From Bradyrhizobium arachidis (GTDB lineage Bacteria; Pseudomonadota; Alphaproteobacteria; Rhizobiales; Xanthobacteraceae), in contig NZ_CP077970.1 in NCBI RefSeq assembly GCF_024758505.1, forward strand, positions 3,534,001 through 3,598,000: a stretch of 64,000 nucleotides of DNA. The letters are read 5' to 3'. Shown piece after piece: positions 1-64,000 of this stretch; within the stretch, counting starts at the first letter, position 1, and every line of letters begins with the position of its first letter. The notes under the pieces were generated by a model, which was given only the letters and a program-made list of their open reading frames with translations, had not been told where the DNA came from and searched no databases. The position numbers and the translations under genes are program-made.

Positions 1-885
1 CGAGATCGTGACGGTGAGATTGCCTTGCGCAACGGCGACGGTGGCGACGCGGACATCGCGGCCCATCACGATGATGCCGCTTCGTTCGTCGATGACGATC
101 TTGGCGGCGAGATCAGGATCGACCTGGAGCTGCTCGATCTCGGTGAGGAAGGCGACGACGTTGCCCTTGAACTCCGCCGGAATGGAGAGCTGCACCGTCG
201 AGGGATCGAGCGGCTCGGCGGTCTTGACGCCGAGATAGTCATTGATGGCGGCCGCAATGCGCTTCGCGGTGGTGAAGTCGGCGTTGCGCAGGGCCAGGCG
301 GACGTTCGGCAGCCGGTTGAGCGCGAATTCGATCTCGCGCTCGATGATGGCGCCGTTGGCGATACGTCCGACCGTGGGCACGCCGCGTACGATCTTGGCG
401 GCTTCGCCCTCGGCCTGAAAGCCGGAGATCGCGAGCGAGCCTTGGGCCACGGCATAGACGTTGCCGTCGGCGCCGAGCAGGGGGGTAACGAGCAGGGTGC
501 CGCCCTGGAGGTTCTTGGCGTCGCCGAGCGCCGACACCGTGACGTCCATCCGGGTGCCTTGCGTGGCGAAGGCCGGCAGGTTGCCCGTCACCATGACGGC
601 GGCGACGTTGCCGGTGCGGATGGTGGCGCCGCGGATGTTGACGCCCATGCGTTCCAGCATCGCCTGCAGCGACTGCTTGGTGAAGGGGATGTTGTTGAGC
701 GTGTCGCCGGTGCCGTTGAGGCCGACGACGAGGCCATAGCCGATGAGCTGGTTCTGCCGCACGCCTTCGATGTTGGCGAGGTCCTTGATGCGCGAGGTCG
801 CGCCAGCGGATGCGACTGTGAACGCCAGCGCTGACAGCGCGGCGCAAGCCACTCCCAAAACCCTTGCCCAACGAACGCCTGACAT
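1..885 (-). CDS. flgI: Flagellar P-ring protein FlgI (3' end cut by window edge)
   Basis: FlgI polymerises in the periplasm into the P-ring, the peptidoglycan-level bushing of the flagellar rod. The visible 295 codons begin with a Sec signal peptide (about residues 1-28, ending ASAGA-TS). The mature start has the family signature SRIKDLANIEGVRQNQLIGY followed by GLVVGLNGTGD. The C-terminal fifth lies beyond position 1. The start is the ATG whose complement is at 883-885. The gene is divergent from fliX, and a near-consensus CtrA box lies between them. The P-ring chaperone flgA and L-ring gene flgH lie about 4-6 kb away on the same strand. Identification is secure; only the end is missing. Confidence 0.96.
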   Translation of the reverse strand, partial: MSGVRWARVLGVACAALSALAFTVASAGATSRIKDLANIEGVRQNQLIGYGLVVGLNGTGDTLNNIPFTKQSLQAMLERMGVNIRGATIRTGNVAAVMVTGNLPAFATQGTRMDVTVSALGDAKNLQGGTLLVTPLLGADGNVYAVAQGSLAISGFQAEGEAAKIVRGVPTVGRIANGAIIEREIEFALNRLPNVRLALRNADFTTAKRIAAAINDYLGVKTAEPLDPSTVQLSIPAEFKGNVVAFLTEIEQLQVDPDLAAKIVIDERSGIIVMGRDVRVATVAVAQGNLTVTIS

Positions 886-1092
886 CCTCTGCTCCCCGAG
901 GCCCTTCAACATTCGGACCTTTCGACACTCCCATGACGATGCGGTCCGCCTTCCTCCATGCGAGCGCTGTGCCAGAGCGATGCGACGCGATTAGGTGCTT
1001 GAGGGGATTGACTAAATGTCTTCTGATCAGCTCCAGGAGGCGTTCGCCTTGAGGAGCGAAACTGCCGCCTGTCGGCAGATTTTGCCGGGCTG

Positions 1093-1111
1093 TTTACGCG
1101 TCATTAACCAT
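1093..1111 (+). promoter_or_regulatory. Near-consensus CtrA box upstream of fliX / flgI
   Basis: TTTA-N7-TTAACCAT: one mismatch from the alphaproteobacterial CtrA full site TTAA-N7-TTAA, and it contains the TTAACCAT half-site. It lies about 46 bp before the chosen fliX start and about 208 bp before flgI. Binding is inferred from the motif only. Confidence 0.6.
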
Positions 1112-1156
1112 AAAGCGGCGAAGCTGCGGCTCGATCGATCACCCGGATTCCAACCG

Positions 1157-1570
1157 ATGCGCATCTACGGACCGAACGGCACGACGCTTGGAACGCCCGC
1201 TGGCCAGGCCAAGCGGACGGGCTCCAGCACCTTCGTGCTGCCCGATACCTCCTCGACGCAGGAGACTCGCGCTGCGGCCGCGCCGAAGGCCGCCGCCAAC
1301 ATCGATGCGCTGCTGGCCTTGCAAGGCATCGAGGAGGATCCGGTCGAGCGCCGCAAGCGCTCGGTCGCCCGCGGCCGCACTGCGCTCGACGTGCTCGACG
1401 ACCTCAAGCTCGGCCTGCTCTCCGGCAATCTCGACTCCTCGACGGTGATGCGGCTGCGCGACGCGGCTGCGAACCTGAAGTCGTCATCCGGCGATCCCGG
1501 GCTGGATGCGGTTCTGTCCGAGATCGAGCTGCGCGTGGAAGTCGAGCTCGCCAAGGCCGGGCAGGCGTAG
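1157..1570 (+). CDS. fliX: Flagellar assembly regulator FliX
   Basis: FliX is a small alphaproteobacterial protein. In Caulobacter it couples flagellar basal-body assembly to transcription of later flagellar genes through FlbD. The 137-aa product starts MRIYGPNGT, as FliX proteins do, and has the helical C-terminal core ALDVLDDLKLGLLSGNL. An upstream in-frame extension to 1016 exists, but the family N-terminus argues for 1157. The gene is divergent from flgI with a CtrA-like box in between. No flbD is present in this window. No strong ribosome binding site is visible before the start. Confidence 0.88.
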   Translation: MRIYGPNGTTLGTPAGQAKRTGSSTFVLPDTSSTQETRAAAAPKAAANIDALLALQGIEEDPVERRKRSVARGRTALDVLDDLKLGLLSGNLDSSTVMRLRDAAANLKSSSGDPGLDAVLSEIELRVEVELAKAGQA

Positions 1571-1579
1571 TCGTTATCC

Positions 1580-1742
1580 GTCACCCTGAGGTGCGCGCCC
1601 TGCAGCGCAGGGCGAGCCTCGAAGGGCGACGGCCCGGCTGCTACCGTGAAGACATCAGCGAGCGTTGCTACACCTCGGCCGTACATCCTTCGAGGCTCCC
1701 CGCGCGGTGCTTCGCGCCGCGCAGCTCGCACCTCAGGATGAC
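1580..1742. repeat. Large imperfect inverted repeat (CCTGAGGTGCG family)
   Basis: The left arm begins GTCACCCTGAGGTGCG and the right arm ends CGCACCTCAGGATGAC. The inner parts also pair (GAGCCTCGAAGG with CCTTCGAGGCTC). It lies between fliX and the HxlR-type gene, whose 3' ends converge, so it may also act as a bidirectional transcript end. This type is dispersed in Bradyrhizobium genomes; only one copy is seen here. Confidence 0.75.
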
Positions 1743-1762
1743 GGGGCCCCTGTGGGCCTCCT

Positions 1763-2143
1763 TTACGCCGCTTCCTGCTTCTGCTGCGCATCGTAACGGC
1801 GCTGGGCGGCGAGCACGTCCTTCAGATTCTGCTCGGCCCAATCGCGCAACGGATCGACGGCGGCGGCGAGCGTCAGGCCGAGCTGCGTGATCGAATACTC
1901 CACCGTCACAGGCACGGTTGCGATGGCACGCCGTCTGATCAGCCCGTCGCGTTCAAGTGACTTGAGAACCTGGCTCAGCATCTTCTGCGAAATGCCTTCA
2001 ATCGTTCGGCGCAACTGATTGAAACGCATCGGCTCCTCGCGCAGCAGCAGGAGGATCAGCACCGCCCATTTGTCGCCGACGCGATCGAGGATCTGACGCG
2101 TCGGGCAGTTGGCAGCGTAGACGTCCGGTTTCATGTCGCTCAT
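1763..2143 (-). CDS. HxlR-family winged-helix transcriptional regulator
   Basis: A 126-aa DNA-binding protein of the HxlR (MarR-like) family. The hallmarks are NCPTRQILDRVGDKWAVLIL, then MRFNQLRRTIEGISQKMLSQ (recognition helix region), then a beta-wing and the tail TVEYSITQLGLTL. The single Cys near residue 13 sits where redox- or electrophile-sensing HxlR proteins such as HypR and QorR carry theirs. It is divergent from an NAD(P)-binding reductase-like gene, the usual regulator/target layout. The ATG at 2143 is preferred over an upstream TTG at 2152; an ATG at 2134 with better GAGGA spacing is also possible. Confidence 0.9.
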   Translation of the reverse strand: MSDMKPDVYAANCPTRQILDRVGDKWAVLILLLLREEPMRFNQLRRTIEGISQKMLSQVLKSLERDGLIRRRAIATVPVTVEYSITQLGLTLAAAVDPLRDWAEQNLKDVLAAQRRYDAQQKQEAA

Positions 2144-2167
2144 TCCTCGCAAGTCGTTCCGGTTGGC

Positions 2168-2203
2168 TTGAAGTTACGTTTGAAGTTACATTTGAAGTTA
2201 CCT
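2168..2203 (+). repeat. Three tandem 12-bp iterons in the regulator/reductase intergenic region
   Basis: TTGAAGTTAC followed by two variable bases, three times head to tail (2168-2179, 2180-2191, 2192-2203). Ten of twelve positions are invariant. They sit 25-60 bp upstream of the HxlR-type gene. They look like regulator binding sites or a slipped-strand expansion. Confidence 0.85.
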
Positions 2204-2218
2204 GGGCGTAATCAGGTA

Positions 2219-2231
2219 AGCACAAAGTGCT
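2219..2231. promoter_or_regulatory. Short palindrome AGCAC-AAA-GTGCT
   Basis: A perfect 5-bp inverted repeat between the divergent HxlR-type regulator and the reductase-like gene. It could be an operator half of the system; the function is inferred from position only. Confidence 0.35.
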
Positions 2232-2271
2232 CTCTTAACACCAGCGTTCTTTGCGATATCTAGTCTCCGTT

Positions 2272-2289
2272 GGTTACTATACGAGTACC
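2272..2289. promoter_or_regulatory. Candidate HxlR operator GGTTACT-ATACG-AGTACC
   Basis: An imperfect dyad (GGTtACT / AGTACC) 22 bp before the reductase-like start. It resembles the GTACT/AGTAC dyads bound by HxlR-family regulators and sits where bound protein would block the target promoter. Confidence 0.5.
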
Positions 2290-2310
2290 AGACAAGCCAA
2301 GGAGCCTTCC

Positions 2311-2922
2311 ATGAAAATCGCAGTTGCCGGTGCCTCGGGTCGGGCCGGTTCGGAGATCACCAAGGAACTATCCCGCCGCGGCCATACCGTCACCGCCATC
2401 GCCCGCAACCCCGAGAAGATCGCCAAGCTGCCTGATGTCACGGCCGTGAAGGGGGATGTGCTCGACCAGGCCGGCCTGACGAAACTTTGGGCCGGGCACG
2501 ACGTCGCCGTCAGTTCCGTCCACTTCCTTGCCAGCGATCCCCACAAGCTGATCGCCGCCGCCAAGGACTCGAAGGTCGGCCGTTACCTCGTGGTCGGCGG
2601 TGCCGGCAGCCTCGAGGTCGCGCCGGGCGTGAAACTGGTCACAACTCCCGGTTTTCCCGCCCAATACAAGGCCGAGGCGGAGAAGGGCTCGGAGTTCCTG
2701 GACTTGCTGCGGCAAGAAAAGGACCTGAACTGGACCTTCATCTCGCCGTCCGCCCTGTTCGTCGAAGGCGAGCGGACCGGAAAGTTCCGTCTCGGGACCG
2801 ATCAGCTTCTCGCAGATGCGAACGGAAAAAGCTGGATCACCTTCGCCGACTACGCCATCGCGCTGGCCGATGAGATCGAGCGCCCGGCCCATCAGCGGGC
2901 TCGCTTTACGGTCGGCTACTGA
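2311..2922 (+). CDS. NAD(P)H-binding protein, atypical SDR / NmrA-like
   Basis: A 203-aa Rossmann-fold protein. The N-terminal nucleotide motif is AVAGASGRAGSEI (GxxGxxG type). It is followed by TVTAIARNPEKI, where Arg suggests NADP preference, and VKGDVLDQAGL. Related proteins (YwnB, QorB, flavin reductase-like) act on quinones or flavins or sense NADPH. The substrate cannot be read here. The ATG at 2311 follows AAGGAG. The gene is divergent from the HxlR-type regulator, which probably controls it, possibly in response to quinone or aldehyde stress. Confidence 0.85.
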   Translation: MKIAVAGASGRAGSEITKELSRRGHTVTAIARNPEKIAKLPDVTAVKGDVLDQAGLTKLWAGHDVAVSSVHFLASDPHKLIAAAKDSKVGRYLVVGGAGSLEVAPGVKLVTTPGFPAQYKAEAEKGSEFLDLLRQEKDLNWTFISPSALFVEGERTGKFRLGTDQLLADANGKSWITFADYAIALADEIERPAHQRARFTVGY

Positions 2923-2931
2923 ACCTGCCCG

Positions 2932-2983
2932 CCGCCCCCGTGCCCTTCCGGATAAACCTTCCTGTGCAAGGGCTTGGGGGCGG
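2932..2983. other. Long imperfect hairpin after the reductase-like gene
   Basis: Arms of 16 nt (CCGCCCCCGTGCCCTT and AAGGGCTTGGGGGCGG) pair at 14 of 16 positions around a 20-nt loop. No U-tract follows, so it is a candidate 3'-end stabilising hairpin or weak terminator. Confidence 0.45.
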
Positions 2984-3005
2984 TAACCGCGGGATCAGGG
3001 AAATA

Positions 3006-3034
3006 TTGTCTGTCACATGAGGCCACTATATAAG
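3006..3034 (+). promoter_or_regulatory. Candidate sigma-70 type promoter for dksA
   Basis: TTGTCT, 17-nt spacer, TATAAG; about 58 bp upstream of the dksA start codon. Read by eye, with no transcription start data. Confidence 0.5.
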
Positions 3035-3091
3035 CCCCGGCTCAACGGACCTTGGTCCGTGCGAGTCGTTGCTTAGAAAGATAGGCCGCCC

Positions 3092-3502
3092 TTGGAAAAG
3101 TTGAAAAACTACCGACCGACCGAAAAAGAGCCTTTCATGAACGACCGGCAGAAGGAGTACTTCCGTTTGAAGCTCCTCGCCTGGAAGGATGAGATCCTCA
3201 AAGAGTCCAAGCTCACCCTGCAGGCTCTGCAGGAGGAGAACGTCAACCACCCCGATCTCGCCGATCGGGCCTCGTCCGAAACCGACCGTGCCATCGAACT
3301 GCGTGCCCGCGACCGCCAGCGCAAGTTGATCGCCAAGATCGACGCGGCGTTGCAGCGTATCGAGGACAACACTTACGGTTATTGCGAGGAGACCGGTGAG
3401 CCGATCTCGTTGAAGCGGCTCGAGGCGCGTCCGATAGCAACCCTCTCGGTGGAAGCGCAGGAGCGCCACGAGAAGCGCGAGAAGGTCTATCGCGACGAAT
3501 AG
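3092..3502 (+). CDS. dksA: RNA polymerase-binding transcription factor DksA (single-Cys type)
   Basis: DksA inserts a coiled-coil into the RNA polymerase secondary channel and, with ppGpp, reprograms transcription. The 136-aa product has the coiled-coil tip acidic motif PDLADRASSETD, which keeps both Asp residues and the Ala of the E. coli tip. It also has the LRARDRQRKLIAKID helix and LEARPIATL. The zinc-finger positions read C-T-S-A (YCEETGE ... TLSVEAQE), leaving one cysteine, so zinc binding is unlikely. The start is TTG at 3092: an in-frame stop lies at 3074-3076 and the upstream residues align with other DksA proteins. An ATG at 3137 would cut the N-terminal domain. Confidence 0.95.
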   Translation: MEKLKNYRPTEKEPFMNDRQKEYFRLKLLAWKDEILKESKLTLQALQEENVNHPDLADRASSETDRAIELRARDRQRKLIAKIDAALQRIEDNTYGYCEETGEPISLKRLEARPIATLSVEAQERHEKREKVYRDE

Positions 3503-3837
3503 AGCGGCGTCGCGCTACCGCGCGGCTCCTCATAAAGACGCATTTGGCGCGCATGTTCGTGCCGTGCCCGTCATTGACGCGCCGATTGCCGTGGCGCGTG
3601 TCAGCCCATCGCGCCGATCCCGAAAATTGAATCGCGATCAACGCCCTAGACTCAACTCCTTCATCCTCACGTGAACTCGGATGAGAAACAGCCTTCACTT
3701 GAGCTGAGGGCGGTTTCGCGAGTCCGGCCAACGGGATCGATTCAGGTCTTGAGGTGAGGGGCAGCGAGCGCTTGTCAGGCGGCAGCCGGGGTGCTGAACT
3801 GCCCGACCTGAGTTGCGTAGCGTGGGAGGCGGCGCCG
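3503..3837. other. Gene-poor stretch between dksA and the hydratase
   Basis: About 335 bp with no convincing reading frame, no strong hairpin with a T-run and no family repeat. It must contain the hydratase promoter, but no clear -35/-10 pair was recognised. Confidence 0.5.
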
Positions 3838-4617
3838 ATGGACAAAATTCTAGCAGCCGCAAAGGCGATCGCGCTGGCGCGGCGCAACCGTGCGCCGCTC
3901 GCGCCGCTGGAGGTTCCGCCCGCCGACGAGGCTGACGGCTACAAGGTCCAGCGCGCGCTGCATGACTTGCTCTTGCCGCATGTCGGCGCGCTGGTCGGCT
4001 ACAAGATCGGCTGCACCAGCCAGGTCATGCAGGACTATATCGGCATCCCGCACCCCTGCGCCGGCGGCGTGTTCGAGAAGGGCGTATATGACAGCGGCGC
4101 AAAACTGGCCGCCTCCGACTATGTCCGCGTCGGCGTGGAATGCGAGATTGGCGTGCGGCTGAAGCGCGACCTTGCCCCTGGCGAAGCGCCGTTCACCGCC
4201 GAATGGGTGGAAGAGGCGGTCGATGCCTACGCTCCCGCAATCGAGATCGTCGACGACCGCTATGTAAAGTGGGAGACGATGGGTGCGCCGACGCCGATCG
4301 CGGATGATTTCTTCGCCGCCGGCTGCGTGCTTGGCGAGGCTGTCCCGCGTTCGTCTGTGCCCGACCTCAAGGCGGTCGCCGGCCGCGTCATCCTCAACGG
4401 CGAGGAGGTCAGCAAGGGAACCGGCGCCGACGTGCTCGGCCATCCCCACAACGCACTTGCCTGGCTCGCCAATCATCTCGCCGCCGAAGGCAAGGGTCTG
4501 CATGCCGGTCAACTCGTGCTGACGGGGAGCCTGGTGAAGACGCTGTGGCTGAAGCCCGGCGACAAGGTGCGGATGGAACTCGACGGCCTCGGCACGGTCA
4601 AGGCGCAGTTTACGTGA
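3838..4617 (+). CDS. 2-keto-4-pentenoate hydratase / 2-oxohepta-3-ene-dioate hydratase family protein (MhpD-like)
   Basis: A 259-aa member of the fumarylacetoacetase-like MhpD family. These enzymes hydrate 2-oxo-4-enoic acids, or decarboxylate 4-oxalocrotonate, in meta-cleavage pathways. Family landmarks are GYKIGCTSQVMQ, the metal-binding VECEIGVRLKRDL (Glu pair), APAIEIVDDRY and the C-terminal GDKVRMELDGLGTV. GGGAGG lies 7-12 bp before the ATG at 3838; an upstream in-frame extension to 3754 looks non-coding. No other meta-cleavage genes are adjacent, so the natural substrate is unknown. Confidence 0.88.
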   Translation: MDKILAAAKAIALARRNRAPLAPLEVPPADEADGYKVQRALHDLLLPHVGALVGYKIGCTSQVMQDYIGIPHPCAGGVFEKGVYDSGAKLAASDYVRVGVECEIGVRLKRDLAPGEAPFTAEWVEEAVDAYAPAIEIVDDRYVKWETMGAPTPIADDFFAAGCVLGEAVPRSSVPDLKAVAGRVILNGEEVSKGTGADVLGHPHNALAWLANHLAAEGKGLHAGQLVLTGSLVKTLWLKPGDKVRMELDGLGTVKAQFT

Positions 4618-4624
4618 TAAGCAC

Positions 4625-4726
4625 GTCATTCCGGGATGGTGCGAAAGCACCAGACCCGGAATCTCGAGATTCTCAGGTGCGCAATTGCGCACCGTAGTTC
4701 GATACTTCGTATCGCCCCGGAATGAC
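4625..4726. repeat. Dispersed palindromic repeat, GTCATTCCGGG/CCCCGGAATGAC family (copy 1)
   Basis: Termini GTCATTCCGGG and CCCCGGAATGAC form an inverted pair around shorter internal palindromes (GGTGCGCAATTGCGCACC). Related copies lie at 38335-38415 and 47347-47384, all between convergent or terminal gene ends. Confidence 0.85.
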
Positions 4727-4737
4727 AGGTGGCCGGC

Positions 4738-5127
4738 TCACCGTCCTCCGCACACCGGCCGGTCCATGTCCCAGAAACCCGTGACCGCGTCGAACGGCAC
4801 CACCAGCCATTTGTATTGACGCTTGAACCACACGCCGACCTCAAAGCCGTCGTCCGTCACGGTGAGCTTGTGGAACTCGTGCTGAAGCACGATCGCCAAC
4901 TCGTCCGGATGCTTCTCGATCAGGTCGACTGGTATCCTCACGCCGGGGGCGCGGGTCTTGAACTGCACGTGGATCGGCCGCTCCTCCGAGGCGAGCTTTA
5001 GCGTCGCCATCGACTCCGCCTGCCGCAGCACGATCCCGCAAACCTCGGCGCGCACAGGGGAGGTGAGGGCGAGGAGGGCTTCGAGAAGGAAGAGTTGTCG
5101 CGTGATCATCTTGATGTGCAATTTCAT
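4738..5127 (-). CDS. SspB-like protein (ClpXP-adaptor fold), short form
   Basis: A 129-aa protein whose residues about 50-125 match the alphaproteobacterial SspB fold: IHVQFKTRAPGVRIPVDL, then IVLQHEF, VTDDGFEVGV and VVPFDAVTGF. SspB binds ssrA-tagged or other substrates and delivers them to ClpXP. This version is shorter than the usual 150-170 aa. It lacks the long acidic C-terminal tail with the ClpX-docking peptide, ending DMDRPVCGGR. Its N-terminus is hydrophobic (LFLLEALLALTSPVRA) and could be read as a signal peptide. It may be a paralogue with a changed role, or a decayed copy. The start at 5127 is the longest plausible ATG. Confidence 0.75.
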   Translation of the reverse strand: MKLHIKMITRQLFLLEALLALTSPVRAEVCGIVLRQAESMATLKLASEERPIHVQFKTRAPGVRIPVDLIEKHPDELAIVLQHEFHKLTVTDDGFEVGVWFKRQYKWLVVPFDAVTGFWDMDRPVCGGR

Positions 5128-5309
5128 GGGCCTGGCTGCATTCCTTCATCCTTCAGTGGCAGCGTCGCCCATCTTGGTTCAAGTCTGCGCTCGCAAGGCA
5201 CGGTGGAAATTCATGCGGCCCTCGCCAGGGGAGCTAGCGAGGGCCGCGTAGAACATCGCGGGTCGCGCCTAGGTTCGCGACACGAGATGTGGGAGCTCGG
5301 GAGAAAGTC

Positions 5310-6074
5310 TTAGAAGGGCAGCAGCACGTCCATCACTTGCTGGCCGTAGCGCGGCTGTTGCACGTCGGTGATCTGGCCGCGGCCGCCATAGGCGATGCGG
5401 GCCTGGGCGATCTTGGTGGAGTCGATGGTGTTGTCGCTCTGGATGTCCTCGGGACGGACGACGCCGGCGACGATCAGCTCGCGGATCTCGAAGTTGACGC
5501 GGATCTCCTGCTTGCCTTCGACCACGAGATTGCCGTTCGGCAGCACCTGGGTCACGACGGCTGCGACGTTGGTTTGCAGGGCTTCCTTGCGGTCGACGCT
5601 GCCTTTGCCTTCGCTGGAGGAGGTGGAATCGGTGGTGAGGATGCGGCCGGGCAGGATCTTGAGGGGCTGCGTGACCGTCTTGGAGCCGATAAAATCGGTG
5701 ATCCCTGAATCTTCCTTGCTGGTGCGGCTGCGCGAGGTGTCGTTCTCGATATTGGCCTTGTCGGTGATGTTGACCGTCACCGTCAGGAGGTCGCCGACCT
5801 GCCGGGCGCGCTGGTCCTTGAAGAAGGCGCGGCTGCCGTTCCGCCACAGCGAGTTCGGGTTGTAGGAGGCCACTTCCGGCTTCGGCATCGGCATCTGCAC
5901 GGGCTTGTAGCCGGGCGCGGCCGTCGGATTGTCGATCGCCGACAGCTTTGGCTGCTCACCGATCTGCGACAGGCGGTCGATCGAGGAGCACCCGCTCGCG
6001 AAGGCAAAGGTGGCCAGCAGAGCGCCGGAGAGGACGATGCGACGAAGACGGGCGGCGGAACCGAACTGGGACAT
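5310..6074 (-). CDS. flgH: Flagellar L-ring protein FlgH
   Basis: FlgH forms the outer-membrane L-ring of the basal body. The 254-aa product has a lipoprotein signal peptide with lipobox FASGC (Cys about residue 29). It also shows SLWRNGSRAFFKDQRARQVG, which matches the family's SLW...F.D.RA..VGD block, then LLTVTVNITDKA and the C-terminal ARIAYGGRGQITDVQQP. It follows flgA by 3 bp, so it belongs to the flgF-flgG-flgA-flgH operon on the minus strand. Confidence 0.97.
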   Translation of the reverse strand: MSQFGSAARLRRIVLSGALLATFAFASGCSSIDRLSQIGEQPKLSAIDNPTAAPGYKPVQMPMPKPEVASYNPNSLWRNGSRAFFKDQRARQVGDLLTVTVNITDKANIENDTSRSRTSKEDSGITDFIGSKTVTQPLKILPGRILTTDSTSSSEGKGSVDRKEALQTNVAAVVTQVLPNGNLVVEGKQEIRVNFEIRELIVAGVVRPEDIQSDNTIDSTKIAQARIAYGGRGQITDVQQPRYGQQVMDVLLPF

Positions 6075-6077
6075 GAC

Positions 6078-7175
6078 TTACTCTGACTTGGCTTGAGCTT
6101 GCGATATCTGGGTTTTGGCGAGCGCTGCGGGCGGGCGGCTTTCGTCACGCTGGAGTACTGGGGCTTCGCGCTGCAGCGAGGAGGTTTGCTCGGCCGGTGC
6201 AACAATCGGCGCGGACTGGCTTGCGCCCTGGACCGTTACCTGGCCGCGGCCGGTGACAACGCCCATCAGCGTCCGCTTGGACTGGAGATTGAGCACGCTG
6301 ACGGTGTCGCCCTCGGCGCCATTGTCGACGGCCTTGCCGCGGGTCGTCAGATAGAGCCCGGGCACCTGGTAGATGATGGTGACGTTCTGGTCGCGCTGCA
6401 CGAGATCCGGCCTGGAGATGTCGGCGACCCGGAGCGGCGTGCCGGCGCGCATCGGGCGGCGGAGCTGCATGCCGACGGCGCGCTCGCGCGAGGCGGCTTC
6501 GCCGGTGACCTCCGCCCGCGGGCGGCGCTCGGTCGCGACATCGGAGGATTTCAACATCTCGGTGCGGTCGATGTCGCGGGTCAGCACGGCGACTTCCACG
6601 GTCTCCACCGCAGTGCCGGTGAAGCGCAGCTTGGTCGGCGCGGCGCTGGCGTCGTTGTGGATCTCGAAGGTCAGATCGAAGCGGGTGCTGCGCGGGTCGT
6701 AGCGGACGGCACTCGGCTGCAGTGCGCCGGTGTTGGTGGCGTCCAGCCGTACGTCGGAGAAGCCGCGGTCGAGCGTGACGCTGATGTTGGCGGCCTCGCC
6801 GAGGCCGAAGCGGCGCTCCAGCGCAGAGGCGATCGCAAGCTCCAGATCCTTGTTGGCGAGCGTGCGGGCGAGCCGGGTGACCGAGACTTCCTTGATGTCG
6901 CCGGTCATCACGCCGATCACCTGCTTGGCGCGCAGCACGTTGATCACTTGCGCGACCGGCAGGGCACCCGTCGTGCCGAGGTCGGGCGAGCGATAGACCG
7001 GGATCAGCGCGGCCGAGCCGGCATTCTCGACGAGGTCGCCGACGCGGACCACGTCGGACGTCACGGTGATGCTGGGCCGCAGCGTCGGCTGCGCGATGAC
7101 GTCGTCGGCCGCGCGCACGGGCAGCGTCAGCGCGAGCAGGGCGATGAGGGTTGCGATTGTCTTCAGCATCGTCAT
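6078..7175 (-). CDS. flgA: Flagella basal-body P-ring formation chaperone FlgA
   Basis: FlgA is a periplasmic chaperone for P-ring (FlgI) assembly. The 365-aa product starts with a Sec signal peptide (TLIALLALTLPVRA-AD). A C-terminal SAF-like domain includes VAVLTRDIDRTEML, PMRAGTPLRVADI, the NVTIIYQVPGLYLTTRGKA segment and the VSVLNLQSKRTLMGVV strand. It is longer than enteric FlgA (about 220 aa); the extra N-terminal domain is usual in this group. The start at 7175 lies 3 bp past the flgG stop; MLK at 7169 is an alternative. Confidence 0.93.
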   Translation of the reverse strand: MTMLKTIATLIALLALTLPVRAADDVIAQPTLRPSITVTSDVVRVGDLVENAGSAALIPVYRSPDLGTTGALPVAQVINVLRAKQVIGVMTGDIKEVSVTRLARTLANKDLELAIASALERRFGLGEAANISVTLDRGFSDVRLDATNTGALQPSAVRYDPRSTRFDLTFEIHNDASAAPTKLRFTGTAVETVEVAVLTRDIDRTEMLKSSDVATERRPRAEVTGEAASRERAVGMQLRRPMRAGTPLRVADISRPDLVQRDQNVTIIYQVPGLYLTTRGKAVDNGAEGDTVSVLNLQSKRTLMGVVTGRGQVTVQGASQSAPIVAPAEQTSSLQREAPVLQRDESRPPAALAKTQISQAQAKSE

Positions 7176-7178
7176 GGC

Positions 7179-7967
7179 TCAGCGGAACAGCGCGGTGGTG
7201 GACTGCATCATCTGGTCGGCGGCGCTGATCACCTTGGCGTTCATCTCGTAGGCGCGCTGGGCGGCGATCAGGTCGCTCATTTCAGAGACGACGTCGACAT
7301 TGGCCTGTTCGAGGCTGCCTTGCGTGATGTGGCCGTAGCCTTCGGAGTTCGCGGTGCCGTCCTGCGGCGCGCCGGAGGAGGGCGTCTCGGTGAACTGGTT
7401 GTTGCCGACCGGCTGGAGGCCCGCCTTGTTGATGAAGCGCGTCACGCCGATCTGGCCGATGATGGTCGAGCTCGTCGAGCCCGGCAGCGTGACCGAGACC
7501 TGACCCTGCATGCTGACGGAGATGCCCGAGGCGTTGTTCGGGATCGTGATCGTCGGCTGCACCGGGTTGCCCTGCGCGGTGACGATGCGGCCCTGATTGT
7601 CCATCTGGAAGGTGCCGTCGCGGGTGTACTGGTAGGAGCCGTCGGGCTGCAGGATCTTGAAGAAGCCTTCGCCGGAGACGGCGAGATCGAGATCGTTGCC
7701 GGTCTGCGACAGCGTGCCTTGCGTCATGCTGCGCGGCGTGCCGACGGTCTTGACGCCGCCGCCGATGTCGACGCCGACCGGCAGGATGGTGCCCTGGTCG
7801 GACGACTGCGCGCCGACGCGGCGGATGTGCTCGTAGATCAGGTCCTGGAACGCCGCGGTCTGCTTCTTGAAGCCGGTGGTGCGCAGGTTGGCGATGTTGT
7901 TGGAGATCACCTGAACGTTCAGTTCCTGTGCCGCCATTCCGGTCGCTGCGGTGTGAAGCGCCTGCAT
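7179..7967 (-). CDS. flgG: Flagellar distal rod protein FlgG
   Basis: FlgG builds the distal rod. The 262-aa length is standard. N-terminal MQALHTAATGMAAQELNVQV and NNIANLRTTGFKKQ are the flagellar rod/hook signature. C-terminal MSDLIAAQRAYEMNAKVI is the second helix of the D0 coiled coil. The central domain includes GEGFFKILQPDGSYQYTRDG. It lies between flgF (21 bp gap) and flgA in one operon. Confidence 0.98.
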   Translation of the reverse strand: MQALHTAATGMAAQELNVQVISNNIANLRTTGFKKQTAAFQDLIYEHIRRVGAQSSDQGTILPVGVDIGGGVKTVGTPRSMTQGTLSQTGNDLDLAVSGEGFFKILQPDGSYQYTRDGTFQMDNQGRIVTAQGNPVQPTITIPNNASGISVSMQGQVSVTLPGSTSSTIIGQIGVTRFINKAGLQPVGNNQFTETPSSGAPQDGTANSEGYGHITQGSLEQANVDVVSEMSDLIAAQRAYEMNAKVISAADQMMQSTTALFR

Positions 7968-7988
7968 GTCAGTTTTCCCCTGGTGGCG

Positions 7989-8750
7989 TTACGCTGGAAC
8001 GTCGGCGAGCTTCTCGATCGCCGATTTGTGGAGGTCGCTCTGCTGCTGGAGCAGGGTGGAGAGCTGGGTGTAGGCGCGGGTCACTTCGAGCATGCGGCTC
8101 ATCTCGGCGACCGAGTTGACGTTCGACTTCTCGACAAAACCCTGCTGCACGGTGGACTTGGTGTCGGCCTGCGCGGTGGCGCGGCCGGTGCCGTAGAGAT
8201 TGAAGCCCAGCTTCTCCAGCCGCTGCGGGTTGTCGAATGCGACGAGGCGGATCTTGCCGCGGATCGAGTCGGCCTTGCCGGAGCCTTCCAGCACGGTCAC
8301 GGTTCCGTCGGGCGCGATGTTGATGTCGTGGTCGGTCGGCTGGAAAGTGATCGGGCCGGCATTGCCGAGCACGGGATTGCCGTCCGACGTCACGAGCTGG
8401 CCGACATTGTTCATCGAGAACTTGCCGTCGCGGGTGTAGCGCTCGCCGCCGGCGGTCTGCACCGCGAAATAGGCGTCGCCGCTGATGGCGACGTCGAGCG
8501 GGCTCTTGGTCTGCTCCATCGGCCCCTGGCTGACGTCGCGGAAGGTGCCGCGGTCCTGCACATAGGAGACCCGGCGGTCGGAGCCGATGAAATTGTCCTC
8601 GCGCGCGCCGGAGTTGAGGTACTCCTCGAACAGCGAGCGGTCGGCCTTGAAGCCGTTGGTGTTGGCATTGGCGACGTTGTTGGCGATGGTGTCCATCTGC
8701 CGTTCCAACGTGACCTGCCGTGCCAAGCCGATCAGAAGCGCGTTCTGCAT
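7989..8750 (-). CDS. flgF: Flagellar proximal rod protein FlgF
   Basis: FlgF is a proximal rod subunit. The 253-aa product opens MQNALLIGLARQVTLERQMD with IANNVANANTNGFK, carries GDAYFAVQTAGGERYTRDGK in the middle, and ends with MSRMLEVTRAYTQLSTLLQQ. It is the first gene of the minus-strand operon flgF-flgG-flgA-flgH. Its promoter must lie in 8751-9135, shared with the divergent fliL operon. Confidence 0.97.
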   Translation of the reverse strand: MQNALLIGLARQVTLERQMDTIANNVANANTNGFKADRSLFEEYLNSGAREDNFIGSDRRVSYVQDRGTFRDVSQGPMEQTKSPLDVAISGDAYFAVQTAGGERYTRDGKFSMNNVGQLVTSDGNPVLGNAGPITFQPTDHDINIAPDGTVTVLEGSGKADSIRGKIRLVAFDNPQRLEKLGFNLYGTGRATAQADTKSTVQQGFVEKSNVNSVAEMSRMLEVTRAYTQLSTLLQQQSDLHKSAIEKLADVPA

Positions 8751-9135
8751 CGGTCGATCTCCCCTGAAGTAGAGGTCTTCCGCGCCGCTCTCCCAAGCGT
8801 CTTGGCCGACCCGCCGATGAGACCTTCGGGCTCTCCCAAACCATCCGGCCTCGGCCCTCTCTCAGCGAAAGCCGTGCCAACGCGAAAAATGATTGTTTTT
8901 CAATTGTTTGATCGTTCGATGAGGCTGCGGAGAGGCGGCAGAAAGGTTCTGTTGACCATGTTTGCCCGGCAGATTTTTCCTAGTGGGAGGCCGATCGAAA
9001 GGTTCTGTTAACCATGATTACCGTAGCGTTTGCGTGAGGGGAGCGCGGTTCGCGCTGGGGCATCTGTATCGCGTCGCAGGCTGCCAGCAGGCATCGGGCT
9101 CAGACCCTTTATATTAATGAGCGGGCCTGGCGGTC
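8751..9135. promoter_or_regulatory. Divergent flagellar regulatory region (flgF / fliL)
   Basis: A 385-bp gene-free region. It carries a 20-bp direct repeat GAAAGGTTCTGTTRACCATG at 8941-8960 and 8997-9016, 56 bp apart. Each copy embeds a TTRACCAT element; the second is the exact CtrA half-site. An A/T-rich patch (TTTATATTAATG) near 9110-9120 precedes fliL. Both operons are likely controlled from here. Confidence 0.65.
9008..9015 (+). promoter_or_regulatory. CtrA half-site TTAACCAT upstream of fliL
   Basis: An exact TTAACCAT within the second copy of the 20-bp direct repeat, about 120 bp before fliL. The first repeat copy has TTGACCAT at 8952-8959. Assignment to CtrA rests on the motif. Confidence 0.5.
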
Positions 9136-9633
9136 ATGGCAGAGAACGAAGAAGGCGCAGCAGCCGCCGAAGGCGAAGGTGCCGCTCCGCCGAAGAACAA
9201 GCTCAAGCTCATCATCATGATCGTCGGTGTGCTCGCCGTTCTCGGCGGCGGTGCTGCGACCTGGTTCTTCTTCTTCCGTCACGGTGATGACGAACACCAT
9301 GCCGAGGCCGCACCGCCACCGAAGCCGCCGGCCTTCGTCGACGTGCCCGACATGATGGTCAACCTCGCCGGCGCGCCGGGCGAGCGGGTGCAATATCTGC
9401 GGCTCAAGATCGTGCTGGAGCTGAAGGAAGAGAAGCAGATCGAGGCGATCAAGCCGACGATGCCGCGCGTCACCGACATCTTCCAGACCTATGTGCGGGA
9501 GCTGCGCCCCTCCGACCTCAACGGCTCGGCCGGCATCTTCCGCCTGAAGGAGGAGCTGACCAGGCGCGTCAACGCCGCGGTCGCGCCGATCCAGGTCAGC
9601 GCGGTGCTGTTCAAGGAAGTCGTGGTTCAGTAG
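9136..9633 (+). CDS. fliL: Flagellar basal body-associated protein FliL
   Basis: FliL is a single-pass inner-membrane protein beside the stator and MS ring that modulates stator output. The 165-aa product has a cytoplasmic charged N-terminus, one transmembrane segment (LIIMIVGVLAVLGGGAATWF, about residues 29-48) and a periplasmic stomatin-like domain (VPDMMVNLAG ... RLKIVLELKEEKQ). The position directly before fliM is the usual one. Confidence 0.96.
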   Translation: MAENEEGAAAAEGEGAAPPKNKLKLIIMIVGVLAVLGGGAATWFFFFRHGDDEHHAEAAPPPKPPAFVDVPDMMVNLAGAPGERVQYLRLKIVLELKEEKQIEAIKPTMPRVTDIFQTYVRELRPSDLNGSAGIFRLKEELTRRVNAAVAPIQVSAVLFKEVVVQ

Positions 9634-9652
9634 GGCTGATGGGCTGATAGCC

Positions 9653-10855
9653 ATGGCGGGCAATGATCAAGTCGACCAGGATGCCATAGCCGCGCAATGG
9701 GAAGCCTCGCTCGATTCCGAGGATCCCGCGGAGGCCGCGAAGGCTGCTGCCGAAAACGAATTATCCGAGACCATGGCCCTGCAATGGGCGGCCATGGTCG
9801 AAGACGGCAGCCGCGACTTCGGCAGCAGCAAGAATTCCGGCGAGCGGGTGCTGTCGCAGGAGGAGATCGACAATCTCCTCGGCTTCACCGTCGGCGACGT
9901 CACGCTCGACGACCATTCCGGCATCCGCGCGATCATCGACTCGGCGATGGTCTCCTACGAGCGTCTGCCGATGCTCGAAATCGTCTTCGACCGCCTGGTG
10001 CGGTTGCTGACGACCTCCTTGCGCAATTTCACCTCCGACAACGTCGAAGTCTCGCTCGACCGCATCACCTCGGTGCGCTTCGGCGACTACATGAACTCGA
10101 TCCCGCTGCCGGCCGTCCTCTCCGTGTTCAAGGCCGAGGAGTGGGAAAATTTCGGGATGGCGACGGTTGATTCCAACCTGATCTATTCCATGATCGATGT
10201 GCTGCTCGGCGGTCGCCGCGGCGCGAGCCAGCTCCGCATCGAGGGCCGGCCCTACACCACGATCGAGACCGAACTGGTCAAGCGCCTGATCGAGGTGGTG
10301 CTGGCCGATGCCGAGCAGGCATTCCGGCCGCTGTCGCCGGTGACCTTCACCATCGACCGGCTCGAGACCAATCCGCGATTTGCCGCGATCAGCCGTCCCG
10401 CGAACGCTGCGATCCTCGTGCGCCTGCGCATCGACATGGAAGATCGTGGCGGCAATATCGAATTGCTGCTGCCCTACGCCACCATCGAACCGATCCGCGG
10501 CGTTCTGCTGCAGATGTTCATGGGCGAAAAGTTCGGCCGCGATCCGATCTGGGAAGGCCATTTTGCCACCGAGATCGTGCAGGCCGAGATCGCGGTCGAT
10601 GCGGTGCTCTACGAGGCGGACATTCCCTTGAAGCAGCTGATGCGGCTCAAGGTCGGCGACACACTGCCGCTCGACATGCGGGCCGACGCCACCGTTTCGG
10701 TCCGCTGCGGCGAGGTCACGCTGACCGAAGGACGGATGGGCCGCGTCGGCGACCGCGTCGCGATCCGCGTCACAAAGCCTTTGCGCAAGCCTTCGACGAC
10801 GCTTGCGATGTTCGAAAAGGTCGACGAGCAGAACAAGATGATGGAGGCCCAATGA
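9653..10855 (+). CDS. fliM: Flagellar motor switch protein FliM
   Basis: FliM is the C-ring switch protein that binds CheY-P. The CheY-binding motif LSQEEIDNLLGF is present but starts near residue 67, not at the N-terminus. The preceding 65 residues hold two similar QWxA-type helices (IAAQWEASLDSED and ALQWAAMVEDGS). The middle domain (RLPMLEIVFDRLVRLLTTSL) and the SpoA-like C-terminal domain (LMRLKVGDTLPLDMRADATV) are complete; total 400 aa. The stop overlaps the next start by ATGA, implying translational coupling. Confidence 0.97.
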   Translation: MAGNDQVDQDAIAAQWEASLDSEDPAEAAKAAAENELSETMALQWAAMVEDGSRDFGSSKNSGERVLSQEEIDNLLGFTVGDVTLDDHSGIRAIIDSAMVSYERLPMLEIVFDRLVRLLTTSLRNFTSDNVEVSLDRITSVRFGDYMNSIPLPAVLSVFKAEEWENFGMATVDSNLIYSMIDVLLGGRRGASQLRIEGRPYTTIETELVKRLIEVVLADAEQAFRPLSPVTFTIDRLETNPRFAAISRPANAAILVRLRIDMEDRGGNIELLLPYATIEPIRGVLLQMFMGEKFGRDPIWEGHFATEIVQAEIAVDAVLYEADIPLKQLMRLKVGDTLPLDMRADATVSVRCGEVTLTEGRMGRVGDRVAIRVTKPLRKPSTTLAMFEKVDEQNKMMEAQ

Positions 10856-11301
10856 ACCACTCCCTGGGAATGGCGATCGAGATGCTGGTGGCTGTCCTCT
10901 TGATGCTGACGATCGGCTACTGCATCGTGCTCAACAAGCGCCTGACGCGGCTGAAGGCGGACGAGCATTCGCTGAAGGCCGTCATCGCCGAGCTCATCAC
11001 CGCGACCGAGATCGCCGAGCGCGCGATCGGCGGCCTGAAGCTTGCGGTGCGTGACGTCAACGAAAACCTCGGCAGCCAGCTCTCGGCCGCGACGCAGATG
11101 TCGGAGCAGCTCTATCGCCAGCTCGGCGAGGCCGATAATGTGGTGCGGCGGCTCTCCAAGATCACGCTGGCGGCGCGTCCCGTCACGCATCCGGAAACGG
11201 TTACCGCCGCTCCGGTCGCAAAACCCTCCGCCGCCAAGGCGGTCGCCGCCGCCGCCGAAGCGTTCTCCGAGCGCAGAAGGTCGAACGGGATCGCCGCATA
11301 A
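10852..11301 (+). CDS. DUF6468-type flagellar-locus membrane protein
   Basis: A 149-aa protein with one N-terminal membrane segment (AIEMLVAVLLMLTIGYCIVL) and a long helical, probably coiled-coil cytoplasmic part (ERAIGGLKLAVRDVNENLGS). An Ala-rich tail follows. Proteins of this type lie between fliM and the MotE-like gene in Bradyrhizobium and Rhodopseudomonas. The biochemical role is unknown. It overlaps fliM by 4 bp. Confidence 0.75.
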   Translation: MNHSLGMAIEMLVAVLLMLTIGYCIVLNKRLTRLKADEHSLKAVIAELITATEIAERAIGGLKLAVRDVNENLGSQLSAATQMSEQLYRQLGEADNVVRRLSKITLAARPVTHPETVTAAPVAKPSAAKAVAAAAEAFSERRRSNGIAA

Positions 11302-11310
11302 AGTGCCTGC

Positions 11311-12084
11311 ATGAAATCCTTTCGTAATATCCGCGTCATCCCGGTCGTTCTGGTTGCGGTCGCGGGCCTCGCTACGCTGAAGGTCGCGGGGCTCGTGGTC
11401 AATGGCGGCTACGTGTTCGACTACAAACCGAGCGCATCCGGCAAGAAGTCCTGGGCCGAGGAGAATTTGAACTTCCCGACCGGGCGGGAAGATCTCGACA
11501 TCACCGGTTCGACGCATGGCGCGCCGAAGGAAGCACCGAAACCCGCAGCGCCCGAGAGCAAGCCTGAGGGCACCGTGGTCAAGATCGACGAGCCGCAGTC
11601 GCAGGTCTCGCCGTCCGAGCGCGCGATCCTCGAGCGTCTGCAGGCGCGCCGGCAGGAGCTCGAATCGCGCCAGCGCGAGGTCGACATTCGCGAGAGCCTG
11701 CTGAAGGCGGCCGAGAAGCGCATCGAGTCCAAGGTCGAGGAGATGAAGGCTTCGGAGTCGCGCATGTCGGCTGCCGCGGCCGAGCAGAAGGCGGCCGAGG
11801 CGCAGCGGCTCAAGGGCCTCGTCATCATGTATGAAAGCATGAAGCCGAAGGACGCAGCGCGCGTGTTCGACCGCCTCGAGATGGGCGTCCTGATCGAAAT
11901 CGCGACCCAGATCGCGCCGCGCAAGATGTCCGACATCATGGGTCTGATGCAGTCGGAATCCGCCGAGCGGCTGACGGTCGAGATGGCGCGCCGCGCCGGC
12001 GGGGGTGGTGGCGATCGCGCCGCAGACGCCGCCGACCTTCCCAAGATCGACGGCCGCCCGATCGCGCCGCAAAAGCCGAATTGA
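11311..12084 (+). CDS. motE: MotE-like flagellar protein (MgtE N-domain / coiled-coil)
   Basis: In rhizobia MotE is a periplasmic chaperone of MotC, needed for motor function. The 257-aa product has an uncleaved or signal-type N-terminal segment (VIPVVLVAVAGLATLKVAGL). A coiled coil follows at about 95-165 (RLQARRQELESRQREVDIRE). The C-terminal MgtE-N/FliG-like helical repeat reads MYESMKPKDAARVFDRLEMG and IATQIAPRKMSDIMGLM. It ends the fliL-fliM-DUF6468-motE operon. Symbol by similarity only; a motC partner was not recognised, though the 1,265-aa TPR protein at 23.3 kb is a candidate. Confidence 0.8.
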   Translation: MKSFRNIRVIPVVLVAVAGLATLKVAGLVVNGGYVFDYKPSASGKKSWAEENLNFPTGREDLDITGSTHGAPKEAPKPAAPESKPEGTVVKIDEPQSQVSPSERAILERLQARRQELESRQREVDIRESLLKAAEKRIESKVEEMKASESRMSAAAAEQKAAEAQRLKGLVIMYESMKPKDAARVFDRLEMGVLIEIATQIAPRKMSDIMGLMQSESAERLTVEMARRAGGGGGDRAADAADLPKIDGRPIAPQKPN

Positions 12085-12163
12085 GGCTCGCGGCGCGGCG
12101 TGCTTCAGCAACCGGCGCGCGATCGCGTGGTCGTTCGACTGGCGCCCGGCCAGACGCCTTTGT

Positions 12164-12400
12164 CTAGTTCGCGAACGCCTGTTGCACCCTACGACCAGGC
12201 GAATGCAACTGCTTCTGGACGGCAAGGGTCTCGTCGTGCTGCTTGATCAGCGCGGCCTTCGTGACGCGAGTCACGAGTTGCAGCGTGCTGTGGCAACAGG
12301 AGCATTCATACATCTTCAGGGCATATCCTCTGGCGATCGGAACGATCGATACGACCGCTCTGGCCCTGCTACATACAATGCAACCGGCTTCTCCGCTCAT
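12164..12400 (-). CDS. Small cysteine-rich hypothetical protein
   Basis: A 78-aa protein with MSGEAGCIVCSRAR at the start and a MYECSCCHSTLQLVTRVT segment (C-x-C-C), suggesting a small metal-binding knuckle. A shorter form from the internal Met at 12313 (49 aa) would begin MYECSCCHS, which resembles small zinc-ribbon-like proteins of rhizobia. No function is known. It lies alone between motE and the small-gene region, convergent with motE. Confidence 0.5.
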   Translation of the reverse strand: MSGEAGCIVCSRARAVVSIVPIARGYALKMYECSCCHSTLQLVTRVTKAALIKQHDETLAVQKQLHSPGRRVQQAFAN

Positions 12401-12953
12401 TGATTCACCCCCGAGTTAATCAATCGATTCGTATCGCCGAAGTTGCATCTGATTCAGAGTCGCGCGTGAACCGCAACGCCTCAAAGGTTGTGAGTGCGCG
12501 CGTTCAGCAACCCCCTAAGCAACAGATCAGACGCCCGTCGCGGATGCAGCCGAAGCAAGCGGCAGCTTCTGAGACTGCGATGAGTTGACGCGCACAAATG
12601 TGAAATGGCGTATAGTGGCGCTCAAGACCTGGTCCTAGGCTTCGGCCATTCGCAATCAGCAGCGCGAGAGGCAGCCATGAACTACTCGTCCGCAGCAGAA
12701 CGCGTAATGGAGGCCGTTGGCCGGCTTCTCGTCGTGGCGATGACGTCCGCCTGGGCAACAACGTTGAACCATCAGCACGCGTTGCCGACGTCTGAGGAAG
12801 ATTGTGGCGCTGACGAATGCCCGGAACAGGAGAGTTCCCCTGGGGCAGATTTGACCAAGAGGCACCACTGAGAGCCTGCGTGCGGAGGTTTCCGCTCAAC
12901 ACGCGATGTCGTCGAGCACGGAAGTTCGACGCGGCGCCGTCCAGCTTCAGCCG
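12401..12953. other. Intergenic region with weak coding signal
   Basis: A 553-bp stretch with only one doubtful short frame (12677-12871). TTGACG at 12585 and TATAGT at 12611 look promoter-like, but the 20-nt spacer is too long for a standard sigma-70 site. No family repeat or strong hairpin was seen. Confidence 0.4.
12677..12871 (+). CDS. Possible small protein (64 aa), doubtful
   Basis: Opens MNYSSAAERVMEAVGRLLVV with a short hydrophobic stretch and a His/Cys/Glu-rich tail (CGADECPEQ). Rhizobial genomes have short MNYSSAAE-type proteins, which is the main reason to list it. No ribosome binding site is evident, and a competing frame exists on the other strand. Confidence 0.3.
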   Translation: MNYSSAAERVMEAVGRLLVVAMTSAWATTLNHQHALPTSEEDCGADECPEQESSPGADLTKRHH

Positions 12954-13313
12954 TCAGCGGTCTCCGATCCGAGTGCGCCATCGGGCTTCGAACGTATCGA
13001 ACTCCTTCGCGGCGGACGCCTGCGAGTCCAATGGATTGGTCGACCTTGGCACCACCGCGCTTGTAATGTTTGCGGCGGCGTTTGCTTGCTTGGACTCGTC
13101 CTTCGGCCACTCGAGCAGCGATTTGGCGAGCATAGGCTTGCCCTCGTACCAGCATTTCCGCCCATCAATGATGCGATAGGACCACCATTGTCCCCGTGCA
13201 GCCGGTGGCGCCGCGCTGCTGCATTGTTGCTTCGCCACGGCACTGGATATCTCGATCGGCAAGAGCGCGCCGGCGCACGCCGCGAGGGCGATCGATCGAA
13301 ACCGGGTCTTCAT
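12954..13313 (-). CDS. Small secreted hypothetical protein with WWSYRxIDGRKCWYEG motif
   Basis: A 119-aa protein with a Sec signal peptide (ALAACAGALLPIEISSAVA-KQ). A compact aromatic motif GQWWSYRIIDGRKCWYEGKP follows, with a Cys at about 29 that may pair with the motif Cys. The motif recurs in short secreted proteins of Bradyrhizobium; the function is unknown. Its start overlaps the stop of the 61-aa gene upstream (ATGA), so the two are co-translated. Confidence 0.75.
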   Translation of the reverse strand: MKTRFRSIALAACAGALLPIEISSAVAKQQCSSAAPPAARGQWWSYRIIDGRKCWYEGKPMLAKSLLEWPKDESKQANAAANITSAVVPRSTNPLDSQASAAKEFDTFEARWRTRIGDR

Positions 13314-13495
13314 TGCTCTGCACGAAGGGTGCTTCGCTGCAATCGATTTACAGCGACGACCAGGTCAGGACGTTCGAGAACCTCGATCAGCTTGTCGAGA
13401 GTGCGTTCGATATTCTGAGGTCGCGGTTGAAAGTAGTCCTCGAGGATTGACTGCGCTTCGCTGATCGCATTGAGTGCCAATTGTTGATCGGTCAT
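13310..13495 (-). CDS. Small hypothetical protein (61 aa)
   Basis: A small soluble, mostly helical protein: MTDQQLALNAISEAQSILED then RTLDKLIEVLERPDLV. Similar short proteins are frequent in Bradyrhizobium, but no role is known. It overlaps the downstream secreted-protein gene by 4 bp, giving a two-gene operon. A TTTGATC dyad lies about 85 bp upstream. Confidence 0.7.
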   Translation of the reverse strand: MTDQQLALNAISEAQSILEDYFQPRPQNIERTLDKLIEVLERPDLVVAVNRLQRSTLRAEQ

Positions 13496-13578
13496 ATGTT
13501 CTTACCCATCCACAAATTACGCCCAATTGGCATCGCAGAAGGAAATCAAGACCCTTTTGGGGAGTATTCACGCTATTC

Positions 13579-13595
13579 TTTGATCTTCGATCAAA
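13579..13595. promoter_or_regulatory. Palindrome TTTGATC-TTC-GATCAAA
   Basis: Perfect 7-bp arms in an A/T-rich gap. It lies between the large surface-protein gene and the two-gene small operon, both on the minus strand. It may be an operator for the small operon; there is no T-run to make it a terminator. Confidence 0.45.
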
Positions 13596-13654
13596 TTTTG
13601 TTTCGACACGGAACCGCGAAGAGGTGATTTGCCACGCCAAATCACGCTGTTCCT

Positions 13655-16600
13655 TCACCCCATCAAATCGTGATGGGTGGCGCGAACGATTGCGTCATGA
13701 ACGAAAGCCGCGGCCGAAGTGTCCGCGGACTCCTGACCCGGCGGTGGTTCAACCGTTTGCGCCCCGTGAGAACCGTTGTCTGTTGTAGCGCCTACAGCGT
13801 AATCGATCGATGAATGAATTGAGAGCAACTCCGCGGTGTCGATGGCGTCCGAGCCTTTGGAATTGGGGATTTCTTGCTTGAAGTGGAAAGAGCCTTCAGG
13901 GCCCAGCGCTGCGGGCTGACTCGAGGCCCGGACCAAGTGTGCGGGATCGGATAATTCGGGATGGTCCGCGCCGGAGGCCTGAAGCGACGCAATGGTGTGC
14001 TCGGATGCTGCGTCGGAGAGCGGGGTAGCTGCGGACGAAAAAACAAAACTGTCGCCGCCGTTGTTCGTCCAGTATCCACCGGCGCCCGCATCGCCTGCAT
14101 TGAGCGCAGTGATCGTTTCAGGTCCCGACTCTCCCTGGACGATGTCATCCCCGCCCTTATCGGCGGTCGTCAGGCTGCCGGTACTTGCGCCGGTCATGTC
14201 GGCATTTGTTGGGTCAGGACTGACTGCTGCCTGAGGTGCCTGGCTGCCGTCGCTTCCAGCCCCTGCGGCGTCCTGTTGCGACGCTCCGTCGATTGGCGGC
14301 GAATCCGCTTGCGTCGCGGCGGCTGAACTGTTGAAGCCTTGGAAGCCTGCGCCGTGAATAGTAATCGTCACAACCTGCGAGGTACCGTCGATTGTGGTTA
14401 CCCTGAAGGTGTCGGTCAGCGTGTCGCAGGCCTTGAGTGCCTGCACCGCGCAGTTGTCCTCGTCGAGCGTGTAGGTCCACACGCCCGCCGCCGTCATCGT
14501 GAAGGTGCCGTAGCCGTGCGTGCTCCACTTTGGTGTGCAAACCACCGTGAACGTGTTGGCTGGATTGTCGACGTCGGTGTCGGTGAGCGTGCCGGCAGCA
14601 ATCGGCGCTCCCAGTGACTTGCAGTCGGGCTCGGTGACCGAACCGGTCGTGGTGCCAGAGATGATTGCGGGGTCGTTGGCGCCATGGATTGTGATCGTCA
14701 CAACCTGCGGGGTGCCGTCAATGGTGGTCACCGTGAAGGTATCGGTGAGTTTGTCGCAGACATTGAGCGCCTGCACCGTGCTGTTGGTGTTGTCGAGCGT
14801 ATAGGTCCAGACACCCGCCGCTGTCATCGTGAAGGTGCCGTAGCCGCCCGCGCTGGCCTTGGGCGCGCACACCGCCGTGAACGTGTTGGACGGATTGTCG
14901 ACGTCGGCGTCGGTGAGCGTGCCGGTCGCAACCGGCGTTCCCGGCTTGCAACTGGCCGCCTCGGTGACCGCCCCGGTCGTCGTGCCGGAGATGATGGCCG
15001 GGTCGTTGGCGCCATGGATGGTGATCGTCACCACCTGCGGCGTGCCGTCGATGGTGGTCACGGTGAACGTATCGGCCAGGGTGTCGCCGACATTGAGTGC
15101 CTTCACCGCGCAGTTGTTGCTGTCGAGCGTGTACGTCCATACGCCCGCAGGCGTCATCGTGAAGGTGCCGTAGCCGCCCGTGCTGGCCGTGGGCGAGCAC
15201 ACCGCCGTGAATGCGTTGGACGGGTTGTCGACGTCGGTGTCAGCCAGCGTGCCGGTCGCAATCGGTATTCCAGGCTTGCAGCCGGCCGCCTCTGTCACCG
15301 AGCCGGTCGTGTCACCCGAGACAATGGCGGCATCGTTGGTGCCATGGATGGTGATCGTCACCACCTGCGGCGTACCGTCGAGGGTCGTTACGGTGAAGCT
15401 ATCGGTCAGGGTATCCCCGACGTTGAGTGCCTGCACCTTGCTGTTGGCGTTGTCGAGCGTGTAGGTCCAGACGCCGGCGGCCGTCATGGTGAAGGTGCCA
15501 TAGCCGCCTGTGCTCGCTTTTGGCGAACTGACCGCCGTGAAGGTGTCGGGGGTGTTGTCGACGTCGGTATCGGTGAGTGTGCCGGTCGCGCTCGGGATGC
15601 CGGGCGTCGCATTGGCAAAGCCGCTGGCTTCGACCGACGAGCCGGTCGCGGCGCCGGAAATGATGGCGGCGTCGTTGACGCCATTGATGCTGATCGTGAA
15701 AGTCTGATTATCAGAGAGCTTGCCGTCCGACACAGTGATATCGAAGGTATCGGTCGTGGGCGCCGTCAGCGCGTTGATCGCGTCACTATTCGGCACGAAG
15801 GTGTAAGCGCCGCTCGCACTGTTGACATAGAGCGTTCCATAGGGACTGTCCTTGGACACATCGTATGTCACTCCAGCCAGGACCGTACTGCCGACAGTGC
15901 CGCCACTGATGCCGAAGGTCAGCGGCGCGCCATCGGCACTGCTGGCACTGAACGTTCCGCTGGTCGCCGTGAAGGTGTCAAACACCACCGTATCGAGTTC
16001 GACCGGTCCCGCCAGCACATTGAGCGTCGGCGCGCGAACGATGAGTATGTCAGGGACTGTGATGGTGCTCGGGAGCACGATTGGAAGCGAATGTTGCGGT
16101 GCAGGACCTTCAGGCTCTGTGAAATTAATCGGTTCCGGCGACAGCGACTCGACGGACAGAGGCGTGCTGGAGCCCTTTGGGCCCGCTTTCGAGAGGTTGC
16201 CCCATACCTCGCGTTGGGCCGCCTCCAATTCCTCCATGCGAGCCGCGGTATTGACGAACTGGCTTGCGCTGATCGCGGACCCAACCTTGTTGAGCACAAC
16301 CGTCTCGCCGGGGTCGTCGACGACGATGTGTCGCGGGACTGCGTCCTTGGTCACGAGCTCGAACGCGCCGTGCTTGAGATCCTTGTATGTGATCCTGTCG
16401 TCATCCAGGAACGTGATATTCGGGTCTGCGGCCTCGGCATCCTTCAACATCGAGAAGGTCAATGCTGCGAGCGTGAGCATTCCGAAACCGCCCGTACGAA
16501 TCTGACCGCGTATGTCACCAAAGGGCGTGTCGATCCGCAGGGCTCCACTTTTTGCCCACCGGCCGGCAGCAAACGCAAAGATCCCTCTGGATATGGTGAG

Positions 16601-16897
16601 CAGGGCCGAACGGGATGTGCCATCGAAATTATGGACGAATTCGCTCAGCTCAATGCGAGCGTCGCCGGAGAGGTTGAAGACAGTATCGTCGATGAAGCGA
16701 AGACCAATCCGGCCGTTGGCGTCAGTCTCGATCACGTCGCCTTGGCGAACAGGATCGCCGACCATGATTGGAGTGGCGACACCGATTCCACGTCGGACCG
16801 TCGCACAACCGATCACGCTATGAACGGTGCCGACAATTCGGAGAGGGGGGACCACGCAGGACTCGTCTCCAGCCTCGCAGCCGAACGCAACTAACAT
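13655..16897 (-). CDS. Giant FecR-VCBS surface/secreted protein A (1,080 aa)
   Basis: Likely an adhesin or matrix protein. From the ATG at 16897, about residues 20-135 form a FecR-like domain (VRQGDVIETDANGRIGLRF, DDTVFNLS). A conserved hydrophobic segment GGFGMLTLAALTFSMLKDAE follows at about 137-156, then a linker (PRHIVVDDPGETVVLNKVGS). One cadherin-like unit (about 300-415) and four VCBS repeats of about 110 aa come next (about 415-850; units like YGTFTMTAAGVWTYTLDN). A low-complexity Ser/Ala/Asp tail ends ATHHDLMG. There is no Sec signal peptide, which fits type I secretion, but no T1SS genes lie nearby. Repeats 2-4 carry unusual cysteines. The start matches the paralogue next door; both have GGCGAGG upstream. 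Confidence 0.85.
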   Translation of the reverse strand: MLVAFGCEAGDESCVVPPLRIVGTVHSVIGCATVRRGIGVATPIMVGDPVRQGDVIETDANGRIGLRFIDDTVFNLSGDARIELSEFVHNFDGTSRSALLTISRGIFAFAAGRWAKSGALRIDTPFGDIRGQIRTGGFGMLTLAALTFSMLKDAEAADPNITFLDDDRITYKDLKHGAFELVTKDAVPRHIVVDDPGETVVLNKVGSAISASQFVNTAARMEELEAAQREVWGNLSKAGPKGSSTPLSVESLSPEPINFTEPEGPAPQHSLPIVLPSTITVPDILIVRAPTLNVLAGPVELDTVVFDTFTATSGTFSASSADGAPLTFGISGGTVGSTVLAGVTYDVSKDSPYGTLYVNSASGAYTFVPNSDAINALTAPTTDTFDITVSDGKLSDNQTFTISINGVNDAAIISGAATGSSVEASGFANATPGIPSATGTLTDTDVDNTPDTFTAVSSPKASTGGYGTFTMTAAGVWTYTLDNANSKVQALNVGDTLTDSFTVTTLDGTPQVVTITIHGTNDAAIVSGDTTGSVTEAAGCKPGIPIATGTLADTDVDNPSNAFTAVCSPTASTGGYGTFTMTPAGVWTYTLDSNNCAVKALNVGDTLADTFTVTTIDGTPQVVTITIHGANDPAIISGTTTGAVTEAASCKPGTPVATGTLTDADVDNPSNTFTAVCAPKASAGGYGTFTMTAAGVWTYTLDNTNSTVQALNVCDKLTDTFTVTTIDGTPQVVTITIHGANDPAIISGTTTGSVTEPDCKSLGAPIAAGTLTDTDVDNPANTFTVVCTPKWSTHGYGTFTMTAAGVWTYTLDEDNCAVQALKACDTLTDTFRVTTIDGTSQVVTITIHGAGFQGFNSSAAATQADSPPIDGASQQDAAGAGSDGSQAPQAAVSPDPTNADMTGASTGSLTTADKGGDDIVQGESGPETITALNAGDAGAGGYWTNNGGDSFVFSSAATPLSDAASEHTIASLQASGADHPELSDPAHLVRASSQPAALGPEGSFHFKQEIPNSKGSDAIDTAELLSIHSSIDYAVGATTDNGSHGAQTVEPPPGQESADTSAAAFVHDAIVRATHHDLMG
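14348..15655 (-). repeat. Four VCBS-encoding tandem repeats in gene A
   Basis: Units of about 330 bp in tandem, each coding GTLTDTDVDNP-, GYGTFTMT-AGVWTYTLD- and DGTPQVVTITIHG- blocks. They share long near-identical DNA with the repeats of the adjacent gene, so gene conversion and copy-number change are likely. Confidence 0.85.
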
Positions 16898-16937
16898 AGG
16901 CTTCAACCTCGCCTAATACGCCATCGGTTTGCGGACG

Positions 16938-19900
16938 TCACAAGATCAGATCGTGTGGCCCATGGGCGTGAGTTGTGCTTGCCCCGTAAAGTTGATCAAT
17001 ATTGGGTGGGGATAGTTCAGACATCGCCGCCACCTCGGATCCGCGGACTCCGCTAGCGTGGTCGTGATGATCGGCAGGGTCTGTGAGATTGTCCAGCTTC
17101 ACGCTGTGCTGTGAACCCTGGGCATGCGAAGCGTCATCCTTGAACTGAAATGAGTCGCCGAGCTGCTGCGAATTAGCAGGCGTCGACACGGACGCTCCAT
17201 GGGGCGCGTTGTGCTGCTCGGCCGCCTCGCCTGAAGGCGAATGGTTGACGCCGCCCGTCGACGATTTCAGAGGGCTCGGGTTGAGCGTCGTGTCTGCCCC
17301 GTCATTGTTGGTATGGCCGTGCGCATGAGTCCCATTGGCTGCGTTCTCTGGGTTCGAGGCGCCATGATCCCCGGCTTCGCTCCCAAGCGCAAGCCCGCGC
17401 CCGGCGTGCTGTTCGGCGGCGTGGGCAAGATCCAGTGCGGCGAAAGCGCTGTCAGACATCTGGCCACTGCCGGCGATCGCGCCATTCTTGCCAGTCATTG
17501 TGTCAGTGTCGCGCCCCGCGAAGTGATCGAAGACGAAGTGGGTCTCCGTCGGTGCGGCGGCGTGCTGCGAGATCGAGGACAGTCCGCCGGCTCGGGGGAC
17601 AGCCACAGCACTGCCGGTCGTTTCGGTCGCGTACGTATGCACCTGGTCTGAACCGGAGAGGCTGGAATATTCGGTCCATCCAATCCGGTGCCAGCTGGAA
17701 TCGAGGCCGTGGGTCGGGTCGGTCGACGGGATTGTCGAACCCCCGTCGGCGAGAAGTGTGCCGTCGCCGCCCGTGGAGTCGGACGAGGCCCCGGAAGTGG
17801 TCGTCGCATTCTGCGCCGTTGCGGTGAGGTCGAGCGGCTCACTGGCTGCCGCCACGACCGGTGCCGCCGCCGGTGCCAGGATGAAGTCCGACGCGTCGAT
17901 GGTTGCAATCCCCTGCAAGTGGATTTCGAGCAGGCCGGAAGCGCCGATGCGCAGGGTCTGGTCGGTTGGATTGACGTACACGATCGTTTCATTCGCCGCG
18001 CTGTCGTAGAGCCAAGCGATCGTATGTGCCGGCACGGTCGAGCTTGTTGAGCTCAAGGCCAGGATGACGAACCCAAGTGCGCCAAGAGCGGTCAAGTCGA
18101 TCTTGTCGGCCCCCGATGCGAAGTCGGTAATAGTGTCGAACTGGCCGGCGTGGGAATCGGCGACGAACAAATAAACGAAGCGGTCGTTCCCATTGCTGCC
18201 GGTGAGTTGGTCCGCACCAAATCCACCGGTGATAGTGTCGCTACCGTTGTTGCCGTTGATTGTATCGTTGCCCGAGCCACCGTAGATCGTGTCATTCCCA
18301 TCATTGCCTTTGATCGTATCATTGCCGGAGCCGCTATAGAGAGTGTCAGCTTTGCCGGTGCCGTTGACGGTATCGTTGCCGGCTCCCGCATAGATGATTT
18401 GACCTATGTCACCGCCGCCCGCGATGGTTTCGCTACCCGGTGTTCCAAACACATTGGGAGGGTCGGTGATCACGGTAGATCCCGTGGCCAGATTGTCGAA
18501 ATCGTTAGGGTCTGCGTCGCTGGCACCATGGATGGTGATGGTCACAGCCTGCGTTGTACCGTCGATCGCAGTTACCGTGAAAGTGTCGGTCAACGTGTCG
18601 CCGACGTCCAGCGCCTGCACCACGCTATTGTTGTTGTCGAGCGTGTAAGTCCAGACGCCGGCCGCCGTCATGGTGAAGGTGCCGTAGCCGTCGTCGCTCG
18701 CGGTCGGCGAGGAGACGGCCGTGAACGTGTTGGGCGGATTGTCCGCGTCTGTGTCGGTGAGTGTGCCGGTCGTGGTGGGTGTGCCGGGCGCAAAAGTGCC
18801 CGCCTCGATCACTGAGCCGGCCGTGGTGCCGGAGATGATGGCGGCGTCGTTGGTGCCGTGGATGGTGACCGTCACCACCTGCGGCGTGCCATCGAGGGTT
18901 GTTACAGTGAAACTGTCGGTGAGCGTGCCGCCGACATTGAGCGCCTGCACCGCGCTGTTGGCGTTATCGAGCGTGTAGGCCCATACGCCGGCGGCGGTTA
19001 TCGTAAAGGTACCGTAGCCGCTCGTGCTTGCCTTGGGTGAGCTCACCGTTGTGAAGGTATTGGACGGATTGTCGACGTCGGCGGCAACGAGCGTGCCGGT
19101 CGCGGTCGGCGTGCCGGGCGTCGCATTGGCAACACTTCCTGCCTCGGTCACCGATCCGGTCGTGGTGCCGGAAATGACGGCGGTGTCGTTGGTGCCGTGA
19201 ATGGTGATCGTCACCACCTGCGGCGTACCGTCGAGGGTTGTTACAGTGAAACTGTCGGTGAGCGTGCCGCCAGCATTGAGCGCCTGCACCGCACCGTTGG
19301 CGTTATCGAGCGTGTAGGTCCACACGCCGGCTGCCGTCATGGTGAAGGTGCCGTAGCCGGCCGCGCTCGCCGTTGGCGAGTCGACCGCCGTGAAGGCGTT
19401 TGCCGTCGTGTCGACGTCAGTGTCGGTGAGCGTTCCGCTTGCGGTGGGCGTGCCGGGGTCTGCATTGGCGTGACCGCCAGCCTCGATCACTGCGCCGGTC
19501 GTGGCACCGGAGATGATGGCCGCGTCACTGGTTCCGTGGATGGTGATCGTCACCACTTGGGGGGTGCCGCCGATCGTGGTTACCGTAAAGCTGTCGGTCA
19601 GCGCCTCGCCGTCATTGAGCGCCTGTACGGCGACATTGGCATTGTCCAAGGTGTAGGTCCACACGCCGGCCGCCGTCATCGTGAAGGTGCCATAGCCACC
19701 GGCGCTCGCCTTTGGCGAGCTCACTGCCGTGAAGGTATTGGGCGGATCATCGACGTCGGTGTCGGTGAGCGTGCCGGTCGCAATCGGCGTCCCAGGCGTT
19801 CCGTTGGCGGTGCCGCCGGCCTCGATATTTGAGCCGGTCGTGGTGCCGGAGATGATTGAAGCGTCGTCGACGCCGTTGATGTTGATCGTGAACGTCTGAT

Positions 19901-21083
19901 TCGCGGAGTTGAGTCCGTCGGAGACGGTGACAACGAAATTGTCGCTCGAGGGCGCCTTCAGCGCGTTGATTGCGGCGCTGTTAGGCACGAACGTGTAGGC
20001 ACCGCTCGTGCTGTTGACGTAGAGCGTCCCGTAAGAACCTGCCTTCGACAGATCGTACGTCACTCCGTCCAGGACGGTGTTGCTGGCGGTAGCCCCTATG
20101 ACGCCGAAGGTCAGCCTGGCGGCGCTGCTGGTGCTGCTGGCAGCGAAAGTTCCGCTCGTCGCAGTGAATGTATCAAATACCACCGTATCGTGTTCGGTTG
20201 GCCCCGCTCCGGTGCTGAGTGTCGGCGGTACAGGTTCGAAAATGGGGATGACGAATGGCGACACGGAGGGCAGCAAATCCTGCCGCGCGGGCGCGTCGGG
20301 CGGAATGAAATTGATCGGCTGCAGCGGCTGGGATTTGACAAAGGGAGGTGTGCTCGACCCGTTCGGTCCCTGCCATTGAAGATTGGCGAGCGCTTCCTGT
20401 TGCGCGGCGCGCAATTCCTCCATGCGGGCGGCCGAATTTTGGAACTGGTTCACACCGATTGTGGATCCCACCTTGTTGAGGACAATTGTCTCGCCGGGAT
20501 CTTCGACGATGATGTGTCGCGGGATCGGCTCCTTGGTCACAAGCTCGAATGCACCGTGCGCAAGGTCCTTGTAAGTGATGGAGTCGTCATCCAGGAATGT
20601 TACATCTGGGTCCGCTGCCTCCGCGTTTTTCAGAGCGGAGAAAGTCAATGCTGCAAGTGTCAGCATCCCAAAACCGCCCGCGTGACTGCGGGGGCGAATG
20701 CTTGCAACAGGCGTGTTCAGCCTGAGAGATCCGGTCTCTGCCAGCCGGCCCGCCACGAAACTGAAGCTCCCTTGGGTCACATCGAACAAAGCCGTAGGTG
20801 ACACGCCCTTGGCATCGAAGACGAACTCGCGCAGCACGACGCGAGTGCCGCAAGAGATGTTGAAAAGAGTGCCGTCGATGAAGCGAAGCTCCATCCGCCC
20901 GTCGGCCTCGGTCTCGATCACATCGTCCTGGCGGACTGGAGTACCGGCCACGGCCGGTGTGGCGACACCGCCCGCTCGCGTGAGCGTACCGCAACCGATC
21001 ACTGCATGAATGTGGCCGATGATTTGGACGGGCAGGGCGATGGCAGCCTCGTCCCCAACCTGGATGCCTGACGCAACTAACAT
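16938..21083 (-). CDS. Giant FecR-VCBS-RTX surface/secreted protein B (1,381 aa)
   Basis: A paralogue of the downstream gene, 40 bp away in the same direction. From the ATG at 21083 come a FecR-like domain (VRQDDVIETEADGRMELRF), the same hydrophobic segment GGFGMLTLAALTFSALKNAE, and one cadherin-like unit. Four cysteine-free VCBS repeats follow (about 414-854), then six or seven calcium-binding RTX nonapeptides (GAGNDTVNG, GSGNDTIKG, GDGNDTIYG types, about 894-969). The RTX end domain is RFVYLFVADSHAGQFDTITD. A His/Asp-rich tail ends GPHDLIL. RTX repeats and the lack of a Sec signal point to type I secretion. An upstream in-frame extension to 21212 is not supported by the paralogue. Confidence 0.88.
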   Translation of the reverse strand: MLVASGIQVGDEAAIALPVQIIGHIHAVIGCGTLTRAGGVATPAVAGTPVRQDDVIETEADGRMELRFIDGTLFNISCGTRVVLREFVFDAKGVSPTALFDVTQGSFSFVAGRLAETGSLRLNTPVASIRPRSHAGGFGMLTLAALTFSALKNAEAADPDVTFLDDDSITYKDLAHGAFELVTKEPIPRHIIVEDPGETIVLNKVGSTIGVNQFQNSAARMEELRAAQQEALANLQWQGPNGSSTPPFVKSQPLQPINFIPPDAPARQDLLPSVSPFVIPIFEPVPPTLSTGAGPTEHDTVVFDTFTATSGTFAASSTSSAARLTFGVIGATASNTVLDGVTYDLSKAGSYGTLYVNSTSGAYTFVPNSAAINALKAPSSDNFVVTVSDGLNSANQTFTININGVDDASIISGTTTGSNIEAGGTANGTPGTPIATGTLTDTDVDDPPNTFTAVSSPKASAGGYGTFTMTAAGVWTYTLDNANVAVQALNDGEALTDSFTVTTIGGTPQVVTITIHGTSDAAIISGATTGAVIEAGGHANADPGTPTASGTLTDTDVDTTANAFTAVDSPTASAAGYGTFTMTAAGVWTYTLDNANGAVQALNAGGTLTDSFTVTTLDGTPQVVTITIHGTNDTAVISGTTTGSVTEAGSVANATPGTPTATGTLVAADVDNPSNTFTTVSSPKASTSGYGTFTITAAGVWAYTLDNANSAVQALNVGGTLTDSFTVTTLDGTPQVVTVTIHGTNDAAIISGTTAGSVIEAGTFAPGTPTTTGTLTDTDADNPPNTFTAVSSPTASDDGYGTFTMTAAGVWTYTLDNNNSVVQALDVGDTLTDTFTVTAIDGTTQAVTITIHGASDADPNDFDNLATGSTVITDPPNVFGTPGSETIAGGGDIGQIIYAGAGNDTVNGTGKADTLYSGSGNDTIKGNDGNDTIYGGSGNDTINGNNGSDTITGGFGADQLTGSNGNDRFVYLFVADSHAGQFDTITDFASGADKIDLTALGALGFVILALSSTSSTVPAHTIAWLYDSAANETIVYVNPTDQTLRIGASGLLEIHLQGIATIDASDFILAPAAAPVVAAASEPLDLTATAQNATTTSGASSDSTGGDGTLLADGGSTIPSTDPTHGLDSSWHRIGWTEYSSLSGSDQVHTYATETTGSAVAVPRAGGLSSISQHAAAPTETHFVFDHFAGRDTDTMTGKNGAIAGSGQMSDSAFAALDLAHAAEQHAGRGLALGSEAGDHGASNPENAANGTHAHGHTNNDGADTTLNPSPLKSSTGGVNHSPSGEAAEQHNAPHGASVSTPANSQQLGDSFQFKDDASHAQGSQHSVKLDNLTDPADHHDHASGVRGSEVAAMSELSPPNIDQLYGASTTHAHGPHDLIL
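18177..18404 (-). repeat. RTX (GGxGxDxxx) calcium-binding repeat block in gene B
   Basis: A tandem run of nonapeptide-coding units (GNDTI-x-G pattern). It is the classical beta-roll that folds on calcium outside the cell and marks type I secretion substrates. Confidence 0.9.
18522..19844 (-). repeat. Four VCBS-encoding tandem repeats in gene B
   Basis: Units of about 330-340 bp coding the same VCBS blocks as in gene A but without cysteines. High identity between units makes this region prone to slippage and assembly error. Confidence 0.85.
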
Positions 21084-21458
21084 GGCTCGACCTCGCCTGG
21101 TGAACAACTCAGGCTCGGCGTGCTGCCATAGTCTTGCTCGGGTACCCTCGCCACGGGACAAAAAAACCCTAGGCGCCGGCAGCCGAAGGGCCTGCCCGCC
21201 GAAAATAATCAAGTCTGCTCAAGGGAGAGACGCATTGCGCGGGGCGCCGATATGCACTGCCACCCCAGCCGTGCTCCTCCCGTCAAAGTGATTAAATTGA
21301 CAACCCGGACGTATTTAATTTGTGGCCTTCCCGCAGGGCGGGGAATAAATTAAGCCGGCTAAACAGATTAAACAACAATTATATGTATGCCGCTGCGCTG
21401 CGCGGTTCAAAAAAAATGAGACGGCGCGAGCGACAAGATTTTTTCAGAAGGGCGGATC
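21084..21458. promoter_or_regulatory. A/T-rich divergent control region of the FecR cluster
   Basis: A 375-bp gene-free region, far richer in A/T than its surroundings between 21285 and 21420. It holds an ATTAAAT/ATTTAAT inverted repeat (21291-21297 and 21313-21319), TTGACA at 21297, and several TTAA-containing patches. It should hold promoters for the minus-strand giant genes and the plus-strand FecR gene. Confidence 0.5.
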
Positions 21459-22109
21459 ATGTGCACACGTGCGATAACCGCATTGGTCGCTGGCTTCGTT
21501 TTGGCGCTCTCCAGCTTCTTGCCGAGTGCGGCTCGCGCGCAAACTGAATCCGCCAAGCCCGCCGTTGGGAGCTCATCATCCAAACCCATCGGGAAGGTGG
21601 TGGCGGCCACAGGCTCGGTCACAATCGAACATGCGGGCGCAGTGGTCGTTCAGGCGGGTGTCTCGGGCGAGCCCGGTCGGACCAACATCGGTGATCTCGT
21701 ATATCTCGGTGACGTGGTGCGGACCGGAGCCGACGGTCGAGTCGGCATCAACTTTTCCGATGGCACCTCGTTCAATCTATCAAGTAACGCCCATATGGCG
21801 TTGGACCAGTATGTGTACGACCCGGACGGCAAATCCAATTCGACCCTGTTCAATCTCACCAGGGGAACGTTCACTTTTGTTGCCGGCAGTATCGCAAGGA
21901 CCGGCGACATGAAGGTCGATACTCCCGTCGCGACGATGGGAATCCGAGGCACGACGCCGCATATCGAAATTTCGGACGATGGGACCGCCAAATTTGCGAC
22001 CCTTATCGAAGAGGGCAAGAGCAGTATCCTGAAGAAGCCCGCGGCAGCCGCGCCGCCGCCGCCCGATCGAGGCATCAATCGCAAGCTCAACATCTGCCGG
22101 GGATGCTGA
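21459..22109 (+). CDS. Secreted FecR-domain protein
   Basis: A 216-aa protein with a Sec signal peptide (ALSSFLPSAARA-QT). A FecR domain spans about residues 45-190 (GKVVAATGSVTIEHAG, GDLVYLGDVVRTGADGRVGI, DGTSFNLSSNAHMALD, KVDTPVATMGIRGTTPHIEI). Unlike classical FecR it has no anti-sigma N-terminus or membrane anchor, so it is probably periplasmic or surface-bound. The same domain forms the N-terminus of the two giant proteins transcribed divergently. AAGGGCGG precedes the ATG. The tail ends with NICRGC. Confidence 0.85.
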   Translation: MCTRAITALVAGFVLALSSFLPSAARAQTESAKPAVGSSSSKPIGKVVAATGSVTIEHAGAVVVQAGVSGEPGRTNIGDLVYLGDVVRTGADGRVGINFSDGTSFNLSSNAHMALDQYVYDPDGKSNSTLFNLTRGTFTFVAGSIARTGDMKVDTPVATMGIRGTTPHIEISDDGTAKFATLIEEGKSSILKKPAAAAPPPPDRGINRKLNICRGC

Positions 22110-22212
22110 GAACTTCGCTTCGCCTGGGGGCGCTCCTGATGCCGGCGTTGGCCGGGCAGAGAGCTCAAGATTCTCGCTTCGTTGCTGCCGGAGTTGGACG
22201 CTTGGTGTGAAA

Positions 22213-23076
22213 ATGACCGCGAGAGACAGTGTCGTCCAGGCAGTGACGCTCATTCTCATCATTGTGTTGTCCGGTTCTTCGGGCTTGGCGCAGAAGCCGA
22301 AGAAGGATGGCGCTCTCAAGAACATTGAACTGTGTAACGGCTCCGATCGCGTGTCGCCCGAAGCTCGGATCGATGGCTGCACAGCGTTCATCGATGCGGG
22401 CGAGGGGACGGCAAACGGCTTCGCTATCGCTCACAACAACAGGGGTAATGCCTATAGCGCCACAACCGACTACGAACGTGCGATCAAGGATTTCGATGAA
22501 GCGATCAGGCTCAATCCAAATTATGCGAAAGCCTTCAACAATCTCGGCGTGGTTTATCTGAGAAAAGGCGCGTATGACCGGGCCATTGGCGCTTTCGAGG
22601 AGGCGCTCAAGCTCAACCCAAACTATGGCGCCGCTTTTGCCAACCGTGCGCAAGCCTATCTGAAGAGCAATGCGTACGACCGCGCCGCGCGGGACTATGA
22701 CGAGGCAATTCGCCTAGATCCGAATCTGGGGTCGGCGTGGAGCGGACGCTGTTGGGCCCGAGCCGTCCTCGACGCTTTGCAGGCTGCGCTGGAAGACTGC
22801 GACAGGGCGCTTCAATCGGAATCAAACAACGCCGCAGCATACGATTCGCGAGCTCTGATCTACCTGAAGATGGGTCGGCTCTCCGCGGCTATCGATGACT
22901 ACAATTCAGCACTGCGGTTCGCGCCCAAGCTGGCGAGCGCGCTTTACGGGCGCGGGGTTGCCAGACTCAAGCTGGGCGACAGAGCTGGCGGCGACACCGA
23001 TATCTCGGCGGCAACACGAATCGAGGCCGGAATCGGCGAAGACTTTGCCCGCTATGGCGTACCGCGGAGCGACTGA
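22213..23076 (+). CDS. Exported TPR-repeat protein
   Basis: A 287-aa protein with a signal peptide (LILIIVLSGSSGLA-QK). About six tetratricopeptide repeats span residues 75-270: NNRGNAYSATTDYERAIKDF, FNNLGVVYLRKGAYDRAIGA, FANRAQAYLKSNAYDRAARD, and so on. TPR arrays bind protein partners. Its position 100 bp after the FecR gene suggests an envelope partner of that protein or of the giant surface proteins. A GTG at 22207 is an alternative start. Confidence 0.85.
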   Translation: MTARDSVVQAVTLILIIVLSGSSGLAQKPKKDGALKNIELCNGSDRVSPEARIDGCTAFIDAGEGTANGFAIAHNNRGNAYSATTDYERAIKDFDEAIRLNPNYAKAFNNLGVVYLRKGAYDRAIGAFEEALKLNPNYGAAFANRAQAYLKSNAYDRAARDYDEAIRLDPNLGSAWSGRCWARAVLDALQAALEDCDRALQSESNNAAAYDSRALIYLKMGRLSAAIDDYNSALRFAPKLASALYGRGVARLKLGDRAGGDTDISAATRIEAGIGEDFARYGVPRSD

Positions 23077-23103
23077 CCAACCGACAGCGCTGTTGTGCAG
23101 GTG

Positions 23104-23118
23104 TTAACAACTCCTTAA
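23104..23118 (+). promoter_or_regulatory. CtrA full site TTAA-N7-TTAA (first copy before the AMIN/TPR gene)
   Basis: An exact match to the CtrA consensus: TTAACAACTCCTTAA. It lies about 172 bp upstream of the chosen start. A second exact copy lies at 23207-23221. Confidence 0.65.
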
Positions 23119-23206
23119 CCGCCTGCGTCTCAAATCCAAGGCCAGCGGATCGGCCCACGCTCGACCCGGCACGGCGTGCTGTCCCAAAGCAAATCAAGAT
23201 ATAGCA

Positions 23207-23221
23207 TTAACAAGTCCTTAA
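23207..23221 (+). promoter_or_regulatory. CtrA full site TTAA-N7-TTAA (second copy)
   Basis: TTAACAAGTCCTTAA, an exact CtrA consensus match about 69 bp before the start. It differs from the first copy in two spacer bases, so the pair looks duplicated. Confidence 0.65.
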
Positions 23222-23289
23222 TTGGCGAGACCTACAGTCCAGGGCAGCGGCCGGCGCCATTGCCGGCATGGATCGTCGGACCGGAAGAA

Positions 23290-26200
23290 ATGCCGCCAAT
23301 GGCGCGAAAGGCTGCCGCTGGATTTTGGTCGCGAGCCCGCGCCTTGGCGCGAGGCATGTCGCGTCATGTCCGCTTGCCGCCGACATTGGCTGCCTGCCTC
23401 CTGATCGGCCTCACCGCCGCGACGCCGGCACGGGCCGATCCAATCCGGGGGGAGGCGACCTTTTCGGCCGCGGGCGGCTTTGCGCGGCTCGTCATCAAGC
23501 TCGGCGAAGATGTCCCGTCCGAGGTCACCACCGCCGGCTCGATTCTGATCATCCGCTTCGACCGGCCCGTCGACGTTCCCGTCGACCGGGTCCCGGAGAG
23601 CGCCCCTGACTACGTCAACTCCGCCCGCCGCGATCCCGATGGCGGGGCGATCCGGCTGTCGCTGGCGCGGCGCGTCACCGTCAACACCATGAATGCCGGC
23701 GAGCGCACCTTCATCGACCTGCTGCCGGAGGGCTGGAAGGGGCCGCCGCCGAGCCTGCCCATGGACGTCGTAAAGGAACTGGCAGAGCGCGCGCGCGTCG
23801 CCGAGCGCGCGCTCCGGACGCAGCGTGCGGTTGCCGAAAGCAAGAAGCGGCCGCCGGTACGCGTGCGCGCGTCCGTGCAGCCGACCTTCGTGCGCTTCGT
23901 GTTCGAGATGCCCGACGGGGTCGGCGTGTCGTCGATCTTCAACGAGCAAAAGCTGACGCTCGCCTTCAACGCCGCGCTCAATATCGACCTTGCCGACGCC
24001 ATCATCGCAGCACCCTCGAACGTCGCGTCGATCAAGCAGAAGACCGACGTCGATCAGACCACCGTCGAATTCGTGCTGATCGGCGAGTCCGACGTGCACA
24101 ATTTCCGTGACGACAAGAACTTCGTCGTCGACGTCGCCTTCCAGCCGGGCGACAAGAAGAAGGCTGCGCCTGGCGCGGAGTCGCTGCTTGCGCCGGCAAA
24201 GCCTGTGGCCGAGCCAAAACCTTCAGCCGAACACGGACCGAAGGCGGCCGTCGAGAAGCCGAAAGAGCAGCAGGTCCAACGCGAGATCACCCCGCCCACC
24301 TCGGAAATGATCGCCCGCGAGGCCAAGATCGGCGTCAAGCCCGTCGAGACCGGGCCGGAGCAGGCGGCGGCAGCACCGGCCGCGGATGCGCCGAAGTCGT
24401 CGCCGCCCGTGACCGAGCCCGCCTCGTCGCAAGCGCACGCGATCGAGGCGCCCAAGCCTGTCACGACCGAGGCACCCGCGCCCGTTGCCCCGGCGAAGCC
24501 GACGGTTGCGGAAGCGCCGAAGGAGATGCCCAAGGAAACGGCAAAGGAAACTGCCAAGGAAGCTGCCAAGGAGACGGTCAAGGAAGCGCCGAAGCCCGCG
24601 GCGCCTGCGACCGCCGAAGTACCTGCCCAGCCAGGTGCAGATACCGTCGCAAGCGTCGAAGCGCGCCGCGACAGCGATGGCCTGCGCGTGCTGCTGCCGC
24701 TAACGGTGGCAACGCCGGCGGCCGCATTCCGTCGCGGCGACACGGTGTGGCTGGTGTTCGACAGCGCAAAGCCGATCGACTTCGAACCGATCCGCGCCAA
24801 GGGCGGCGCGATGATCGGCGAGGTCAGTCGCATGGCGCTGGACAAGGGGCAGGTGGTCCGCATCCGGCTGACCCGGCCGCTGGTCTACTCGCTGACGACG
24901 GAGGACGTTGGCAAGGAGACCAACTGGCTGCTCACGCTTGCCGACAAGATCCCGGCCTCGCCGTTGCCGCTGATGATGATGCGCAACATCACCGATCCGG
25001 CGCTCGCCAACATCGCCATTCCCTTTACAAACCCCGGCCTGCTGCACAAGGTCACCGATCCCGACGCCGGCGACACGCTGTTCGTCGTCACCGCGCAGCG
25101 CCCGGTGCGCGGCTTCATCAAGCGTCAGGATATGGTCGACCTGTCGCTGCTCGAATCCGCGCACGGCATCGCCATCCGTCCCAACTCGGAAGAGGTCGCC
25201 GTCGAGGTCGGCCTGGACAAGGTGCTGCTCGGCAAGAAGGGCGGATTGACGCTGTCGCCGGTCGACGTCTCGGCGGAACGCGCTCCGACCGCGGTGCGGC
25301 CGCTCTTCAACGTCGAGGAATGGCGCAAGGGCCAGTCCGAAAACTTCATGACGCGCCAGCCGGCGCTGCTCGCGGCAATCTCGGCCGTCGAGCCGGCGCA
25401 GCGCTCCGTCCCGCGGCTCGACCTCGCGCATTTCTACATGTCACGCGCCATGTACTACGAAGCCAAGGCCGTGACCGACGTCATGCTCTCCGATCCCCAG
25501 AACAAGGAGGAGAGCAACGCGCTGGTCATGCATGCAATCGCCAGCATCCTGATCGGCCGTCCGGCGCAGGGCCTGAAGGATCTCGCCAATCCCGTGATCG
25601 GCAACAGCCACGATTCGCAATTGTGGAAGGCGCTCGCCTATGCGCGCCAGGGCAAGTGGGCCGATGCGCGTGAAAAGTTCAAGAACGTCGAATTCGCCAT
25701 TGCCTCGCTGCCGCTCGACATCCAGCGCATCGTCACCATGGACGCGATGCGCGCTTCGCTCGAGGTGAAGGACTATGCCGGCGCCTCCAAGCGCCGCAGC
25801 GAGCTCGAAGTCGTCGGTGTTCCGCCGGAGATGAAAGCTTCCTTCGGGGTGTTGCGCGGCCGGCTCGCCGAGGCGCTTGGCCACGACAAGGATGCGCTCG
25901 ACGACTACAAGTTCGCGGTTGCCTCCAGCGATCGTCCGGCCGCGGCCGAAGCCAAGCAACTCGAGGTCGCGCTTCGGCAGAAGCGCGACGAGATCAGCAA
26001 GGAAGACGCGCTTCGCGACCTCGAAACGCTGGCGGTAACCTGGCGCGGCGACACGATCGAGGTGAAGACGCTCCAGTTGCTGGCCCGGATGTATGCCGAC
26101 ATCGGACGGTATTCGGAGGCACTCGCGGCCGCGCGCACCGCAACCAAGCTTCAGCCGAACGCGGAAGCCTCACGGCAGGCGCAGGATCTGGCGTCCGACC

Positions 26201-27087
26201 TGTTCGTGCAGATATTCCTGGGGCCGAAGGGCGACAATCTGGCGCCGATCGAGGCGCTCGCGATGTTCTTCGAATTTCGCGAGCTGACGCCGATCGGCCG
26301 GCGCGGCGACGAGTTGATCCGGCGGCTCGCCGACCGTCTGGCGTCGATCGACCTGCTCGATCAGGCTGCCGAACTCCTGCAATATCAGGTCGACCATCGT
26401 CTGGAAGGCGCGGCGCGCGCCCAGGTCGCGGCGCGTCTTGCGATGGTCTATCTCGCCAACCGCAAGCCGGACATGGCGATCTCGGCGCTGCGCGCCAGCC
26501 GCATCAGCGACCTCTCGGGTGAATTGCGCCAGCAGCGCCTGTTGCTGGAGGCGCGCGCGCAGAGCGACGTCGGCCGCCATGATCTCGCGCTCGACATCGT
26601 GTCCAACGTGGCGGGGCGCGAGGCGATCCGGCTGCGCTCCGACATCTTCTGGGCGGCGCGGCGCTGGCGTGAATCCGCCGAGCAGATCGAGCTCTATTAC
26701 GGCGAGCGTTATCGCGACTTCAAGCCGCTCAACGCGGTCGAGAAGAGCGACGTGGTCCGTGCTGCGGTCGGCTTTGCGCTCGCCGACGACTCCATCGGCC
26801 TGTCGCGGTTCCGCGAAAAGTACGCCCCGCTGATGAGCGATGGCGCCGACCGTGCTGCCTTCGACATCGCGAGCAAGCCGGCTGCGTCCTCCAGCGCCGA
26901 ATTCGTCGAGATCGCAAAACTTGCCGCCAGCGTCGACACGCTCGACGGCTTCCTGCGCGAGATGAAGGCCCGTTTCCCGGACGCCACCGCGCGCGCGCCG
27001 GCCTCGCCCCAGGCCAAGGACAATACCGACCACACCGGATCGCTGCCCGAGATCAAGCCCGTGAGGCAGATCAAGATGACCCGGTAG
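23290..27087 (+). CDS. Large AMIN-like / TPR envelope protein in flagellar locus
   Basis: A 1,265-aa exported protein. A signal peptide is followed by an AMIN-like beta domain (about 50-165; FARLVIKLGEDVPSEV) and a second beta segment (FVRFVFEMPDGVGVSSIF). A Pro/Ala/Lys/Glu-rich linker (about 300-450, with KETAKETAKEAAKETVKE heptads) leads to another beta domain (RVLLPLTVATPAAAFRRGD) and a long helical TPR-like region (about 680-1200). AMIN domains target envelope structures or peptidoglycan. Two perfect CtrA boxes upstream and nearby motE/fli genes suggest a motility role, perhaps in place of rhizobial MotC; this is inference. The ATG at 23290 follows GGAAGAA. Confidence 0.75.
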   Translation: MPPMARKAAAGFWSRARALARGMSRHVRLPPTLAACLLIGLTAATPARADPIRGEATFSAAGGFARLVIKLGEDVPSEVTTAGSILIIRFDRPVDVPVDRVPESAPDYVNSARRDPDGGAIRLSLARRVTVNTMNAGERTFIDLLPEGWKGPPPSLPMDVVKELAERARVAERALRTQRAVAESKKRPPVRVRASVQPTFVRFVFEMPDGVGVSSIFNEQKLTLAFNAALNIDLADAIIAAPSNVASIKQKTDVDQTTVEFVLIGESDVHNFRDDKNFVVDVAFQPGDKKKAAPGAESLLAPAKPVAEPKPSAEHGPKAAVEKPKEQQVQREITPPTSEMIAREAKIGVKPVETGPEQAAAAPAADAPKSSPPVTEPASSQAHAIEAPKPVTTEAPAPVAPAKPTVAEAPKEMPKETAKETAKEAAKETVKEAPKPAAPATAEVPAQPGADTVASVEARRDSDGLRVLLPLTVATPAAAFRRGDTVWLVFDSAKPIDFEPIRAKGGAMIGEVSRMALDKGQVVRIRLTRPLVYSLTTEDVGKETNWLLTLADKIPASPLPLMMMRNITDPALANIAIPFTNPGLLHKVTDPDAGDTLFVVTAQRPVRGFIKRQDMVDLSLLESAHGIAIRPNSEEVAVEVGLDKVLLGKKGGLTLSPVDVSAERAPTAVRPLFNVEEWRKGQSENFMTRQPALLAAISAVEPAQRSVPRLDLAHFYMSRAMYYEAKAVTDVMLSDPQNKEESNALVMHAIASILIGRPAQGLKDLANPVIGNSHDSQLWKALAYARQGKWADAREKFKNVEFAIASLPLDIQRIVTMDAMRASLEVKDYAGASKRRSELEVVGVPPEMKASFGVLRGRLAEALGHDKDALDDYKFAVASSDRPAAAEAKQLEVALRQKRDEISKEDALRDLETLAVTWRGDTIEVKTLQLLARMYADIGRYSEALAAARTATKLQPNAEASRQAQDLASDLFVQIFLGPKGDNLAPIEALAMFFEFRELTPIGRRGDELIRRLADRLASIDLLDQAAELLQYQVDHRLEGAARAQVAARLAMVYLANRKPDMAISALRASRISDLSGELRQQRLLLEARAQSDVGRHDLALDIVSNVAGREAIRLRSDIFWAARRWRESAEQIELYYGERYRDFKPLNAVEKSDVVRAAVGFALADDSIGLSRFREKYAPLMSDGADRAAFDIASKPAASSSAEFVEIAKLAASVDTLDGFLREMKARFPDATARAPASPQAKDNTDHTGSLPEIKPVRQIKMTR

Positions 27088-27184
27088 GGCCGATGCTACT
27101 CGACAGTTGCCGCATGAGACGGCAATTTGTCGTCCAAAGCGCGATATGTCCTGATCAAGCGCCGTTGCCGGGAGAAGGGTCGAT

Positions 27185-27421
27185 ATGAGCAAGCCTGTGA
27201 AGACCGAAGCCGAACTCATCGCCATGGCGCGCGCCGAGTTGAAGGCCCATGCCGATAGCCCGAACGGCATGATGATCTCGATCCTGCGCGACGGCGACGC
27301 CTGGGAGTTTCGCGCGAGCGCCGATCAGGCGACCATCGACAAGCCCGGCTACCCCGAAGCCGTCGCCATGCTGGTGCAGATCGGCGACCACCTCAGCAAG
27401 CAGTATGACGTGAAGGGGTAG
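27185..27421 (+). CDS. Small hypothetical protein (78 aa)
   Basis: A soluble 78-aa protein: TEAELIAMARAELKAHADSP, then MMISILRDGDAWEFRASADQ. It lacks a signal peptide. A good ribosome site (GGGAGAAGG) precedes the ATG. Similar short proteins occur in Bradyrhizobium without a known function. A dispersed repeat begins 8 bp after the stop. Confidence 0.7.
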   Translation: MSKPVKTEAELIAMARAELKAHADSPNGMMISILRDGDAWEFRASADQATIDKPGYPEAVAMLVQIGDHLSKQYDVKG

Positions 27422-27428
27422 GGTTCTC

Positions 27429-27506
27429 GTCATTGCGAGCGCAGCGAAGCAATCCAGGCTGCTGCCGCGGACAGACTCTGGATCGCTTCGCTGCGCTCGC
27501 AATGAC
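27429..27506. repeat. Dispersed palindromic repeat, GTCATTGCGAGCGCAGCGAAGC family (copy 1)
   Basis: Terminal inverted sequences GTCATTGCGAGCGCAGCGAA and TTCGCTGCGCTCGCAATGAC around a short variable centre. Related copies lie at 27852-27936, 31293-31370 and 40281-40358. Confidence 0.9.
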
Positions 27507-27552
27507 CAGATCGTTGTGGTAGGGTCTACTCACAACTCAGCCGAGCGCGATC

Positions 27553-27840
27553 ATGAAGCAGCCGTGCGTCTACATGTTCGCGAACCGCCGGAACGGGACG
27601 ATCTATACCGGCGTAACCTCCAACCCACCACGTCGCGCTTACGAGCACCGTGAGGGATTGGTGAAGGGCTTTTCGTCGAAATACGGCTGCAAGCTACTCG
27701 TCTGGTACGAGCTGCATGCCACCATGATCGACGCAATCACGCGAGAGAAGCAGATCAAGGGCGGCAGCCGCGCAAAGAAGGTTGCGTTGATCGAGAGTCT
27801 AAATCCGGACTGGAAAGACCTGTACGACACGCTGGTCTAG
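27553..27840 (+). CDS. GIY-YIG endonuclease-domain protein
   Basis: A 95-aa stand-alone GIY-YIG domain (UPF0213/YhbQ type). VYMFANRRNGTIYTGVT holds the two beta strands of the motif (degenerate as VYM-x11-YTG). Arg of NPPRRAYEHREG and Glu/Lys of TREKQIKGGSRAKKVALIE match the catalytic helix. The family is thought to nick or process DNA or RNA ends; the role in bacteria is unclear. Copies of the same palindromic repeat lie on both sides, 46 and 11 bp away. Confidence 0.88.
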   Translation: MKQPCVYMFANRRNGTIYTGVTSNPPRRAYEHREGLVKGFSSKYGCKLLVWYELHATMIDAITREKQIKGGSRAKKVALIESLNPDWKDLYDTLV

Positions 27841-27851
27841 CCCCACACTCC

Positions 27852-27936
27852 GTCATTGCGAGCGCAGCGAAGCAATCCGGAACCTTTCCGCGGGTGCAGT
27901 CTGGATTGCTTCGTCGCAAGGGCTCCTCGCAATGAC
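27852..27936. repeat. Dispersed palindromic repeat, GTCATTGCGAGCGCAGCGAAGC family (copy 2)
   Basis: Same left terminus as copy 1; the right half is degenerate (TTCGTCGCAAGGGCTCCTCG). It lies between the GIY-YIG gene and the 3' end of fliP. Confidence 0.85.
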
Positions 27937-27971
27937 GGGGAGAGAGCGGGACTGCCTCACGGGTACGACGG

Positions 27972-28730
27972 CTACCCCCCGTAACTCTGCACCAGACTTC
28001 CCGCGACCAGCGACCAGCCGTCGACCAGCACGAAGAAGATCAGCTTGAACGGCAGCGACACCACTGCCGGCGGCAGCATCATCATGCCCATCGACATCAG
28101 GACGGAGGCGACGACGAGGTCGATGATGAGGAAGGGGAGGAACAGGAGGAAGCCGATCTCGAAGGCGCGCTTCAATTCCGAGATCATGAAGGCGGGGACG
28201 AGGATGCGCAGCGACAAATCATCGGGCGTTGCCGGCGGCGGTTCGCCGGAGAGATCCATGAAGAGTTTGAGATCCTTCTCGCGCACGTTCTTCTGCATGA
28301 AGCCGCGCAGCGGCACCGAGGCGCGCTGCAGCGCGTCCTCGACCGCGATCTGGTTTGCGACCAGCGGCCGGATACCATCGTCATAGGATTTTTGCAGTAT
28401 CGGGCCCATCACGAAGGCGGTGAGGAACATCGCAAGCGCGATGATCACCGAGTTCGGCGGCGCTGTCGCCGTCCCCATCGCGGTGCGCAGCAGCGACAGC
28501 ACGACCACAATGCGCGTGAACGACGTCATCATGATCAGGATCGACGGCGCAATCGACAGCACCGTGAGCAGGGCGATGAGCTGGATCGCGCGTTCGGTGA
28601 CGCCACCGCCGCCCTGGCCGCCGCCGAGATTGATGCTGATGTCCTGCGCAGCCGCAGGCACCGCGAGAGCAGCGGCGCCGATCAGAACTGAAAAGAAAAG
28701 AACTCTACGCGGGAAAGCCGAGGGCCTCAC
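27972..28730 (-). CDS. fliP: Flagellar type III export protein FliP
   Basis: FliP is a core subunit of the export gate in the flagellar base. The 252-aa product has a cleavable signal sequence (AAALAVPAAA-QD). The family blocks MMTSFTRIVVVLSLLRTAMG, NSVIIALAMFLTAFVMGP, LVPAFMISELKRAFEIGFLL and VASVLMSMGMMMLPP are all present. It starts with GTG, overlapping the fliO stop by GTGA. Confidence 0.97.
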   Translation of the reverse strand: MRPSAFPRRVLFFSVLIGAAALAVPAAAQDISINLGGGQGGGGVTERAIQLIALLTVLSIAPSILIMMTSFTRIVVVLSLLRTAMGTATAPPNSVIIALAMFLTAFVMGPILQKSYDDGIRPLVANQIAVEDALQRASVPLRGFMQKNVREKDLKLFMDLSGEPPPATPDDLSLRILVPAFMISELKRAFEIGFLLFLPFLIIDLVVASVLMSMGMMMLPPAVVSLPFKLIFFVLVDGWSLVAGSLVQSYGG

Positions 28731-29674
28731 GAAGGGGGCTTCGGACGGCCGAGCAGGGAGGCCATCTCGTCTTCGAGGTTTTCAAAGCTCGTCTTTGCAG
28801 GCGCGGCGGGTGCGTCGCTGCGCGACGGGCGTGGCGCCGGCGCGGACGGCGGCTCGGGCGCGACGGGCGGAGCGACCGTCTCACCGGCCGGGCGGCGCAG
28901 GGCTGCTTCCAGGCGTTGCGCCATCTCCGCGAGATTCTGCTCGGCGCTCGACGGGGCGGGCGGCGGCGGAGGAGACGGCGGCGCGGGCGGGGGCGGTGGT
29001 GGCGGCGCGGCCGCGCGTTCGGCACGGACCGGCGGCACCCGCGGTGCCGGCGCTTCGTTGCCACGCGGCGGACGCGGCATCATCGGCTCGCTGCGCGGCA
29101 CGCGCGGCGGGATCGGTTCGGGCCTCATCTGTTCAGGCCTTGGCTCGCGCTCGGGGCGCGGCGCGATCGGCTCGGCCGTAAATCCTGCGAGCGGGTCGCT
29201 GCGGCGTTCGGCGAGTGCCGGCGCCGGACGGCGCACTTCGTCGGCGAAGGAGGGACGCGCGGGGCGCGGCGGCGGCTCCGGCATCTGCGGCTCGGGAAGG
29301 TCGAGCGACTCGGGCCGCGGGCTTTCGTCCCAACCGCCGGCATCCGGCATCGGAGCCAGGCGTGGCGGCTCGGCGCTGCCCGGCCGTTGCGGCAGTTGAT
29401 CGCGGCTCGGGGCCGCGCGCAAGATATTCGGTTCCACGACGATGTCGGTCGGGCCGCCGATCATCAAGAGATGTTCGACATTGTCGCGTCGGACCAGAAC
29501 CAGGCGACGGCGGCCATCCACGGCCGCGGCGTCGATCACGGCAAGCCGGGGCATCCTGCCGCGCTGCGTATTGGTACCCAGCCGGTTGGTCGCGAATCGG
29601 CGAACCGCCCATGCCAAGCCGCCGATCACCGCCAGAACGGCGATGAATGCTAAGATAAAGGTCACAGCCTGCAT
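28727..29674 (-). CDS. fliO: Flagellar export protein FliO with long proline-rich tail
   Basis: FliO helps assemble the FliP/FliR export gate. The N-terminal 75 residues are the FliO/MopB core: a membrane segment (FILAFIAVLAVIGGLAWAVR) followed by RLAVIDAAAVDGRRRLVLVR and NVEHLLMIGGPTDIVVE. About 230 further residues are rich in Pro, Arg, Ala and Glu, with PPPPPPPAPPSPPPPPAP, making the protein 315 aa against about 120 in enteric bacteria. The ATG at 29674 with GGGGA upstream is preferred over an upstream TTG at 29689. It is translationally coupled to fliP. Confidence 0.88.
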   Translation of the reverse strand: MQAVTFILAFIAVLAVIGGLAWAVRRFATNRLGTNTQRGRMPRLAVIDAAAVDGRRRLVLVRRDNVEHLLMIGGPTDIVVEPNILRAAPSRDQLPQRPGSAEPPRLAPMPDAGGWDESPRPESLDLPEPQMPEPPPRPARPSFADEVRRPAPALAERRSDPLAGFTAEPIAPRPEREPRPEQMRPEPIPPRVPRSEPMMPRPPRGNEAPAPRVPPVRAERAAAPPPPPPPAPPSPPPPPAPSSAEQNLAEMAQRLEAALRRPAGETVAPPVAPEPPSAPAPRPSRSDAPAAPAKTSFENLEDEMASLLGRPKPPS

Positions 29675-30025
29675 GCTTGTCCCCGGCAAATGGCGCTTTC
29701 CTCAATGCGGCCAAGGTCGTATCCGCCCGACCAAAGGCCTGCAACGCCCCAGAAGTTTGATCTCTCAACTCCCCACGGCAAAGCCTGCCGTCCCCAAACT
29801 CTTAATAACCCATGAATCGCTCGATCCAAAACGACTTCTTGGAATTCGCCGGTCCGCCAAGCGACTGGGTTAATTCCGCTTTTGGCGCGTAGAATCACGG
29901 GGGCTTCGAGGCATCGTCCCATAGGGGGACAAGCGTAGGCCACATCTTAACCAGCTATTAACCATACACGCGGCAAATTCTGCCTAGCTCCGGCCCCGAT
30001 CCGGAGGCGGAAGGAGCCGCTCAAG
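29675..30025. promoter_or_regulatory. Divergent fliO / flgB control region
   Basis: A 351-bp gene-free region separating the minus-strand fliO-fliP pair from the plus-strand flgB operon. It contains a CtrA full site at 29947-29965. The rest shows only scattered A/T-rich patches (CTCTTAATAACCC near 29800). Confidence 0.6.
29947..29965 (+). promoter_or_regulatory. CtrA full site upstream of the flgB operon
   Basis: TTAACCAGCTATTAACCAT: an exact TTAA-N7-TTAA that also ends in the TTAACCAT half-site. It lies about 60-80 bp before flgB, a typical activator position. Confidence 0.75.
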
Positions 30026-30430
30026 ATGTCCATCAACGACCTCCCGGTGCTCTCGGCGCTTCGCACCAAGATGCAGTGGCACCAGGAACGCCAGCGCGTC
30101 CTGTCCGAGAACGTCTCCAATTCCGACACCCCCCGATTCCGGCCGCGCGACCTGGTCGAGCCCAAATTCGACAAGGCCGGAGCTGTGACCGGCTCGATGG
30201 GACCCCTGGCGATGGCGCGCACCAGCGCTTCGCACATGGGGCCGTCGGGTGCGCAGTCGAGCTTCGACCAGAACAAGAATGCAGGCTTCGAGACCCGTCC
30301 CGCCGGCAACGCCGTCAATCTCGAGGAAGAGATGATGAAGGTCGCGGCCAACCAGATGGACTACGCGGCGGCGACCTCGCTCTACTCCAAGAGCCTGCAT
30401 CTGCTGAAGACCGCGCTCGGGAAAGGCTAG
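30026..30430 (+). CDS. flgB: Flagellar proximal rod protein FlgB
   Basis: FlgB is the first rod subunit, exported early by the flagellar export apparatus. The 134-aa product has the N-terminal motif QERQRVLSENVSNSDTPRFR and a C-terminal helix (MMKVAANQMDYAAATSLYSK). GGAAGGAG precedes the ATG. It is the first gene of an operon running to flhB. Confidence 0.97.
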   Translation: MSINDLPVLSALRTKMQWHQERQRVLSENVSNSDTPRFRPRDLVEPKFDKAGAVTGSMGPLAMARTSASHMGPSGAQSSFDQNKNAGFETRPAGNAVNLEEEMMKVAANQMDYAAATSLYSKSLHLLKTALGKG

Positions 30431-30508
30431 AGTATGATCCGGAAAAGTGTGCAGCGGTTTTCCCTCGCGACAAACGCGGAACGCGTTTGCGCGGAGATCA
30501 TGCTCAAA
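30431..30508. repeat. Dispersed repeat AGCATGATCCGGAAAAGTG family inside the flgB-flgC gap (copy 1)
   Basis: About 78 bp with inverted ends (AGTATGATC / GATCATGCT). It is almost identical to the copy at 49693-49770; a shorter relative is at 43269-43320. It begins directly after the flgB stop codon and ends about 13 bp before flgC. Confidence 0.9.
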
Positions 30509-30521
30509 CGAAGAGGCCATC

Positions 30522-30947
30522 ATGGCGAATGACAGCAGTGACTTCGGCCGTTCAATGGCGATTGCGACCTCCGGCCTGCGCGCGCAGGCCGGGCGCATCC
30601 GGGTGATCTCGGAAAACATCGCCAACGCGGAATCGACCGCGCAGAGCGCCGGCGGCGATCCCTATCGCCGCAAGGTGCCGACCTTCTCCTCCGCGCTCGA
30701 CCGCACGCTCGACGCGCAGGTGGTGACGCTCGGCAAGATCAAGCCCGACCAGTCGAACTTCCGCGTCAAATACGAGCCGAACAATCCGGCGGCGGACGCC
30801 AGCGGCAACGTCAAATATCCGAACGTGAACTCGATGGTCGAAATGACCGACATGCGCGACGCGCAGCGGTCCTACGAGGCCAACCTCAACATCATCAGTG
30901 CGACGCGCCGGATGATCCAGCGCACGCTCGACATCCTCAAGACCTGA
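30522..30947 (+). CDS. flgC: Flagellar proximal rod protein FlgC
   Basis: FlgC is a 141-aa rod subunit. The N-terminal signature is SMAIATSGLRAQAGRIRVIS with ENIANAEST, and the C-terminal helix is MTDMRDAQRSYEANLNIISA. The start is the ATG at 30522 after GAAGAGG. A longer frame back to 30447 is produced by the repeat element and is not real. Confidence 0.97.
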   Translation: MANDSSDFGRSMAIATSGLRAQAGRIRVISENIANAESTAQSAGGDPYRRKVPTFSSALDRTLDAQVVTLGKIKPDQSNFRVKYEPNNPAADASGNVKYPNVNSMVEMTDMRDAQRSYEANLNIISATRRMIQRTLDILKT

Positions 30948-30961
30948 CAGGGAATTAAGCC

Positions 30962-31270
30962 ATGGCTTCGCCGACAATTGCCGCCAACGCTTATGCCAAC
31001 CTCGCGCGCGTGCTGCAGAACAGCGGTCCCGGCAAGGGCGCGGAAGCGCCGGGCCAGTCCTTTGCCTCGGTGTTGAAGGACGCCGTCGGCAGCGTCATGG
31101 AGAGCGGCCGCAAGTCAGATGCGCAGTCGGTCGCCATGGCGAGCGGCAAGGCGAACGTGATGGATGTGGTGACGGCGGTTGCCGAAACCGACGTCGCGGT
31201 CTCGACGCTCGTCTCGGTCCGCGATCGCGTGATCCAGGCCTACGAAGACATCATGAAGATGCCGATCTGA
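30962..31270 (+). CDS. fliE: Flagellar hook-basal body protein FliE
   Basis: FliE joins the MS ring to the rod. The 102-aa product has GQSFASVLKDAVGSVMESGR and the conserved C-terminal block VAETDVAVSTLVSVRDRVIQ-AYEDIMKM. It is 14 bp after flgC in the same operon. Confidence 0.96.
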   Translation: MASPTIAANAYANLARVLQNSGPGKGAEAPGQSFASVLKDAVGSVMESGRKSDAQSVAMASGKANVMDVVTAVAETDVAVSTLVSVRDRVIQAYEDIMKMPI

Positions 31271-31292
31271 TTTTGCGGCGCTCGCCCCGCTC

Positions 31293-31370
31293 GTCATTGC
31301 GAGCGTAGCGAAGCAATCCAGAATCTTTTCGCGGCGGCAGTCTGGATTGCTTCGCTACGCTCGCAATGAC
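31293..31370. repeat. Dispersed palindromic repeat, GTCATTGCGAGCGTAGCGAAGC family (copy 3)
   Basis: Inverted ends GTCATTGCGAGCGTAGCGAA / TTCGCTACGCTCGCAATGAC; the compensating T/A changes in both arms keep pairing perfect. It lies inside the flagellar operon between fliE and fliQ. Confidence 0.9.
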
Positions 31371-31435
31371 GGGGGAGAGGCCGTTCCGTCCTCGTCAATT
31401 CGGCGGGGATGAGACTTGGATAGAGGAATTTTGCA

Positions 31436-31699
31436 ATGACCGGACCCGAAACCCTCGATGTCGCGCGCGATGCGATCTGGACCATCGTGATCGTGTCGTC
31501 GCCCCTCATGGTCGTCGGCCTCGTGGTCGGTGTCGTGGTGTCGCTGTTCCAGGCGCTGACGCAGATCCAGGAGCAGACGCTGATCTACGTGCCAAAGATC
31601 CTGGCGATCTTCGCCACAATGCTATTGGCGCTGCCGTTCATGGCTGACTCGCTCCATGCCCACATGCTGCGGATATCGTCGCGAATCATCGGCGGCTGA
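31436..31699 (+). CDS. fliQ: Flagellar export protein FliQ
   Basis: FliQ is a small export-gate subunit, 87 aa with two membrane helices. Family text: VIVSSPLMVVGLVVGVVVSL, then FQALTQIQEQTLIYVPKILA, then LPFMADSLHAHM. It precedes fliR by 17 bp. Confidence 0.97.
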   Translation: MTGPETLDVARDAIWTIVIVSSPLMVVGLVVGVVVSLFQALTQIQEQTLIYVPKILAIFATMLLALPFMADSLHAHMLRISSRIIGG

Positions 31700-31716
31700 T
31701 GCACAATGCGTGAACT

Positions 31717-32487
31717 ATGCGCATCGACATCTCGCTGCTGCCGGCGCTTGCCGCGGCCTTCATGCTCGCCTTCGCCCGGGTCGGCGCGATGGTGATGCTG
31801 CTGCCGGGTTTGGGCGAGACCAACATCCCGACCCGTGTGAAACTGTCGATCGCGCTGCTCCTGACGCTGATCATCCTGCCGTTGCACCGCAACGCCTACA
31901 ATGTCGACATGAACTCGATCACCTCGCTGCTCGTGCTGATGATGCATGAGATCGTGATCGGCATCGTGCTCGGCGCAACTGCGCGCGTGACGCTCGCAGC
32001 CCTCCAGGTCGCCGGCGCCATCATCGCGCAGCAGATGGGGCTCGGCTTCGTCACCTCGGTCGATCCGACCCAGGGCCAGCAGGGCGTGCTGGTCGGCAAC
32101 TTTCTCACCATGCTGGGCGTGACGCTGCTGTTCGCCACCGACAGCCATCATTTGGTGATCGCCGCGCTCAACGACAGCTACAAGATCTTTGCCCCCGGCG
32201 AGACCATGTCGAGCGGCGATGTCGCCTCGCTCGCCACGCGCGCGTTCTCATCGGCGTTCCGGCTGGGGCTGCAGCTTTCCGGACCGTTCCTGGTGTTCGG
32301 CCTCGTCTTCAACATCGGGCTCGGCGTGCTGGCGCGGCTGATGCCGCAGATGCAGGTCTATTTCGTCGGCGTCCCGCTCTCGATCTTTGCGGGCTTCCTG
32401 GTGCTCGGCGTCGTGATCGCGGCGATGATGGGTACCTTCCTCGATTACTTCATCGGTGTCATGCACCAGATGATGCCGCTCAAGTAA
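31717..32487 (+). CDS. fliR: Flagellar export protein FliR
   Basis: FliR is the export-gate subunit that nucleates FliP5-FliR. The 256-aa polytopic protein has FARVGAMVMLLPGLGETNIP, then MMHEIVIGIVLGATARVTLA, the conserved GLGFVTSVDPTQGQQGVLVG and NIGLGVLARLMPQMQVYFVG. It lies 9 bp before flhB. Confidence 0.97.
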   Translation: MRIDISLLPALAAAFMLAFARVGAMVMLLPGLGETNIPTRVKLSIALLLTLIILPLHRNAYNVDMNSITSLLVLMMHEIVIGIVLGATARVTLAALQVAGAIIAQQMGLGFVTSVDPTQGQQGVLVGNFLTMLGVTLLFATDSHHLVIAALNDSYKIFAPGETMSSGDVASLATRAFSSAFRLGLQLSGPFLVFGLVFNIGLGVLARLMPQMQVYFVGVPLSIFAGFLVLGVVIAAMMGTFLDYFIGVMHQMMPLK

Positions 32488-32496
32488 GAGGGCTCG

Positions 32497-33609
32497 ATGG
32501 CGGAAGACAACGATCCCGACAGTCAAACAGAAGATCCGACACAAAAGCGTCTCGACGAGGCGCTCGAGCGCGGCGACGTTGCCAAAAGTCAGGAGATCAA
32601 CACCTGGTTCGTGATCGCGGGTGCAACGCTCGTGATCTCGACCTTTTCCGGCTCGATCGGCGGCGGGCTGTTGATGCCGATGCGCAATCTGCTCGCCAAT
32701 TCCTGGATGATCAGGACCGACGGCAAGAGCCTGATCGCGCTGACGCAGCAACTAGAACTCGCAGTCATCGCTGCGATCGGCGTGCCGCTGTTGATGCTGG
32801 CGCTGGCCGCGATCGCCGGCAACATGCTGCAGCATCGCCTGGTGTGGTCGGCGGAATCTCTCAAACCCAAATTCAGCAAGATCTCGCCCGGCGCAGGCTT
32901 CAAGCGCATCTTCGGCAAGCAGGCCGCGGCCAACTTCCTCAAGGGTATCGGCAAGCTCATCGCGCTCGGCGCGGTCATGACCATGATCTTGTGGCCGGAA
33001 CGGCACCGGATGGAGGCCATGGTCAAGCTCGACCCGGCGGCCATGATGGGTGCGACAACGAGCCTGACCGTGCAACTCATGGGCGCGGTGGTTGCAGCCC
33101 TCGCGATCGTGGCGATCGCCGATTATCTGTTCCAGTACCGAAGCTGGTTCCAGCGCCAAAAGATGTCGCTCCAGGAGATCAAGGAGGAGTTCAAGCAGTC
33201 CGAAGGCGATCCGCACATCAAGGGCAAGCTGCGGCAGTTGCGCCAGCAGCGCTCGCGGAAGCGCATGATGGCTGCGGTTCCCAAGGCCTCGGTGATCATC
33301 ACCAACCCGACCCACTATTCGATCGCGCTGTCCTATGAGCGCGGCATGTCGGCGCCGATCTGCGTCGCCAAGGGCGTCGACAATCTCGCCTTCAAGATCA
33401 GGGAGATCGCCCGCGCCCACGACATCCCGATCGTCGAGAACGTGCCGCTGGCGCGCGCGCTCTATGCCACCGTCGATATCGACCAGGAAATCCCCGTGGA
33501 ACACTACCATGCGGTCGCCGAGGTCATCGGCTACGTCATGCGGCTGAAGCGTGGCTTCTCGGCAGGACGCGGGTGGGATCTTCCCGAAAAGTACCGGAAA
33601 TGGCTGTAA
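32497..33609 (+). CDS. flhB: Flagellar export switch protein FlhB
   Basis: FlhB sets export specificity and switches from rod/hook to filament substrates after autocleavage. The 370-aa product starts EDPTQKRLDEALERGDVAKS, has four membrane helices, and carries the NPTH autocleavage site in VIITNPTHYSIALSYE (about residue 268). The C-terminal DIPIVENVPLARALYATVDI block is intact. It is the last flagellar gene of the operon; cckA follows 120 bp later. Confidence 0.98.
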   Translation: MAEDNDPDSQTEDPTQKRLDEALERGDVAKSQEINTWFVIAGATLVISTFSGSIGGGLLMPMRNLLANSWMIRTDGKSLIALTQQLELAVIAAIGVPLLMLALAAIAGNMLQHRLVWSAESLKPKFSKISPGAGFKRIFGKQAAANFLKGIGKLIALGAVMTMILWPERHRMEAMVKLDPAAMMGATTSLTVQLMGAVVAALAIVAIADYLFQYRSWFQRQKMSLQEIKEEFKQSEGDPHIKGKLRQLRQQRSRKRMMAAVPKASVIITNPTHYSIALSYERGMSAPICVAKGVDNLAFKIREIARAHDIPIVENVPLARALYATVDIDQEIPVEHYHAVAEVIGYVMRLKRGFSAGRGWDLPEKYRKWL

Positions 33610-33729
33610 ACTGGGAATCAGCGTACGTTTCGCCCTTGCTGCCCTTGCGCCCGCGGGTCCGATTCAGGCAGGGAGGACCCGGTCGCGCGCCAGTGCGTCC
33701 TTTCCTGCCGACAGGTTGCGCCGCTTGAG

Positions 33730-36321
33730 ATGACCGCCGAGACCGACCACGACCTGTCACGCGAGCCTGCCGCGGCGCATGATTCGCCGCAGCGCGCGGG
33801 CAGCATTGCGCTGGTGCTGCTGGTGGCGGCAGCCCTGGTGGCGGTGGCCGTCGGCCTGATGACGCTCGGGCGGGTCCAGGCGCAGCCCTATATCCTCGGC
33901 ATCCTCGCGGTGCTGGCGATGGTTGGCCTGTTCAACCTGTTCGCCTTTGCTGCCGGCATCATCCGCTTCGCCGATCGCAATCTCGACGACCCCGTGATCG
34001 GCCGCATCTCCGATCATGCCTTTGACGGACTCGCGGTGACCGATCCGCGCGGGCATGTGGTCTATTCCAACGCCGCCTATCTGACGCTGACCGGCGCGTC
34101 CGGCCCGCAGGACGTCCGACCCGTCGAGCGCGTCTTCATCGGCAATCCCGACGTTTCGGAAGCGGTGTTCCGCCTGCTCAAGGCCGCGCGTGAGGGGAAA
34201 CGGCAGCAGGAAGAGGTGCGCATCTCCGGCGTGGACGGCAGCCAGGGCCGCTGGCTGCGCATGCGCGTGCGCCCGCTCGGCACGGCCAAGCGCGAAGCGA
34301 AATATGCGGTGTGGTCGATCGCCGACATCACCCGCGACCGCGAGCGCCAGGAGGACGTGTTCCAGGAGCTCCAGCACGCGATCGAGTATCTCGACCACGC
34401 GCCGTGCGGCTTCTTCTCGGTCAACCCGGCGGGGGAGCTCGCCTATGTCAATGCGACGCTGGCGAACTGGCTCGACTACGACCTTGCCGAGATCGGCTCG
34501 GGCGGGCTGAGGCTGACCGACATCGTCTCCGGCGATGGCGCTTCGCTCCTCACCTCGATCGTGGCGGTGCCCGGCGAGGTGAAGACCGAAGTCTTCGACA
34601 TCGATCTGCGCATGCGCACCGGCAAGTCCATGCCGGTGCGGCTCTATCACAAGCTCGCTTTCGGCGCCGACGGGGTGCCGGGGCCGTCGCGTACGTTGGT
34701 GATCAGCCGCGCCCGCGACGAACGCAGCGATCCCGACCGCGCCGCCGAAGTGCGCTTCATGCGCTTCTTCGACCACACGCCGATGGCGATCGCGACCGTC
34801 GATCGCGGCGGCAACGTGGTCCGCGCCAACGCGCGCTATGCGAAGCTCGGGCAGGGCCTCGGCCTCGACAGCTCCAGCAAGTCGATCTTCCGCGCCGTCA
34901 ATTCGCGCGACCGGCACATTTTGATCGCGGCGATCAACCAGGCGGCCGAAGGCCAGGCCGACATCGCACCGGTCGAGGTCGCGCTGGAAGGGGCGAAGGA
35001 GCGCTGGGGCCAGTTCTTCGTCACGCCGGTGGAGGAGAACGAGCGCGATACCGAAGCCGCCATCGTCTACATGCTCGAGACCACCGAGCGGCGCGCGCTG
35101 GAAAACCAGATCAACCAGTCGCAGAAGATGGAGACGGTCGGCCAGCTCGCCGGCGGCATCGCGCACGACTTCAACAATGTGCTGTCAGCCATCATGATGG
35201 CGAACGACTTCCTCTTGAACGCGCACAAGCCGACCGATCCGTCGTTCCAGGACATCATGCAGATCAAGCAGAACGCGACGCGGGCTGCGACCCTGGTGCG
35301 CCAACTGCTGGCGTTCTCGCGCCGGCAGACGCTGCGGCCGCAGGTGCTCGATCTCGGCGATGCGCTCTCCGATCTCGCCATGCTGCTGCGCCGGCTGATC
35401 GGCGAGAAGGTCAAGCACGAGACCATCCACGGCCGCGATCTCTGGCCGGTCAAGGTCGACGTCTCCCAGTTCGAGCAGGTGATCGTCAACCTCGCGGTGA
35501 ACGCGCGCGACGCGATGCCCGATGGCGGCAAGCTGATCATCCGCACCGCGAACGTGACTGCGGACGAGTCGGCCAAGCTCGCCTATAAGGGCATGCCGGC
35601 CGCCGACTATGTGCGCATCGAGGTCTCCGACACCGGCACCGGCATTCCCGCCGACATCCGCGACAAGATCTTTGAGCCGTTCTTCTCGACCAAGGAGGTG
35701 GGCAAGGGCACCGGTCTCGGACTCTCCACCGTCTACGGTATCGTCAAGCAGACCGGCGGTTTCATCTACGTCGATTCCGAGCCGGGCAAGGGCACATCGT
35801 TCCAGATCTTCCTGCCCCGGCATCGTCCCGAGCCGGAGACGCAAGTCGAGACGCCGGCTGCGGCGACCAACGGCGCTGCCGCTGTTACAACCGAGGCAGC
35901 CAAGGACGCGCCTGCGGCCGAAGCCAAGCCTCGCACCGATCTCACGGGACAGGGCACCATTTTACTCGTCGAGGACGAGGAGGGTCTGCGCGCGCTGAAC
36001 GCACGCGGCCTGCGTTCGCGCGGCTACACCGTGGTCGAGGCCGAGAACGGCGTCGAGGCGATGGAGGTACTGGACGAGCAGGGCGGCGCGATCGACCTCG
36101 TTGTGTCCGACGTGGTGATGCCGGAGATGGACGGGCCAACGCTGTTGAAGGCGATGCGCGAGCAAAACCCCGACATCAAGTTCATCTTCGTCTCGGGCTA
36201 TGCCGAGGACGCCTTCGAGAAGAGCCTGCCCGAGGGCCAGCAGTTCGACTTCCTGCCAAAGCCCTTCACGCTCAGCCAACTCGTGGCCGCGGTGAAGGAG
36301 ACGATGACGAAGTCGGGGTGA
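33730..36321 (+). CDS. cckA: Hybrid histidine kinase CckA (CtrA pathway)
   Basis: CckA phosphorylates ChpT, which passes phosphate to CtrA and CpdR, controlling cell cycle and motility. The 863-aa product has two N-terminal membrane helices (about 24-80) and PAS-type domains (about 90-445). The H-box is [20 protein letters not shown] (His about 479), the N-box [14 protein letters not shown], the G1 box VSDTGTGIP and the G2 box [17 protein letters not shown]-terminal receiver has the phospho-acceptor Asp in [14 protein letters not shown] and Lys in DFLPKPF. Bifunctional kinase/phosphatase behaviour is known for the family. Confidence 0.95.
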
Positions 36322-36531
36322 GGCCGCCCGTCACTGCGAGGAGCGCAATGACGAGGGAGCCCGCTGGTATCCCGCGACCAGCCCCCTATCAAACCCCCGC
36401 CAAATATGGGCTTTTGCCACATCCCCGCGACTGAGGGCCGCAGCCGCGGGTTCCGATAGTGGCTTCACTTTTGCGCTGCCGTGCCCATCTTAAGGGCACT
36501 TCCCCATGTCGGGGAAAAATGGGAAACGCAC

Positions 36532-37497
36532 ATGAATTTCTCGCAACGTAGCCGCAGTTTCGTGAAGACCATCGCCGTCATGCTGGCGCTGGCGCTGCCG
36601 ACCGCGCTCGCGATCTCCTCTGCCGACGCCCGCGTCGGCGGCGGCTTCTCGTCGGGCTCGCGCGGCTCGCGGACCTATTCCGCGCCGCCCTCGACGCAGA
36701 CCGCGCCGGGCTCGACCTCGCAGTTCAACCGCACCTACACCCAGCCGGGCGCTGGCATGAACTCGGCTGCGACCGCGCCCGCGCGCGGCGGCCTGTTCGG
36801 CCGTGCCGGCGGCTTCATGGGCGGCCTGGCGGCCGGCTTCCTGGGCGCAGGCCTTCTGGGCATGCTGTTCGGCGGCGGCCTGTTCGGCGGTCTCGGCGGC
36901 CTGTCCTCGATCATCGGCCTGATCATCCAGATCGCGCTCGTCGTGCTGGTCGTGCGGCTGGCGATGTCCTGGTGGCAGCGCCGTCACGCCCCGCAGGCCG
37001 CCTATGCCGGCCCGAGCGCCGGTCCCGACCCGGGGGCGCAGACGAACTATCGCAGCGGCCTGTCCGGTTTCGGCTTCGGCGCCAACAACGCCCCGCTCGA
37101 GATCAAGCCGGCCGATTACGAGGCCTTCGAGCGCCTGCTCGGCGAGACCCAGGCGGCCTGGTCGAACGAGGATGTGGCCAAGCTGCACACGCTCGCGACG
37201 CCCGAAATGGTCTCCTATTTCGAGAAGGATCTCAGCGAGAACCGCGCACGTAACGTCGTCAACAAGGTTTCCAACGTGAAGCTCTTGCAGGGCGACCTGG
37301 CGGAAGCCTGGCGCGAGGGCGAGACCGATTACGCCACCGTCGCGCTGCGCTTCGCGCTGACCGACAAGACGGTCGACCGCAACACCGGCGCGACCGTCGC
37401 CGGCAGCGAGCAGCCGACCGAGGCCACCGAGGTCTGGACCTTTGCCCGTCGGACCGGCGGCAATTGGGAACTGTCGGCGATCCAGCAGACCAACTGA
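36532..37497 (+). CDS. Tim44-like domain membrane protein
   Basis: A 321-aa protein with a signal or membrane anchor (TIAVMLALALPTALAISSADA) and a Gly/Ser-rich segment. A glycine-zipper hydrophobic stretch is followed by a membrane helix (IIGLIIQIALVVLVVRLAMS) and the Tim44-like fold (about 200-321; YEAFERLLGETQAAWSNEDV, LATPEMVSYFEKDL). Bacterial members (TimA-like) are inner-membrane proteins of unsettled role; the domain may bind lipids or proteins. The ATG at 36532 starts the signal sequence. A strong terminator follows. Confidence 0.88.
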   Translation: MNFSQRSRSFVKTIAVMLALALPTALAISSADARVGGGFSSGSRGSRTYSAPPSTQTAPGSTSQFNRTYTQPGAGMNSAATAPARGGLFGRAGGFMGGLAAGFLGAGLLGMLFGGGLFGGLGGLSSIIGLIIQIALVVLVVRLAMSWWQRRHAPQAAYAGPSAGPDPGAQTNYRSGLSGFGFGANNAPLEIKPADYEAFERLLGETQAAWSNEDVAKLHTLATPEMVSYFEKDLSENRARNVVNKVSNVKLLQGDLAEAWREGETDYATVALRFALTDKTVDRNTGATVAGSEQPTEATEVWTFARRTGGNWELSAIQQTN

Positions 37498-37521
37498 TCG
37501 CCGCTGCAATGTGAACCCTGG

Positions 37522-37552
37522 AAAGCGCCGTGCTCCCGCACGGCGCTTTTTT
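37522..37552 (+). terminator. Rho-independent terminator after the Tim44-like gene
   Basis: Stem AAAGCGCCGTGC / GCACGGCGCTTT (12 bp, perfect) with a TCCC loop, followed by a T-run. It is the clearest intrinsic terminator in the window. Confidence 0.92.
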
Positions 37553-37638
37553 GTTCCGCGGAGCCGCCACGGAATAATGCTGGCTGCGGCGGGTTCGTGT
37601 CAGGCAGCAACCAAGAATAGCGACAACCGGAGGAAGAG

Positions 37639-38328
37639 ATGACCCGCTACGGCAAATTCGTGCAGCCCTTCTGCCTTGCTCTCGCTGTGTCGACGGTCCC
37701 CATGCTTGCGGCGACGTCGGCGCAGACGCAGTCCGCAGACATGACCTTTTTCGTGACCTCGAGCGGGCCCGGCAAGGGCGCCGATCTCGGCGGCCTCGAC
37801 GGTGCCGACGCACAATGCCAGAAGCTCGCGCAATCCGCCGGTGCCGGCGCTAAAACCTGGCGTGCCTACCTCTCGACCCAAGCCGCCGACGGCAAGCCTG
37901 CCATCAATGGGCGCGACCGTCTCGGCAAGGGACCCTGGCAAAACGCAAAGGGCGTGGTCGTTGCCAAGGACGTCGCCGACCTGCACAGCCCGGCCAACAA
38001 CCTCACCAAGCAGACCGGGCTGAGCGAAAAGGGCGAGGGGACCAACGGCGCCGGTGACTCGCCGAACCGCCACGACATCCTCACGGGATCGCAGCCGGAC
38101 GGCACGGCTTTCCCGGCGGGCGAGGACCGGACTTGCAAGAACTGGACGAGCAGCACGCAAGGCGCTGCGATGCTCGGCCATTTCGATCGCCGCGGCCTGC
38201 GCGACGACGAGCCGTCAAAATCGTGGAACAGCTCGCATCCCTCGCGCGGCTCAGAAGGCGGCTGCTCGCAGGCCGACCTCAAGAGCACGGGCGGCGATGG
38301 GCTGTTGTACTGTTTTGCTGCGAATTGA
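37639..38328 (+). CDS. Secreted lectin/endostatin-like-fold protein
   Basis: A 229-aa protein with a Sec signal peptide (CLALAVSTVPMLAATSA). The body has the pattern FFVTSSGPGKGADLGGLDGA then CQKLAQSAG. It continues with WRAYLS, TCKNWTSSTQGAAMLGHFDR, SWNSSHPSRG, GCSQADL and GLLYCFAAN. Four cysteines are placed to form two disulfides. The order resembles lectin/endostatin-like folds (DUF1554 type). Carbohydrate or surface binding is inferred only. GGAGGA precedes the ATG. It is a single-gene unit between a terminator and a palindromic repeat. Confidence 0.7.
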   Translation: MTRYGKFVQPFCLALAVSTVPMLAATSAQTQSADMTFFVTSSGPGKGADLGGLDGADAQCQKLAQSAGAGAKTWRAYLSTQAADGKPAINGRDRLGKGPWQNAKGVVVAKDVADLHSPANNLTKQTGLSEKGEGTNGAGDSPNRHDILTGSQPDGTAFPAGEDRTCKNWTSSTQGAAMLGHFDRRGLRDDEPSKSWNSSHPSRGSEGGCSQADLKSTGGDGLLYCFAAN

Positions 38329-38334
38329 TTGAGA

Positions 38335-38415
38335 GTCATTCCGGGGCGATGCGCAGCATCGAACCCGGAATCTCGAGATTCCGGGTTCGGTCCTTTCGGA
38401 CCGCCCCGGAATGAC
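38335..38415. repeat. Dispersed palindromic repeat, GTCATTCCGGGG family (copy 2)
   Basis: Ends GTCATTCCGGGGCG / CGCCCCGGAATGAC; an internal palindrome is formed by AACCCGGAATCTCGAGATTCC. It starts 7 bp after the stop of the lectin-like gene and may end its transcript. Confidence 0.85.
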
Positions 38416-38469
38416 GGAACCTGGGGCCGCATGCGACATTTGTAGCGACGTGTTCATAGGTTCTCCCTC

Positions 38470-39174
38470 ATGAAATACGAACTCTACTACTGGCCTGAGA
38501 TCCAGGGCCGCGGCGAATATGTCCGTCTCGCGCTGGAGGAAGCAGGCGCCGCCTATGTCGACGTCGCGCGCGGATCGCGCGGCACGGCGGCGATGATGAA
38601 GCTGATGGATGGGCGCGGTACGCCGCCCTTCGCGCCGCCGTTCCTCAAAGCCGGCAAGCTCGTCATCGGCCAGACCGCCAACATTTTGCTCTATCTCGGC
38701 GCCCGGCACGGCCTCGCGCCAAAGACGGAAGGCGGGAAATTGTGGGTGCATCAGCTCCAGCTCACGATCGCCGACTTCGTACTTGAGGTCCACGACACCC
38801 ATCATCCGCTCGGCCCCTCGCTCTACTACGAGGATGCACGGCCGGCCGCGAAGAAGCGCACCGCCGAGTTCTGGGACGAGCGCGTGCCAAAGTATCTCGG
38901 TTATTTCGAGGGGCTACTGGAGAGCAATGGCGGCGCCTACGTCACCGGGCGCAAGCTGACCTACGTCGATCTCTCGCTGTTCCAGATCGTCGCCGGCCTA
39001 CGTTATGCGTTTCCAAAGCGCATGAAGGCTTTCGAGTCCGACATCACGGGACTTGTCGGTCTGCATGACCGCGTCGCGGCACGGCCGAACATCAAGGCCT
39101 ATCTTGCGAGCGAGCGCCGCATTGCCTTCAACGAGCAGGGCATCTTCCGCCGCTACAAGGAGCTAGACGCGTAA
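38470..39174 (+). CDS. Glutathione S-transferase-like protein
   Basis: A 234-aa GST fold. The N-terminal thioredoxin-like half has MKYELYYWPEIQGRGEYVRL (Tyr near residue 7) and a cis-Pro region around PPFAPPFLKAGKLVIGQTAN, with the GSH gamma-glutamyl Ser/Thr pair replaced by QTAN. The helical C-terminal half holds YVTGRKLTYVDLSLFQIVAG, with the N-capping box Asp. It is close to the eukaryotic-like sigma/alpha GST group, so a detoxification role is likely. It ends 1 bp before the convergent methyltransferase-like gene. Confidence 0.9.
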   Translation: MKYELYYWPEIQGRGEYVRLALEEAGAAYVDVARGSRGTAAMMKLMDGRGTPPFAPPFLKAGKLVIGQTANILLYLGARHGLAPKTEGGKLWVHQLQLTIADFVLEVHDTHHPLGPSLYYEDARPAAKKRTAEFWDERVPKYLGYFEGLLESNGGAYVTGRKLTYVDLSLFQIVAGLRYAFPKRMKAFESDITGLVGLHDRVAARPNIKAYLASERRIAFNEQGIFRRYKELDA

Positions 39175-39175
39175 A

Positions 39176-39850
39176 TCACCAGACGCCCGGCAATAGACGA
39201 TAGCGCACGCGCGCGGCGTAGTCGGCATAGCCGGGCAGACCCGCGATCAGTGCGCGTTCCTCGATGCGCGTGCGAATGGCGAACAGCGCCAGAAACGCCG
39301 GCACGAAAGCGACGCCCCACCACGAGCCCAGCAGCAGCGGCACGCCAAGGAAGAACAGCATGATGCCGCTGTACATGGGATGGCGGACATAGGCGTAGGG
39401 CCCGCTCGAGATCACGCGTTGCGCACGCTCGGCCTGAAGCTTCACCACGGGCGCGGCAAACGAGTTTTCGCGGAACACCCACAGGATGAATGCAGTCGAG
39501 AGCAGGAACAGCACAAGGCCCAGCACCTGCAAGGCGGGCGACATGCCGGTCACGGATTGGCGCCGCTCCCATCCCATCGCGATAAGCCAGGCCAGCATCG
39601 CCAGCACGAATGCGGTCATGAAGACCTTGTCGGCGACGGGTTGGTCCTTCTGGATGATCGGCCGCAACCGTTCGGCGAGCAGCGCCGGATCGACGCGCGC
39701 CAGCCACCAGCCGCAGAGCGGGCCGAGCACGGCGGAAGTGATGAGGAGCGCCCACGCGCCCGGCCAATCGAGCGTGCCGGCGGCCGCAAACAGCAGCGCG
39801 CCCGTCGCGACGACGAAGATCGAATTCTGCAACAGCAGTCTTGCGATCAT
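39176..39850 (-). CDS. Isoprenylcysteine carboxyl methyltransferase (ICMT)-family protein
   Basis: A 224-aa polytopic membrane protein with five or six helices. The C-terminal ICMT/PEMT signature reads VISSGPYAYVRHPMYSGIML, then RIEERALIAGLPGYADYAAR, which binds S-adenosylmethionine. Bacterial members act on unknown, probably lipid or quinone-like, substrates. GGAAGGA precedes the ATG at 39850; a second ATG at 39877 lacks a ribosome site. Confidence 0.87.
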   Translation of the reverse strand: MIARLLLQNSIFVVATGALLFAAAGTLDWPGAWALLITSAVLGPLCGWWLARVDPALLAERLRPIIQKDQPVADKVFMTAFVLAMLAWLIAMGWERRQSVTGMSPALQVLGLVLFLLSTAFILWVFRENSFAAPVVKLQAERAQRVISSGPYAYVRHPMYSGIMLFFLGVPLLLGSWWGVAFVPAFLALFAIRTRIEERALIAGLPGYADYAARVRYRLLPGVW

Positions 39851-39925
39851 GCGCGGGTTCCTTCCCCGCATGATCATAGCGCCGCATCCGGCAAAGATGC
39901 GGCGCGTTCCGGCGAAAAGCCCGCC

Positions 39926-40102
39926 TCAGGCGATCTGGTCGATCCGCGTGCCCTGACCCGGCGGCAGCGGCGCGGGCGGCGGCGGCTGGTAGGCCTTCTC
40001 GGCTTCCTTCTGCGCCTGGTCGTTCTGCGCCTGGTTCGTGGTGGTGTCATAGCTTGGCACCACGACGACAATGGGCGGCGGCGCAACGCTGGAAACACTC
40101 AT
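39926..40102 (-). CDS. Small proline-rich protein (58 aa)
   Basis: A short reading frame coding MSVSSVAPPPIVVVVPSYD, then a Gln/Ala/Lys/Glu middle (QAQNDQAQKEAEKAYQ), then PPPPAPLPPGQGTRIDQIA. The codon pattern and compositional order are protein-like, and it starts directly after a normal intergenic spacer. Function unknown; no signal peptide. Confidence 0.55.
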   Translation of the reverse strand: MSVSSVAPPPIVVVVPSYDTTTNQAQNDQAQKEAEKAYQPPPPAPLPPGQGTRIDQIA

Positions 40103-40280
40103 TGGTCAAACCTCACACATTGAAACACGTGAGACTGACCAGAGGGACGCCAAGGATCCCTGAAACGAATCGTTAAAATGCGAGCGAATTTGTGTGGAAC
40201 GCGGGCGGATGGTGAAGGTCGGGTAACCCGCTGGCCGCTCCAGGTCCGTTGCGAGCAAGAGACGTACGCCTTCACCACAC

Positions 40281-40358
40281 GTCATTGCGAGCGCAGCGAA
40301 GCAATCCAGAATCCCGCCGCGGTGACAGTCTGGATTGCTTCGCTGCGCTCGCAATGAC
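40281..40358. repeat. Dispersed palindromic repeat, GTCATTGCGAGCGCAGCGAAGC family (copy 4)
   Basis: Ends GTCATTGCGAGCGCAGCGAA / TTCGCTGCGCTCGCAATGAC, a perfect inverted pair. It lies just past the 3' end of the small secreted-protein gene on the minus strand. Confidence 0.9.
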
Positions 40359-40386
40359 GGAGTGCGCGGCTGCGGTGGCGTCCCCG

Positions 40387-40866
40387 CTACTCGTCCTTGC
40401 CGCGCGTGATCGAGATCGCCGCGTCCGTCTTGGTGCGCGTGCATTCCATGTTGAGCCGGCGGTAGCGCATCGACACCTTGTCGCCGCGCAAGATGCCCAT
40501 GCGCTTCAGGCAGCGCGTGGCGCCCGTGGTGGTGTCGTCCTTCGTGACCGTGAAGATGATCGCAGCTGCGGCTCCGACCAGGTCGTAGAACTGCTGCGTC
40601 GGCCGGCGGTCGCCCTTGGCATAGAGCTCGTTGGAATAGCTTTGGCCGTTGCCGCGGCAGCCAAGCGACAATTCCTTCGCCGCCGGATGCGTGAGGTAGA
40701 CGATGTTGGCCGCCTTGAAGTTGACCTTCAGCCCGTCGATGTTGTGCGCGAGCTGTTTTGAGATATCGTCGCATTGATCCGCGCGCGCAGGCGCGGCTGA
40801 CGCCACAAGGCCGGAGATTGCGGCGGCGACGAGGATCGCGCCGCGAAAGTTCAGTTTCAAAATCAT
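40387..40866 (-). CDS. Secreted hypothetical protein (159 aa)
   Basis: The signal peptide AAAISGLVASAAPARA-DQ is followed by a small periplasmic domain with four Cys (DQCDDI, SLGCRGN, TRCLKRM, NMECTRT). Two disulfides are likely. No known motif was recognised. The ATG at 40866 begins the signal sequence, with an AGGGGC ribosome site; an upstream in-frame Met gives a poor N-terminus. Confidence 0.75.
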   Translation of the reverse strand: MILKLNFRGAILVAAAISGLVASAAPARADQCDDISKQLAHNIDGLKVNFKAANIVYLTHPAAKELSLGCRGNGQSYSNELYAKGDRRPTQQFYDLVGAAAAIIFTVTKDDTTTGATRCLKRMGILRGDKVSMRYRRLNMECTRTKTDAAISITRGKDE

Positions 40867-40941
40867 GTCAGGAAGCCCCTTCGGCCGGTATAAAAGCGTG
40901 TGCGCCGGGCTCATGCAAGGGGCGGGCGCGCAACAACGGCC

Positions 40942-41484
40942 TTAAAACCCATGGATGGTCACGCCCAGCGCGGACGCCATCACGTTCACCAGATTGACCA
41001 GCGTAGGAACTGATACCAGCAGCACCGCGAGGTCGAGCCGCTGGTCGCCGATTGCGCAGGCGATGGCGCCGGCGGCCATCAGCGGGAAGACGACGATCTG
41101 AGCCGACGTCATCAGGGCGCTCATGCCGGGAAGATCGAAGCCGTGCTGGACGACTGAAGGCATGAGGTTCAGCAAGGCCATGAATGTGATGGCCGCGAGC
41201 GCGAGGATCGCGCCGCGCATGTGCCCAATGGCTGCGAAAACCAGCGCCGTCAGCGCCAGCACCGGGTGCGTGGCGAGGAAGGCCTTGGCCAGGTACCCGC
41301 TGTAGCCGGGACCGGGGATTTCAATGGTGTTGTCGAACAGGAGCGTCACGCCGGACAGGCTGTCGAACGCCTCCATGAGCGCGAGGGCGGCGAGCCCGAT
41401 CAGGAGGGCAAGCCTGTGCTTTTCGGGCAGCGCAGAAGCCGATTGGGACGACCTTTGAGGGGCCTTTGCGGGGGCAGGGGGCAT
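40942..41484 (-). CDS. Integral membrane protein (180 aa)
   Basis: About four or five membrane helices: LALLIGLAALALMEAF, LALTALVFAAIGHMRGAILA, IVVFPLMAAGAIACAI and AVLLVSVPTLVNLVNVMASA. The N-terminus is Pro/Ala/Ser-rich and cytoplasmic. No family was recognised. It is divergent from the fumarase gene and probably separately regulated. Confidence 0.7.
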   Translation of the reverse strand: MPPAPAKAPQRSSQSASALPEKHRLALLIGLAALALMEAFDSLSGVTLLFDNTIEIPGPGYSGYLAKAFLATHPVLALTALVFAAIGHMRGAILALAAITFMALLNLMPSVVQHGFDLPGMSALMTSAQIVVFPLMAAGAIACAIGDQRLDLAVLLVSVPTLVNLVNVMASALGVTIHGF

Positions 41485-41613
41485 TCGCGAAATCGATTGC
41501 TGGGGGGCGTCCGAAAACCTTCCCTTTGTGGGAAAAGGGCTTAGAAGGGTTCAAACCTCAGCCCTTTTCGGCGCCTTTTGCCGCGCCCACCCGGCCCAAC
41601 CCGAGACCAGACC

Positions 41614-43268
<1,655 letters not shown>

Positions 43269-43269
<1 letters not shown>

Positions 43270-43320
43270 GCATGATCCGGAAAAGTGCGTAGCGGTTTTC
43301 CGGAAAGATCATGCTCAAGA
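43269..43320. repeat. Dispersed repeat AGCATGATCCGGAAAAGTG family (short copy 2)
   Basis: A shortened form of the repeat seen at 30431 and 49693, with ends AGCATGATC / GATCATGCT. It begins at the last base of the fumarase gene. Confidence 0.85.
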
Positions 43321-43332
43321 AAAGCTAGAGCC

Positions 43333-43355
43333 CCGTTCCGATTTCATCGGAACGG
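43333..43355. terminator. Hairpin between convergent fumarase and DUF3616 genes
   Basis: CCGTTCCGAT-TTC-ATCGGAACGG, a perfect 10-bp stem, 8 bp from the stop of the opposing gene. The poor T-run makes it a candidate bidirectional terminator only. Confidence 0.55.
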
Positions 43356-43363
43356 AAACGGTT

Positions 43364-44362
43364 TTAGCGCGGCACGCGGTATTCCGCCGGCGCGCCGTTC
43401 TCCGGCCCGTCGAACATGACAAGCACGCGCCACGGCTGTCCCGCGGCGTCGCTCAGCACCAGCAGCGTCTCGGCCTTCGCGGTGGTGTCAGCGACCTTGA
43501 GAGGGTGGCTGGTGCCGAGCGTTCCGGTTTTGGGATCGTAGAACACGATCGCAGGCGTGATCTGTTGCTCGTTGACCGGCCCGGTCAACAGCAGCAGACC
43601 GCCTGAGACGGCGGCGATGTCCCTGATCCCGACTGTCGTGCCGAGCGGCAGCGTCTTCAGCTCTGCATTCAGCGGCGTGCTTTCGGCGAACACGGCCTTT
43701 GCATCCACCGCGAGGATGTAGGCCTTGCCGTCGTCGGAGGGCCCGCGGAAGCCGAGATACATCTGTCCGTCCGCGACTGCGATGCCCTCGATGTTGGCGC
43801 CGTTGTCGCCCAGCGGCTTGTCGTAGGCGGCGGGAAGCGCGTCCTTGATCGCTCCGCGCAGCCGCGTCACGGATGCCTCGACGCCGATGACCTCGTCGTC
43901 CGAGATTGGAAAGGCCGGCTTTCCCGTGGTCTTGTCGACGGGAATGCGAAAGACGTGATAGCTCGTCGGATTGCTGTCGTTGGGATCATGGCGTTTGCGG
44001 CCGTGCGATCCGATGACGTAGAAATAGCCGTCGTCGTAAGCAGCGCCCTCGGCATCGGGATCGCCGCTCGCCTGATCGCCGAGCAGGCGGATGACCTTGC
44101 CGGGATCGATCGTCGTGCCCTCGATCTTGAAGAACTGCGCGTATTTCTTCTCGTCGTTGACGATGAGACAGGATTTCGGCGTCGCGCAGGCCGCGCCGCT
44201 GAGATTGGTGCGGGCATCGGTGCTCTTCTTGAACGGCTCGCTCAGTTGCCAGGCCGGCGACTGCGGCTCGAGCATGTCGGCGCTAGCAGGCGATGCCGTG
44301 GCGAGCGCAATGATGGCGAGGGCCAGGAACGGGCGGATGCGGGTGCGTGCGGGGAGGGACAT
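43364..44362 (-). CDS. DUF3616-family secreted protein
   Basis: A 332-aa protein with a Sec signal (LALAIIALATASPASA-DM) and a beta-propeller-like body. DUF3616 landmarks are NLSGAACATPKSCLIVNDEK, GDPDAEGAAYDDGYFYVIGS, NIEGIAVADGQMYLGFRGP and IRDIAAVSGGLLLLTG. The family function is unknown. The ATG at 44362 begins the signal sequence after AGGGGAA. Confidence 0.85.
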   Translation of the reverse strand: MSLPARTRIRPFLALAIIALATASPASADMLEPQSPAWQLSEPFKKSTDARTNLSGAACATPKSCLIVNDEKKYAQFFKIEGTTIDPGKVIRLLGDQASGDPDAEGAAYDDGYFYVIGSHGRKRHDPNDSNPTSYHVFRIPVDKTTGKPAFPISDDEVIGVEASVTRLRGAIKDALPAAYDKPLGDNGANIEGIAVADGQMYLGFRGPSDDGKAYILAVDAKAVFAESTPLNAELKTLPLGTTVGIRDIAAVSGGLLLLTGPVNEQQITPAIVFYDPKTGTLGTSHPLKVADTTAKAETLLVLSDAAGQPWRVLVMFDGPENGAPAEYRVPR

Positions 44363-44508
44363 GCAAATTCCCCTTTTGATCGGTTTAAGGTGTATCTGTC
44401 GCAACTAAAAATTCTGGGTTGCACCATCGATCCTGCGCCCGAAGCCTGTCGCGGTCAACGACACGAATGCTTGAGCGCCGTGGCCAAAGACCGCAGCGCG
44501 AAGAGCGC

Positions 44509-44547
44509 CTCGAGTCCCGTTCCGATGAGGGCGGAACGGGACTCGAG
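44509..44547. repeat. Strong hairpin with 16-bp arms
   Basis: CTCGAGTCCCGTTCCG and CGGAACGGGACTCGAG are perfectly complementary around a 7-nt loop. It lies downstream of the SH3-like gene and directly beside a second dispersed element (44548-44606). Confidence 0.85.
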
Positions 44548-44606
44548 CTTCTCGTCTTGACGCGTTTTCTTGACGCGAACCGGTCTCCACTTCGCTCGAA
44601 AACGCT
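44548..44606. repeat. Dispersed element with AGCGTTTTCGAGCGAAGTGG end (copy 1, reverse)
   Basis: The reverse complement shares about 55 bp with 45975-46030, including GCGTTTTCGAGCGAAGTGGA, ACCGGTTCGCGT and GAAAACGCGTCAAGACGA. It lies between minus-strand genes. Confidence 0.85.
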
Positions 44607-44607
44607 T

Positions 44608-45543
44608 CTAGCTGCAGTTCGTGACCTGGTTGGAGCACAGCGCCCGCCACCAGCCCCGCACGCCGTCATGGCTTTCGACCAGGCCCCAATGGCCGCTGCA
44701 GGCGAGAACGCGCTTCGGTCCGCCGTCGGTATCGAGCGTACCGCCGAGCTCGCGCTGCGCGGGCCGCCATCCGGCGTCGACGAAGGGCGCTGTAAACAAT
44801 CCGCCCATGCGGGTGTAGCCGTTGGCATAGGAGGCGCCGACCTTGTTGGCGGCGACCCAGCCGCGCCCTGCATAGGGTTTTGGCGCGTTGCGCGGATATC
44901 TCTTCTCGTCCTCGTAGTCCTTGCCCGGCGGCTTGGCGCCTTCGATCAGGAACCAGCCGTCCTTGAAGCCGATGATGCGGAATTCGGTCAGCCAGCCGCC
45001 TTCGGGCGTGTTTTCGGCACCGCCCATCTTGAGGTGATAGGGCGGGGGCAGGGTGCCCAGAACGCGCGCCGTCACCGACGGTCCGGCGCGCACGTTCAGG
45101 CCCTTCGGGTCCTTGTCGACGGACCACGCGCCGAGATCGCAGGGCTCGGTGCCGTCAGGAAGCGTCGTGCGCTTCGCCTCAAGCTCGGCGTGAGATTTGT
45201 CGTACTCGCTTCCGTCGCCGTCGGAATCGCTTGTCGCGCGGGCTGGATCGGTGCGCGGCTTCAACTCGGCCGACACCGCGCGCGTGCCGTCACTTGTGAG
45301 CTTGACGACAAGCACCTGACGCGGCGCGAAGACGCTTGCCGGCGTCTTCGGGTCGTTCGAGCTTGCGGAATCGACCGCGAGGTAGCCGGTGAGTCCAGCA
45401 GTGTCGGCGCGATAGGCCTCGCCCGCCACGTATCCCGCGGGCACCAGGGCGAGCGCGCTCGCGCGCCACGCCGGTTCGTTGTCGCCTGCGCGCGCCGTCG
45501 CGACGCACAGGACCGCTGCGGCGATGAGACCGAGAACGCGCAT
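44608..45543 (-). CDS. Secreted SH3-like domain protein
   Basis: A 311-aa protein with signal peptide MRVLGLIAAAVLCVATARA-GD. The middle SH3b-type segment KGLNVRAGPSVTARVLGTLP is followed by GWFLIEGA and GRGWVAANKVGAS, the usual bacterial SH3 strand order. Cys pairs near the C-terminus (LACSGHW, ALCSNQVTNC) suggest disulfides. Such proteins often bind peptidoglycan or proteins in the periplasm. No catalytic domain is present. Confidence 0.82.
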   Translation of the reverse strand: MRVLGLIAAAVLCVATARAGDNEPAWRASALALVPAGYVAGEAYRADTAGLTGYLAVDSASSNDPKTPASVFAPRQVLVVKLTSDGTRAVSAELKPRTDPARATSDSDGDGSEYDKSHAELEAKRTTLPDGTEPCDLGAWSVDKDPKGLNVRAGPSVTARVLGTLPPPYHLKMGGAENTPEGGWLTEFRIIGFKDGWFLIEGAKPPGKDYEDEKRYPRNAPKPYAGRGWVAANKVGASYANGYTRMGGLFTAPFVDAGWRPAQRELGGTLDTDGGPKRVLACSGHWGLVESHDGVRGWWRALCSNQVTNCS

Positions 45544-45565
45544 GGTCGTATGAGGAAGAGGCAGC

Positions 45566-45862
45566 CTAGGCCCGCGTGCCCGTGAACGGGAAGCTGCCCA
45601 TCGGACCGATGCCCGCCTCGCCGCTCATGCTGTCGCCGGCGACCTTGCCGATGAACTCGAGTGTCAACGGCATCGGGTTGGTGATCGAGACTTTCCAGTT
45701 GACGGCATCGCCACTGACAGCACCGTCGAAGATCTCGGTCGTGTCGCCGTCGGCGCCTTGCGTGCCGGTCAGCGTGCCGCCGGAGCTCTTCAGGCTTAGC
45801 GTCGTCTGGCGCTCGCCCATCGGCGTCGTCAGTGTCAGATTCCAGTTTCCGTCAACGGCCAT
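45566..45862 (-). CDS. Small beta-sheet hypothetical protein (98 aa)
   Basis: MAVDGNWNLTLTTPMGERQT begins a small beta-rich, lipocalin-like sheet with TLSLKSSGGTLTGTQGADGD and LEFIGKVAGDSMSGEAG. Such short proteins occur in many proteobacteria with unknown function. GGGAGA lies before the ATG at 45862; an in-frame extension to 45916 looks non-coding. It is 22 bp upstream of the SH3-like gene in the same direction, so the two are probably cotranscribed. Confidence 0.8.
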   Translation of the reverse strand: MAVDGNWNLTLTTPMGERQTTLSLKSSGGTLTGTQGADGDTTEIFDGAVSGDAVNWKVSITNPMPLTLEFIGKVAGDSMSGEAGIGPMGSFPFTGTRA

Positions 45863-45974
45863 TCCTGTCTCCCAACTTTTTACCCGGCAGTCCGCGATGA
45901 TCCGCGGCGAGGCCAAAGCCGAGCGTATAGCCCAACTCGCGCGGTGTGCCTAACGCTTTGGTGAGGCACAACGT

Positions 45975-46030
45975 AGCGTTTTCGAGCGAAGTGGAAACCG
46001 GTTCGCGTGAGGAAAACGCGTCAAGACGAA
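45975..46030. repeat. Dispersed element with AGCGTTTTCGAGCGAAGTGG end (copy 2, forward)
   Basis: The forward copy of the element at 44548-44606. It lies between the IspZ-like gene's 3' end and the small beta-protein start. Confidence 0.85.
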
Positions 46031-46060
46031 CGCTGAAGTCTGGTGCGCCAGCACCGGGCT

Positions 46061-46615
46061 TCAGGCGCGGGCGGCCGCACGCATCCGGCTGCCGACGATG
46101 AGGCGGAAGGCGACGTACTGGATCCCGAACGCCGCGAGCTTGGTGCCGACCAGAACCACCGAGATGTAGAAGGCCCACAGCTTCATGTCGCCGGTCATCG
46201 CAACCGCAACCGTGCCGGCGGCAAGCACGAACATCAGCGCGGACCAGGCGTAGCCGGCAGCCGTCACATATTCCGGAATGGTCTCGCTCACGATCGGCGG
46301 CATGTAACGCAGCATCCAGCCGCGCTTGAGCATGATGATGCCGATCGCGACATGTCCGATCGCGGGCTTTGCCAGCACGAAGCGGGGATCGTGGGTCAGC
46401 AGCGTCAGGCTGCCGAGCACGATGACGAGGCCAAGGCTTGCCCAGGTCATGTAGCTCAGCGTCTGACCCTTGTACCGCGACCAGGCCACCTGGCCGATGG
46501 CGCCGAGGATCGCGACGGCGGTTGCAAGGATGACGTTGTCGGTCGCGAGATAGATGACCAGGAAGACGATGGTGGAGAGGAAGTCGGAGACGAGCCGGCG
46601 GAATACGTCTTTCAT
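46061..46615 (-). CDS. IspZ/YciB-like septation-type inner membrane protein
   Basis: A 184-aa polytopic protein with five or six helices. IspZ-like landmarks are FLSTIVFLVIYLATDN, AVAILGAIGQVAWSRYKGQ, LGLVIVLGSLTLLTHDPRFV and KPAIGHVAIGIIMLKRGWML. YciB/IspZ affects septation and envelope integrity. This one lies 12 bp after another membrane gene that is preceded by TetR-type operators. It may therefore be a specialised paralogue rather than the housekeeping copy. Confidence 0.8.
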   Translation of the reverse strand: MKDVFRRLVSDFLSTIVFLVIYLATDNVILATAVAILGAIGQVAWSRYKGQTLSYMTWASLGLVIVLGSLTLLTHDPRFVLAKPAIGHVAIGIIMLKRGWMLRYMPPIVSETIPEYVTAAGYAWSALMFVLAAGTVAVAMTGDMKLWAFYISVVLVGTKLAAFGIQYVAFRLIVGSRMRAAARA

Positions 46616-46627
46616 CGTCTGTCCTGT

Positions 46628-47203
46628 CTAGTGCGGGTGAGGCAGGGCGTTCGGGGGCGTACCGTACTTGATCTTGCGGTACTCGGGATACCATTTTGTG
46701 AAATACAGGGCGCTGTTGCGGGCGGCAAAGGCGATCGCAATGCTGGACCAGATCGGCAGGCCGGGGACGTAGAGCAGCACGACATTGGCGGCGAGCATCA
46801 GCAGCGCGGCCGCGGTCCATGCGGCGGTGATGTAGTAGTTGGCGCGCAAGAATCCGGGCATCGCTGCGGTCTCGGCCGGTACGGCTTCGATCGCATATTG
46901 CAGCGTGAAGGGGCGGCGGATCAGCATCGAGCCGAGCGAGAGGACGAAGATGCCGGTGTCGATCGACACCTTTACGCCGAGCGTACCGAATGCGGGATCG
47001 ACGAGGAGCAGGTAGAGGCCGATCGCGGCGAAGATGATCGCGGAGCCCGCGGCCAGCGTCTTCACCGAACGGCCGTACCAGAGGTCGATTGCGATGGTTG
47101 CGAGGCAGATCGCAGACGCCGTGAACACGCTCACGAGCGCGGATGCCACGAACATCAGGAAGGTGAACGCGCCATAGGGGGCAAGGATCAGGAAAATCGC
47201 CAT
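46628..47203 (-). CDS. Polytopic membrane protein, first gene of the TetR-linked operon
   Basis: A 191-aa protein with about five helices (MAIFLILAPYGAFTFLMFVA, LAAGSAIIFAAIGLYLLLVD, AAWTAAALLMLAANVVLLYV). Its overall pattern is similar to the IspZ-like neighbour, so the two may form a pair. The family was not recognised. The ATG at 47203 is 22 bp downstream (in transcription) of the first of two 19-bp operators. Its product may work with the downstream IspZ-like protein. Confidence 0.75.
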   Translation of the reverse strand: MAIFLILAPYGAFTFLMFVASALVSVFTASAICLATIAIDLWYGRSVKTLAAGSAIIFAAIGLYLLLVDPAFGTLGVKVSIDTGIFVLSLGSMLIRRPFTLQYAIEAVPAETAAMPGFLRANYYITAAWTAAALLMLAANVVLLYVPGLPIWSSIAIAFAARNSALYFTKWYPEYRKIKYGTPPNALPHPH

Positions 47204-47224
47204 GGGACGTCTCGGGTCAGGCAA

Positions 47225-47243
47225 ATCTTGACAGTGTCAAGAT
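47225..47243. promoter_or_regulatory. TetR-type operator A (perfect palindrome)
   Basis: ATCTTGACAGTGTCAAGAT, perfect 9+1+9 dyad, 22 bp before the membrane-operon start. Same motif as operators B-D. Confidence 0.85.
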
Positions 47244-47276
47244 GGATAATTCAGGTCCGTGGCCGGGTCAAGGGAA

Positions 47277-47295
47277 ATCTTTACAGTGTCAAAAT
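47277..47295. promoter_or_regulatory. TetR-type operator B
   Basis: ATCTTTACAGTGTCAAAAT, 52 bp from operator A centre to centre (about five helical turns). It is in the same intergenic region. Confidence 0.8.
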
Positions 47296-47346
47296 TGTGT
47301 GATTGAGGGTTTAAAACATCAAATGGATCAAGGTCTTGGAAGTGGC

Positions 47347-47384
47347 GTCATTCCGGGTTCGCGCTTCACGCGTCCCGGAATGAC
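47347..47384. repeat. Dispersed palindromic repeat, GTCATTCCGGG family (short copy 3)
   Basis: GTCATTCCGGGTTCGCGC... ...CGTCCCGGAATGAC, a compact hairpin. It lies 15 bp past the 3' end of the carotenoid oxygenase gene and may end its transcript before the membrane operon promoter. Confidence 0.8.
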
Positions 47385-47398
47385 GACAGGAGCTTGCT

Positions 47399-48796
47399 TT
47401 ACTGCGCGCCCACCCAGTTGCCGTGAAAACCGTCGGGCACGCGATGGCCGAGCTGCACCAGCGCGACGGGACCTGCCTCGACGTCGGTGGCGTTGAACAC
47501 CGCAAGGTCGCTGCGGTTCTCGCGCGCGCGCCAGACCACCGCGAGAAGCCAGCCGTCGCCTTCAGCGGCATCCTTGCCTCGCACGACGAAGACCGGTTCG
47601 GAGATGGTGTCGCCGGCGGGCAGCAGATAATGGCCGAGCCGCTTTCCGGCGCCGTCGACATGTACGATGCCGGAGAGTGCGCCGAACATCGGCAGCTTTG
47701 GATTGGCGCAGGCGTACCAGCCGTGATTGCTCTTCAGTCCGGCGCGGCGGTCGTCGACACGCGGGAATTCGCCGGTGAGGTCGTCGAGATAAGTCTGCTG
47801 GAAGCGGTCGGTATTCCCTGAGAGATCGAAGGTCCAGCGGCAATGCCGTGCGCGCGATTTCTCGGGATCCGTAGGCCTGCCGTCGGGATGCGGGAAGAGC
47901 GGCGCCTCCTCGAACTGCATGACGTCCGCGATGATGCGATTGCCTTCCTCCCACGCGTTCATGACATGGAAGACGTAGCAGCTCTCGGCGCGAAACCAGA
48001 CGATGTTCTTTTCAGATCCGCTGCGCTTCATGACGCGTACATAGGCGCCTTGCTCCGGCTCCCAGGCATAGGGCGGCTTGCCGCTCATCGCGCGTTGCAT
48101 GCTGCCCGTGATCGGCAGGATCGGAAACAGCACGTGATTTTCGGTGACGATGAAGTCGTGCACCATGCTGGCATAGGGCGCCTCGAACCGCGTGAAGCGC
48201 GTCACCTTGCCCGATGCGTCGATCGAACCGTAGGAGAGGGCGGGTGTGAGAGGGCCGCTCGCATTGTAGCCGAAGAACACGAGTTCGCCGGTCGCGGGAT
48301 CGACCTTCGGATGCGCCGTGAACGGACCGGCGATGCGGCCCTGGAAGTTGCAGTAGCCGCGCGTCGCGAGCGTGCCGGGCTCGATCTCGGTCGGCAGGTG
48401 CGCCTCTTCGAGCGCAAGCAGCTTGCCGGCGTGGAAGATGATGTTGGTGTTGGCGACGCCGCCGTCGGTGAGGTTTGCCGGCGCATCCGGCATCTTGCGG
48501 CCGAAGCCGCCGAACAGCGCGCGTCCCGCATCGTGCTCGGCGAGAAATTTGGGCGTGCGGACCCAGCGGTTGCGATAACTCGCCTTGCCGTTCTCGAGGT
48601 GAAAAGCGTGCAGCATGCCGTCGCCGACGAACCAGTGCGCGCCGGGCGCGTCGAACTGCGGATTGGGGCCGTTGCGATAGAGCGTGCCGTTCAGCTCCCG
48701 CGGCAATTCGCCGACGATCTTGAGGTGCGGCGCGTCGGCCTCGAACGGGATCGGCGCGAGATTGGTCCGGGGCTGATTCAAGGCGTCATGCTGCAC
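47399..48796 (-). CDS. Carotenoid cleavage oxygenase (RPE65/lignostilbene dioxygenase family)
   Basis: A non-haem iron dioxygenase that cleaves a conjugated double bond of carotenoids, apocarotenoids or stilbenes. The 465-aa product has the four iron-binding His regions: GPFTAHPKVDPATGEL, YASMVHDFIVTENHVLF, CYVFHVMNAWEEGN and, at the C-terminus, PDGFHGNWVGAQ. The N-terminal NGTLYRNGPNPQFDAPGAHW with WFVGDGMLHAFHLENGKASY is the family start. It is divergent from the TetR gene with two operators between. The real substrate cannot be told from sequence; lignin-derived stilbenes are also possible. Confidence 0.93.
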   Translation of the reverse strand: MQHDALNQPRTNLAPIPFEADAPHLKIVGELPRELNGTLYRNGPNPQFDAPGAHWFVGDGMLHAFHLENGKASYRNRWVRTPKFLAEHDAGRALFGGFGRKMPDAPANLTDGGVANTNIIFHAGKLLALEEAHLPTEIEPGTLATRGYCNFQGRIAGPFTAHPKVDPATGELVFFGYNASGPLTPALSYGSIDASGKVTRFTRFEAPYASMVHDFIVTENHVLFPILPITGSMQRAMSGKPPYAWEPEQGAYVRVMKRSGSEKNIVWFRAESCYVFHVMNAWEEGNRIIADVMQFEEAPLFPHPDGRPTDPEKSRARHCRWTFDLSGNTDRFQQTYLDDLTGEFPRVDDRRAGLKSNHGWYACANPKLPMFGALSGIVHVDGAGKRLGHYLLPAGDTISEPVFVVRGKDAAEGDGWLLAVVWRARENRSDLAVFNATDVEAGPVALVQLGHRVPDGFHGNWVGAQ

Positions 48797-48812
48797 GGCG
48801 TAGTCCCTCCCT

Positions 48813-48831
48813 ATCTTTACATCGTAAAGAT
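48813..48831. promoter_or_regulatory. TetR-type operator C
   Basis: ATCTTTACATCGTAAAGAT, dyad with perfect 8-bp arms, 16 bp before the carotenoid oxygenase start. Confidence 0.8.
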
Positions 48832-48865
48832 CGCTTACCGAAGCCCGACGCGCCGGTCAAGCAAA

Positions 48866-48884
48866 ATCTTTACACTGTCAAAAT
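48866..48884. promoter_or_regulatory. TetR-type operator D
   Basis: ATCTTTACACTGTCAAAAT, 20 bp before the TetR gene, 53 bp from operator C. This suggests autoregulation. Confidence 0.8.
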
Positions 48885-48904
48885 TGCGTCATATAAGCTG
48901 GCCT

Positions 48905-49687
48905 ATGGCCAAAACCGAAACAATTCGTCGTCCAGGCGCGAGCGCCAAAAGGGCATCGTCGTCCGCATCAGGCGCGCGGCCGCACCCCGCGCGCAAGGCT
49001 GGCAGCGCCAAGACTGGCGCTGCCAAGACTGGCGCTGCCAAGACCGGCACCGCGAAGACCGAAACGCCATATCACCATGGCGCGCTGCGCGAGGCCTTGC
49101 TGCAGGCGGCCGAGCGCATTTTGGAGCGCGACGGGCTCGCCGGCCTCACATTGCGTGCGGTGGCGCGCGAGGCGGGCGTGTCGCATGCCGCGCCCACCCA
49201 TCATTTCGGCGATCTGACGGGCCTGATCAGCGAACTCGCGGCAATCGGCTTCCGCAGGTTCAATGCAGCCATGGTCGCCGCCCGCAACAGCGAGGCGCAT
49301 CCGCTGATGAGGGGGATGGCGAATGCAAAGGCCTATGTCGCCTATGCGCGCGAGCATCCCGGCATGTACAGCCTGATGTTCCGCACCGAGCGGCTCGATT
49401 ATTCGCGGCCGTCGCTGCACGAGGCCGCCAGCGCTTCGTTCCAGGGCTTGGCGAGCTCGGCTCGCTTCGCTCGTCCGGAGCAACTCACCCAGGATGCGCT
49501 CGAGGCCTTGTCGCTCGATCATGCGGCGGTGATCGCGCGCAACTGGTCGTTGGTACACGGCTTCACCATGCTGATGCTCGACGGACGGCTGAAGGACATC
49601 CTGCATCGCCTGCCGGAAGGCACCACGCCCGAGCAGCTTCTGGAAGCGGTCCTGAAGTCGACGGTGCAGAAGCCGCCGGAATGCTGA
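48905..49687 (+). CDS. TetR-family regulator with Lys/Ala-rich N-terminal tail
   Basis: A 260-aa regulator. The TetR HTH lies at about residues 65-110: REALLQAAERILERDGLAGL, then TLRAVAREAGVSHAAPTHHF. A ligand-binding domain follows (MRGMANAKAYVAYAREHPGM, YSLMFRTERLDYSRP; TetR_C WHG type). The first 55 residues are Lys/Ala/Thr/Ser-rich with the tandem unit KTGAAKTGAAKTGTAKT, resembling histone-like DNA-binding tails. It likely represses itself, the oxygenase and the membrane operon through the 19-bp palindromes. Confidence 0.9.
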   Translation: MAKTETIRRPGASAKRASSSASGARPHPARKAGSAKTGAAKTGAAKTGTAKTETPYHHGALREALLQAAERILERDGLAGLTLRAVAREAGVSHAAPTHHFGDLTGLISELAAIGFRRFNAAMVAARNSEAHPLMRGMANAKAYVAYAREHPGMYSLMFRTERLDYSRPSLHEAASASFQGLASSARFARPEQLTQDALEALSLDHAAVIARNWSLVHGFTMLMLDGRLKDILHRLPEGTTPEQLLEAVLKSTVQKPPEC

Positions 49688-49692
49688 TCTAG

Positions 49693-49770
49693 AGCATGAT
49701 CCGGAAAAGTGTGCAGCGGTTTTCCCTCGCGACAAACGCGGAACGCGTTTGCGCGGAGATCATGCTCAAA
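49693..49770. repeat. Dispersed repeat AGCATGATCCGGAAAAGTG family (copy 3)
   Basis: 78 bp with ends AGCATGATC / GATCATGCT. It differs from the copy in the flgB-flgC gap by only one base. It lies 5 bp after the TetR stop. Confidence 0.92.
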
Positions 49771-49777
49771 CAAAGAG

Positions 49778-49820
49778 CTAAAGCGCGATGACGATTCAAC
49801 CTGAACTCATCGCGCTTTAG
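49778..49820. terminator. Hairpin at convergent gene ends
   Basis: CTAAAGCGCGATGA / TCATCGCGCTTTAG, 14-bp perfect arms with a 15-nt loop. The right arm includes the stop codon of the minus-strand gene. It probably ends transcription from both sides. Confidence 0.65.
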
Positions 49821-50416
49821 CGCGCGACCAGCTCGACCGCGCGGCCGCTCGCACCTGTGATCTTCACCTCGTCGTTGCCGCAGTCGAAGCCGCGCGCGAA
49901 ATCGTCGGCGGCCTTGCGCGCGAGCTCGTTGGCGTTCGGATTGGCGATCGCATCGACATAGGCGACGTGACAGACGCCCGGCGGCAGGCGCGTCACGACC
50001 AGCAGCGCCTTGGTTTTCGGCCGTCCCTGCTTGTCGGGGTCGCTGTTATCGGCGATGTGCCAGCGCTGGATGATCGCGAACGGCTTGCCGTCCGCCGCAC
50101 GCCACTCCACCGTGTGCTCAGACGAATTGAACGGGCCGAACCAGACCCCAGCCGCCGGCTCTTTGGCGGCCGTCGCGCGGTTTTTTCCGACCGAGACGAT
50201 TTCGCGCAGATCGTCCTCGGCGATCAGCACCACAAGGCCCGCCTTGCCTGGGCACACCCGCGTCGTGCTGCCGTCGAGATCGCTGGGTTTTCCGATCTGG
50301 CGGCAGTGTTCCGGGGCGGTCGAGGTGTAGCTGCTGCCGAAAGATTGGGCGCTGGCCTGGCCATAACAGCCGCAGGCGAGCAGCGCGATCAGGCAGGCGA
50401 CTATGACATGCTTCAT
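49817..50416 (-). CDS. Exported hypothetical protein (199 aa)
   Basis: The signal peptide MKHVIVACLIALLACGC... ends ASA-QS. A non-standard lipobox-like LLAC is also present, so a lipoprotein cannot be excluded. The periplasmic body has HCRQIGKPSDLDGSTTRVCP and RLPPGVCHVAYVDAIANPNA, then an FDCGNDEVKIT tail, giving four mature Cys. No family was recognised. AGGGGC precedes the ATG at 50416. Confidence 0.78.
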   Translation of the reverse strand: MKHVIVACLIALLACGCYGQASAQSFGSSYTSTAPEHCRQIGKPSDLDGSTTRVCPGKAGLVVLIAEDDLREIVSVGKNRATAAKEPAAGVWFGPFNSSEHTVEWRAADGKPFAIIQRWHIADNSDPDKQGRPKTKALLVVTRLPPGVCHVAYVDAIANPNANELARKAADDFARGFDCGNDEVKITGASGRAVELVAR

Positions 50417-50580
50417 GATGAGCCCCTTGGGCCGCGGAACCCTCTCCATCAGACGTGCTCATTGTGGGGAAGGTTCAAAGGGGGCTTCGTAGCACCTGAC
50501 AGCGGCGCGGAATCGTTCTAGAAGAGCGCCTTCGCTTGAGCCCCAAAGGGCTTCGTTCGCGTTTCTCACGTTTCTCGGTC

Positions 50581-51150
50581 ATGCCCGCTATCTCCACGAA
50601 CAAACCGTTTCGCGTCGGCCGCTCCAAGACCGGACTTGGTCTCTTCGCCACCAAACCGATCAAGAAGGGTTCCCGGATCATCCGCTATTTCGGGCCGATC
50701 CTGGATTCGCGGATCAAGGAACAGGACGACATCGAGAACAAGTACCTGTTCGAGCTGAACGGTCGCTGGACCATCGACGGCTCGGTGCGCAAGAACGTCG
50801 CCCGCTACATCAACCATTCCTGCCGGCCGAATGCGGAATCCGACGTGCGACCGCGCGAGCGCAAGGTCTTCATCCGCGCCATCAAGAACATCGAGCCGGG
50901 CGACGAGATCAACTACGATTACGGCACGGACTATTTCAAAGCCTATCTGAAGCCGATCGGCTGCAAATGCCAATCCTGCGAGAAGAAGCGCAAGAAGATG
51001 CGCGCCGAAGCTCGCGCCGAGCGGGCAAAAGTCAAGGCGCGCGCCGAGCGCAAAGCGCAGAAGGCGGCCGGCAAGACTGCGGCAACCAAGGCACCGGCAA
51101 AGAAGAAGCTGAACGGCAAGCATTTCAACGGCAAGGTCGGACGCGTCTGA
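50581..51150 (+). CDS. SET-domain protein-lysine methyltransferase with H1-like basic tail
   Basis: A 189-aa protein. The SET domain (about residues 7-125) has FRVGRSKTGLGLFATKPIKK, IIRYFGPILDS, VARYINHSCRPNAESDVR (NHSC catalytic/pseudoknot motif) and GDEINYDYGTDYF. A CKCQSCEKKRKK post-SET-like cysteine cluster follows (three Cys). The last 60 residues are Lys/Ala/Arg-rich (KAQKAAGKTAATKAPAKKK), like histone H1 or bacterial HctB tails. SET enzymes transfer methyl from S-adenosylmethionine to lysine. The target is unknown; nucleoid proteins or ribosomal proteins are reasonable guesses. Confidence 0.9.
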   Translation: MPAISTNKPFRVGRSKTGLGLFATKPIKKGSRIIRYFGPILDSRIKEQDDIENKYLFELNGRWTIDGSVRKNVARYINHSCRPNAESDVRPRERKVFIRAIKNIEPGDEINYDYGTDYFKAYLKPIGCKCQSCEKKRKKMRAEARAERAKVKARAERKAQKAAGKTAATKAPAKKKLNGKHFNGKVGRV

Positions 51151-51167
51151 GCTTGCTCCGCTGTCAT

Positions 51168-51186
51168 GCCCCGGCTTGACCGGGGC
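51168..51186. repeat. Small GC hairpin GCCCCGG-CTTGA-CCGGGGC
   Basis: A perfect 7-bp stem between the convergent SET and MFS genes, preceded by GTCAT. It looks like a minimal member of the dispersed REP-type elements or a transcript end. Confidence 0.6.
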
Positions 51187-51201
51187 ACCCAGTCAGGTTG
51201 C

Positions 51202-52443
51202 CTAACTCGGCTTCAGCGCCCGGCGATACAGCGCTAGCAGCAACCCAAACAGCAGGGCCGCCGAGAGGCCGAGCGACCAGTGGATGCCGATCCCGGCGCC
51301 GACGACCCCCACGGTGAGGCCGCTGAACGCGCGCATGCCGAGGCCTGCCATGTTGAACAGTCCGACGACCCGGCCGCGGCTGTCGGCCGGCGCGTTGATC
51401 TGCACCAGTGCCTGCGCCATCGTGTTGAACGACAATTCGAAGAAGCCGGCGGCAAACAGCAGCGCGATTGCGAGCCCGTAGATCCCGACGGTGGCGAAGG
51501 CGAGCAGGGTTACGCTCCACAGGATGGCGAGCATGATGGCCGTTCGCGGGCTGGGCTTCAGCCGCCCCCAGGATTCCAGGGCGATGGCCGCGAGCACCGC
51601 ACCGGCCGCGTCGGCCGCCAGCAGCACGCTATAGGACACGCCGGGATCGCCGTGCCCGAGGTCGCCGGCAAAGCCGGGCATCTGGGCGTGATAGGCGTTG
51701 CCGATCATGAAGGAGGTGAGGCCGGCCAGCCAAGTCATCGAGATCAGCACCGGCTGCTTGGCGATGTCGCGGATGGTCTGCACGATGTCGGCAAGGCCGC
51801 GCACCGCGAAGCGCCGCGGCGTTGCGCTCTTGCCGCTGCTCGGCGCCCGGAACAGCCACAGCAGCATCGGCAGATAGAACAGCGTGTTGAGAATGATGCC
51901 GTGGGAGCGGCCGAGCCCCAGCATGATGACGCCGCCCACGGCCGGGCCGACCAGGATGCCCAGATAGCGCGCCATCGCGTTCAGCCGCACCGCGCTCGGA
52001 AGGTCGGCGGGGCCGACGATGTCGAACAGCAGGAGCTGGTTCGGCGTCTGCCACAGCACGCCGGCGCAGCCGTGGATGACCAGCAGCAGCATCGCGTGCC
52101 ACATCTGCAAGCTGTCGGTGAGGAAGAAGATGCCCCATCCGGCCGACGCCACGATGAAGAGCAGCATGCCGCACTGGATGATGCGGCGCGGGTCGAACCG
52201 GTCGGCGAGCCCACCGACGGCGACGGAAAACAGCAGGAAGGGCAACCAGTGCGACAGCACGGCGAAGCCCCCGAGCGTCGGCGAATGGAATTTCTGGAAC
52301 ACCACCCAATAGCTGATCACGTGTTCGACATTGTCGGCCATCATCGCCAGCACATAGGCTGCGAATTGGATACGATAGGGCCGCGACTTCATGGCTGCGA
52401 AGGAGCTGGATGCAGCCACGGATGGCGAGGGTTGGGGATTCAC
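51202..52443 (-). CDS. MFS transporter
   Basis: A 413-aa protein with about 10-12 membrane helices and the family loop motif VGGLADRFDPRRIIQCGML (GxLaDrxgrR type) between helices 2 and 3. Other segments are HGCAGVLWQTPNQLLLFDIV, FNTMAQALVQINAPADSRGR and VVGLFNMAGLGMRAFSGLTV. It resembles the enterobactin-exporter-like (MFS_3) group. The substrate is unknown. The start is GTG at 52443, with AGG 8 bp upstream; ATG at 52392 is an alternative that would still keep the first helix. Confidence 0.87.
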   Translation of the reverse strand: MNPQPSPSVAASSSFAAMKSRPYRIQFAAYVLAMMADNVEHVISYWVVFQKFHSPTLGGFAVLSHWLPFLLFSVAVGGLADRFDPRRIIQCGMLLFIVASAGWGIFFLTDSLQMWHAMLLLVIHGCAGVLWQTPNQLLLFDIVGPADLPSAVRLNAMARYLGILVGPAVGGVIMLGLGRSHGIILNTLFYLPMLLWLFRAPSSGKSATPRRFAVRGLADIVQTIRDIAKQPVLISMTWLAGLTSFMIGNAYHAQMPGFAGDLGHGDPGVSYSVLLAADAAGAVLAAIALESWGRLKPSPRTAIMLAILWSVTLLAFATVGIYGLAIALLFAAGFFELSFNTMAQALVQINAPADSRGRVVGLFNMAGLGMRAFSGLTVGVVGAGIGIHWSLGLSAALLFGLLLALYRRALKPS

Positions 52444-52826
52444 GCGAACACCTGGGATTGGCCGGGGCGGCCCGAGAATGCCGGCAGGGCATTTAGCTTC
52501 CGCTTGCGCCGATACACGTTCGTTACCGGGTGCTCAAGAGGCCAGGGTGCAAACCAGCCACGCACCGCGGCACAGCTCGGGCGAAGATGCGCCGCGAGGA
52601 CGAGTTTGCGGCACGCTCACGCCACTCTCTCACTGTCATCGCCCGCGAAGGCGGGCGATCCAGTATTCCAGAGACAGTGACGAATACGGAGAAGCCGCGG
52701 CGTACTGGATTCCCCGCTTTCGCGGGGAATGACAGTGGTGGGTGGGGAGGCGCCGCCCACAGCGGCAACTGATGATCGCCCTGGCTTTCACCAGGGCGAC
52801 GCTAGGAGAAGATCGTCGGCGCACTG
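52444..52826. other. Intergenic region with one palindromic repeat
   Basis: 383 bp with no supported gene. Its main content is the repeat at 52634-52735. The rest shows no clear promoter, though the MFS gene's promoter should be at its left end. Confidence 0.55.
52634..52735. repeat. Dispersed palindromic repeat, GTCATCGCCCGCGAAGGCGGG family
   Basis: Two hairpins in one unit: CGCCCGCGAAGGCGGGCG near 52638 and TCCCCGCTTTCGCGGGGAATGAC at the right end. The paired text CCAGTATTCCAGAGACAG and GCGTACTGGATT lies between. It is a type found scattered in Bradyrhizobium; one copy here. Confidence 0.8.
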
Positions 52827-53225
52827 TTATGCCGTCACCGCACTCCCGCTCTTGCGCAGGCCGATAAACTGCAACTCCGCGAACACGCCGGTGGCGATCG
52901 CCTGCGCGACCACCATGATCACGCCCAGCAGATTCGGCGACACCGCGCCGGAGAGCAGCAGCGCGATGCTACCGACCGTCCACAGCGCATTGCCGACCAC
53001 GACCAGCATCACGAGCGCCTTTGGCACCTCACTACGCGAGGCGAGCCAGGCGACCAGCGCGGTGTAGGCGATCAGGAACAGGCCGGTCTCGCGCAGCAGC
53101 ACCTCCGGCAGATTGAACAGCGAGGCGAAAGCGCCGGTACCGAAGGTGAAGCCGAGCGCGGCAACGCCGCTGAAGACGGCATCGGCGAGCAGGGCGCGGC
53201 GCAGGAACGTGGAAGCATGGATCAT
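52827..53225 (-). CDS. Four-helix integral membrane protein (132 aa)
   Basis: Helices: LLADAVFSGVAALGFTFGTG, LFLIAYTALVAWLASR, LVMLVVVGNALWTVGSIALL and LLGVIMVVAQAIATGVFAEL. No family was recognised with confidence. An excellent ribosome site AAAGGAG fixes the ATG at 53225. It is the second gene of a pair with the 76-aa gene upstream. Both are divergent from the XRE-type regulator, so they are the likely target of that regulator. Confidence 0.82.
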   Translation of the reverse strand: MIHASTFLRRALLADAVFSGVAALGFTFGTGAFASLFNLPEVLLRETGLFLIAYTALVAWLASRSEVPKALVMLVVVGNALWTVGSIALLLSGAVSPNLLGVIMVVAQAIATGVFAELQFIGLRKSGSAVTA

Positions 53226-53259
53226 GGTCGTTCTCCTTTGGGGGCTTCGGGGGTGGACA

Positions 53260-53490
53260 TCAGCGCACGCCGCGCCACCAGGCGCGGACGAGGGCAGCGA
53301 GACGGAACGGGCAGAGGCTCTTGCCGACGCTGTGCTCGAACGCCAGAACTTGCGCGACCACAAAATCGCCGGTCGAGTGCACCAGCGGTTCGGGCATGTT
53401 GAGCTGGCGCGCCAGCATTCGGGTGGCGAACTTCACGAGCCAGGGAACAAGGTGGTCGGCGAGGGTGCGGTAGAGCAGCAGCGCGATCAT
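53260..53490 (-). CDS. Small hypothetical protein (76 aa)
   Basis: MIALLLYRTLADHLVPWLVK begins a short amphipathic or membrane-associated helix. ATRMLARQLNMPEPLVHSTG and a basic C-terminus (ALVRAWWRGVR) follow. Function unknown. AGGAG lies 6 bp before the ATG at 53490, favouring it over ATG 53496. The start is 49 bp beyond the regulator palindrome at 53539. Confidence 0.7.
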   Translation of the reverse strand: MIALLLYRTLADHLVPWLVKFATRMLARQLNMPEPLVHSTGDFVVAQVLAFEHSVGKSLCPFRLAALVRAWWRGVR

Positions 53491-53538
53491 GGTCATCTCC
53501 TGATGGTCAGAAGATGCGCCGCCCCGATCGGCAATTCG

Positions 53539-53555
53539 ATTACCTCGCTGGTAAT
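53539..53555. promoter_or_regulatory. Operator-like palindrome ATTACC-TCGCT-GGTAAT
   Basis: A perfect 6-bp dyad in the 100-bp gap between the small-gene pair and the first XRE/MmyB-type regulator. It is a likely site for autoregulation and target repression. Confidence 0.65.
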
Positions 53556-53590
53556 GGAAGGGCCGAAATTCGCATGCTAGGTTTCCTGCC

Positions 53591-54406
53591 ATGAACGCAC
53601 ATGCATCCACGGCACGAGCCGAAAAATCCCAGCCGATCCATATCGGCGATCATCTGCGCGAATGGCGGCAGCGCCGCCGCATGAGCCAGCTCGACCTCGC
53701 GGTCGAGGCCGAGGTCTCGGCGCGCCATCTGAGCTTCGTCGAGACCGGGCGCGCCGCGCCATCGCGCGACATGGTGCTGAAGCTCGCCGAGCGGCTCGAC
53801 GTGCCCTTGCGCGAACGCAACGTGCTGCTGGTGGCCGCCGGCTACGCGCCGGCGTTCCAGCAGCGCCCGCTGGAGGATCCCGCCTTGAAATCAGCCCGCC
53901 AGGCGATCGACCTCGTGCTGAAGGCGCATGAGCCGAACCCCGCGCTCGCCGTCGACCGGCACTGGAATCTGGTGTCCGCCAATCGCATGGTGGCGCCGCT
54001 GCTCGAGGGCATTCCACCGCGGCTGCTCGGCCAGCCCTTCAACGTGCTGCGGCTTGCGTTCCATCCCGAGGCACTGGCGGCGCGCACAGTGAACCTCGCC
54101 GAATGGTGCGGGCATCTTCTGGAGCGCCTGCATCGGCAATGCGAGGCGACGGCCGACCCCGAGCTGATCAAGCTCTACAATGACCTGAAGGGTTTTCCGA
54201 TCCCGGCGCGCTCGGCGCCGCTGTCGAGCGACAATGTCGCGATCCCCTTCAAGATGCGATACCAGGGCGAAATCCTGAGCTTCTTCTCCACCACCATGGT
54301 GTTCGGCACGCCGGTCGACATCACACTGTCGGAGTTGGCGATCGAGACGTTTTTTCCGGCGGACGAAAAGACCGCGGAGCGGCTGCGCGCGATGCAGCCG
54401 CGCTGA
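53591..54406 (+). CDS. XRE-family regulator with MmyB-like ligand domain (copy 1)
   Basis: A 271-aa protein. The N-terminal XRE HTH lies at about 18-75 (GDHLREWRQRRRMSQLDLAV, SARHLSFVETGRAAPSRDMV). A MmyB/MLTR-type PAS-like domain spans about 100-265 (ALAVDRHWNLVSANRMVAPL, FNVLRLAFHPEALAARTVNL, VFGTPVDITLSELAIETFFP). Such regulators bind hydrophobic ligands, proposed to be fatty acids in one structure. They usually control a divergent neighbour. An ATTACC dyad lies 36 bp upstream. A paralogue follows 44 bp after. Confidence 0.92.
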   Translation: MNAHASTARAEKSQPIHIGDHLREWRQRRRMSQLDLAVEAEVSARHLSFVETGRAAPSRDMVLKLAERLDVPLRERNVLLVAAGYAPAFQQRPLEDPALKSARQAIDLVLKAHEPNPALAVDRHWNLVSANRMVAPLLEGIPPRLLGQPFNVLRLAFHPEALAARTVNLAEWCGHLLERLHRQCEATADPELIKLYNDLKGFPIPARSAPLSSDNVAIPFKMRYQGEILSFFSTTMVFGTPVDITLSELAIETFFPADEKTAERLRAMQPR

Positions 54407-54450
54407 TCGGCAGCGTTTACAGCCACGCGCGTCGCTCGTAGAATCCGGGG

Positions 54451-55275
54451 ATGGATACGCGCGCGTCCAAAGCTTTTCGGCCTGCCAATCCCGTCGGCGA
54501 TCTCTTGCGCGGCTGGCGCACGCGCCGCGCGCTGAGCCAGGCGGAGCTCGCCTTTGAAGCGGGGATCTCGATCAAGCATCTGAGCTATGTCGAGACCGCC
54601 AAGGCAACGGCGAGTAGGGACATCCTGCTCCAGCTTGCCTCCGCGCTCGACCTGTCGCTGCGCGATCGCAACGCGCTGCTCGAGGCAGGCGGCTTTGCGC
54701 GGCAGTATGGCGAGCGCGACCTGTCGGCGCCGGAGCTCGCCGACGCACGGCGTGCGATCGACCTTCTGCTCAGCCGTCACGAGCCGTTTCCCGCGATCGT
54801 CACCGACCGACGCTGGAACGTCATGCAGGCCAACCGCGCGGCCTTGCGGCTGATGACCATGCTGCTTGGGGAAGAGCGCGTGCAGCGACCGCTCAATCAC
54901 ATGCGGATGTTCCTCGCGCCGAACGAGCTGAAACCGTTCGTCGAGAATTGGCCGGGCGTGGCGGCGGCGCTGTTGTCGCGGGCGCGCCACGAGGCGATGG
55001 CGGCACCGCTCGACGAAGCCCTGCAATCGACCTGGCGTGAGCTGATGCGCTTGCCGGACATCCCGGCACCTCAGATCGAGGAGTGCGCTGCACCCGGGCC
55101 GCTCTGCGAGGTGCGTCTGCGCAAGAGCGAAATCGGCATCGGCCTGATCGGCGCGGTGCTGACGCTTGGCACGCCGCAGGACGTGACGTTGCAGGAGCTC
55201 CGCGTCGAGATGTTCATGCCGGCGGATGCCGCGTCTGAAGCAGCCCTGGTCGCGCTCGCCGCTCAGGACGCCTGA
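54451..55275 (+). CDS. XRE-family regulator with MmyB-like ligand domain (copy 2)
   Basis: A 274-aa paralogue of the previous gene with the same two-domain layout: GDLLRGWRTRRALSQAELAF and IKHLSYVETAKATASRDILL in the HTH, then FPAIVTDRRWNVMQANRAAL and TLGTPQDVTLQELRVEMFMP in the ligand domain. No ATTACC dyad was seen in the 44-bp gap, so it is probably cotranscribed with copy 1. Its stop overlaps the convergent thioesterase gene's end by 13 bp. Confidence 0.92.
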   Translation: MDTRASKAFRPANPVGDLLRGWRTRRALSQAELAFEAGISIKHLSYVETAKATASRDILLQLASALDLSLRDRNALLEAGGFARQYGERDLSAPELADARRAIDLLLSRHEPFPAIVTDRRWNVMQANRAALRLMTMLLGEERVQRPLNHMRMFLAPNELKPFVENWPGVAAALLSRARHEAMAAPLDEALQSTWRELMRLPDIPAPQIEECAAPGPLCEVRLRKSEIGIGLIGAVLTLGTPQDVTLQELRVEMFMPADAASEAALVALAAQDA

Positions 55276-56063
55276 GCCTGCACCGCCTCGCGCCGCTCAA
55301 AGCTCATCGCCTGCATCACCTCGGCAAACGGTCCCTTGCGGTCGCTCAGCGTCGCCGTGGTGAGACCTGCGCCATTGGCGCCGACGCGCGTGGCGGCGCG
55401 GATCAAGATCCATTCGTCCTCGGGCGGGCGGCAGAAATACAGGCTGATCTCGGGATTGATGAAGGTCCATTCGCGCATGTCGACGATCTGCGCAACGCCG
55501 CTGGAAAAGTCCGCGGACTGCACCGCCTGTAACAGCGGCGTGTTCGCTTCGCCTTCGACCAGCGGCGCATCGAGCCGCATCCAGGCGGCCGCGGGACCGG
55601 GCTTCTCGAGCGCGCCCTCGATCAGCCGCACCGAGACGTTCTGGAAATAGCGGCTCCATTTCTGCGCGAAGGCGGGCGGCGGCGTGCCGGCTTCGGGCGC
55701 CTTGTCGGCCGCGACCGTCTTGGCGAACGGATCCTTCGGTGACTCGCCACTGGACGCCGTCAACAGCGCGGTGCAGCGGCCGATCTCGGTCTCGCCGTCC
55801 ATCAGCCGAACCTGCACGGTCTTGGCCTTGCGGCCGTCGCGCAGCAGCTCCGTTCTGGTGGCGAAGGCGCGCAGGCCCGCGGGACGCCAGAGGTCGAAGG
55901 TCAGGCGGCGCACGGCAAAGCCGGAGTCCCCGGCGAGCCGCTCGACGTTGCGGGTCATCAGCGCGGTGGTCGCGCTTCCCTGCAGCATGTCCGGCGACCA
56001 CGGTCCGCCGGCAAGCTCGGTCGCGCGGAAAAGGCTGCCTTCCGGCTTGAAAATGGCGGTCAT
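55263..56063 (-). CDS. Thioesterase-family protein (TesB-like double hot-dog)
   Basis: A 266-aa protein with two hot-dog halves typical of acyl-CoA thioesterase II-like proteins. It has GGPWSPDMLQGSATTALMTR, VRRLTFDLWRPAGL and KTVQVRLMDGETEIGRCTAL in the first half. SADFSSGVAQIVDMREWTFI and WILIRAATRVGANGAGLTTA follow in the second. It likely hydrolyses acyl-CoA. GGAGA precedes the ATG at 56063; a TTG 12 bp upstream is less likely. It overlaps the convergent XRE gene. Confidence 0.87.
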   Translation of the reverse strand: MTAIFKPEGSLFRATELAGGPWSPDMLQGSATTALMTRNVERLAGDSGFAVRRLTFDLWRPAGLRAFATRTELLRDGRKAKTVQVRLMDGETEIGRCTALLTASSGESPKDPFAKTVAADKAPEAGTPPPAFAQKWSRYFQNVSVRLIEGALEKPGPAAAWMRLDAPLVEGEANTPLLQAVQSADFSSGVAQIVDMREWTFINPEISLYFCRPPEDEWILIRAATRVGANGAGLTTATLSDRKGPFAEVMQAMSFERREAVQAQAS

Positions 56064-56222
56064 CGCGGTCTCCAATTGGGCTCGATGGGCCGCGAGTATT
56101 GAGGGAGGCCGGGCGGGTCACAATAACCGCAGAGGTGCAGTCGCGAGCCATGCGGAACCCGTGCCTTGCACGGCCGTCGGTACCGCCTATGTTGGGACGA
56201 TCAATCGCGCCCGGAGACACCC

Positions 56223-56888
56223 ATGAGCACGCTAAAGCCGCTGAAGATCGACGTCGTCTCCGACGTGGTGTGCCCCTGGTGCTATATCGGCAAGCGTCGC
56301 ATCGAGAATGCGCTGGCGCTGGTGCCTGACGTTCCGGTCGAGCTCAACTTCCGCCCGTTCTTCCTCAATCCCTGGGTGCCGCGCGAGGGCATCAGCCGCG
56401 AGGATTATCTGACCAAAAAATTCGGCTCGGTCGAAGCCTATAAGGGCATCGCCGGCCGCGTCGTCGCCGCTGCAGGCGAGGAGGGGTTGACCTACAGGCC
56501 TGACCTGGTGCGGCGCCAGCCCAACACGATCGATTGTCACCGCCTGATCCACTGGGCCGGCGCGATCGGCAAGGCGCCGGAGATGAAGCAGCGCCTGATG
56601 GAGCTCTATTTCCGCGACGGCGGCGATCTCACCGATATCAACGTGCTGGTGCAGGCAGCAAGCGATGTCGGCCTCGATGCCGACGACGTGCGGCGGCGAC
56701 TTGCCACCGACGAGGACGTTGCGCGCATCTCGGCCGATGCGCAGGAAGCCGCCGAGAAGGGCATCTCCGGTGTGCCGACCTACGTCTTCGCGCAGAAATA
56801 CGCGGTCTCAGGCGCGCAGGATCCGAACCTGCTTGCGCGCGCCATCCGTCAGGTCTCGGAAGAGATCAACGCGCAGGCGGCGGAGTAG
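56223..56888 (+). CDS. DsbA-family oxidoreductase (FrnE-like, cytoplasmic)
   Basis: A 221-aa thioredoxin-fold protein with an inserted helical domain. The active-site CPWC is in VVSDVVCPWCYIGKRRIENA, and the cis-Pro loop is GISGVPTYVFAQKYAVSGAQ. No signal peptide is present, so it acts in the cytoplasm, as FrnE-type or 2-hydroxychromene-2-carboxylate-isomerase-related proteins do. It is a single gene divergent from the thioesterase. Confidence 0.9.
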   Translation: MSTLKPLKIDVVSDVVCPWCYIGKRRIENALALVPDVPVELNFRPFFLNPWVPREGISREDYLTKKFGSVEAYKGIAGRVVAAAGEEGLTYRPDLVRRQPNTIDCHRLIHWAGAIGKAPEMKQRLMELYFRDGGDLTDINVLVQAASDVGLDADDVRRRLATDEDVARISADAQEAAEKGISGVPTYVFAQKYAVSGAQDPNLLARAIRQVSEEINAQAAE

Positions 56889-56894
56889 CCGCCG

Positions 56895-58088
56895 CTACCT
56901 GCGGAGCAGGTGGACCGCGCGCCGCGCGGTAGCCAGCGCAAATCCGCGCGCGACCAGCGCCGCATGGATCAGCGCGACCGCCGGATCATTCCGTCGCAGC
57001 GGGATCAGCACGTCGCCGATCGCAAGGCGGCCGCGCCAGATCGGGTTGATCATGGGGTGATCGGCGCTGGCGGTGGAATCGGCGCTGGCGATCGCGGGAT
57101 CGGCGCAGAGGTGGCGGGTCAGCTCCAGCGTGAGCTGCACGCCCGGCGAATACTTTGCAAAGCGCTCGTCGATGCCGAGCTTGAAGAAGAACCCGCGGGC
57201 CTGATGTCGCAGCACGATGCCTGCGGCAATCGGCGTGGTGCCGGCGCGCAGGGTGACGATCTCACATTGGCCGGTCTCGGCCAGCGCCGGCACGGCGCAG
57301 CGGATGAACGTGGCGTCGCCTGCGTCTTGCGCGAGAGCGGTGCCACGCTTGCCTTTCCAGCCACTGGCTTCGAGCGTGAGGAATGTCTCGAGCGCCGGGC
57401 CGACATCGCGGGGCGTGCGCGCAACCTCGAATGTTACAGAGCCATGCGCTGCGAGCCGATGACGTTGGCGCCGCAGCTCCTTCAATTTCTTGCCGCCGAG
57501 TGCCGTGCGGAGCAGCGTCTCGCCATCCTGCGTGGCGTCGAGTGAGGCGCGGATATATGAGGTCAGCACCTGCGGTTGGAGACCCTCGCGGACGAGGCTC
57601 TCGGTGATCGATGTCATCGCCGCGCCGTCGAGCGCCACATCACGCAGGATCAACGCGTGAGCGCCGGCCTGGCGCGCCTGCTGGAGGAGTTGCGTGGCCG
57701 CATCATCAGTCGTGTCGCGATCGAGCGGCGGACTGCACAGCGTGCCATAGGGATGCGCGCTCACCAGCGCGGGCAGGGGAATCTTCCATGCGCGCCAGAG
57801 CGACACGACCGGCAACAGCCCGGTCAGCCGGCCCGACGCCAAGTCGAATGCACAGAGCGCGTTGGCGCCAGTGCGGCCGGGGGCCGTGGCGCTGACCGCG
57901 CGCTCCCAAGCGTGCAGATAATAGCCGTTCGGCTCAATCGCCCGTTCGCTGAGCGCCTGCCACTGCGTGGCGTCGATTGATGCGAGGGGAACGAGCTGCG
58001 TGGCGCTGGGCTGATTGCGCCCGCGCGCAGCCGTGGCATCGTTGGCGGATGCAGGATTGATCGCCGATCGATGCGCGATATCGACCAC
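56895..58088 (-). CDS. GNAT-family protein (BioF2-like / CelD-like acyltransferase)
   Basis: A 397-aa protein with two GNAT-like halves. The second half has GKKLKELRRQRHRLAAHGSV, FLTLEASGWKGKRGTALAQD, ETGQCEIVTLRAGTTPIAAG and FFFKLGIDERFAKYSPGVQL. This matches the Acetyltransf_6 family found in polysaccharide and lipid modification loci. A GTG start at 58088 is the longest option. It converges on the DsbA-like gene (6 bp apart). A TTAA-N7-TTGA site lies about 117 bp upstream. Confidence 0.85.
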   Translation of the reverse strand: MVDIAHRSAINPASANDATAARGRNQPSATQLVPLASIDATQWQALSERAIEPNGYYLHAWERAVSATAPGRTGANALCAFDLASGRLTGLLPVVSLWRAWKIPLPALVSAHPYGTLCSPPLDRDTTDDAATQLLQQARQAGAHALILRDVALDGAAMTSITESLVREGLQPQVLTSYIRASLDATQDGETLLRTALGGKKLKELRRQRHRLAAHGSVTFEVARTPRDVGPALETFLTLEASGWKGKRGTALAQDAGDATFIRCAVPALAETGQCEIVTLRAGTTPIAAGIVLRHQARGFFFKLGIDERFAKYSPGVQLTLELTRHLCADPAIASADSTASADHPMINPIWRGRLAIGDVLIPLRRNDPAVALIHAALVARGFALATARRAVHLLRR

Positions 58089-58204
58089 GTCCTAAAATTC
58101 CCGGTTCGCGCGGCCGGGCACGTCGCCTGACCGCGTCACGCGATGGTTCTAGCCGAAAGATTGGAAAATACCGTTGGCGCCCGCCTTCAATTCGAGCGGT
58201 AGTG

Positions 58205-58219
58205 TTAACGCTTCATTGA
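58205..58219. promoter_or_regulatory. Weak CtrA-like site TTAA-N7-TTGA
   Basis: TTAACGCTTCATTGA, one mismatch from TTAA-N7-TTAA. It lies between the GNAT gene start and the ccoG 3' end. Chance occurrence cannot be excluded. Confidence 0.3.
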
Positions 58220-58238
58220 GCATGTGGCGGAACCGGCA

Positions 58239-59678
58239 TTACTGGTCCGCAGGCACGATATGATCGCCGGCGCTCACGGTCTGGCCGCTGGCGATGTCGG
58301 TCATGGTGACCTCGATCCCGACGGCCTTCTGCGGCATCTGTTCCGGTCCGACCTGCACCGACATCCTGACCTCGCGGGTCTGGTCCTGTCCGACCTCGAC
58401 GACCAGCCTGCCGTCGGGCTTGCGGTCGATGCCCGCGATGCGCACGGTGGCGCCGGGCAGGCCGGCGACGTCGAGCGCAAAACTGCGTTCCGCGCCCTTG
58501 TTGAGCAGGCGCACGGTGTAGTCGTTGCGGACACCGCCGTCCGAGAGTTTGACGAAGAGTGGGTTGCGCTCATGCAGCACGTTGACGTCCATCGTGCTGC
58601 GGGTAGCGAGCGCGTAGAGCATGATGCTGCCGACGATGGCGATGGCGGCGACGTAGATCAGCGTGCGCGGACGGATGATCCGGTAGACCGGCGCCTTGCC
58701 TTCGCGGCGGCGCTGCATGTTGATGTCGGTGTCGTAGCCGATCAGGCCGGTCGGCCGGCCGATGTCGCGCATGACGTTGTCGCAGGCGTCGATGCACAGC
58801 CCGCACTGGATGCAACCGAGCTGGATGCCGTGACGGATATCGACCCCGGTCGGGCAGACGTTGATGCATTGGTGGCAGTCGATGCAATCGCCGGCGGCCT
58901 CGCCCTGAACGCGCGCAGCTTCCGCCTTCTTCACCGACATGCGCGGCTCGCCGCGGTCGCTGCGATAGGTGACGTTGAGCGCCCATTCGTCGGTGAGTGC
59001 CGCCTGGATCCGCGGCCACGGGCACATATAGATGCACATCTGCTCGCGCGCGTGACCCGCGAAGAGGTAGGTCGAGGCAGTCAGGATGCCGATCCAGAGA
59101 TAGGCGATGAACGGTGCCTGGAAGGTCGCGAGCTCCTTCACCAGCGTCGGCGCATCGGCGAAATACAGCACCCAGGCGCCGCCGGTCCACCACGCGATCA
59201 TGATCCAAAGGAAATGCTTGAGCGCGACCTTGCGGACATGACCAAAAGTCCAGCCGCGCTTGTCGCCGATCATGCGCTCGCGCCGGTCACCCTCGACCCA
59301 GCGCTCGACTGCATAGAACAGGTCGGTCCACACTGTCTGCGGACAGAGGTAGCCGCACCACAGCCGTCCCGCGACCGCGTTCATCAGGAACAGCGTCATG
59401 GCGGCGATGATGAGCAGGCCGGTGAAGTAGTAGACCTCCTGGGGCCACAGCTCGATGAAGAAGAAATAGAAGCGGCGATGCGGGAAGTCGACCAGCACGG
59501 CCTGGCTCGGCAGGCCGGGCCCACGGTTCCAGCGCAAGAAGGGCAGCAGGTAGTAGACCCCGAGCGTGATGCACAGGATCGTCCATTTGATGCGGCGGAA
59601 CCGCCCCTGAACCGACTGCGGATAGACCTTCTTGCGCTTCTCGTAGAGCGGGCCTTCGATCAGCGTGTCGTCGGTCAT
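58239..59678 (-). CDS. ccoG: Cytochrome c oxidase accessory protein CcoG (FixG-like)
   Basis: CcoG is a membrane ferredoxin-like protein that reduces Cu(II) for assembly of cbb3 oxidase. The 479-aa product has the N-terminal KVYPQSVQGRFRRIKWTILC, several membrane helices, and GRLWCGYLCPQTVWTDLFYA. EQMCIYMCPWPRIQAALTDE and two 4Fe-4S motifs follow (CIDCHQCINVCPTGVDI; CIQCGLCIDACDNVM). A periplasmic Ig-like C-terminal domain completes it. GAGGAG precedes the ATG at 59678. It starts 31 bp after the BigR-like gene on the same strand. No ccoNOQP or ccoHIS genes lie in the window. Confidence 0.95.
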   Translation of the reverse strand: MTDDTLIEGPLYEKRKKVYPQSVQGRFRRIKWTILCITLGVYYLLPFLRWNRGPGLPSQAVLVDFPHRRFYFFFIELWPQEVYYFTGLLIIAAMTLFLMNAVAGRLWCGYLCPQTVWTDLFYAVERWVEGDRRERMIGDKRGWTFGHVRKVALKHFLWIMIAWWTGGAWVLYFADAPTLVKELATFQAPFIAYLWIGILTASTYLFAGHAREQMCIYMCPWPRIQAALTDEWALNVTYRSDRGEPRMSVKKAEAARVQGEAAGDCIDCHQCINVCPTGVDIRHGIQLGCIQCGLCIDACDNVMRDIGRPTGLIGYDTDINMQRRREGKAPVYRIIRPRTLIYVAAIAIVGSIMLYALATRSTMDVNVLHERNPLFVKLSDGGVRNDYTVRLLNKGAERSFALDVAGLPGATVRIAGIDRKPDGRLVVEVGQDQTREVRMSVQVGPEQMPQKAVGIEVTMTDIASGQTVSAGDHIVPADQ

Positions 59679-59709
59679 GGCGAACTCCTCTTGAATCCGC
59701 GTCGGGAGG

Positions 59710-60039
59710 CTATTTTGGCGCGCAGAAGAGGCGGTAGAGTGTCTCGAGCACGACACTAACCTTCTGGCTCGCCACGCTGTAATATATCGTCTGACCCTCA
59801 CGCCGCGTCTTGACCAGGCTCAATGCGCGCATCTTGCCGAGGTGCTGGGATAGCGCGGCCGAGGACAGGCCGACGATATCGGCAAGTTCGCCGACCGATT
59901 TTTCGCCGTCGAGCATGTTGCAGAGCACGAGCAGCCGCTTCGGGTTGGCCATGGCGGTGAGGAGGCGGGAGGCCTCTTCGGCCTTCTCCTCCAGGGCGAG
60001 CAAATCGTCGGCTTTGGTCTTGCGCTTCATCGCTGTCAT
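59710..60039 (-). CDS. bigR: BigR/SqrR-like persulfide-responsive ArsR-family repressor
   Basis: A 109-aa winged-helix protein: LLTAMANPKRLLVLCNMLDG, then SVGELADIVGLSSAALSQHL and TRREGQTIYYSVAS. Cys40 and Cys106 (RLFCAPK) are 66 residues apart, exactly the spacing of the two sensing cysteines in BigR and SqrR, which form a tetrasulfide with sulfide-derived persulfides. The neighbours are YeeE/YedE sulfur transporters, as in known bigR operons. It starts inside an A/T-rich dyad region; ATG 60030 is an alternative. Confidence 0.88.
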   Translation of the reverse strand: MTAMKRKTKADDLLALEEKAEEASRLLTAMANPKRLLVLCNMLDGEKSVGELADIVGLSSAALSQHLGKMRALSLVKTRREGQTIYYSVASQKVSVVLETLYRLFCAPK

Positions 60040-60073
60040 ATATATTAGTAGATTCGAATATACGCAATATATG
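60037..60073. promoter_or_regulatory. A/T-rich dyad operator between bigR and yeeE-type genes
   Basis: TATATT-N10-AATATA (60041-60062), with ATTCGAAT (60052-60059) inside and an outer CATATAT / ATATATG pair. This is strikingly A/T-rich for the region. The position fits a BigR operator covering both promoters. Confidence 0.75.
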
Positions 60074-60123
60074 AAATACGGACGGCCCGCGCGGTTCGCA
60101 AGCTCTTGATGGAGGGAGTGCAG

Positions 60124-60552
60124 ATGACAGCGACATCGTTCACGCCGGTGGCCTCACTTGCAGGTGGTGCGCTGATCGGCTTCGCCGCCGTGCTCCTGAT
60201 GTGGGCGACGGGTCGGATCGCTGGCGTCAGCGGGATCGCGGCGCGATTGTTTCCGCCTTACGAGGACCGTGAACTCGCCGGCCGCGTCGCCTTCGTCGCA
60301 GGCTTGATCGCGGCGCCGCTGCTGGTTCGGCTTGCGACCGGGAGCTGGCCTGCGCAGGTCATCGAGGCCGGCACGGCGGTGCTGGTCGTTGCCGGATTGC
60401 TGGTCGGCTTCGGGTCGGTGTGGGGAAGTGGATGCACCTCCGGCCACGGCGTCTGCGGCCTGTCGCGACTCTCCGCCCGTTCACTGGTTGCGACCGCCAC
60501 CTTCATGGCGACGGGAATTGCGACCGTCTTTGTTCTGCGGCACTGGAGTTGA
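60124..60552 (+). CDS. YeeE/YedE half-size sulfur transporter (subunit 1)
   Basis: A 142-aa membrane protein with about four helices. The YeeE core motif is [20 protein letters not shown], with two Cys that pass thiosulfate or sulfide-type sulfur species in related proteins. The start at 60124 has GGAGGGAG upstream; the upstream MMEGVQ residues are not needed. It is followed after 4 bp by a matching second half, as in PmpA/PmpB-type pairs. Both are likely repressed by BigR in the absence of persulfide. Confidence 0.9.
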
Positions 60553-60556
60553 TGCG

Positions 60557-61024
60557 ATGGCAGTCCTCATTCAGTTCGCGATCGGCCTGATCTTCGGCCT
60601 CGGCCTCATCCTGTCGGGCATGTCGAACCCCGCGAAGGTGCTGAACTTCCTGGACGTCGGCGGCATCGCCGCCGGCACCTGGGATGCGAGCCTCATGTTC
60701 GTCATGGGCGGCGCGGTCGCCGTGACCTTCGTCGGGTTCAGCCGCGTCCTCAAGCTGGCGCGGCCGTTTTTCGCTGACCGGTTCTACGTTCCGACGCGCC
60801 GGGATATCGACCCGCGGATCATCATCGGCCCGGCGATCTTTGGCGTGGGCTGGGGACTTGCGGGCTTCTGCCCGGGGCCGGCGCTGACGGCGCTCGGATT
60901 CGGCTCGGCATCCGCCGTCATCTTCGTCGCGGCGATGTGCGCCGGCATGGTGCTTGCGCGCTGGAGCGCTCACTTGCCGTCGCTTGCGCGCATCGTCGCC
61001 CCGGCCGATCCGCTCGAGACCTGA
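60557..61024 (+). CDS. YeeE/YedE half-size sulfur transporter (subunit 2)
   Basis: A 155-aa membrane protein with four or five helices: [40 protein letters not shown], then [20 protein letters not shown], where Cys sits in the conserved second YeeE motif. Together with the preceding gene it makes a complete YeeE/YedE unit for sulfur-compound uptake or export. It overlaps no gene; the gap is 4 bp on the left. Confidence 0.9.
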
Positions 61025-61065
61025 GCGGCCGCCCAATTTCGTCCCGTCACCTGTAGAGAGTAACC

Positions 61066-61422
61066 ATGGACAAGAACTATCCCGAGATCACCAAGACGAT
61101 TTCCGCAAACATGCGCAAGCTGCGGAACGACATCCCCGACACGATGAAGGGATTTGCCGCACTCGCGCAGGCCGCGACACGGGACGGCGCGCTGGACAAG
61201 AAGACCAAGGAGCTGATCGCGCTTGCGCTCGGCGTCGCCGCGCATTGCGACGGCTGCATCGGCTTTCACACCGAGGCGCTGGTGAAACTCGGCGCCTCGC
61301 GAAGCGAGGTCGAGGAGGCGCTCGGCATGGCCGTCTATATGGGCGGCGGGCCGTCGCTGATGTACGCTGCAGACGCGATTGCCGCCTACGAGCAGTTCCA
61401 GCAGCAGGCAGTCGCCGCCTGA
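61066..61422 (+). CDS. AhpD-like carboxymuconolactone decarboxylase-family protein
   Basis: A 118-aa protein: LDKKTKELIALALGVAAHCD then GCIGFHTEALVKLGASRSEV. The CxxC pair (HCDGCIGFH) with the His just after is the AhpD peroxidase-type active site. It is a probable thiol peroxidase or reductant carrier, placed 41 bp after the YeeE pair. It therefore probably belongs to the BigR operon, with a role against peroxide or reactive sulfur species. Confidence 0.92.
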   Translation: MDKNYPEITKTISANMRKLRNDIPDTMKGFAALAQAATRDGALDKKTKELIALALGVAAHCDGCIGFHTEALVKLGASRSEVEEALGMAVYMGGGPSLMYAADAIAAYEQFQQQAVAA

Positions 61423-61429
61423 CGGCACA

Positions 61430-61462
61430 AGAAAAAGAATCGGACGACGCGAGCCGTCCGAT
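61430..61462 (-). terminator. Intrinsic terminator for the minus-strand secreted-protein gene
   Basis: Stem ATCGGACG / CGTCCGAT (61439-61446 with 61455-61462). On the minus strand it is followed by a T-rich tract (complement of AAGAAAAAGA). It may also slow plus-strand transcription from the AhpD-like gene. Confidence 0.8.
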
Positions 61463-61487
61463 CCTGTTCCATCAATCCGGGATGGGC

Positions 61488-61814
61488 TTAATAGCGGTCG
61501 CCGATTCCAACGCCGACGCTGACGCCGGGGGCGCGAATGCCGACGCCGGCGCGCGGGCCGTCGTCCCAGTCACGATAGGTGCGGCGCTCGTAGTAGCGAT
61601 CGCGCGGCATGTAGTTGTAGGAATCGCGCACGATCACGCGCGCGCCGCCACGGGTGCGATAGCAACGGCCGGCGTCGTCGCAGACGAGCCGCACCTGCTG
61701 CACGAGATCCGGATTGGTGTATTCGCTGGTCGTGTAGATATCGGTCGCCTTCGCGGCGCCGGTGGCTGCGAGCGCGCCAACGCCCGCCAACAGTGCGATT
61801 GCAACTGTCCTCAT
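61488..61814 (-). CDS. Small secreted Tyr/Arg-rich protein
   Basis: A 108-aa protein with a Sec signal peptide (MRTVAIALLAGVGALAATGA-AKA). The mature part has LVCDDAGRCYRTRGG (Cys pair) and YNYMPRDRYYERRTYRDWDD, ending in a Gly/Val tail VSVGVGIGDRY. Similar short secreted proteins are common in Bradyrhizobium; the role is unknown. GGAGGA before the ATG at 61814 sets the start. Confidence 0.8.
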   Translation of the reverse strand: MRTVAIALLAGVGALAATGAAKATDIYTTSEYTNPDLVQQVRLVCDDAGRCYRTRGGARVIVRDSYNYMPRDRYYERRTYRDWDDGPRAGVGIRAPGVSVGVGIGDRY

Positions 61815-61960
61815 CAATGTCCTCCTCGATGCTGCCCTTGCGGGTAACAAGAAAGAGAGGGCGCGATCGTTCCGGGTGGCGCAGTTCCTTTACGCATTTT
61901 CCCCCGCGGATCAGATCCCGTCGTCGCCAAATTGTTCCCTAAGCCGTGCCGGTGGGGCTG

Positions 61961-62593
61961 CTATTTTGGGGGCCGCGATGTTACGCCAAACACCGGAACG
62001 TCGGTGGTATCGATCAACGCCTCCGTTCCCTCGTTCGGCCGGAGCTCTGCGAAGTTCAATGCGGCGTCAATGTCGTTCTCCCAGACCTCGCGCGGAAGAT
62101 CGTAGACCAATTCTACACCGTAGCCGTTGGGATCGTGCACATAGAGGCTGTGCGTCATACCGTGGTCGATCCGGCGATCAAACGTCACCCCCTTGGCCCG
62201 AAGAAAACGGAGCCGAGCCAACCAGGCGTCACGGCTTGGATAAGTGATGGCGATATGATTGATCGCCATCGGCAGGTCCCACATTTTCCATTCAGTGGGC
62301 GGCGGCGGCAAGTTCGGGTTCTCGACCAGCGCAATATCATGGTGATGGACGCCAGCCGTTCCGGTGCCGCTATAGAACCGCATTCTGGGCGTCGGCGGCC
62401 GGCCAGGTCGCTGGCGGAATTCTCCGACCAGCCGAAGCCCGACGATCTCAGTCCAGAACCGATGGCTCTCGTCCATATTGCGGACGTTCAGCACGACATG
62501 GTTCACGCCGACCGGCGCAACCGGTCCGACGTCCCCCGATGCCCTTGCTGCGGGAGCCGCGTCGAGCGCAGACATTGCCTGCAGTGTGACCAT
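61961..62593 (-). CDS. VOC-family (glyoxalase/extradiol dioxygenase-like) protein
   Basis: A 210-aa protein with two beta-alpha-beta-beta-beta modules. VNHVVLNVRNMDESHRFWTE carries the first metal His; GVHHHDIALVEN and INHIAITYPSRDAWLARLRF follow. HSLYVHDPNGYGVELVYD contains the last His and Glu metal ligands. It is typical of catechol-2,3-dioxygenase-like enzymes, with the substrate unknown. AGAGAGGA precedes the ATG at 62593. It is divergent from a wHTH-TPR regulator that may control it. Confidence 0.88.
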   Translation of the reverse strand: MVTLQAMSALDAAPAARASGDVGPVAPVGVNHVVLNVRNMDESHRFWTEIVGLRLVGEFRQRPGRPPTPRMRFYSGTGTAGVHHHDIALVENPNLPPPPTEWKMWDLPMAINHIAITYPSRDAWLARLRFLRAKGVTFDRRIDHGMTHSLYVHDPNGYGVELVYDLPREVWENDIDAALNFAELRPNEGTEALIDTTDVPVFGVTSRPPK

Positions 62594-62738
62594 ATTTGCA
62601 TCCTCTCTGTTTGGCGATGCCAATTGGAACAAGACTGATTGTGTGTAGAATCAGGCATCCGGTCCTGAGAGAACCATCTCGTTTTTCTCTAATTGGCTCC
62701 GACTTCCCTGAATTGTCGTCATCATGAGGGTGCGCCCC

Positions 62739-64000
62739 ATGTTCCAATTCAATGGTTATTTGCTGGATGTCGCTCGCGGATGCCTGCGGACGGAGGATCG
62801 CGAAGTCGAGCTGCGGCCAAAGAGCTTCGATGTGTTGCGTTGCCTGGTTGAGAATGCGGGCCGCCTGGTCACGAAGGACGAGCTTTTCAAGGCGGTTTGG
62901 CCAAACGTAGTTGTGTCCGATGAAGCGCTGACGCAGTGCATCAGTGAAGTCCGCGAAGCGATTGGCGACGACGGCCAGACCATGATCAAGACGATGCCCC
63001 GCCGCGGCTATCGCTTTGCCGCACCGGTTTCGAAACCCGGGGACGATGCCGAAGCGCCACAGCGCTTGGCGCCGGCCGCCTCAGTCGATTACGCGACTGC
63101 AGCAAGACATTCCGACAAGCCCTCGATCGCGGTGCTGCCGTTTGTGAATCTCAACAATGATCCGCAGCAGGACTACTTCAGTGACGGCATCACCGGAGAC
63201 ATCATCACTGAGCTGTCCAGATTCTCCGATCTTGCCGTGATCGCCCGAAGCTCGGCCTTTCAATACAAAGGCAAGGCGGTCGATGTCCGGCAGATCGGGC
63301 GGGAGCTGGGTGTGCGCTACGTTCTTGAAGGCAGCGTTCGGCGGGACGAAAGCCGCATTCGCATTACAGCTCAACTGGTCGATGCAGTGAACGGCGCGCA
63401 CCGCTGGGCGGAACGATACGACCGCGAGCTCAGGGATGCCTTTGCGGTTCAGGACGAGGTGGTGCGAACCATCGTCACGATCCTTCAGGTGCGCGTGATC
63501 GAGGCGGAAGTGGAGCGGATCCTGTCGAAGCCGCCAGCGACCTGGGAGGCCTATGACTATTACCTGCGCGGCTTCGAGGCCTTCGCGATCGGATTTTCCC
63601 AGCGCTCCATGCCTTCATTTTACGAGGCGCGCAGATGTCTCGAACGATCGGTAGCGATCGACCCGGGCTATGCCCGGGCTTACGTGATTTTGGCGCGGAC
63701 CTACATGTATACCTATGTCGAGCCGCGCGACGCGGAGTATTTGAACCCGGCCACGCTGGAGCGCGCCGATGAGCTGGCGAAGATGGCCGTGCGGCTGGAT
63801 GCTACGTTGCCGCAGGCTCGCACTCTTCTTGGAGCGGTCCTGATGTTCCAACGTCGACACGAAGAGGCGATCGCGGAATTCGAGCAAGCGTTTGTTCTCA
63901 ACCCAAACTTCAGCGATCACAGCTTCGGTCTTTGCTTGGTATTTGCGGGCCAGCCGGCCCGGGCGATCGAAGTGATGCAAGCAAGTATGCGCCTCGAACC
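62739..64000 (+). CDS. Winged-helix (OmpR/CadC-type) TPR regulator, 3' end cut by window edge
   Basis: The visible 420 codons start with an OmpR-type DNA-binding domain (about 1-95: LRPKSFDVLRCLVENAGRLV, DELFKAVWPNVVVSDEALTQ, MIKTMPRRGYRFAAPV). A TolB-like/adenylate-cyclase-associated domain follows (PSIAVLPFVNLNNDPQQDYF, SDGITGDIITELSRFSDLAV, VRYVLEGSVRRDESRIRITA). Tetratricopeptide repeats then run to the edge. No transmembrane segment is seen. It resembles a large family of rhizobial regulators whose signals are unknown. ATG 62724 is an in-frame alternative start. Confidence 0.9.
   Translation, partial: MFQFNGYLLDVARGCLRTEDREVELRPKSFDVLRCLVENAGRLVTKDELFKAVWPNVVVSDEALTQCISEVREAIGDDGQTMIKTMPRRGYRFAAPVSKPGDDAEAPQRLAPAASVDYATAARHSDKPSIAVLPFVNLNNDPQQDYFSDGITGDIITELSRFSDLAVIARSSAFQYKGKAVDVRQIGRELGVRYVLEGSVRRDESRIRITAQLVDAVNGAHRWAERYDRELRDAFAVQDEVVRTIVTILQVRVIEAEVERILSKPPATWEAYDYYLRGFEAFAIGFSQRSMPSFYEARRCLERSVAIDPGYARAYVILARTYMYTYVEPRDAEYLNPATLERADELAKMAVRLDATLPQARTLLGAVLMFQRRHEEAIAEFEQAFVLNPNFSDHSFGLCLVFAGQPARAIEVMQASMRLE

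Follow-up and report, generated by a model that had tools for sequence, protein, structure and literature searches.

Local regulons of the TetR/TetA type carry the repressor gene divergent from its target, with palindromic operators over both promoters, and autoregulation is expected in such systems. In the plant ABA pathway, as outlined in an excerpt of PMC10004953, the order is ABA4 (neoxanthin synthase) and NCED. An excerpt of PMC6097328 presents NOV1 as a stilbene cleaver, describes a lysine of stilbene cleavers that binds resveratrol, and includes 'BRA-J' (NP_772430), an oxygenase of B. japonicum that may be an orthologue of the one at the locus described below.

This locus lies in a 64-kb window (the whole stretch of Bradyrhizobium arachidis DNA analysed, 64,000 nucleotides). 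It contains a TetR-family repressor gene, a divergent gene for a carotenoid cleavage oxygenase-family enzyme (CCD) and a membrane operon of ORF2 and ORF1. No prior description of the regulon proposed here was found in the literature searched (titles and abstract openings).

Four copies of one dyad around the predicted promoters

The initial annotation reported one 19-bp dyad in four copies, two before the membrane operon and two between the divergent CCD and TetR genes, with equal spacing of 52–53 bp in both pairs. All four copies are present at these positions, and the start-to-start distances are 52 and 53 bp. On the + strand, the copies at 47225–47243, 47277–47295 and 48866–48884 match with no mismatch, and the copy at 48813–48831 with one. 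With up to 3 mismatches allowed, 8 strand-matches (4 places) are found in the window against a mean of 0.03 after shuffling, and none of 100 shuffled windows reached 8; the four dyads are real and far above chance expectation. Across the genome (a single contig of 9,429,272 bases), places with at most 1 mismatch are restricted to these four, while 2 mismatches add two further places, one of them intragenic (L174).

The repressor gene (48905..49687, + strand) encodes 260 aa, with a low-complexity N-terminal extension of about 50 aa followed by a helix-turn-helix whose recognition helix, AGVSHAAPTHHF, is common to the dyad-associated TetRs. The protein belongs to TetR_N (PF00440; 34.9 bits, cut-off 24), and its C-terminal domain is TetR_C_33 (51 bits, above cut-off).

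Likely promoters were located by footprint, and in each pair a conserved one is flanked by both putative operators. The tetR-side operator (48866..48884) contains the likely tetR -35, TTTACA (48869–48874, + strand). The likely -10, TATAAG (48892..48897, + strand), follows after 17 bp and leaves 7 bp to the start codon at 48905. The tetR mRNA is therefore probably leaderless. The TATA columns of this -10 are 99–100% conserved in 73 distinct loci. On the other strand, the likely CCD promoter (48832..48860, - strand) has a -35 TTGACC at 48860–48855, a 17-bp spacer and a -10 TAAGCG at 48837–48832, in which conservation reaches 100% for CTTGAC and 97–100% for the TA of the -10; the CCD-side operator (48813..48831) lies just past this -10. 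The likely membrane-operon promoter (47243..47271, - strand) is built alike, with TTGACC at 47271–47266, a 17-bp spacer and TATCCA at 47248–47243; conservation across 75 distinct loci is strong for CTTGAC and for the TA of the -10 and weak for the remaining -10. Its putative distal operator is at 47277..47295, and the proximal one at 47225..47243 overlaps the expected transcription start. Palindromic putative operators thus overlap the predicted promoters of both regulator and targets and are conserved with the regulator, as in a divergent regulon.

Conservation, loss and re-joining of operators and genes

The order TetR, operator pair, CCD, operator pair, ORF2, ORF1 was found in 78 of 80 loci fetched, and the tetR-CCD pair is likewise present in 78 of 80. 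Spacing is 53 bp in 73 of 78 loci for the tetR-CCD pair and 52 bp in 75 of 78 for the membrane-operon pair. The 80 loci were retained out of 89 relatives from one search seeded with ORF2 and are therefore biased toward ORF2-bearing loci, while the genus-wide counts are free of that bias. In 146 Bradyrhizobium genomes, with sites counted genome-wide at up to 2 mismatches, at least four sites occur in 124 of 129 genomes with full ORF2 vs 1 of 17 without it (Fisher p = 4e-16, shared ancestry ignored). All 5 full-ORF2 genomes with fewer than four sites retain a co-regulated layout: G050, G090 and G131 have no CCD and the operator pair is shared, and in G006 and G119 CCD and ORF2 form one operon with a single pair serving both. 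At the no-CCD loci L133–L135, TetR and ORF2 share one pair, and likewise at L138, where ORF2 is truncated. CCD occurs without full ORF2 in 12 genomes (genomes examined: G021, G040, G059, G061, G094 and part of G032), and where the ORF2 start is lost, the ORF2 operator pair is lost too. In G069 and G136, ORF2 is present with at least four sites, but no CCD match at 1e-100. Distant ORF2 relatives (L125, L126, L127, L169) lack the dyad, and their surroundings match neither CCD nor TetR. The initial annotation proposed looking for such co-conservation in related genomes, and operators, genes and spacing proved to be co-conserved, co-lost and re-joined across the 146 Bradyrhizobium genomes and beyond.

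In other families, frequent neighbours of the dyad are related TetRs whose recognition helix is similar, and ABA4-like or DUF2306 membrane proteins. When 25 loci from other genera were picked by the dyad alone, a related TetR adjoined it in 17 and none did in 8. Across the clade, many of the genes adjoining the dyad encode small membrane proteins, of the ABA4-like, DUF2306, DUF6790 and ORF2 kinds. The four ABA4-like proteins scanned belong to PF14108 (85.7–98.4 bits, cut-off 27); among the 13 ABA4-type loci, these 4 were identified by Pfam scan and the other 9 by tblastn only. Two of the 13 are absent from the TetR tree, in which the branch separating dyad-bearing TetRs from paralogues has a support of only 80/88.

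The operator pair is also found in trans, before a gene for a carotenoid-isomerase-like flavoenzyme with an ORF2-like membrane domain fused to it. It precedes 4 of 6 homologues of this CrtISO-like fusion. The fusions in L170 and L171 lack a pair. The N-terminus of the fusion is an ORF2 domain (hhalign E 7e-13), and the C-terminal domain scores 152 bits against TIGR02730 (carotenoid isomerase), below the equivalog cut-off of 587. A tandem M20 amidohydrolase is a trans target in 3 genomes, and its link to polyene chemistry is not obvious. The trans-target numbers are a lower bound, with site lists from about 31 of the 146 Bradyrhizobium genomes (17 + 14); two scans scored 7 or 8 first-look candidates per genome.

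Gene products, proposed mechanism and alternatives

The CCD (465 aa; 47399..48796, - strand) matches the RPE65 family (PF03055) over its full length, at model positions 2–468 of 469 and 451.8 bits, and is the sole member of this family found in the genome (single match). The iron-ligand histidines are conserved, His162, His213 and His277 in 78 of 78 aligned rows and His458 in 77 of 78. The polytopic membrane protein ORF2 (191 aa; 46628..47203, - strand) carries the motifs RPFTxQYAxE and FTxWYP. The ATG at 47203 is its most likely start, since the 198-aa ORF has its TTG at the operator edge and most tblastn matches begin near residue 4–8. Its AlphaFold model is all-helical (mean pLDDT 86). ORF1 (184 aa; 46061..46615, - strand) belongs to the IspA/IspZ family (PF04279; 61.2 bits, cut-off 28.7) and is below the NCBIfam equivalog cut-offs for IspZ septation proteins (best 65.1 vs 180 bits). 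The membrane pair had been called IspZ-like, which is supported as family membership for ORF1 but not for ORF2. ORF2 has no Pfam match, and no Pfam IspA match was found in 18 members of its family. VC0807 is weakly matched by 15 of these 18 (E up to 0.01) and also by ORF1, the score of ORF2 being 19.1 vs a cut-off of 65 bits (NF041646); hhalign of ORF2 vs ORF1, with shallow alignments, found nothing. A small protein of 98 aa with no Pfam family match is encoded 198 bp downstream of ORF1 (45566..45862, - strand). All 80 loci carry its gene after ORF1 on the same strand, with a median of 134 bp between the match ends and a single case at 2.3 kb, and it is possibly the last gene of the membrane operon.

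Our preferred reading, which we consider probable, is a TetR-operator regulon of tetR, the CCD gene and the membrane operon that responds to a polyene-type compound. TetR would bind the four dyad copies and repress itself, the divergent CCD gene and the ORF2-ORF1 operon, perhaps with the 98-aa gene. In each pair, 5 bp separate the putative distal operator from the predicted -35, and the proximal operator starts where the -10 ends and extends over the expected transcription start; a spacing of 52–53 bp (five turns) would place both TetR dimers on the same side of the helix. TetR would be released by a hydrophobic polyene-type compound taken up from outside, most likely an apocarotenoid or a related isoprenoid. 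The CCD would then cleave this compound, and ORF2 and ORF1 may handle it in the membrane, e.g. by binding or presenting it. Neither phytoene synthase nor CrtI was found above cut-off in this genome, so a carotenoid substrate would need an outside source. For the further suggestion that the regulon remodels the membrane, no support was found.

That one TetR controls all three units, as the initial annotation claimed, is strongly supported by comparative sequence evidence, namely the co-conservation, co-loss and re-joining of operators and genes and the association of helix and dyad elsewhere. Alternatively, TetR might control only itself and CCD while another family member reads the membrane-operon dyads; at E 0.001, ten further TetR-like matches are present in the genome. 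Seven paralogue loci were fetched (L196–L202), six of them alignable at the helix, and the nearest helix, VSPAAPYRHF (L196), is not very different. However, even with up to 4 mismatches allowed, no dyad lies within 400 bp of the match start in any of the six, and genomes with no CCD have TetR and ORF2 on one shared pair, which leaves a second reader very improbable.

The ligand had been suggested to be apocarotenoid or stilbene-like. The apocarotenoid part is borne out in part by the operator shared with a carotenoid-isomerase-like enzyme and with ABA4-like proteins, while the stilbene part is not supported by the active site. A switch for lignin or stilbene catabolism, with the CCD cleaving phenolic stilbenes and TetR sensing a stilbenoid or its aldehyde product, would agree with the closest curated models, which are stilbene dioxygenases (top NCBIfam match lignostilbene dioxygenase, 422 bits), and with the top PDB matches, which carry the labels dioxygenase, carotenoid oxygenase and lignostilbene dioxygenase and include stilbene cleavers. 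Yet the CCD scores far under the lignostilbene dioxygenase equivalog cut-offs (422 vs 800 bits for NF053778, 334 vs 650 for NF053780), and it is also below that of the 8'-apo-carotenoid 13,14-cleaving dioxygenase (NF052295; 304 vs 675 bits). By our own matching of positions, the resveratrol lysine corresponds to Glu130 and the adjacent tyrosine to Phe98, both in 78 of 78 rows; the CCD thus lacks the phenol-site Lys and Tyr of stilbene cleavers. Together with the carotenoid-isomerase-like trans target, this makes the stilbene switch quite doubtful. TetR might instead sense fatty-acid-like or antimicrobial amphiphiles in an envelope-stress or solvent switch, with IspZ/YciB-like ORF1 and ORF2 and with the CCD as a side activity or detoxifier. 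PF04279 membership of ORF1, the many dyad-adjoining genes for small membrane proteins and the amidohydrolase target are in line with such a switch, but two separate carotenoid-type enzyme families (RPE65 and CrtISO-like) are targeted, and we regard it as unlikely.

Extended beyond the window, the apocarotenoid reading of the regulon becomes tentative. In the order to which the window genome belongs, the TetR clade recognisable by the helix VSHAAPxHHF or a near form of it and by a single type of 19-bp operator might be a bacterial apocarotenoid-sensing system. Its targets would be relatives of two enzymes of the plant abscisic-acid route, ABA4 and NCED/CCD, and a membrane-anchored CrtISO-like enzyme. 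By this system, soil bacteria like the present one, whose genome showed no recognisable carotenoid pathway, could detect and process polyenes from plants or neighbours. The fusion of ORF2 to the CrtISO-like domain suggests that ORF2 could serve to dock these enzymes to the membrane.

Comparison with known systems

We know of no evidence on the roles in these bacteria of non-stilbene CCDs, VC0807/IspZ-like membrane proteins or ABA4-like proteins. The shared operator links these three groups by regulation and not by annotation, in a defined, testable putative regulon present in most Bradyrhizobium genomes examined, and TetR provides a direct means of approaching the ligand. Should this prove to be an apocarotenoid, root-associated bacteria would have a route to sense plant compounds.

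Like the TetR/TetA type, the locus has a repressor gene divergent from a target and putative operators that overlap both promoters; unlike it, there are two promoter regions, each with an operator pair at a near-fixed 52–53 bp, and trans targets in some genomes. The CCD shares the RPE65 family and the conserved four-His iron site with NOV1, NOV2, LsdA and bacterial apocarotenoid oxygenases, but differs from lignostilbene dioxygenases and apocarotenoid oxygenases in lying below all three curated equivalog cut-offs matched and in having Glu and Phe at the phenol site. ORF1 shares PF04279 with IspZ/YciB, and most ORF2-family members match VC0807 weakly, whereas neither ORF1 nor ORF2 reaches an NCBIfam cut-off and both lie in a local operon under putative operators. 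The trans target resembles CrtISO/CrtI in its C-terminal domain, but is far under the cut-off and fused to an ORF2-type membrane domain. As in the plant ABA4/NCED route, ABA4 relatives and a member of the CCD/NCED superfamily are brought together, here beside one operator type and related TetRs; in contrast to that route, the system is bacterial, and the ABA4-like and CCD genes are in different genomes and not in one operon.

Putative operators and genes in the window

The initial annotation reported a 19-bp dyad occurring four times, and all four copies are present (47225-47243, 47277-47295, 48813-48831 and 48866-48884). Nowhere else in the 9.43-Mb single-contig genome does the dyad match with fewer than two mismatches, and at up to three mismatches the window holds 8 strand-matches (4 places) versus a shuffle mean of 0.03.

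These putative operators form two pairs, one between the genes of a TetR protein (48905-49687; TetR_N and TetR_C_33 domains in Pfam) and a carotenoid cleavage oxygenase-family enzyme (CCD; 47399-48796; full-length RPE65 family in Pfam), the other upstream of the membrane proteins ORF2 (46628-47203) and ORF1 (46061-46615). The description of the latter two as an IspZ-like pair is supported for ORF1, a Pfam member of PF04279 (IspA/IspZ), and not supported for ORF2, which has no Pfam match; none of the four proteins exceeds an NCBIfam cut-off. ORF2 and its relatives share the motifs RPFTxQYAxE and FTxWYP, and 15 of 18 ORF2 members match the VC0807 family (E up to 0.01). A SET-domain protein (PF00856, 87.9 bits) is encoded near tetR at 50536-51150, and SET-domain-like proteins were seen by eye at some related loci (L167, L173, L182). 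The window also carries three copies of a 33-bp dispersed repeat with 0-2 mismatches (49693-49725, 43269-43301, 30431-30463).

Conservation and rearrangement in Bradyrhizobium

We compared 80 related loci from GTDB genomes, of which 77 are titled Bradyrhizobium, one is a Bradyrhizobiaceae MAG, one a Xanthobacteraceae MAG and one a contig titled Frankia. The last (L064, Frankia sp. RB7) has a locus of the usual Bradyrhizobium type, so mislabelling or contamination of the record is likely. Both operator pairs occur with TetR, CCD, ORF2 and ORF1 in 78 of 80 loci, and the co-conservation of operators and all three units that the initial annotation had proposed to look for is seen in them. L109 keeps three sites, TetR, ORF2 and ORF1 without a CCD match, and the short contig L111 shows one pair, ORF2 and ORF1. 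The spacing of the TetR/CCD pair is 53 bp in 73 of the 78 loci (54 in three, 52 in one, 42 in one), and that of the ORF2 pair is 52 bp in 75 (53 in two, 51 in one).

Outside the operators, the conserved footprint has two elements. One is a CTTGAC, whose TTGAC starts 5 bp past the distal operator; the other, separated from this hexamer by 17 bp, is a TA that forms the start of a -10 abutting the proximal operator; beyond this TA the -10 is not well conserved in either promoter. For tetR, the likely -35 lies within an operator and the likely -10 outside it (TATAAG in the window), only 7 bp upstream of the start codon, so the mRNA is probably leaderless. In 80 of 80 loci ORF1 has a co-oriented gene for a 98-aa protein downstream of it (45566-45862; 198 bp after ORF1 in the window), with a median gap of 134 bp between match ends and one gap of 2.3 kb; in L133 (genome G050) it sits after ORF2 and no ORF1 match was found. 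Possibly the membrane operon ends with this gene, and the gap before it is big enough for a promoter of its own.

Among 146 Bradyrhizobium genomes, the dyad (at most two mismatches) is found in 144, ORF2 (E 0.001, remnants and distant relatives included) in 136 and CCD (E 1e-100) in 135. When sites are counted anywhere in the genome, at least four occur in 124 of 129 genomes with a full ORF2 (long and not distant) versus 1 of the 17 that lack one (Fisher p = 3.8e-16, shared ancestry uncorrected), and in 121 of 123 genomes with both CCD and ORF2. In the single exception among the 17 (G030), two of the four sites precede a fusion gene described below. The five genomes with fewer sites are rearranged: in G050, G090 and G131, CCD was not found and TetR and ORF2 diverge around one shared pair, and in G006 and G119 one pair is followed by CCD and directly by ORF2. 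Of the genomes with CCD and no ORF2, which also include G038, G078, G091, G114, G129 and G135, five were read in detail (G021, G040, G059, G061, G094). Each retains ORF1 and CCD with its pair; of ORF2 just the 3' end is left, and no good pair precedes this remnant, where L128 and L131 have a lone poor dyad (3 or 4 mismatches). In G069, G097 and G136, ORF2 and four or more sites are present with no CCD match at E 1e-100; in G097, three sites precede ORF2 and one pair precedes the fusion gene. In G069 (L179:6270-6909), a one-mismatch dyad lies just upstream of the gene for another TetR, which is 31% identical and has the helix VSAPSAYHHF, and G082 has a perfect single dyad (L178:6828-6846).

Candidate trans targets and relatives beyond the genus

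In G064, a second pair lies upstream of a 707-aa gene whose C-terminal part is CrtISO/CrtI-like (TIGR02730, 152 bits, below the cut-off of 587). By profile comparison, its first 190 residues form an ORF2 domain (E 7e-13, aligned over almost the full length). At E 1e-30, homologues of this fusion were found in 6 of the 146 Bradyrhizobium genomes. Four of these homologues, at least 71% identical, have an upstream pair 53-56 bp apart with 1-3 mismatches; two at 51-52% identity, one cut by the contig end, have none, nor do L170 and L171, two more fusions from other families. The fusion family (L115:8091-10214, L170, L171) is present in Bradyrhizobium and, within the order, in two further families. 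Three genomes (G127, G017, G077) have a pair with 53-bp spacing (L116:11582-11653, L176:7306-7377, L177:6936-7007) upstream of a tandemly duplicated M20 amidohydrolase gene, before its downstream copy; this enzyme has no obvious link to polyene chemistry.

Outside the genus, G375 (same family) has TetR, CCD, ORF2, ORF1, two pairs and a fifth site, with an extra weakly IspA-like gene before ORF2 (23.8 bits, cut-off 28.7). Elsewhere from this TetR system, a single one-mismatch dyad lies 46 bp upstream of a DUF2306 membrane protein gene (L185:6256-6725), perhaps a further trans target. G433, from another family, has TetR, a pair, CCD and, further on, ORF2, with no ORF1 match found. G501 has one pair between TetR and ORF2, and its CCD (38% identical) adjoins another TetR. 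The diverged system of G032 comprises TetR (50%), two poor dyads with 3 and 4 mismatches at a spacing of 52 bp, DUF6790, CCD (31%) and ORF2 (41%); a CCD elsewhere in this genome is 81% identical. Four distant ORF2 relatives (L125, L126, L127, L169; identity 30-37%) count against the apparent link between genes and operators: their surroundings show neither a dyad nor a CCD or TetR match.

Across the order, the dyad at no more than one mismatch is found in 34 of 297 genomes, nine of them from the window's genus; the 25 other-genus genomes were all read, with one dyad place each. A related TetR (33-46% identical) adjoins the dyad in 17 of these 25 loci; the remaining eight, including L185, are single sites without it. 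The recognition helix of all 17 is VS[HP]AAPxHHF or one of the near forms VSHAAPAYHF and ASHAAPGYHF. Seven TetR paralogues encoded in the window's genome were also fetched, and six could be aligned; these have other helices, of which VSPAAPYRHF comes closest, and no dyad lies 400 bp or less from the match start of any of the six. In 13 of the 17 (L183, L184, L186-L189, L192-L194, L203, L209-L211; other families of the order), the divergent unit encodes an ABA4-like protein (tblastn; PF14108 confirmed in the four scanned) and a partner membrane protein without Pfam match in those four; in three it encodes a DUF2306 protein (Pfam in the one scanned), and one has no clear type. In L183 tetR is followed by a TauE gene (Pfam), and inspection by eye suggests the same for L188 and L193. 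Other-genus sites (up to 4 mismatches) are spaced by 20-21, 26 or 31-35 bp and are often triple (21 + 31 = 52 bp). The CTTGAC of the Bradyrhizobium pairs falls at the middle-site position of these triples, 21 bp on from the distal operator, and may be a half-operator turned -35. In the tree, the CCD/ORF2-type TetRs cluster together (100/98) and lie among those of the ABA4 and DUF2306 types; all three types are set apart from the paralogues by a branch with a support of only 80/88.

Likely oxygenase substrate and probable regulon

Only one RPE65 gene was found in the window's genome. Two of its three SQS_PSY proteins exceed a cut-off, as HpnC and HpnD; the third exceeds none and matched no CrtB model at E 1e-10, and no CrtI-family match is over cut-off. 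On these profile searches no carotenoid pathway is recognised, so the oxygenase substrate likely comes from outside. The four iron ligands of CCD are conserved. At the positions aligned with Tyr101 and Lys134 of NOV1, which we take to be its phenol-site residues, all 78 rows (window and 77 loci) carry Phe98 and Glu130; this speaks against phenolic stilbenes, and the stilbene-like ligand of the initial annotation is disfavoured to that extent. The role of the lysine corresponding to NOV1 Lys134, in resveratrol binding, is taken from PMC6097328.

In summary, the window TetR very probably controls all three units, with about the best support that sequence can give. The full mechanism as stated is considered fairly probable. 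A polyene-type ligand has an even chance, and a docking role of ORF2 is rather unlikely. In the literature searched, no published description of the target set, the paired architecture or the operator shared with ABA4-like genes was found; a TetR regulon as such is of a known kind.
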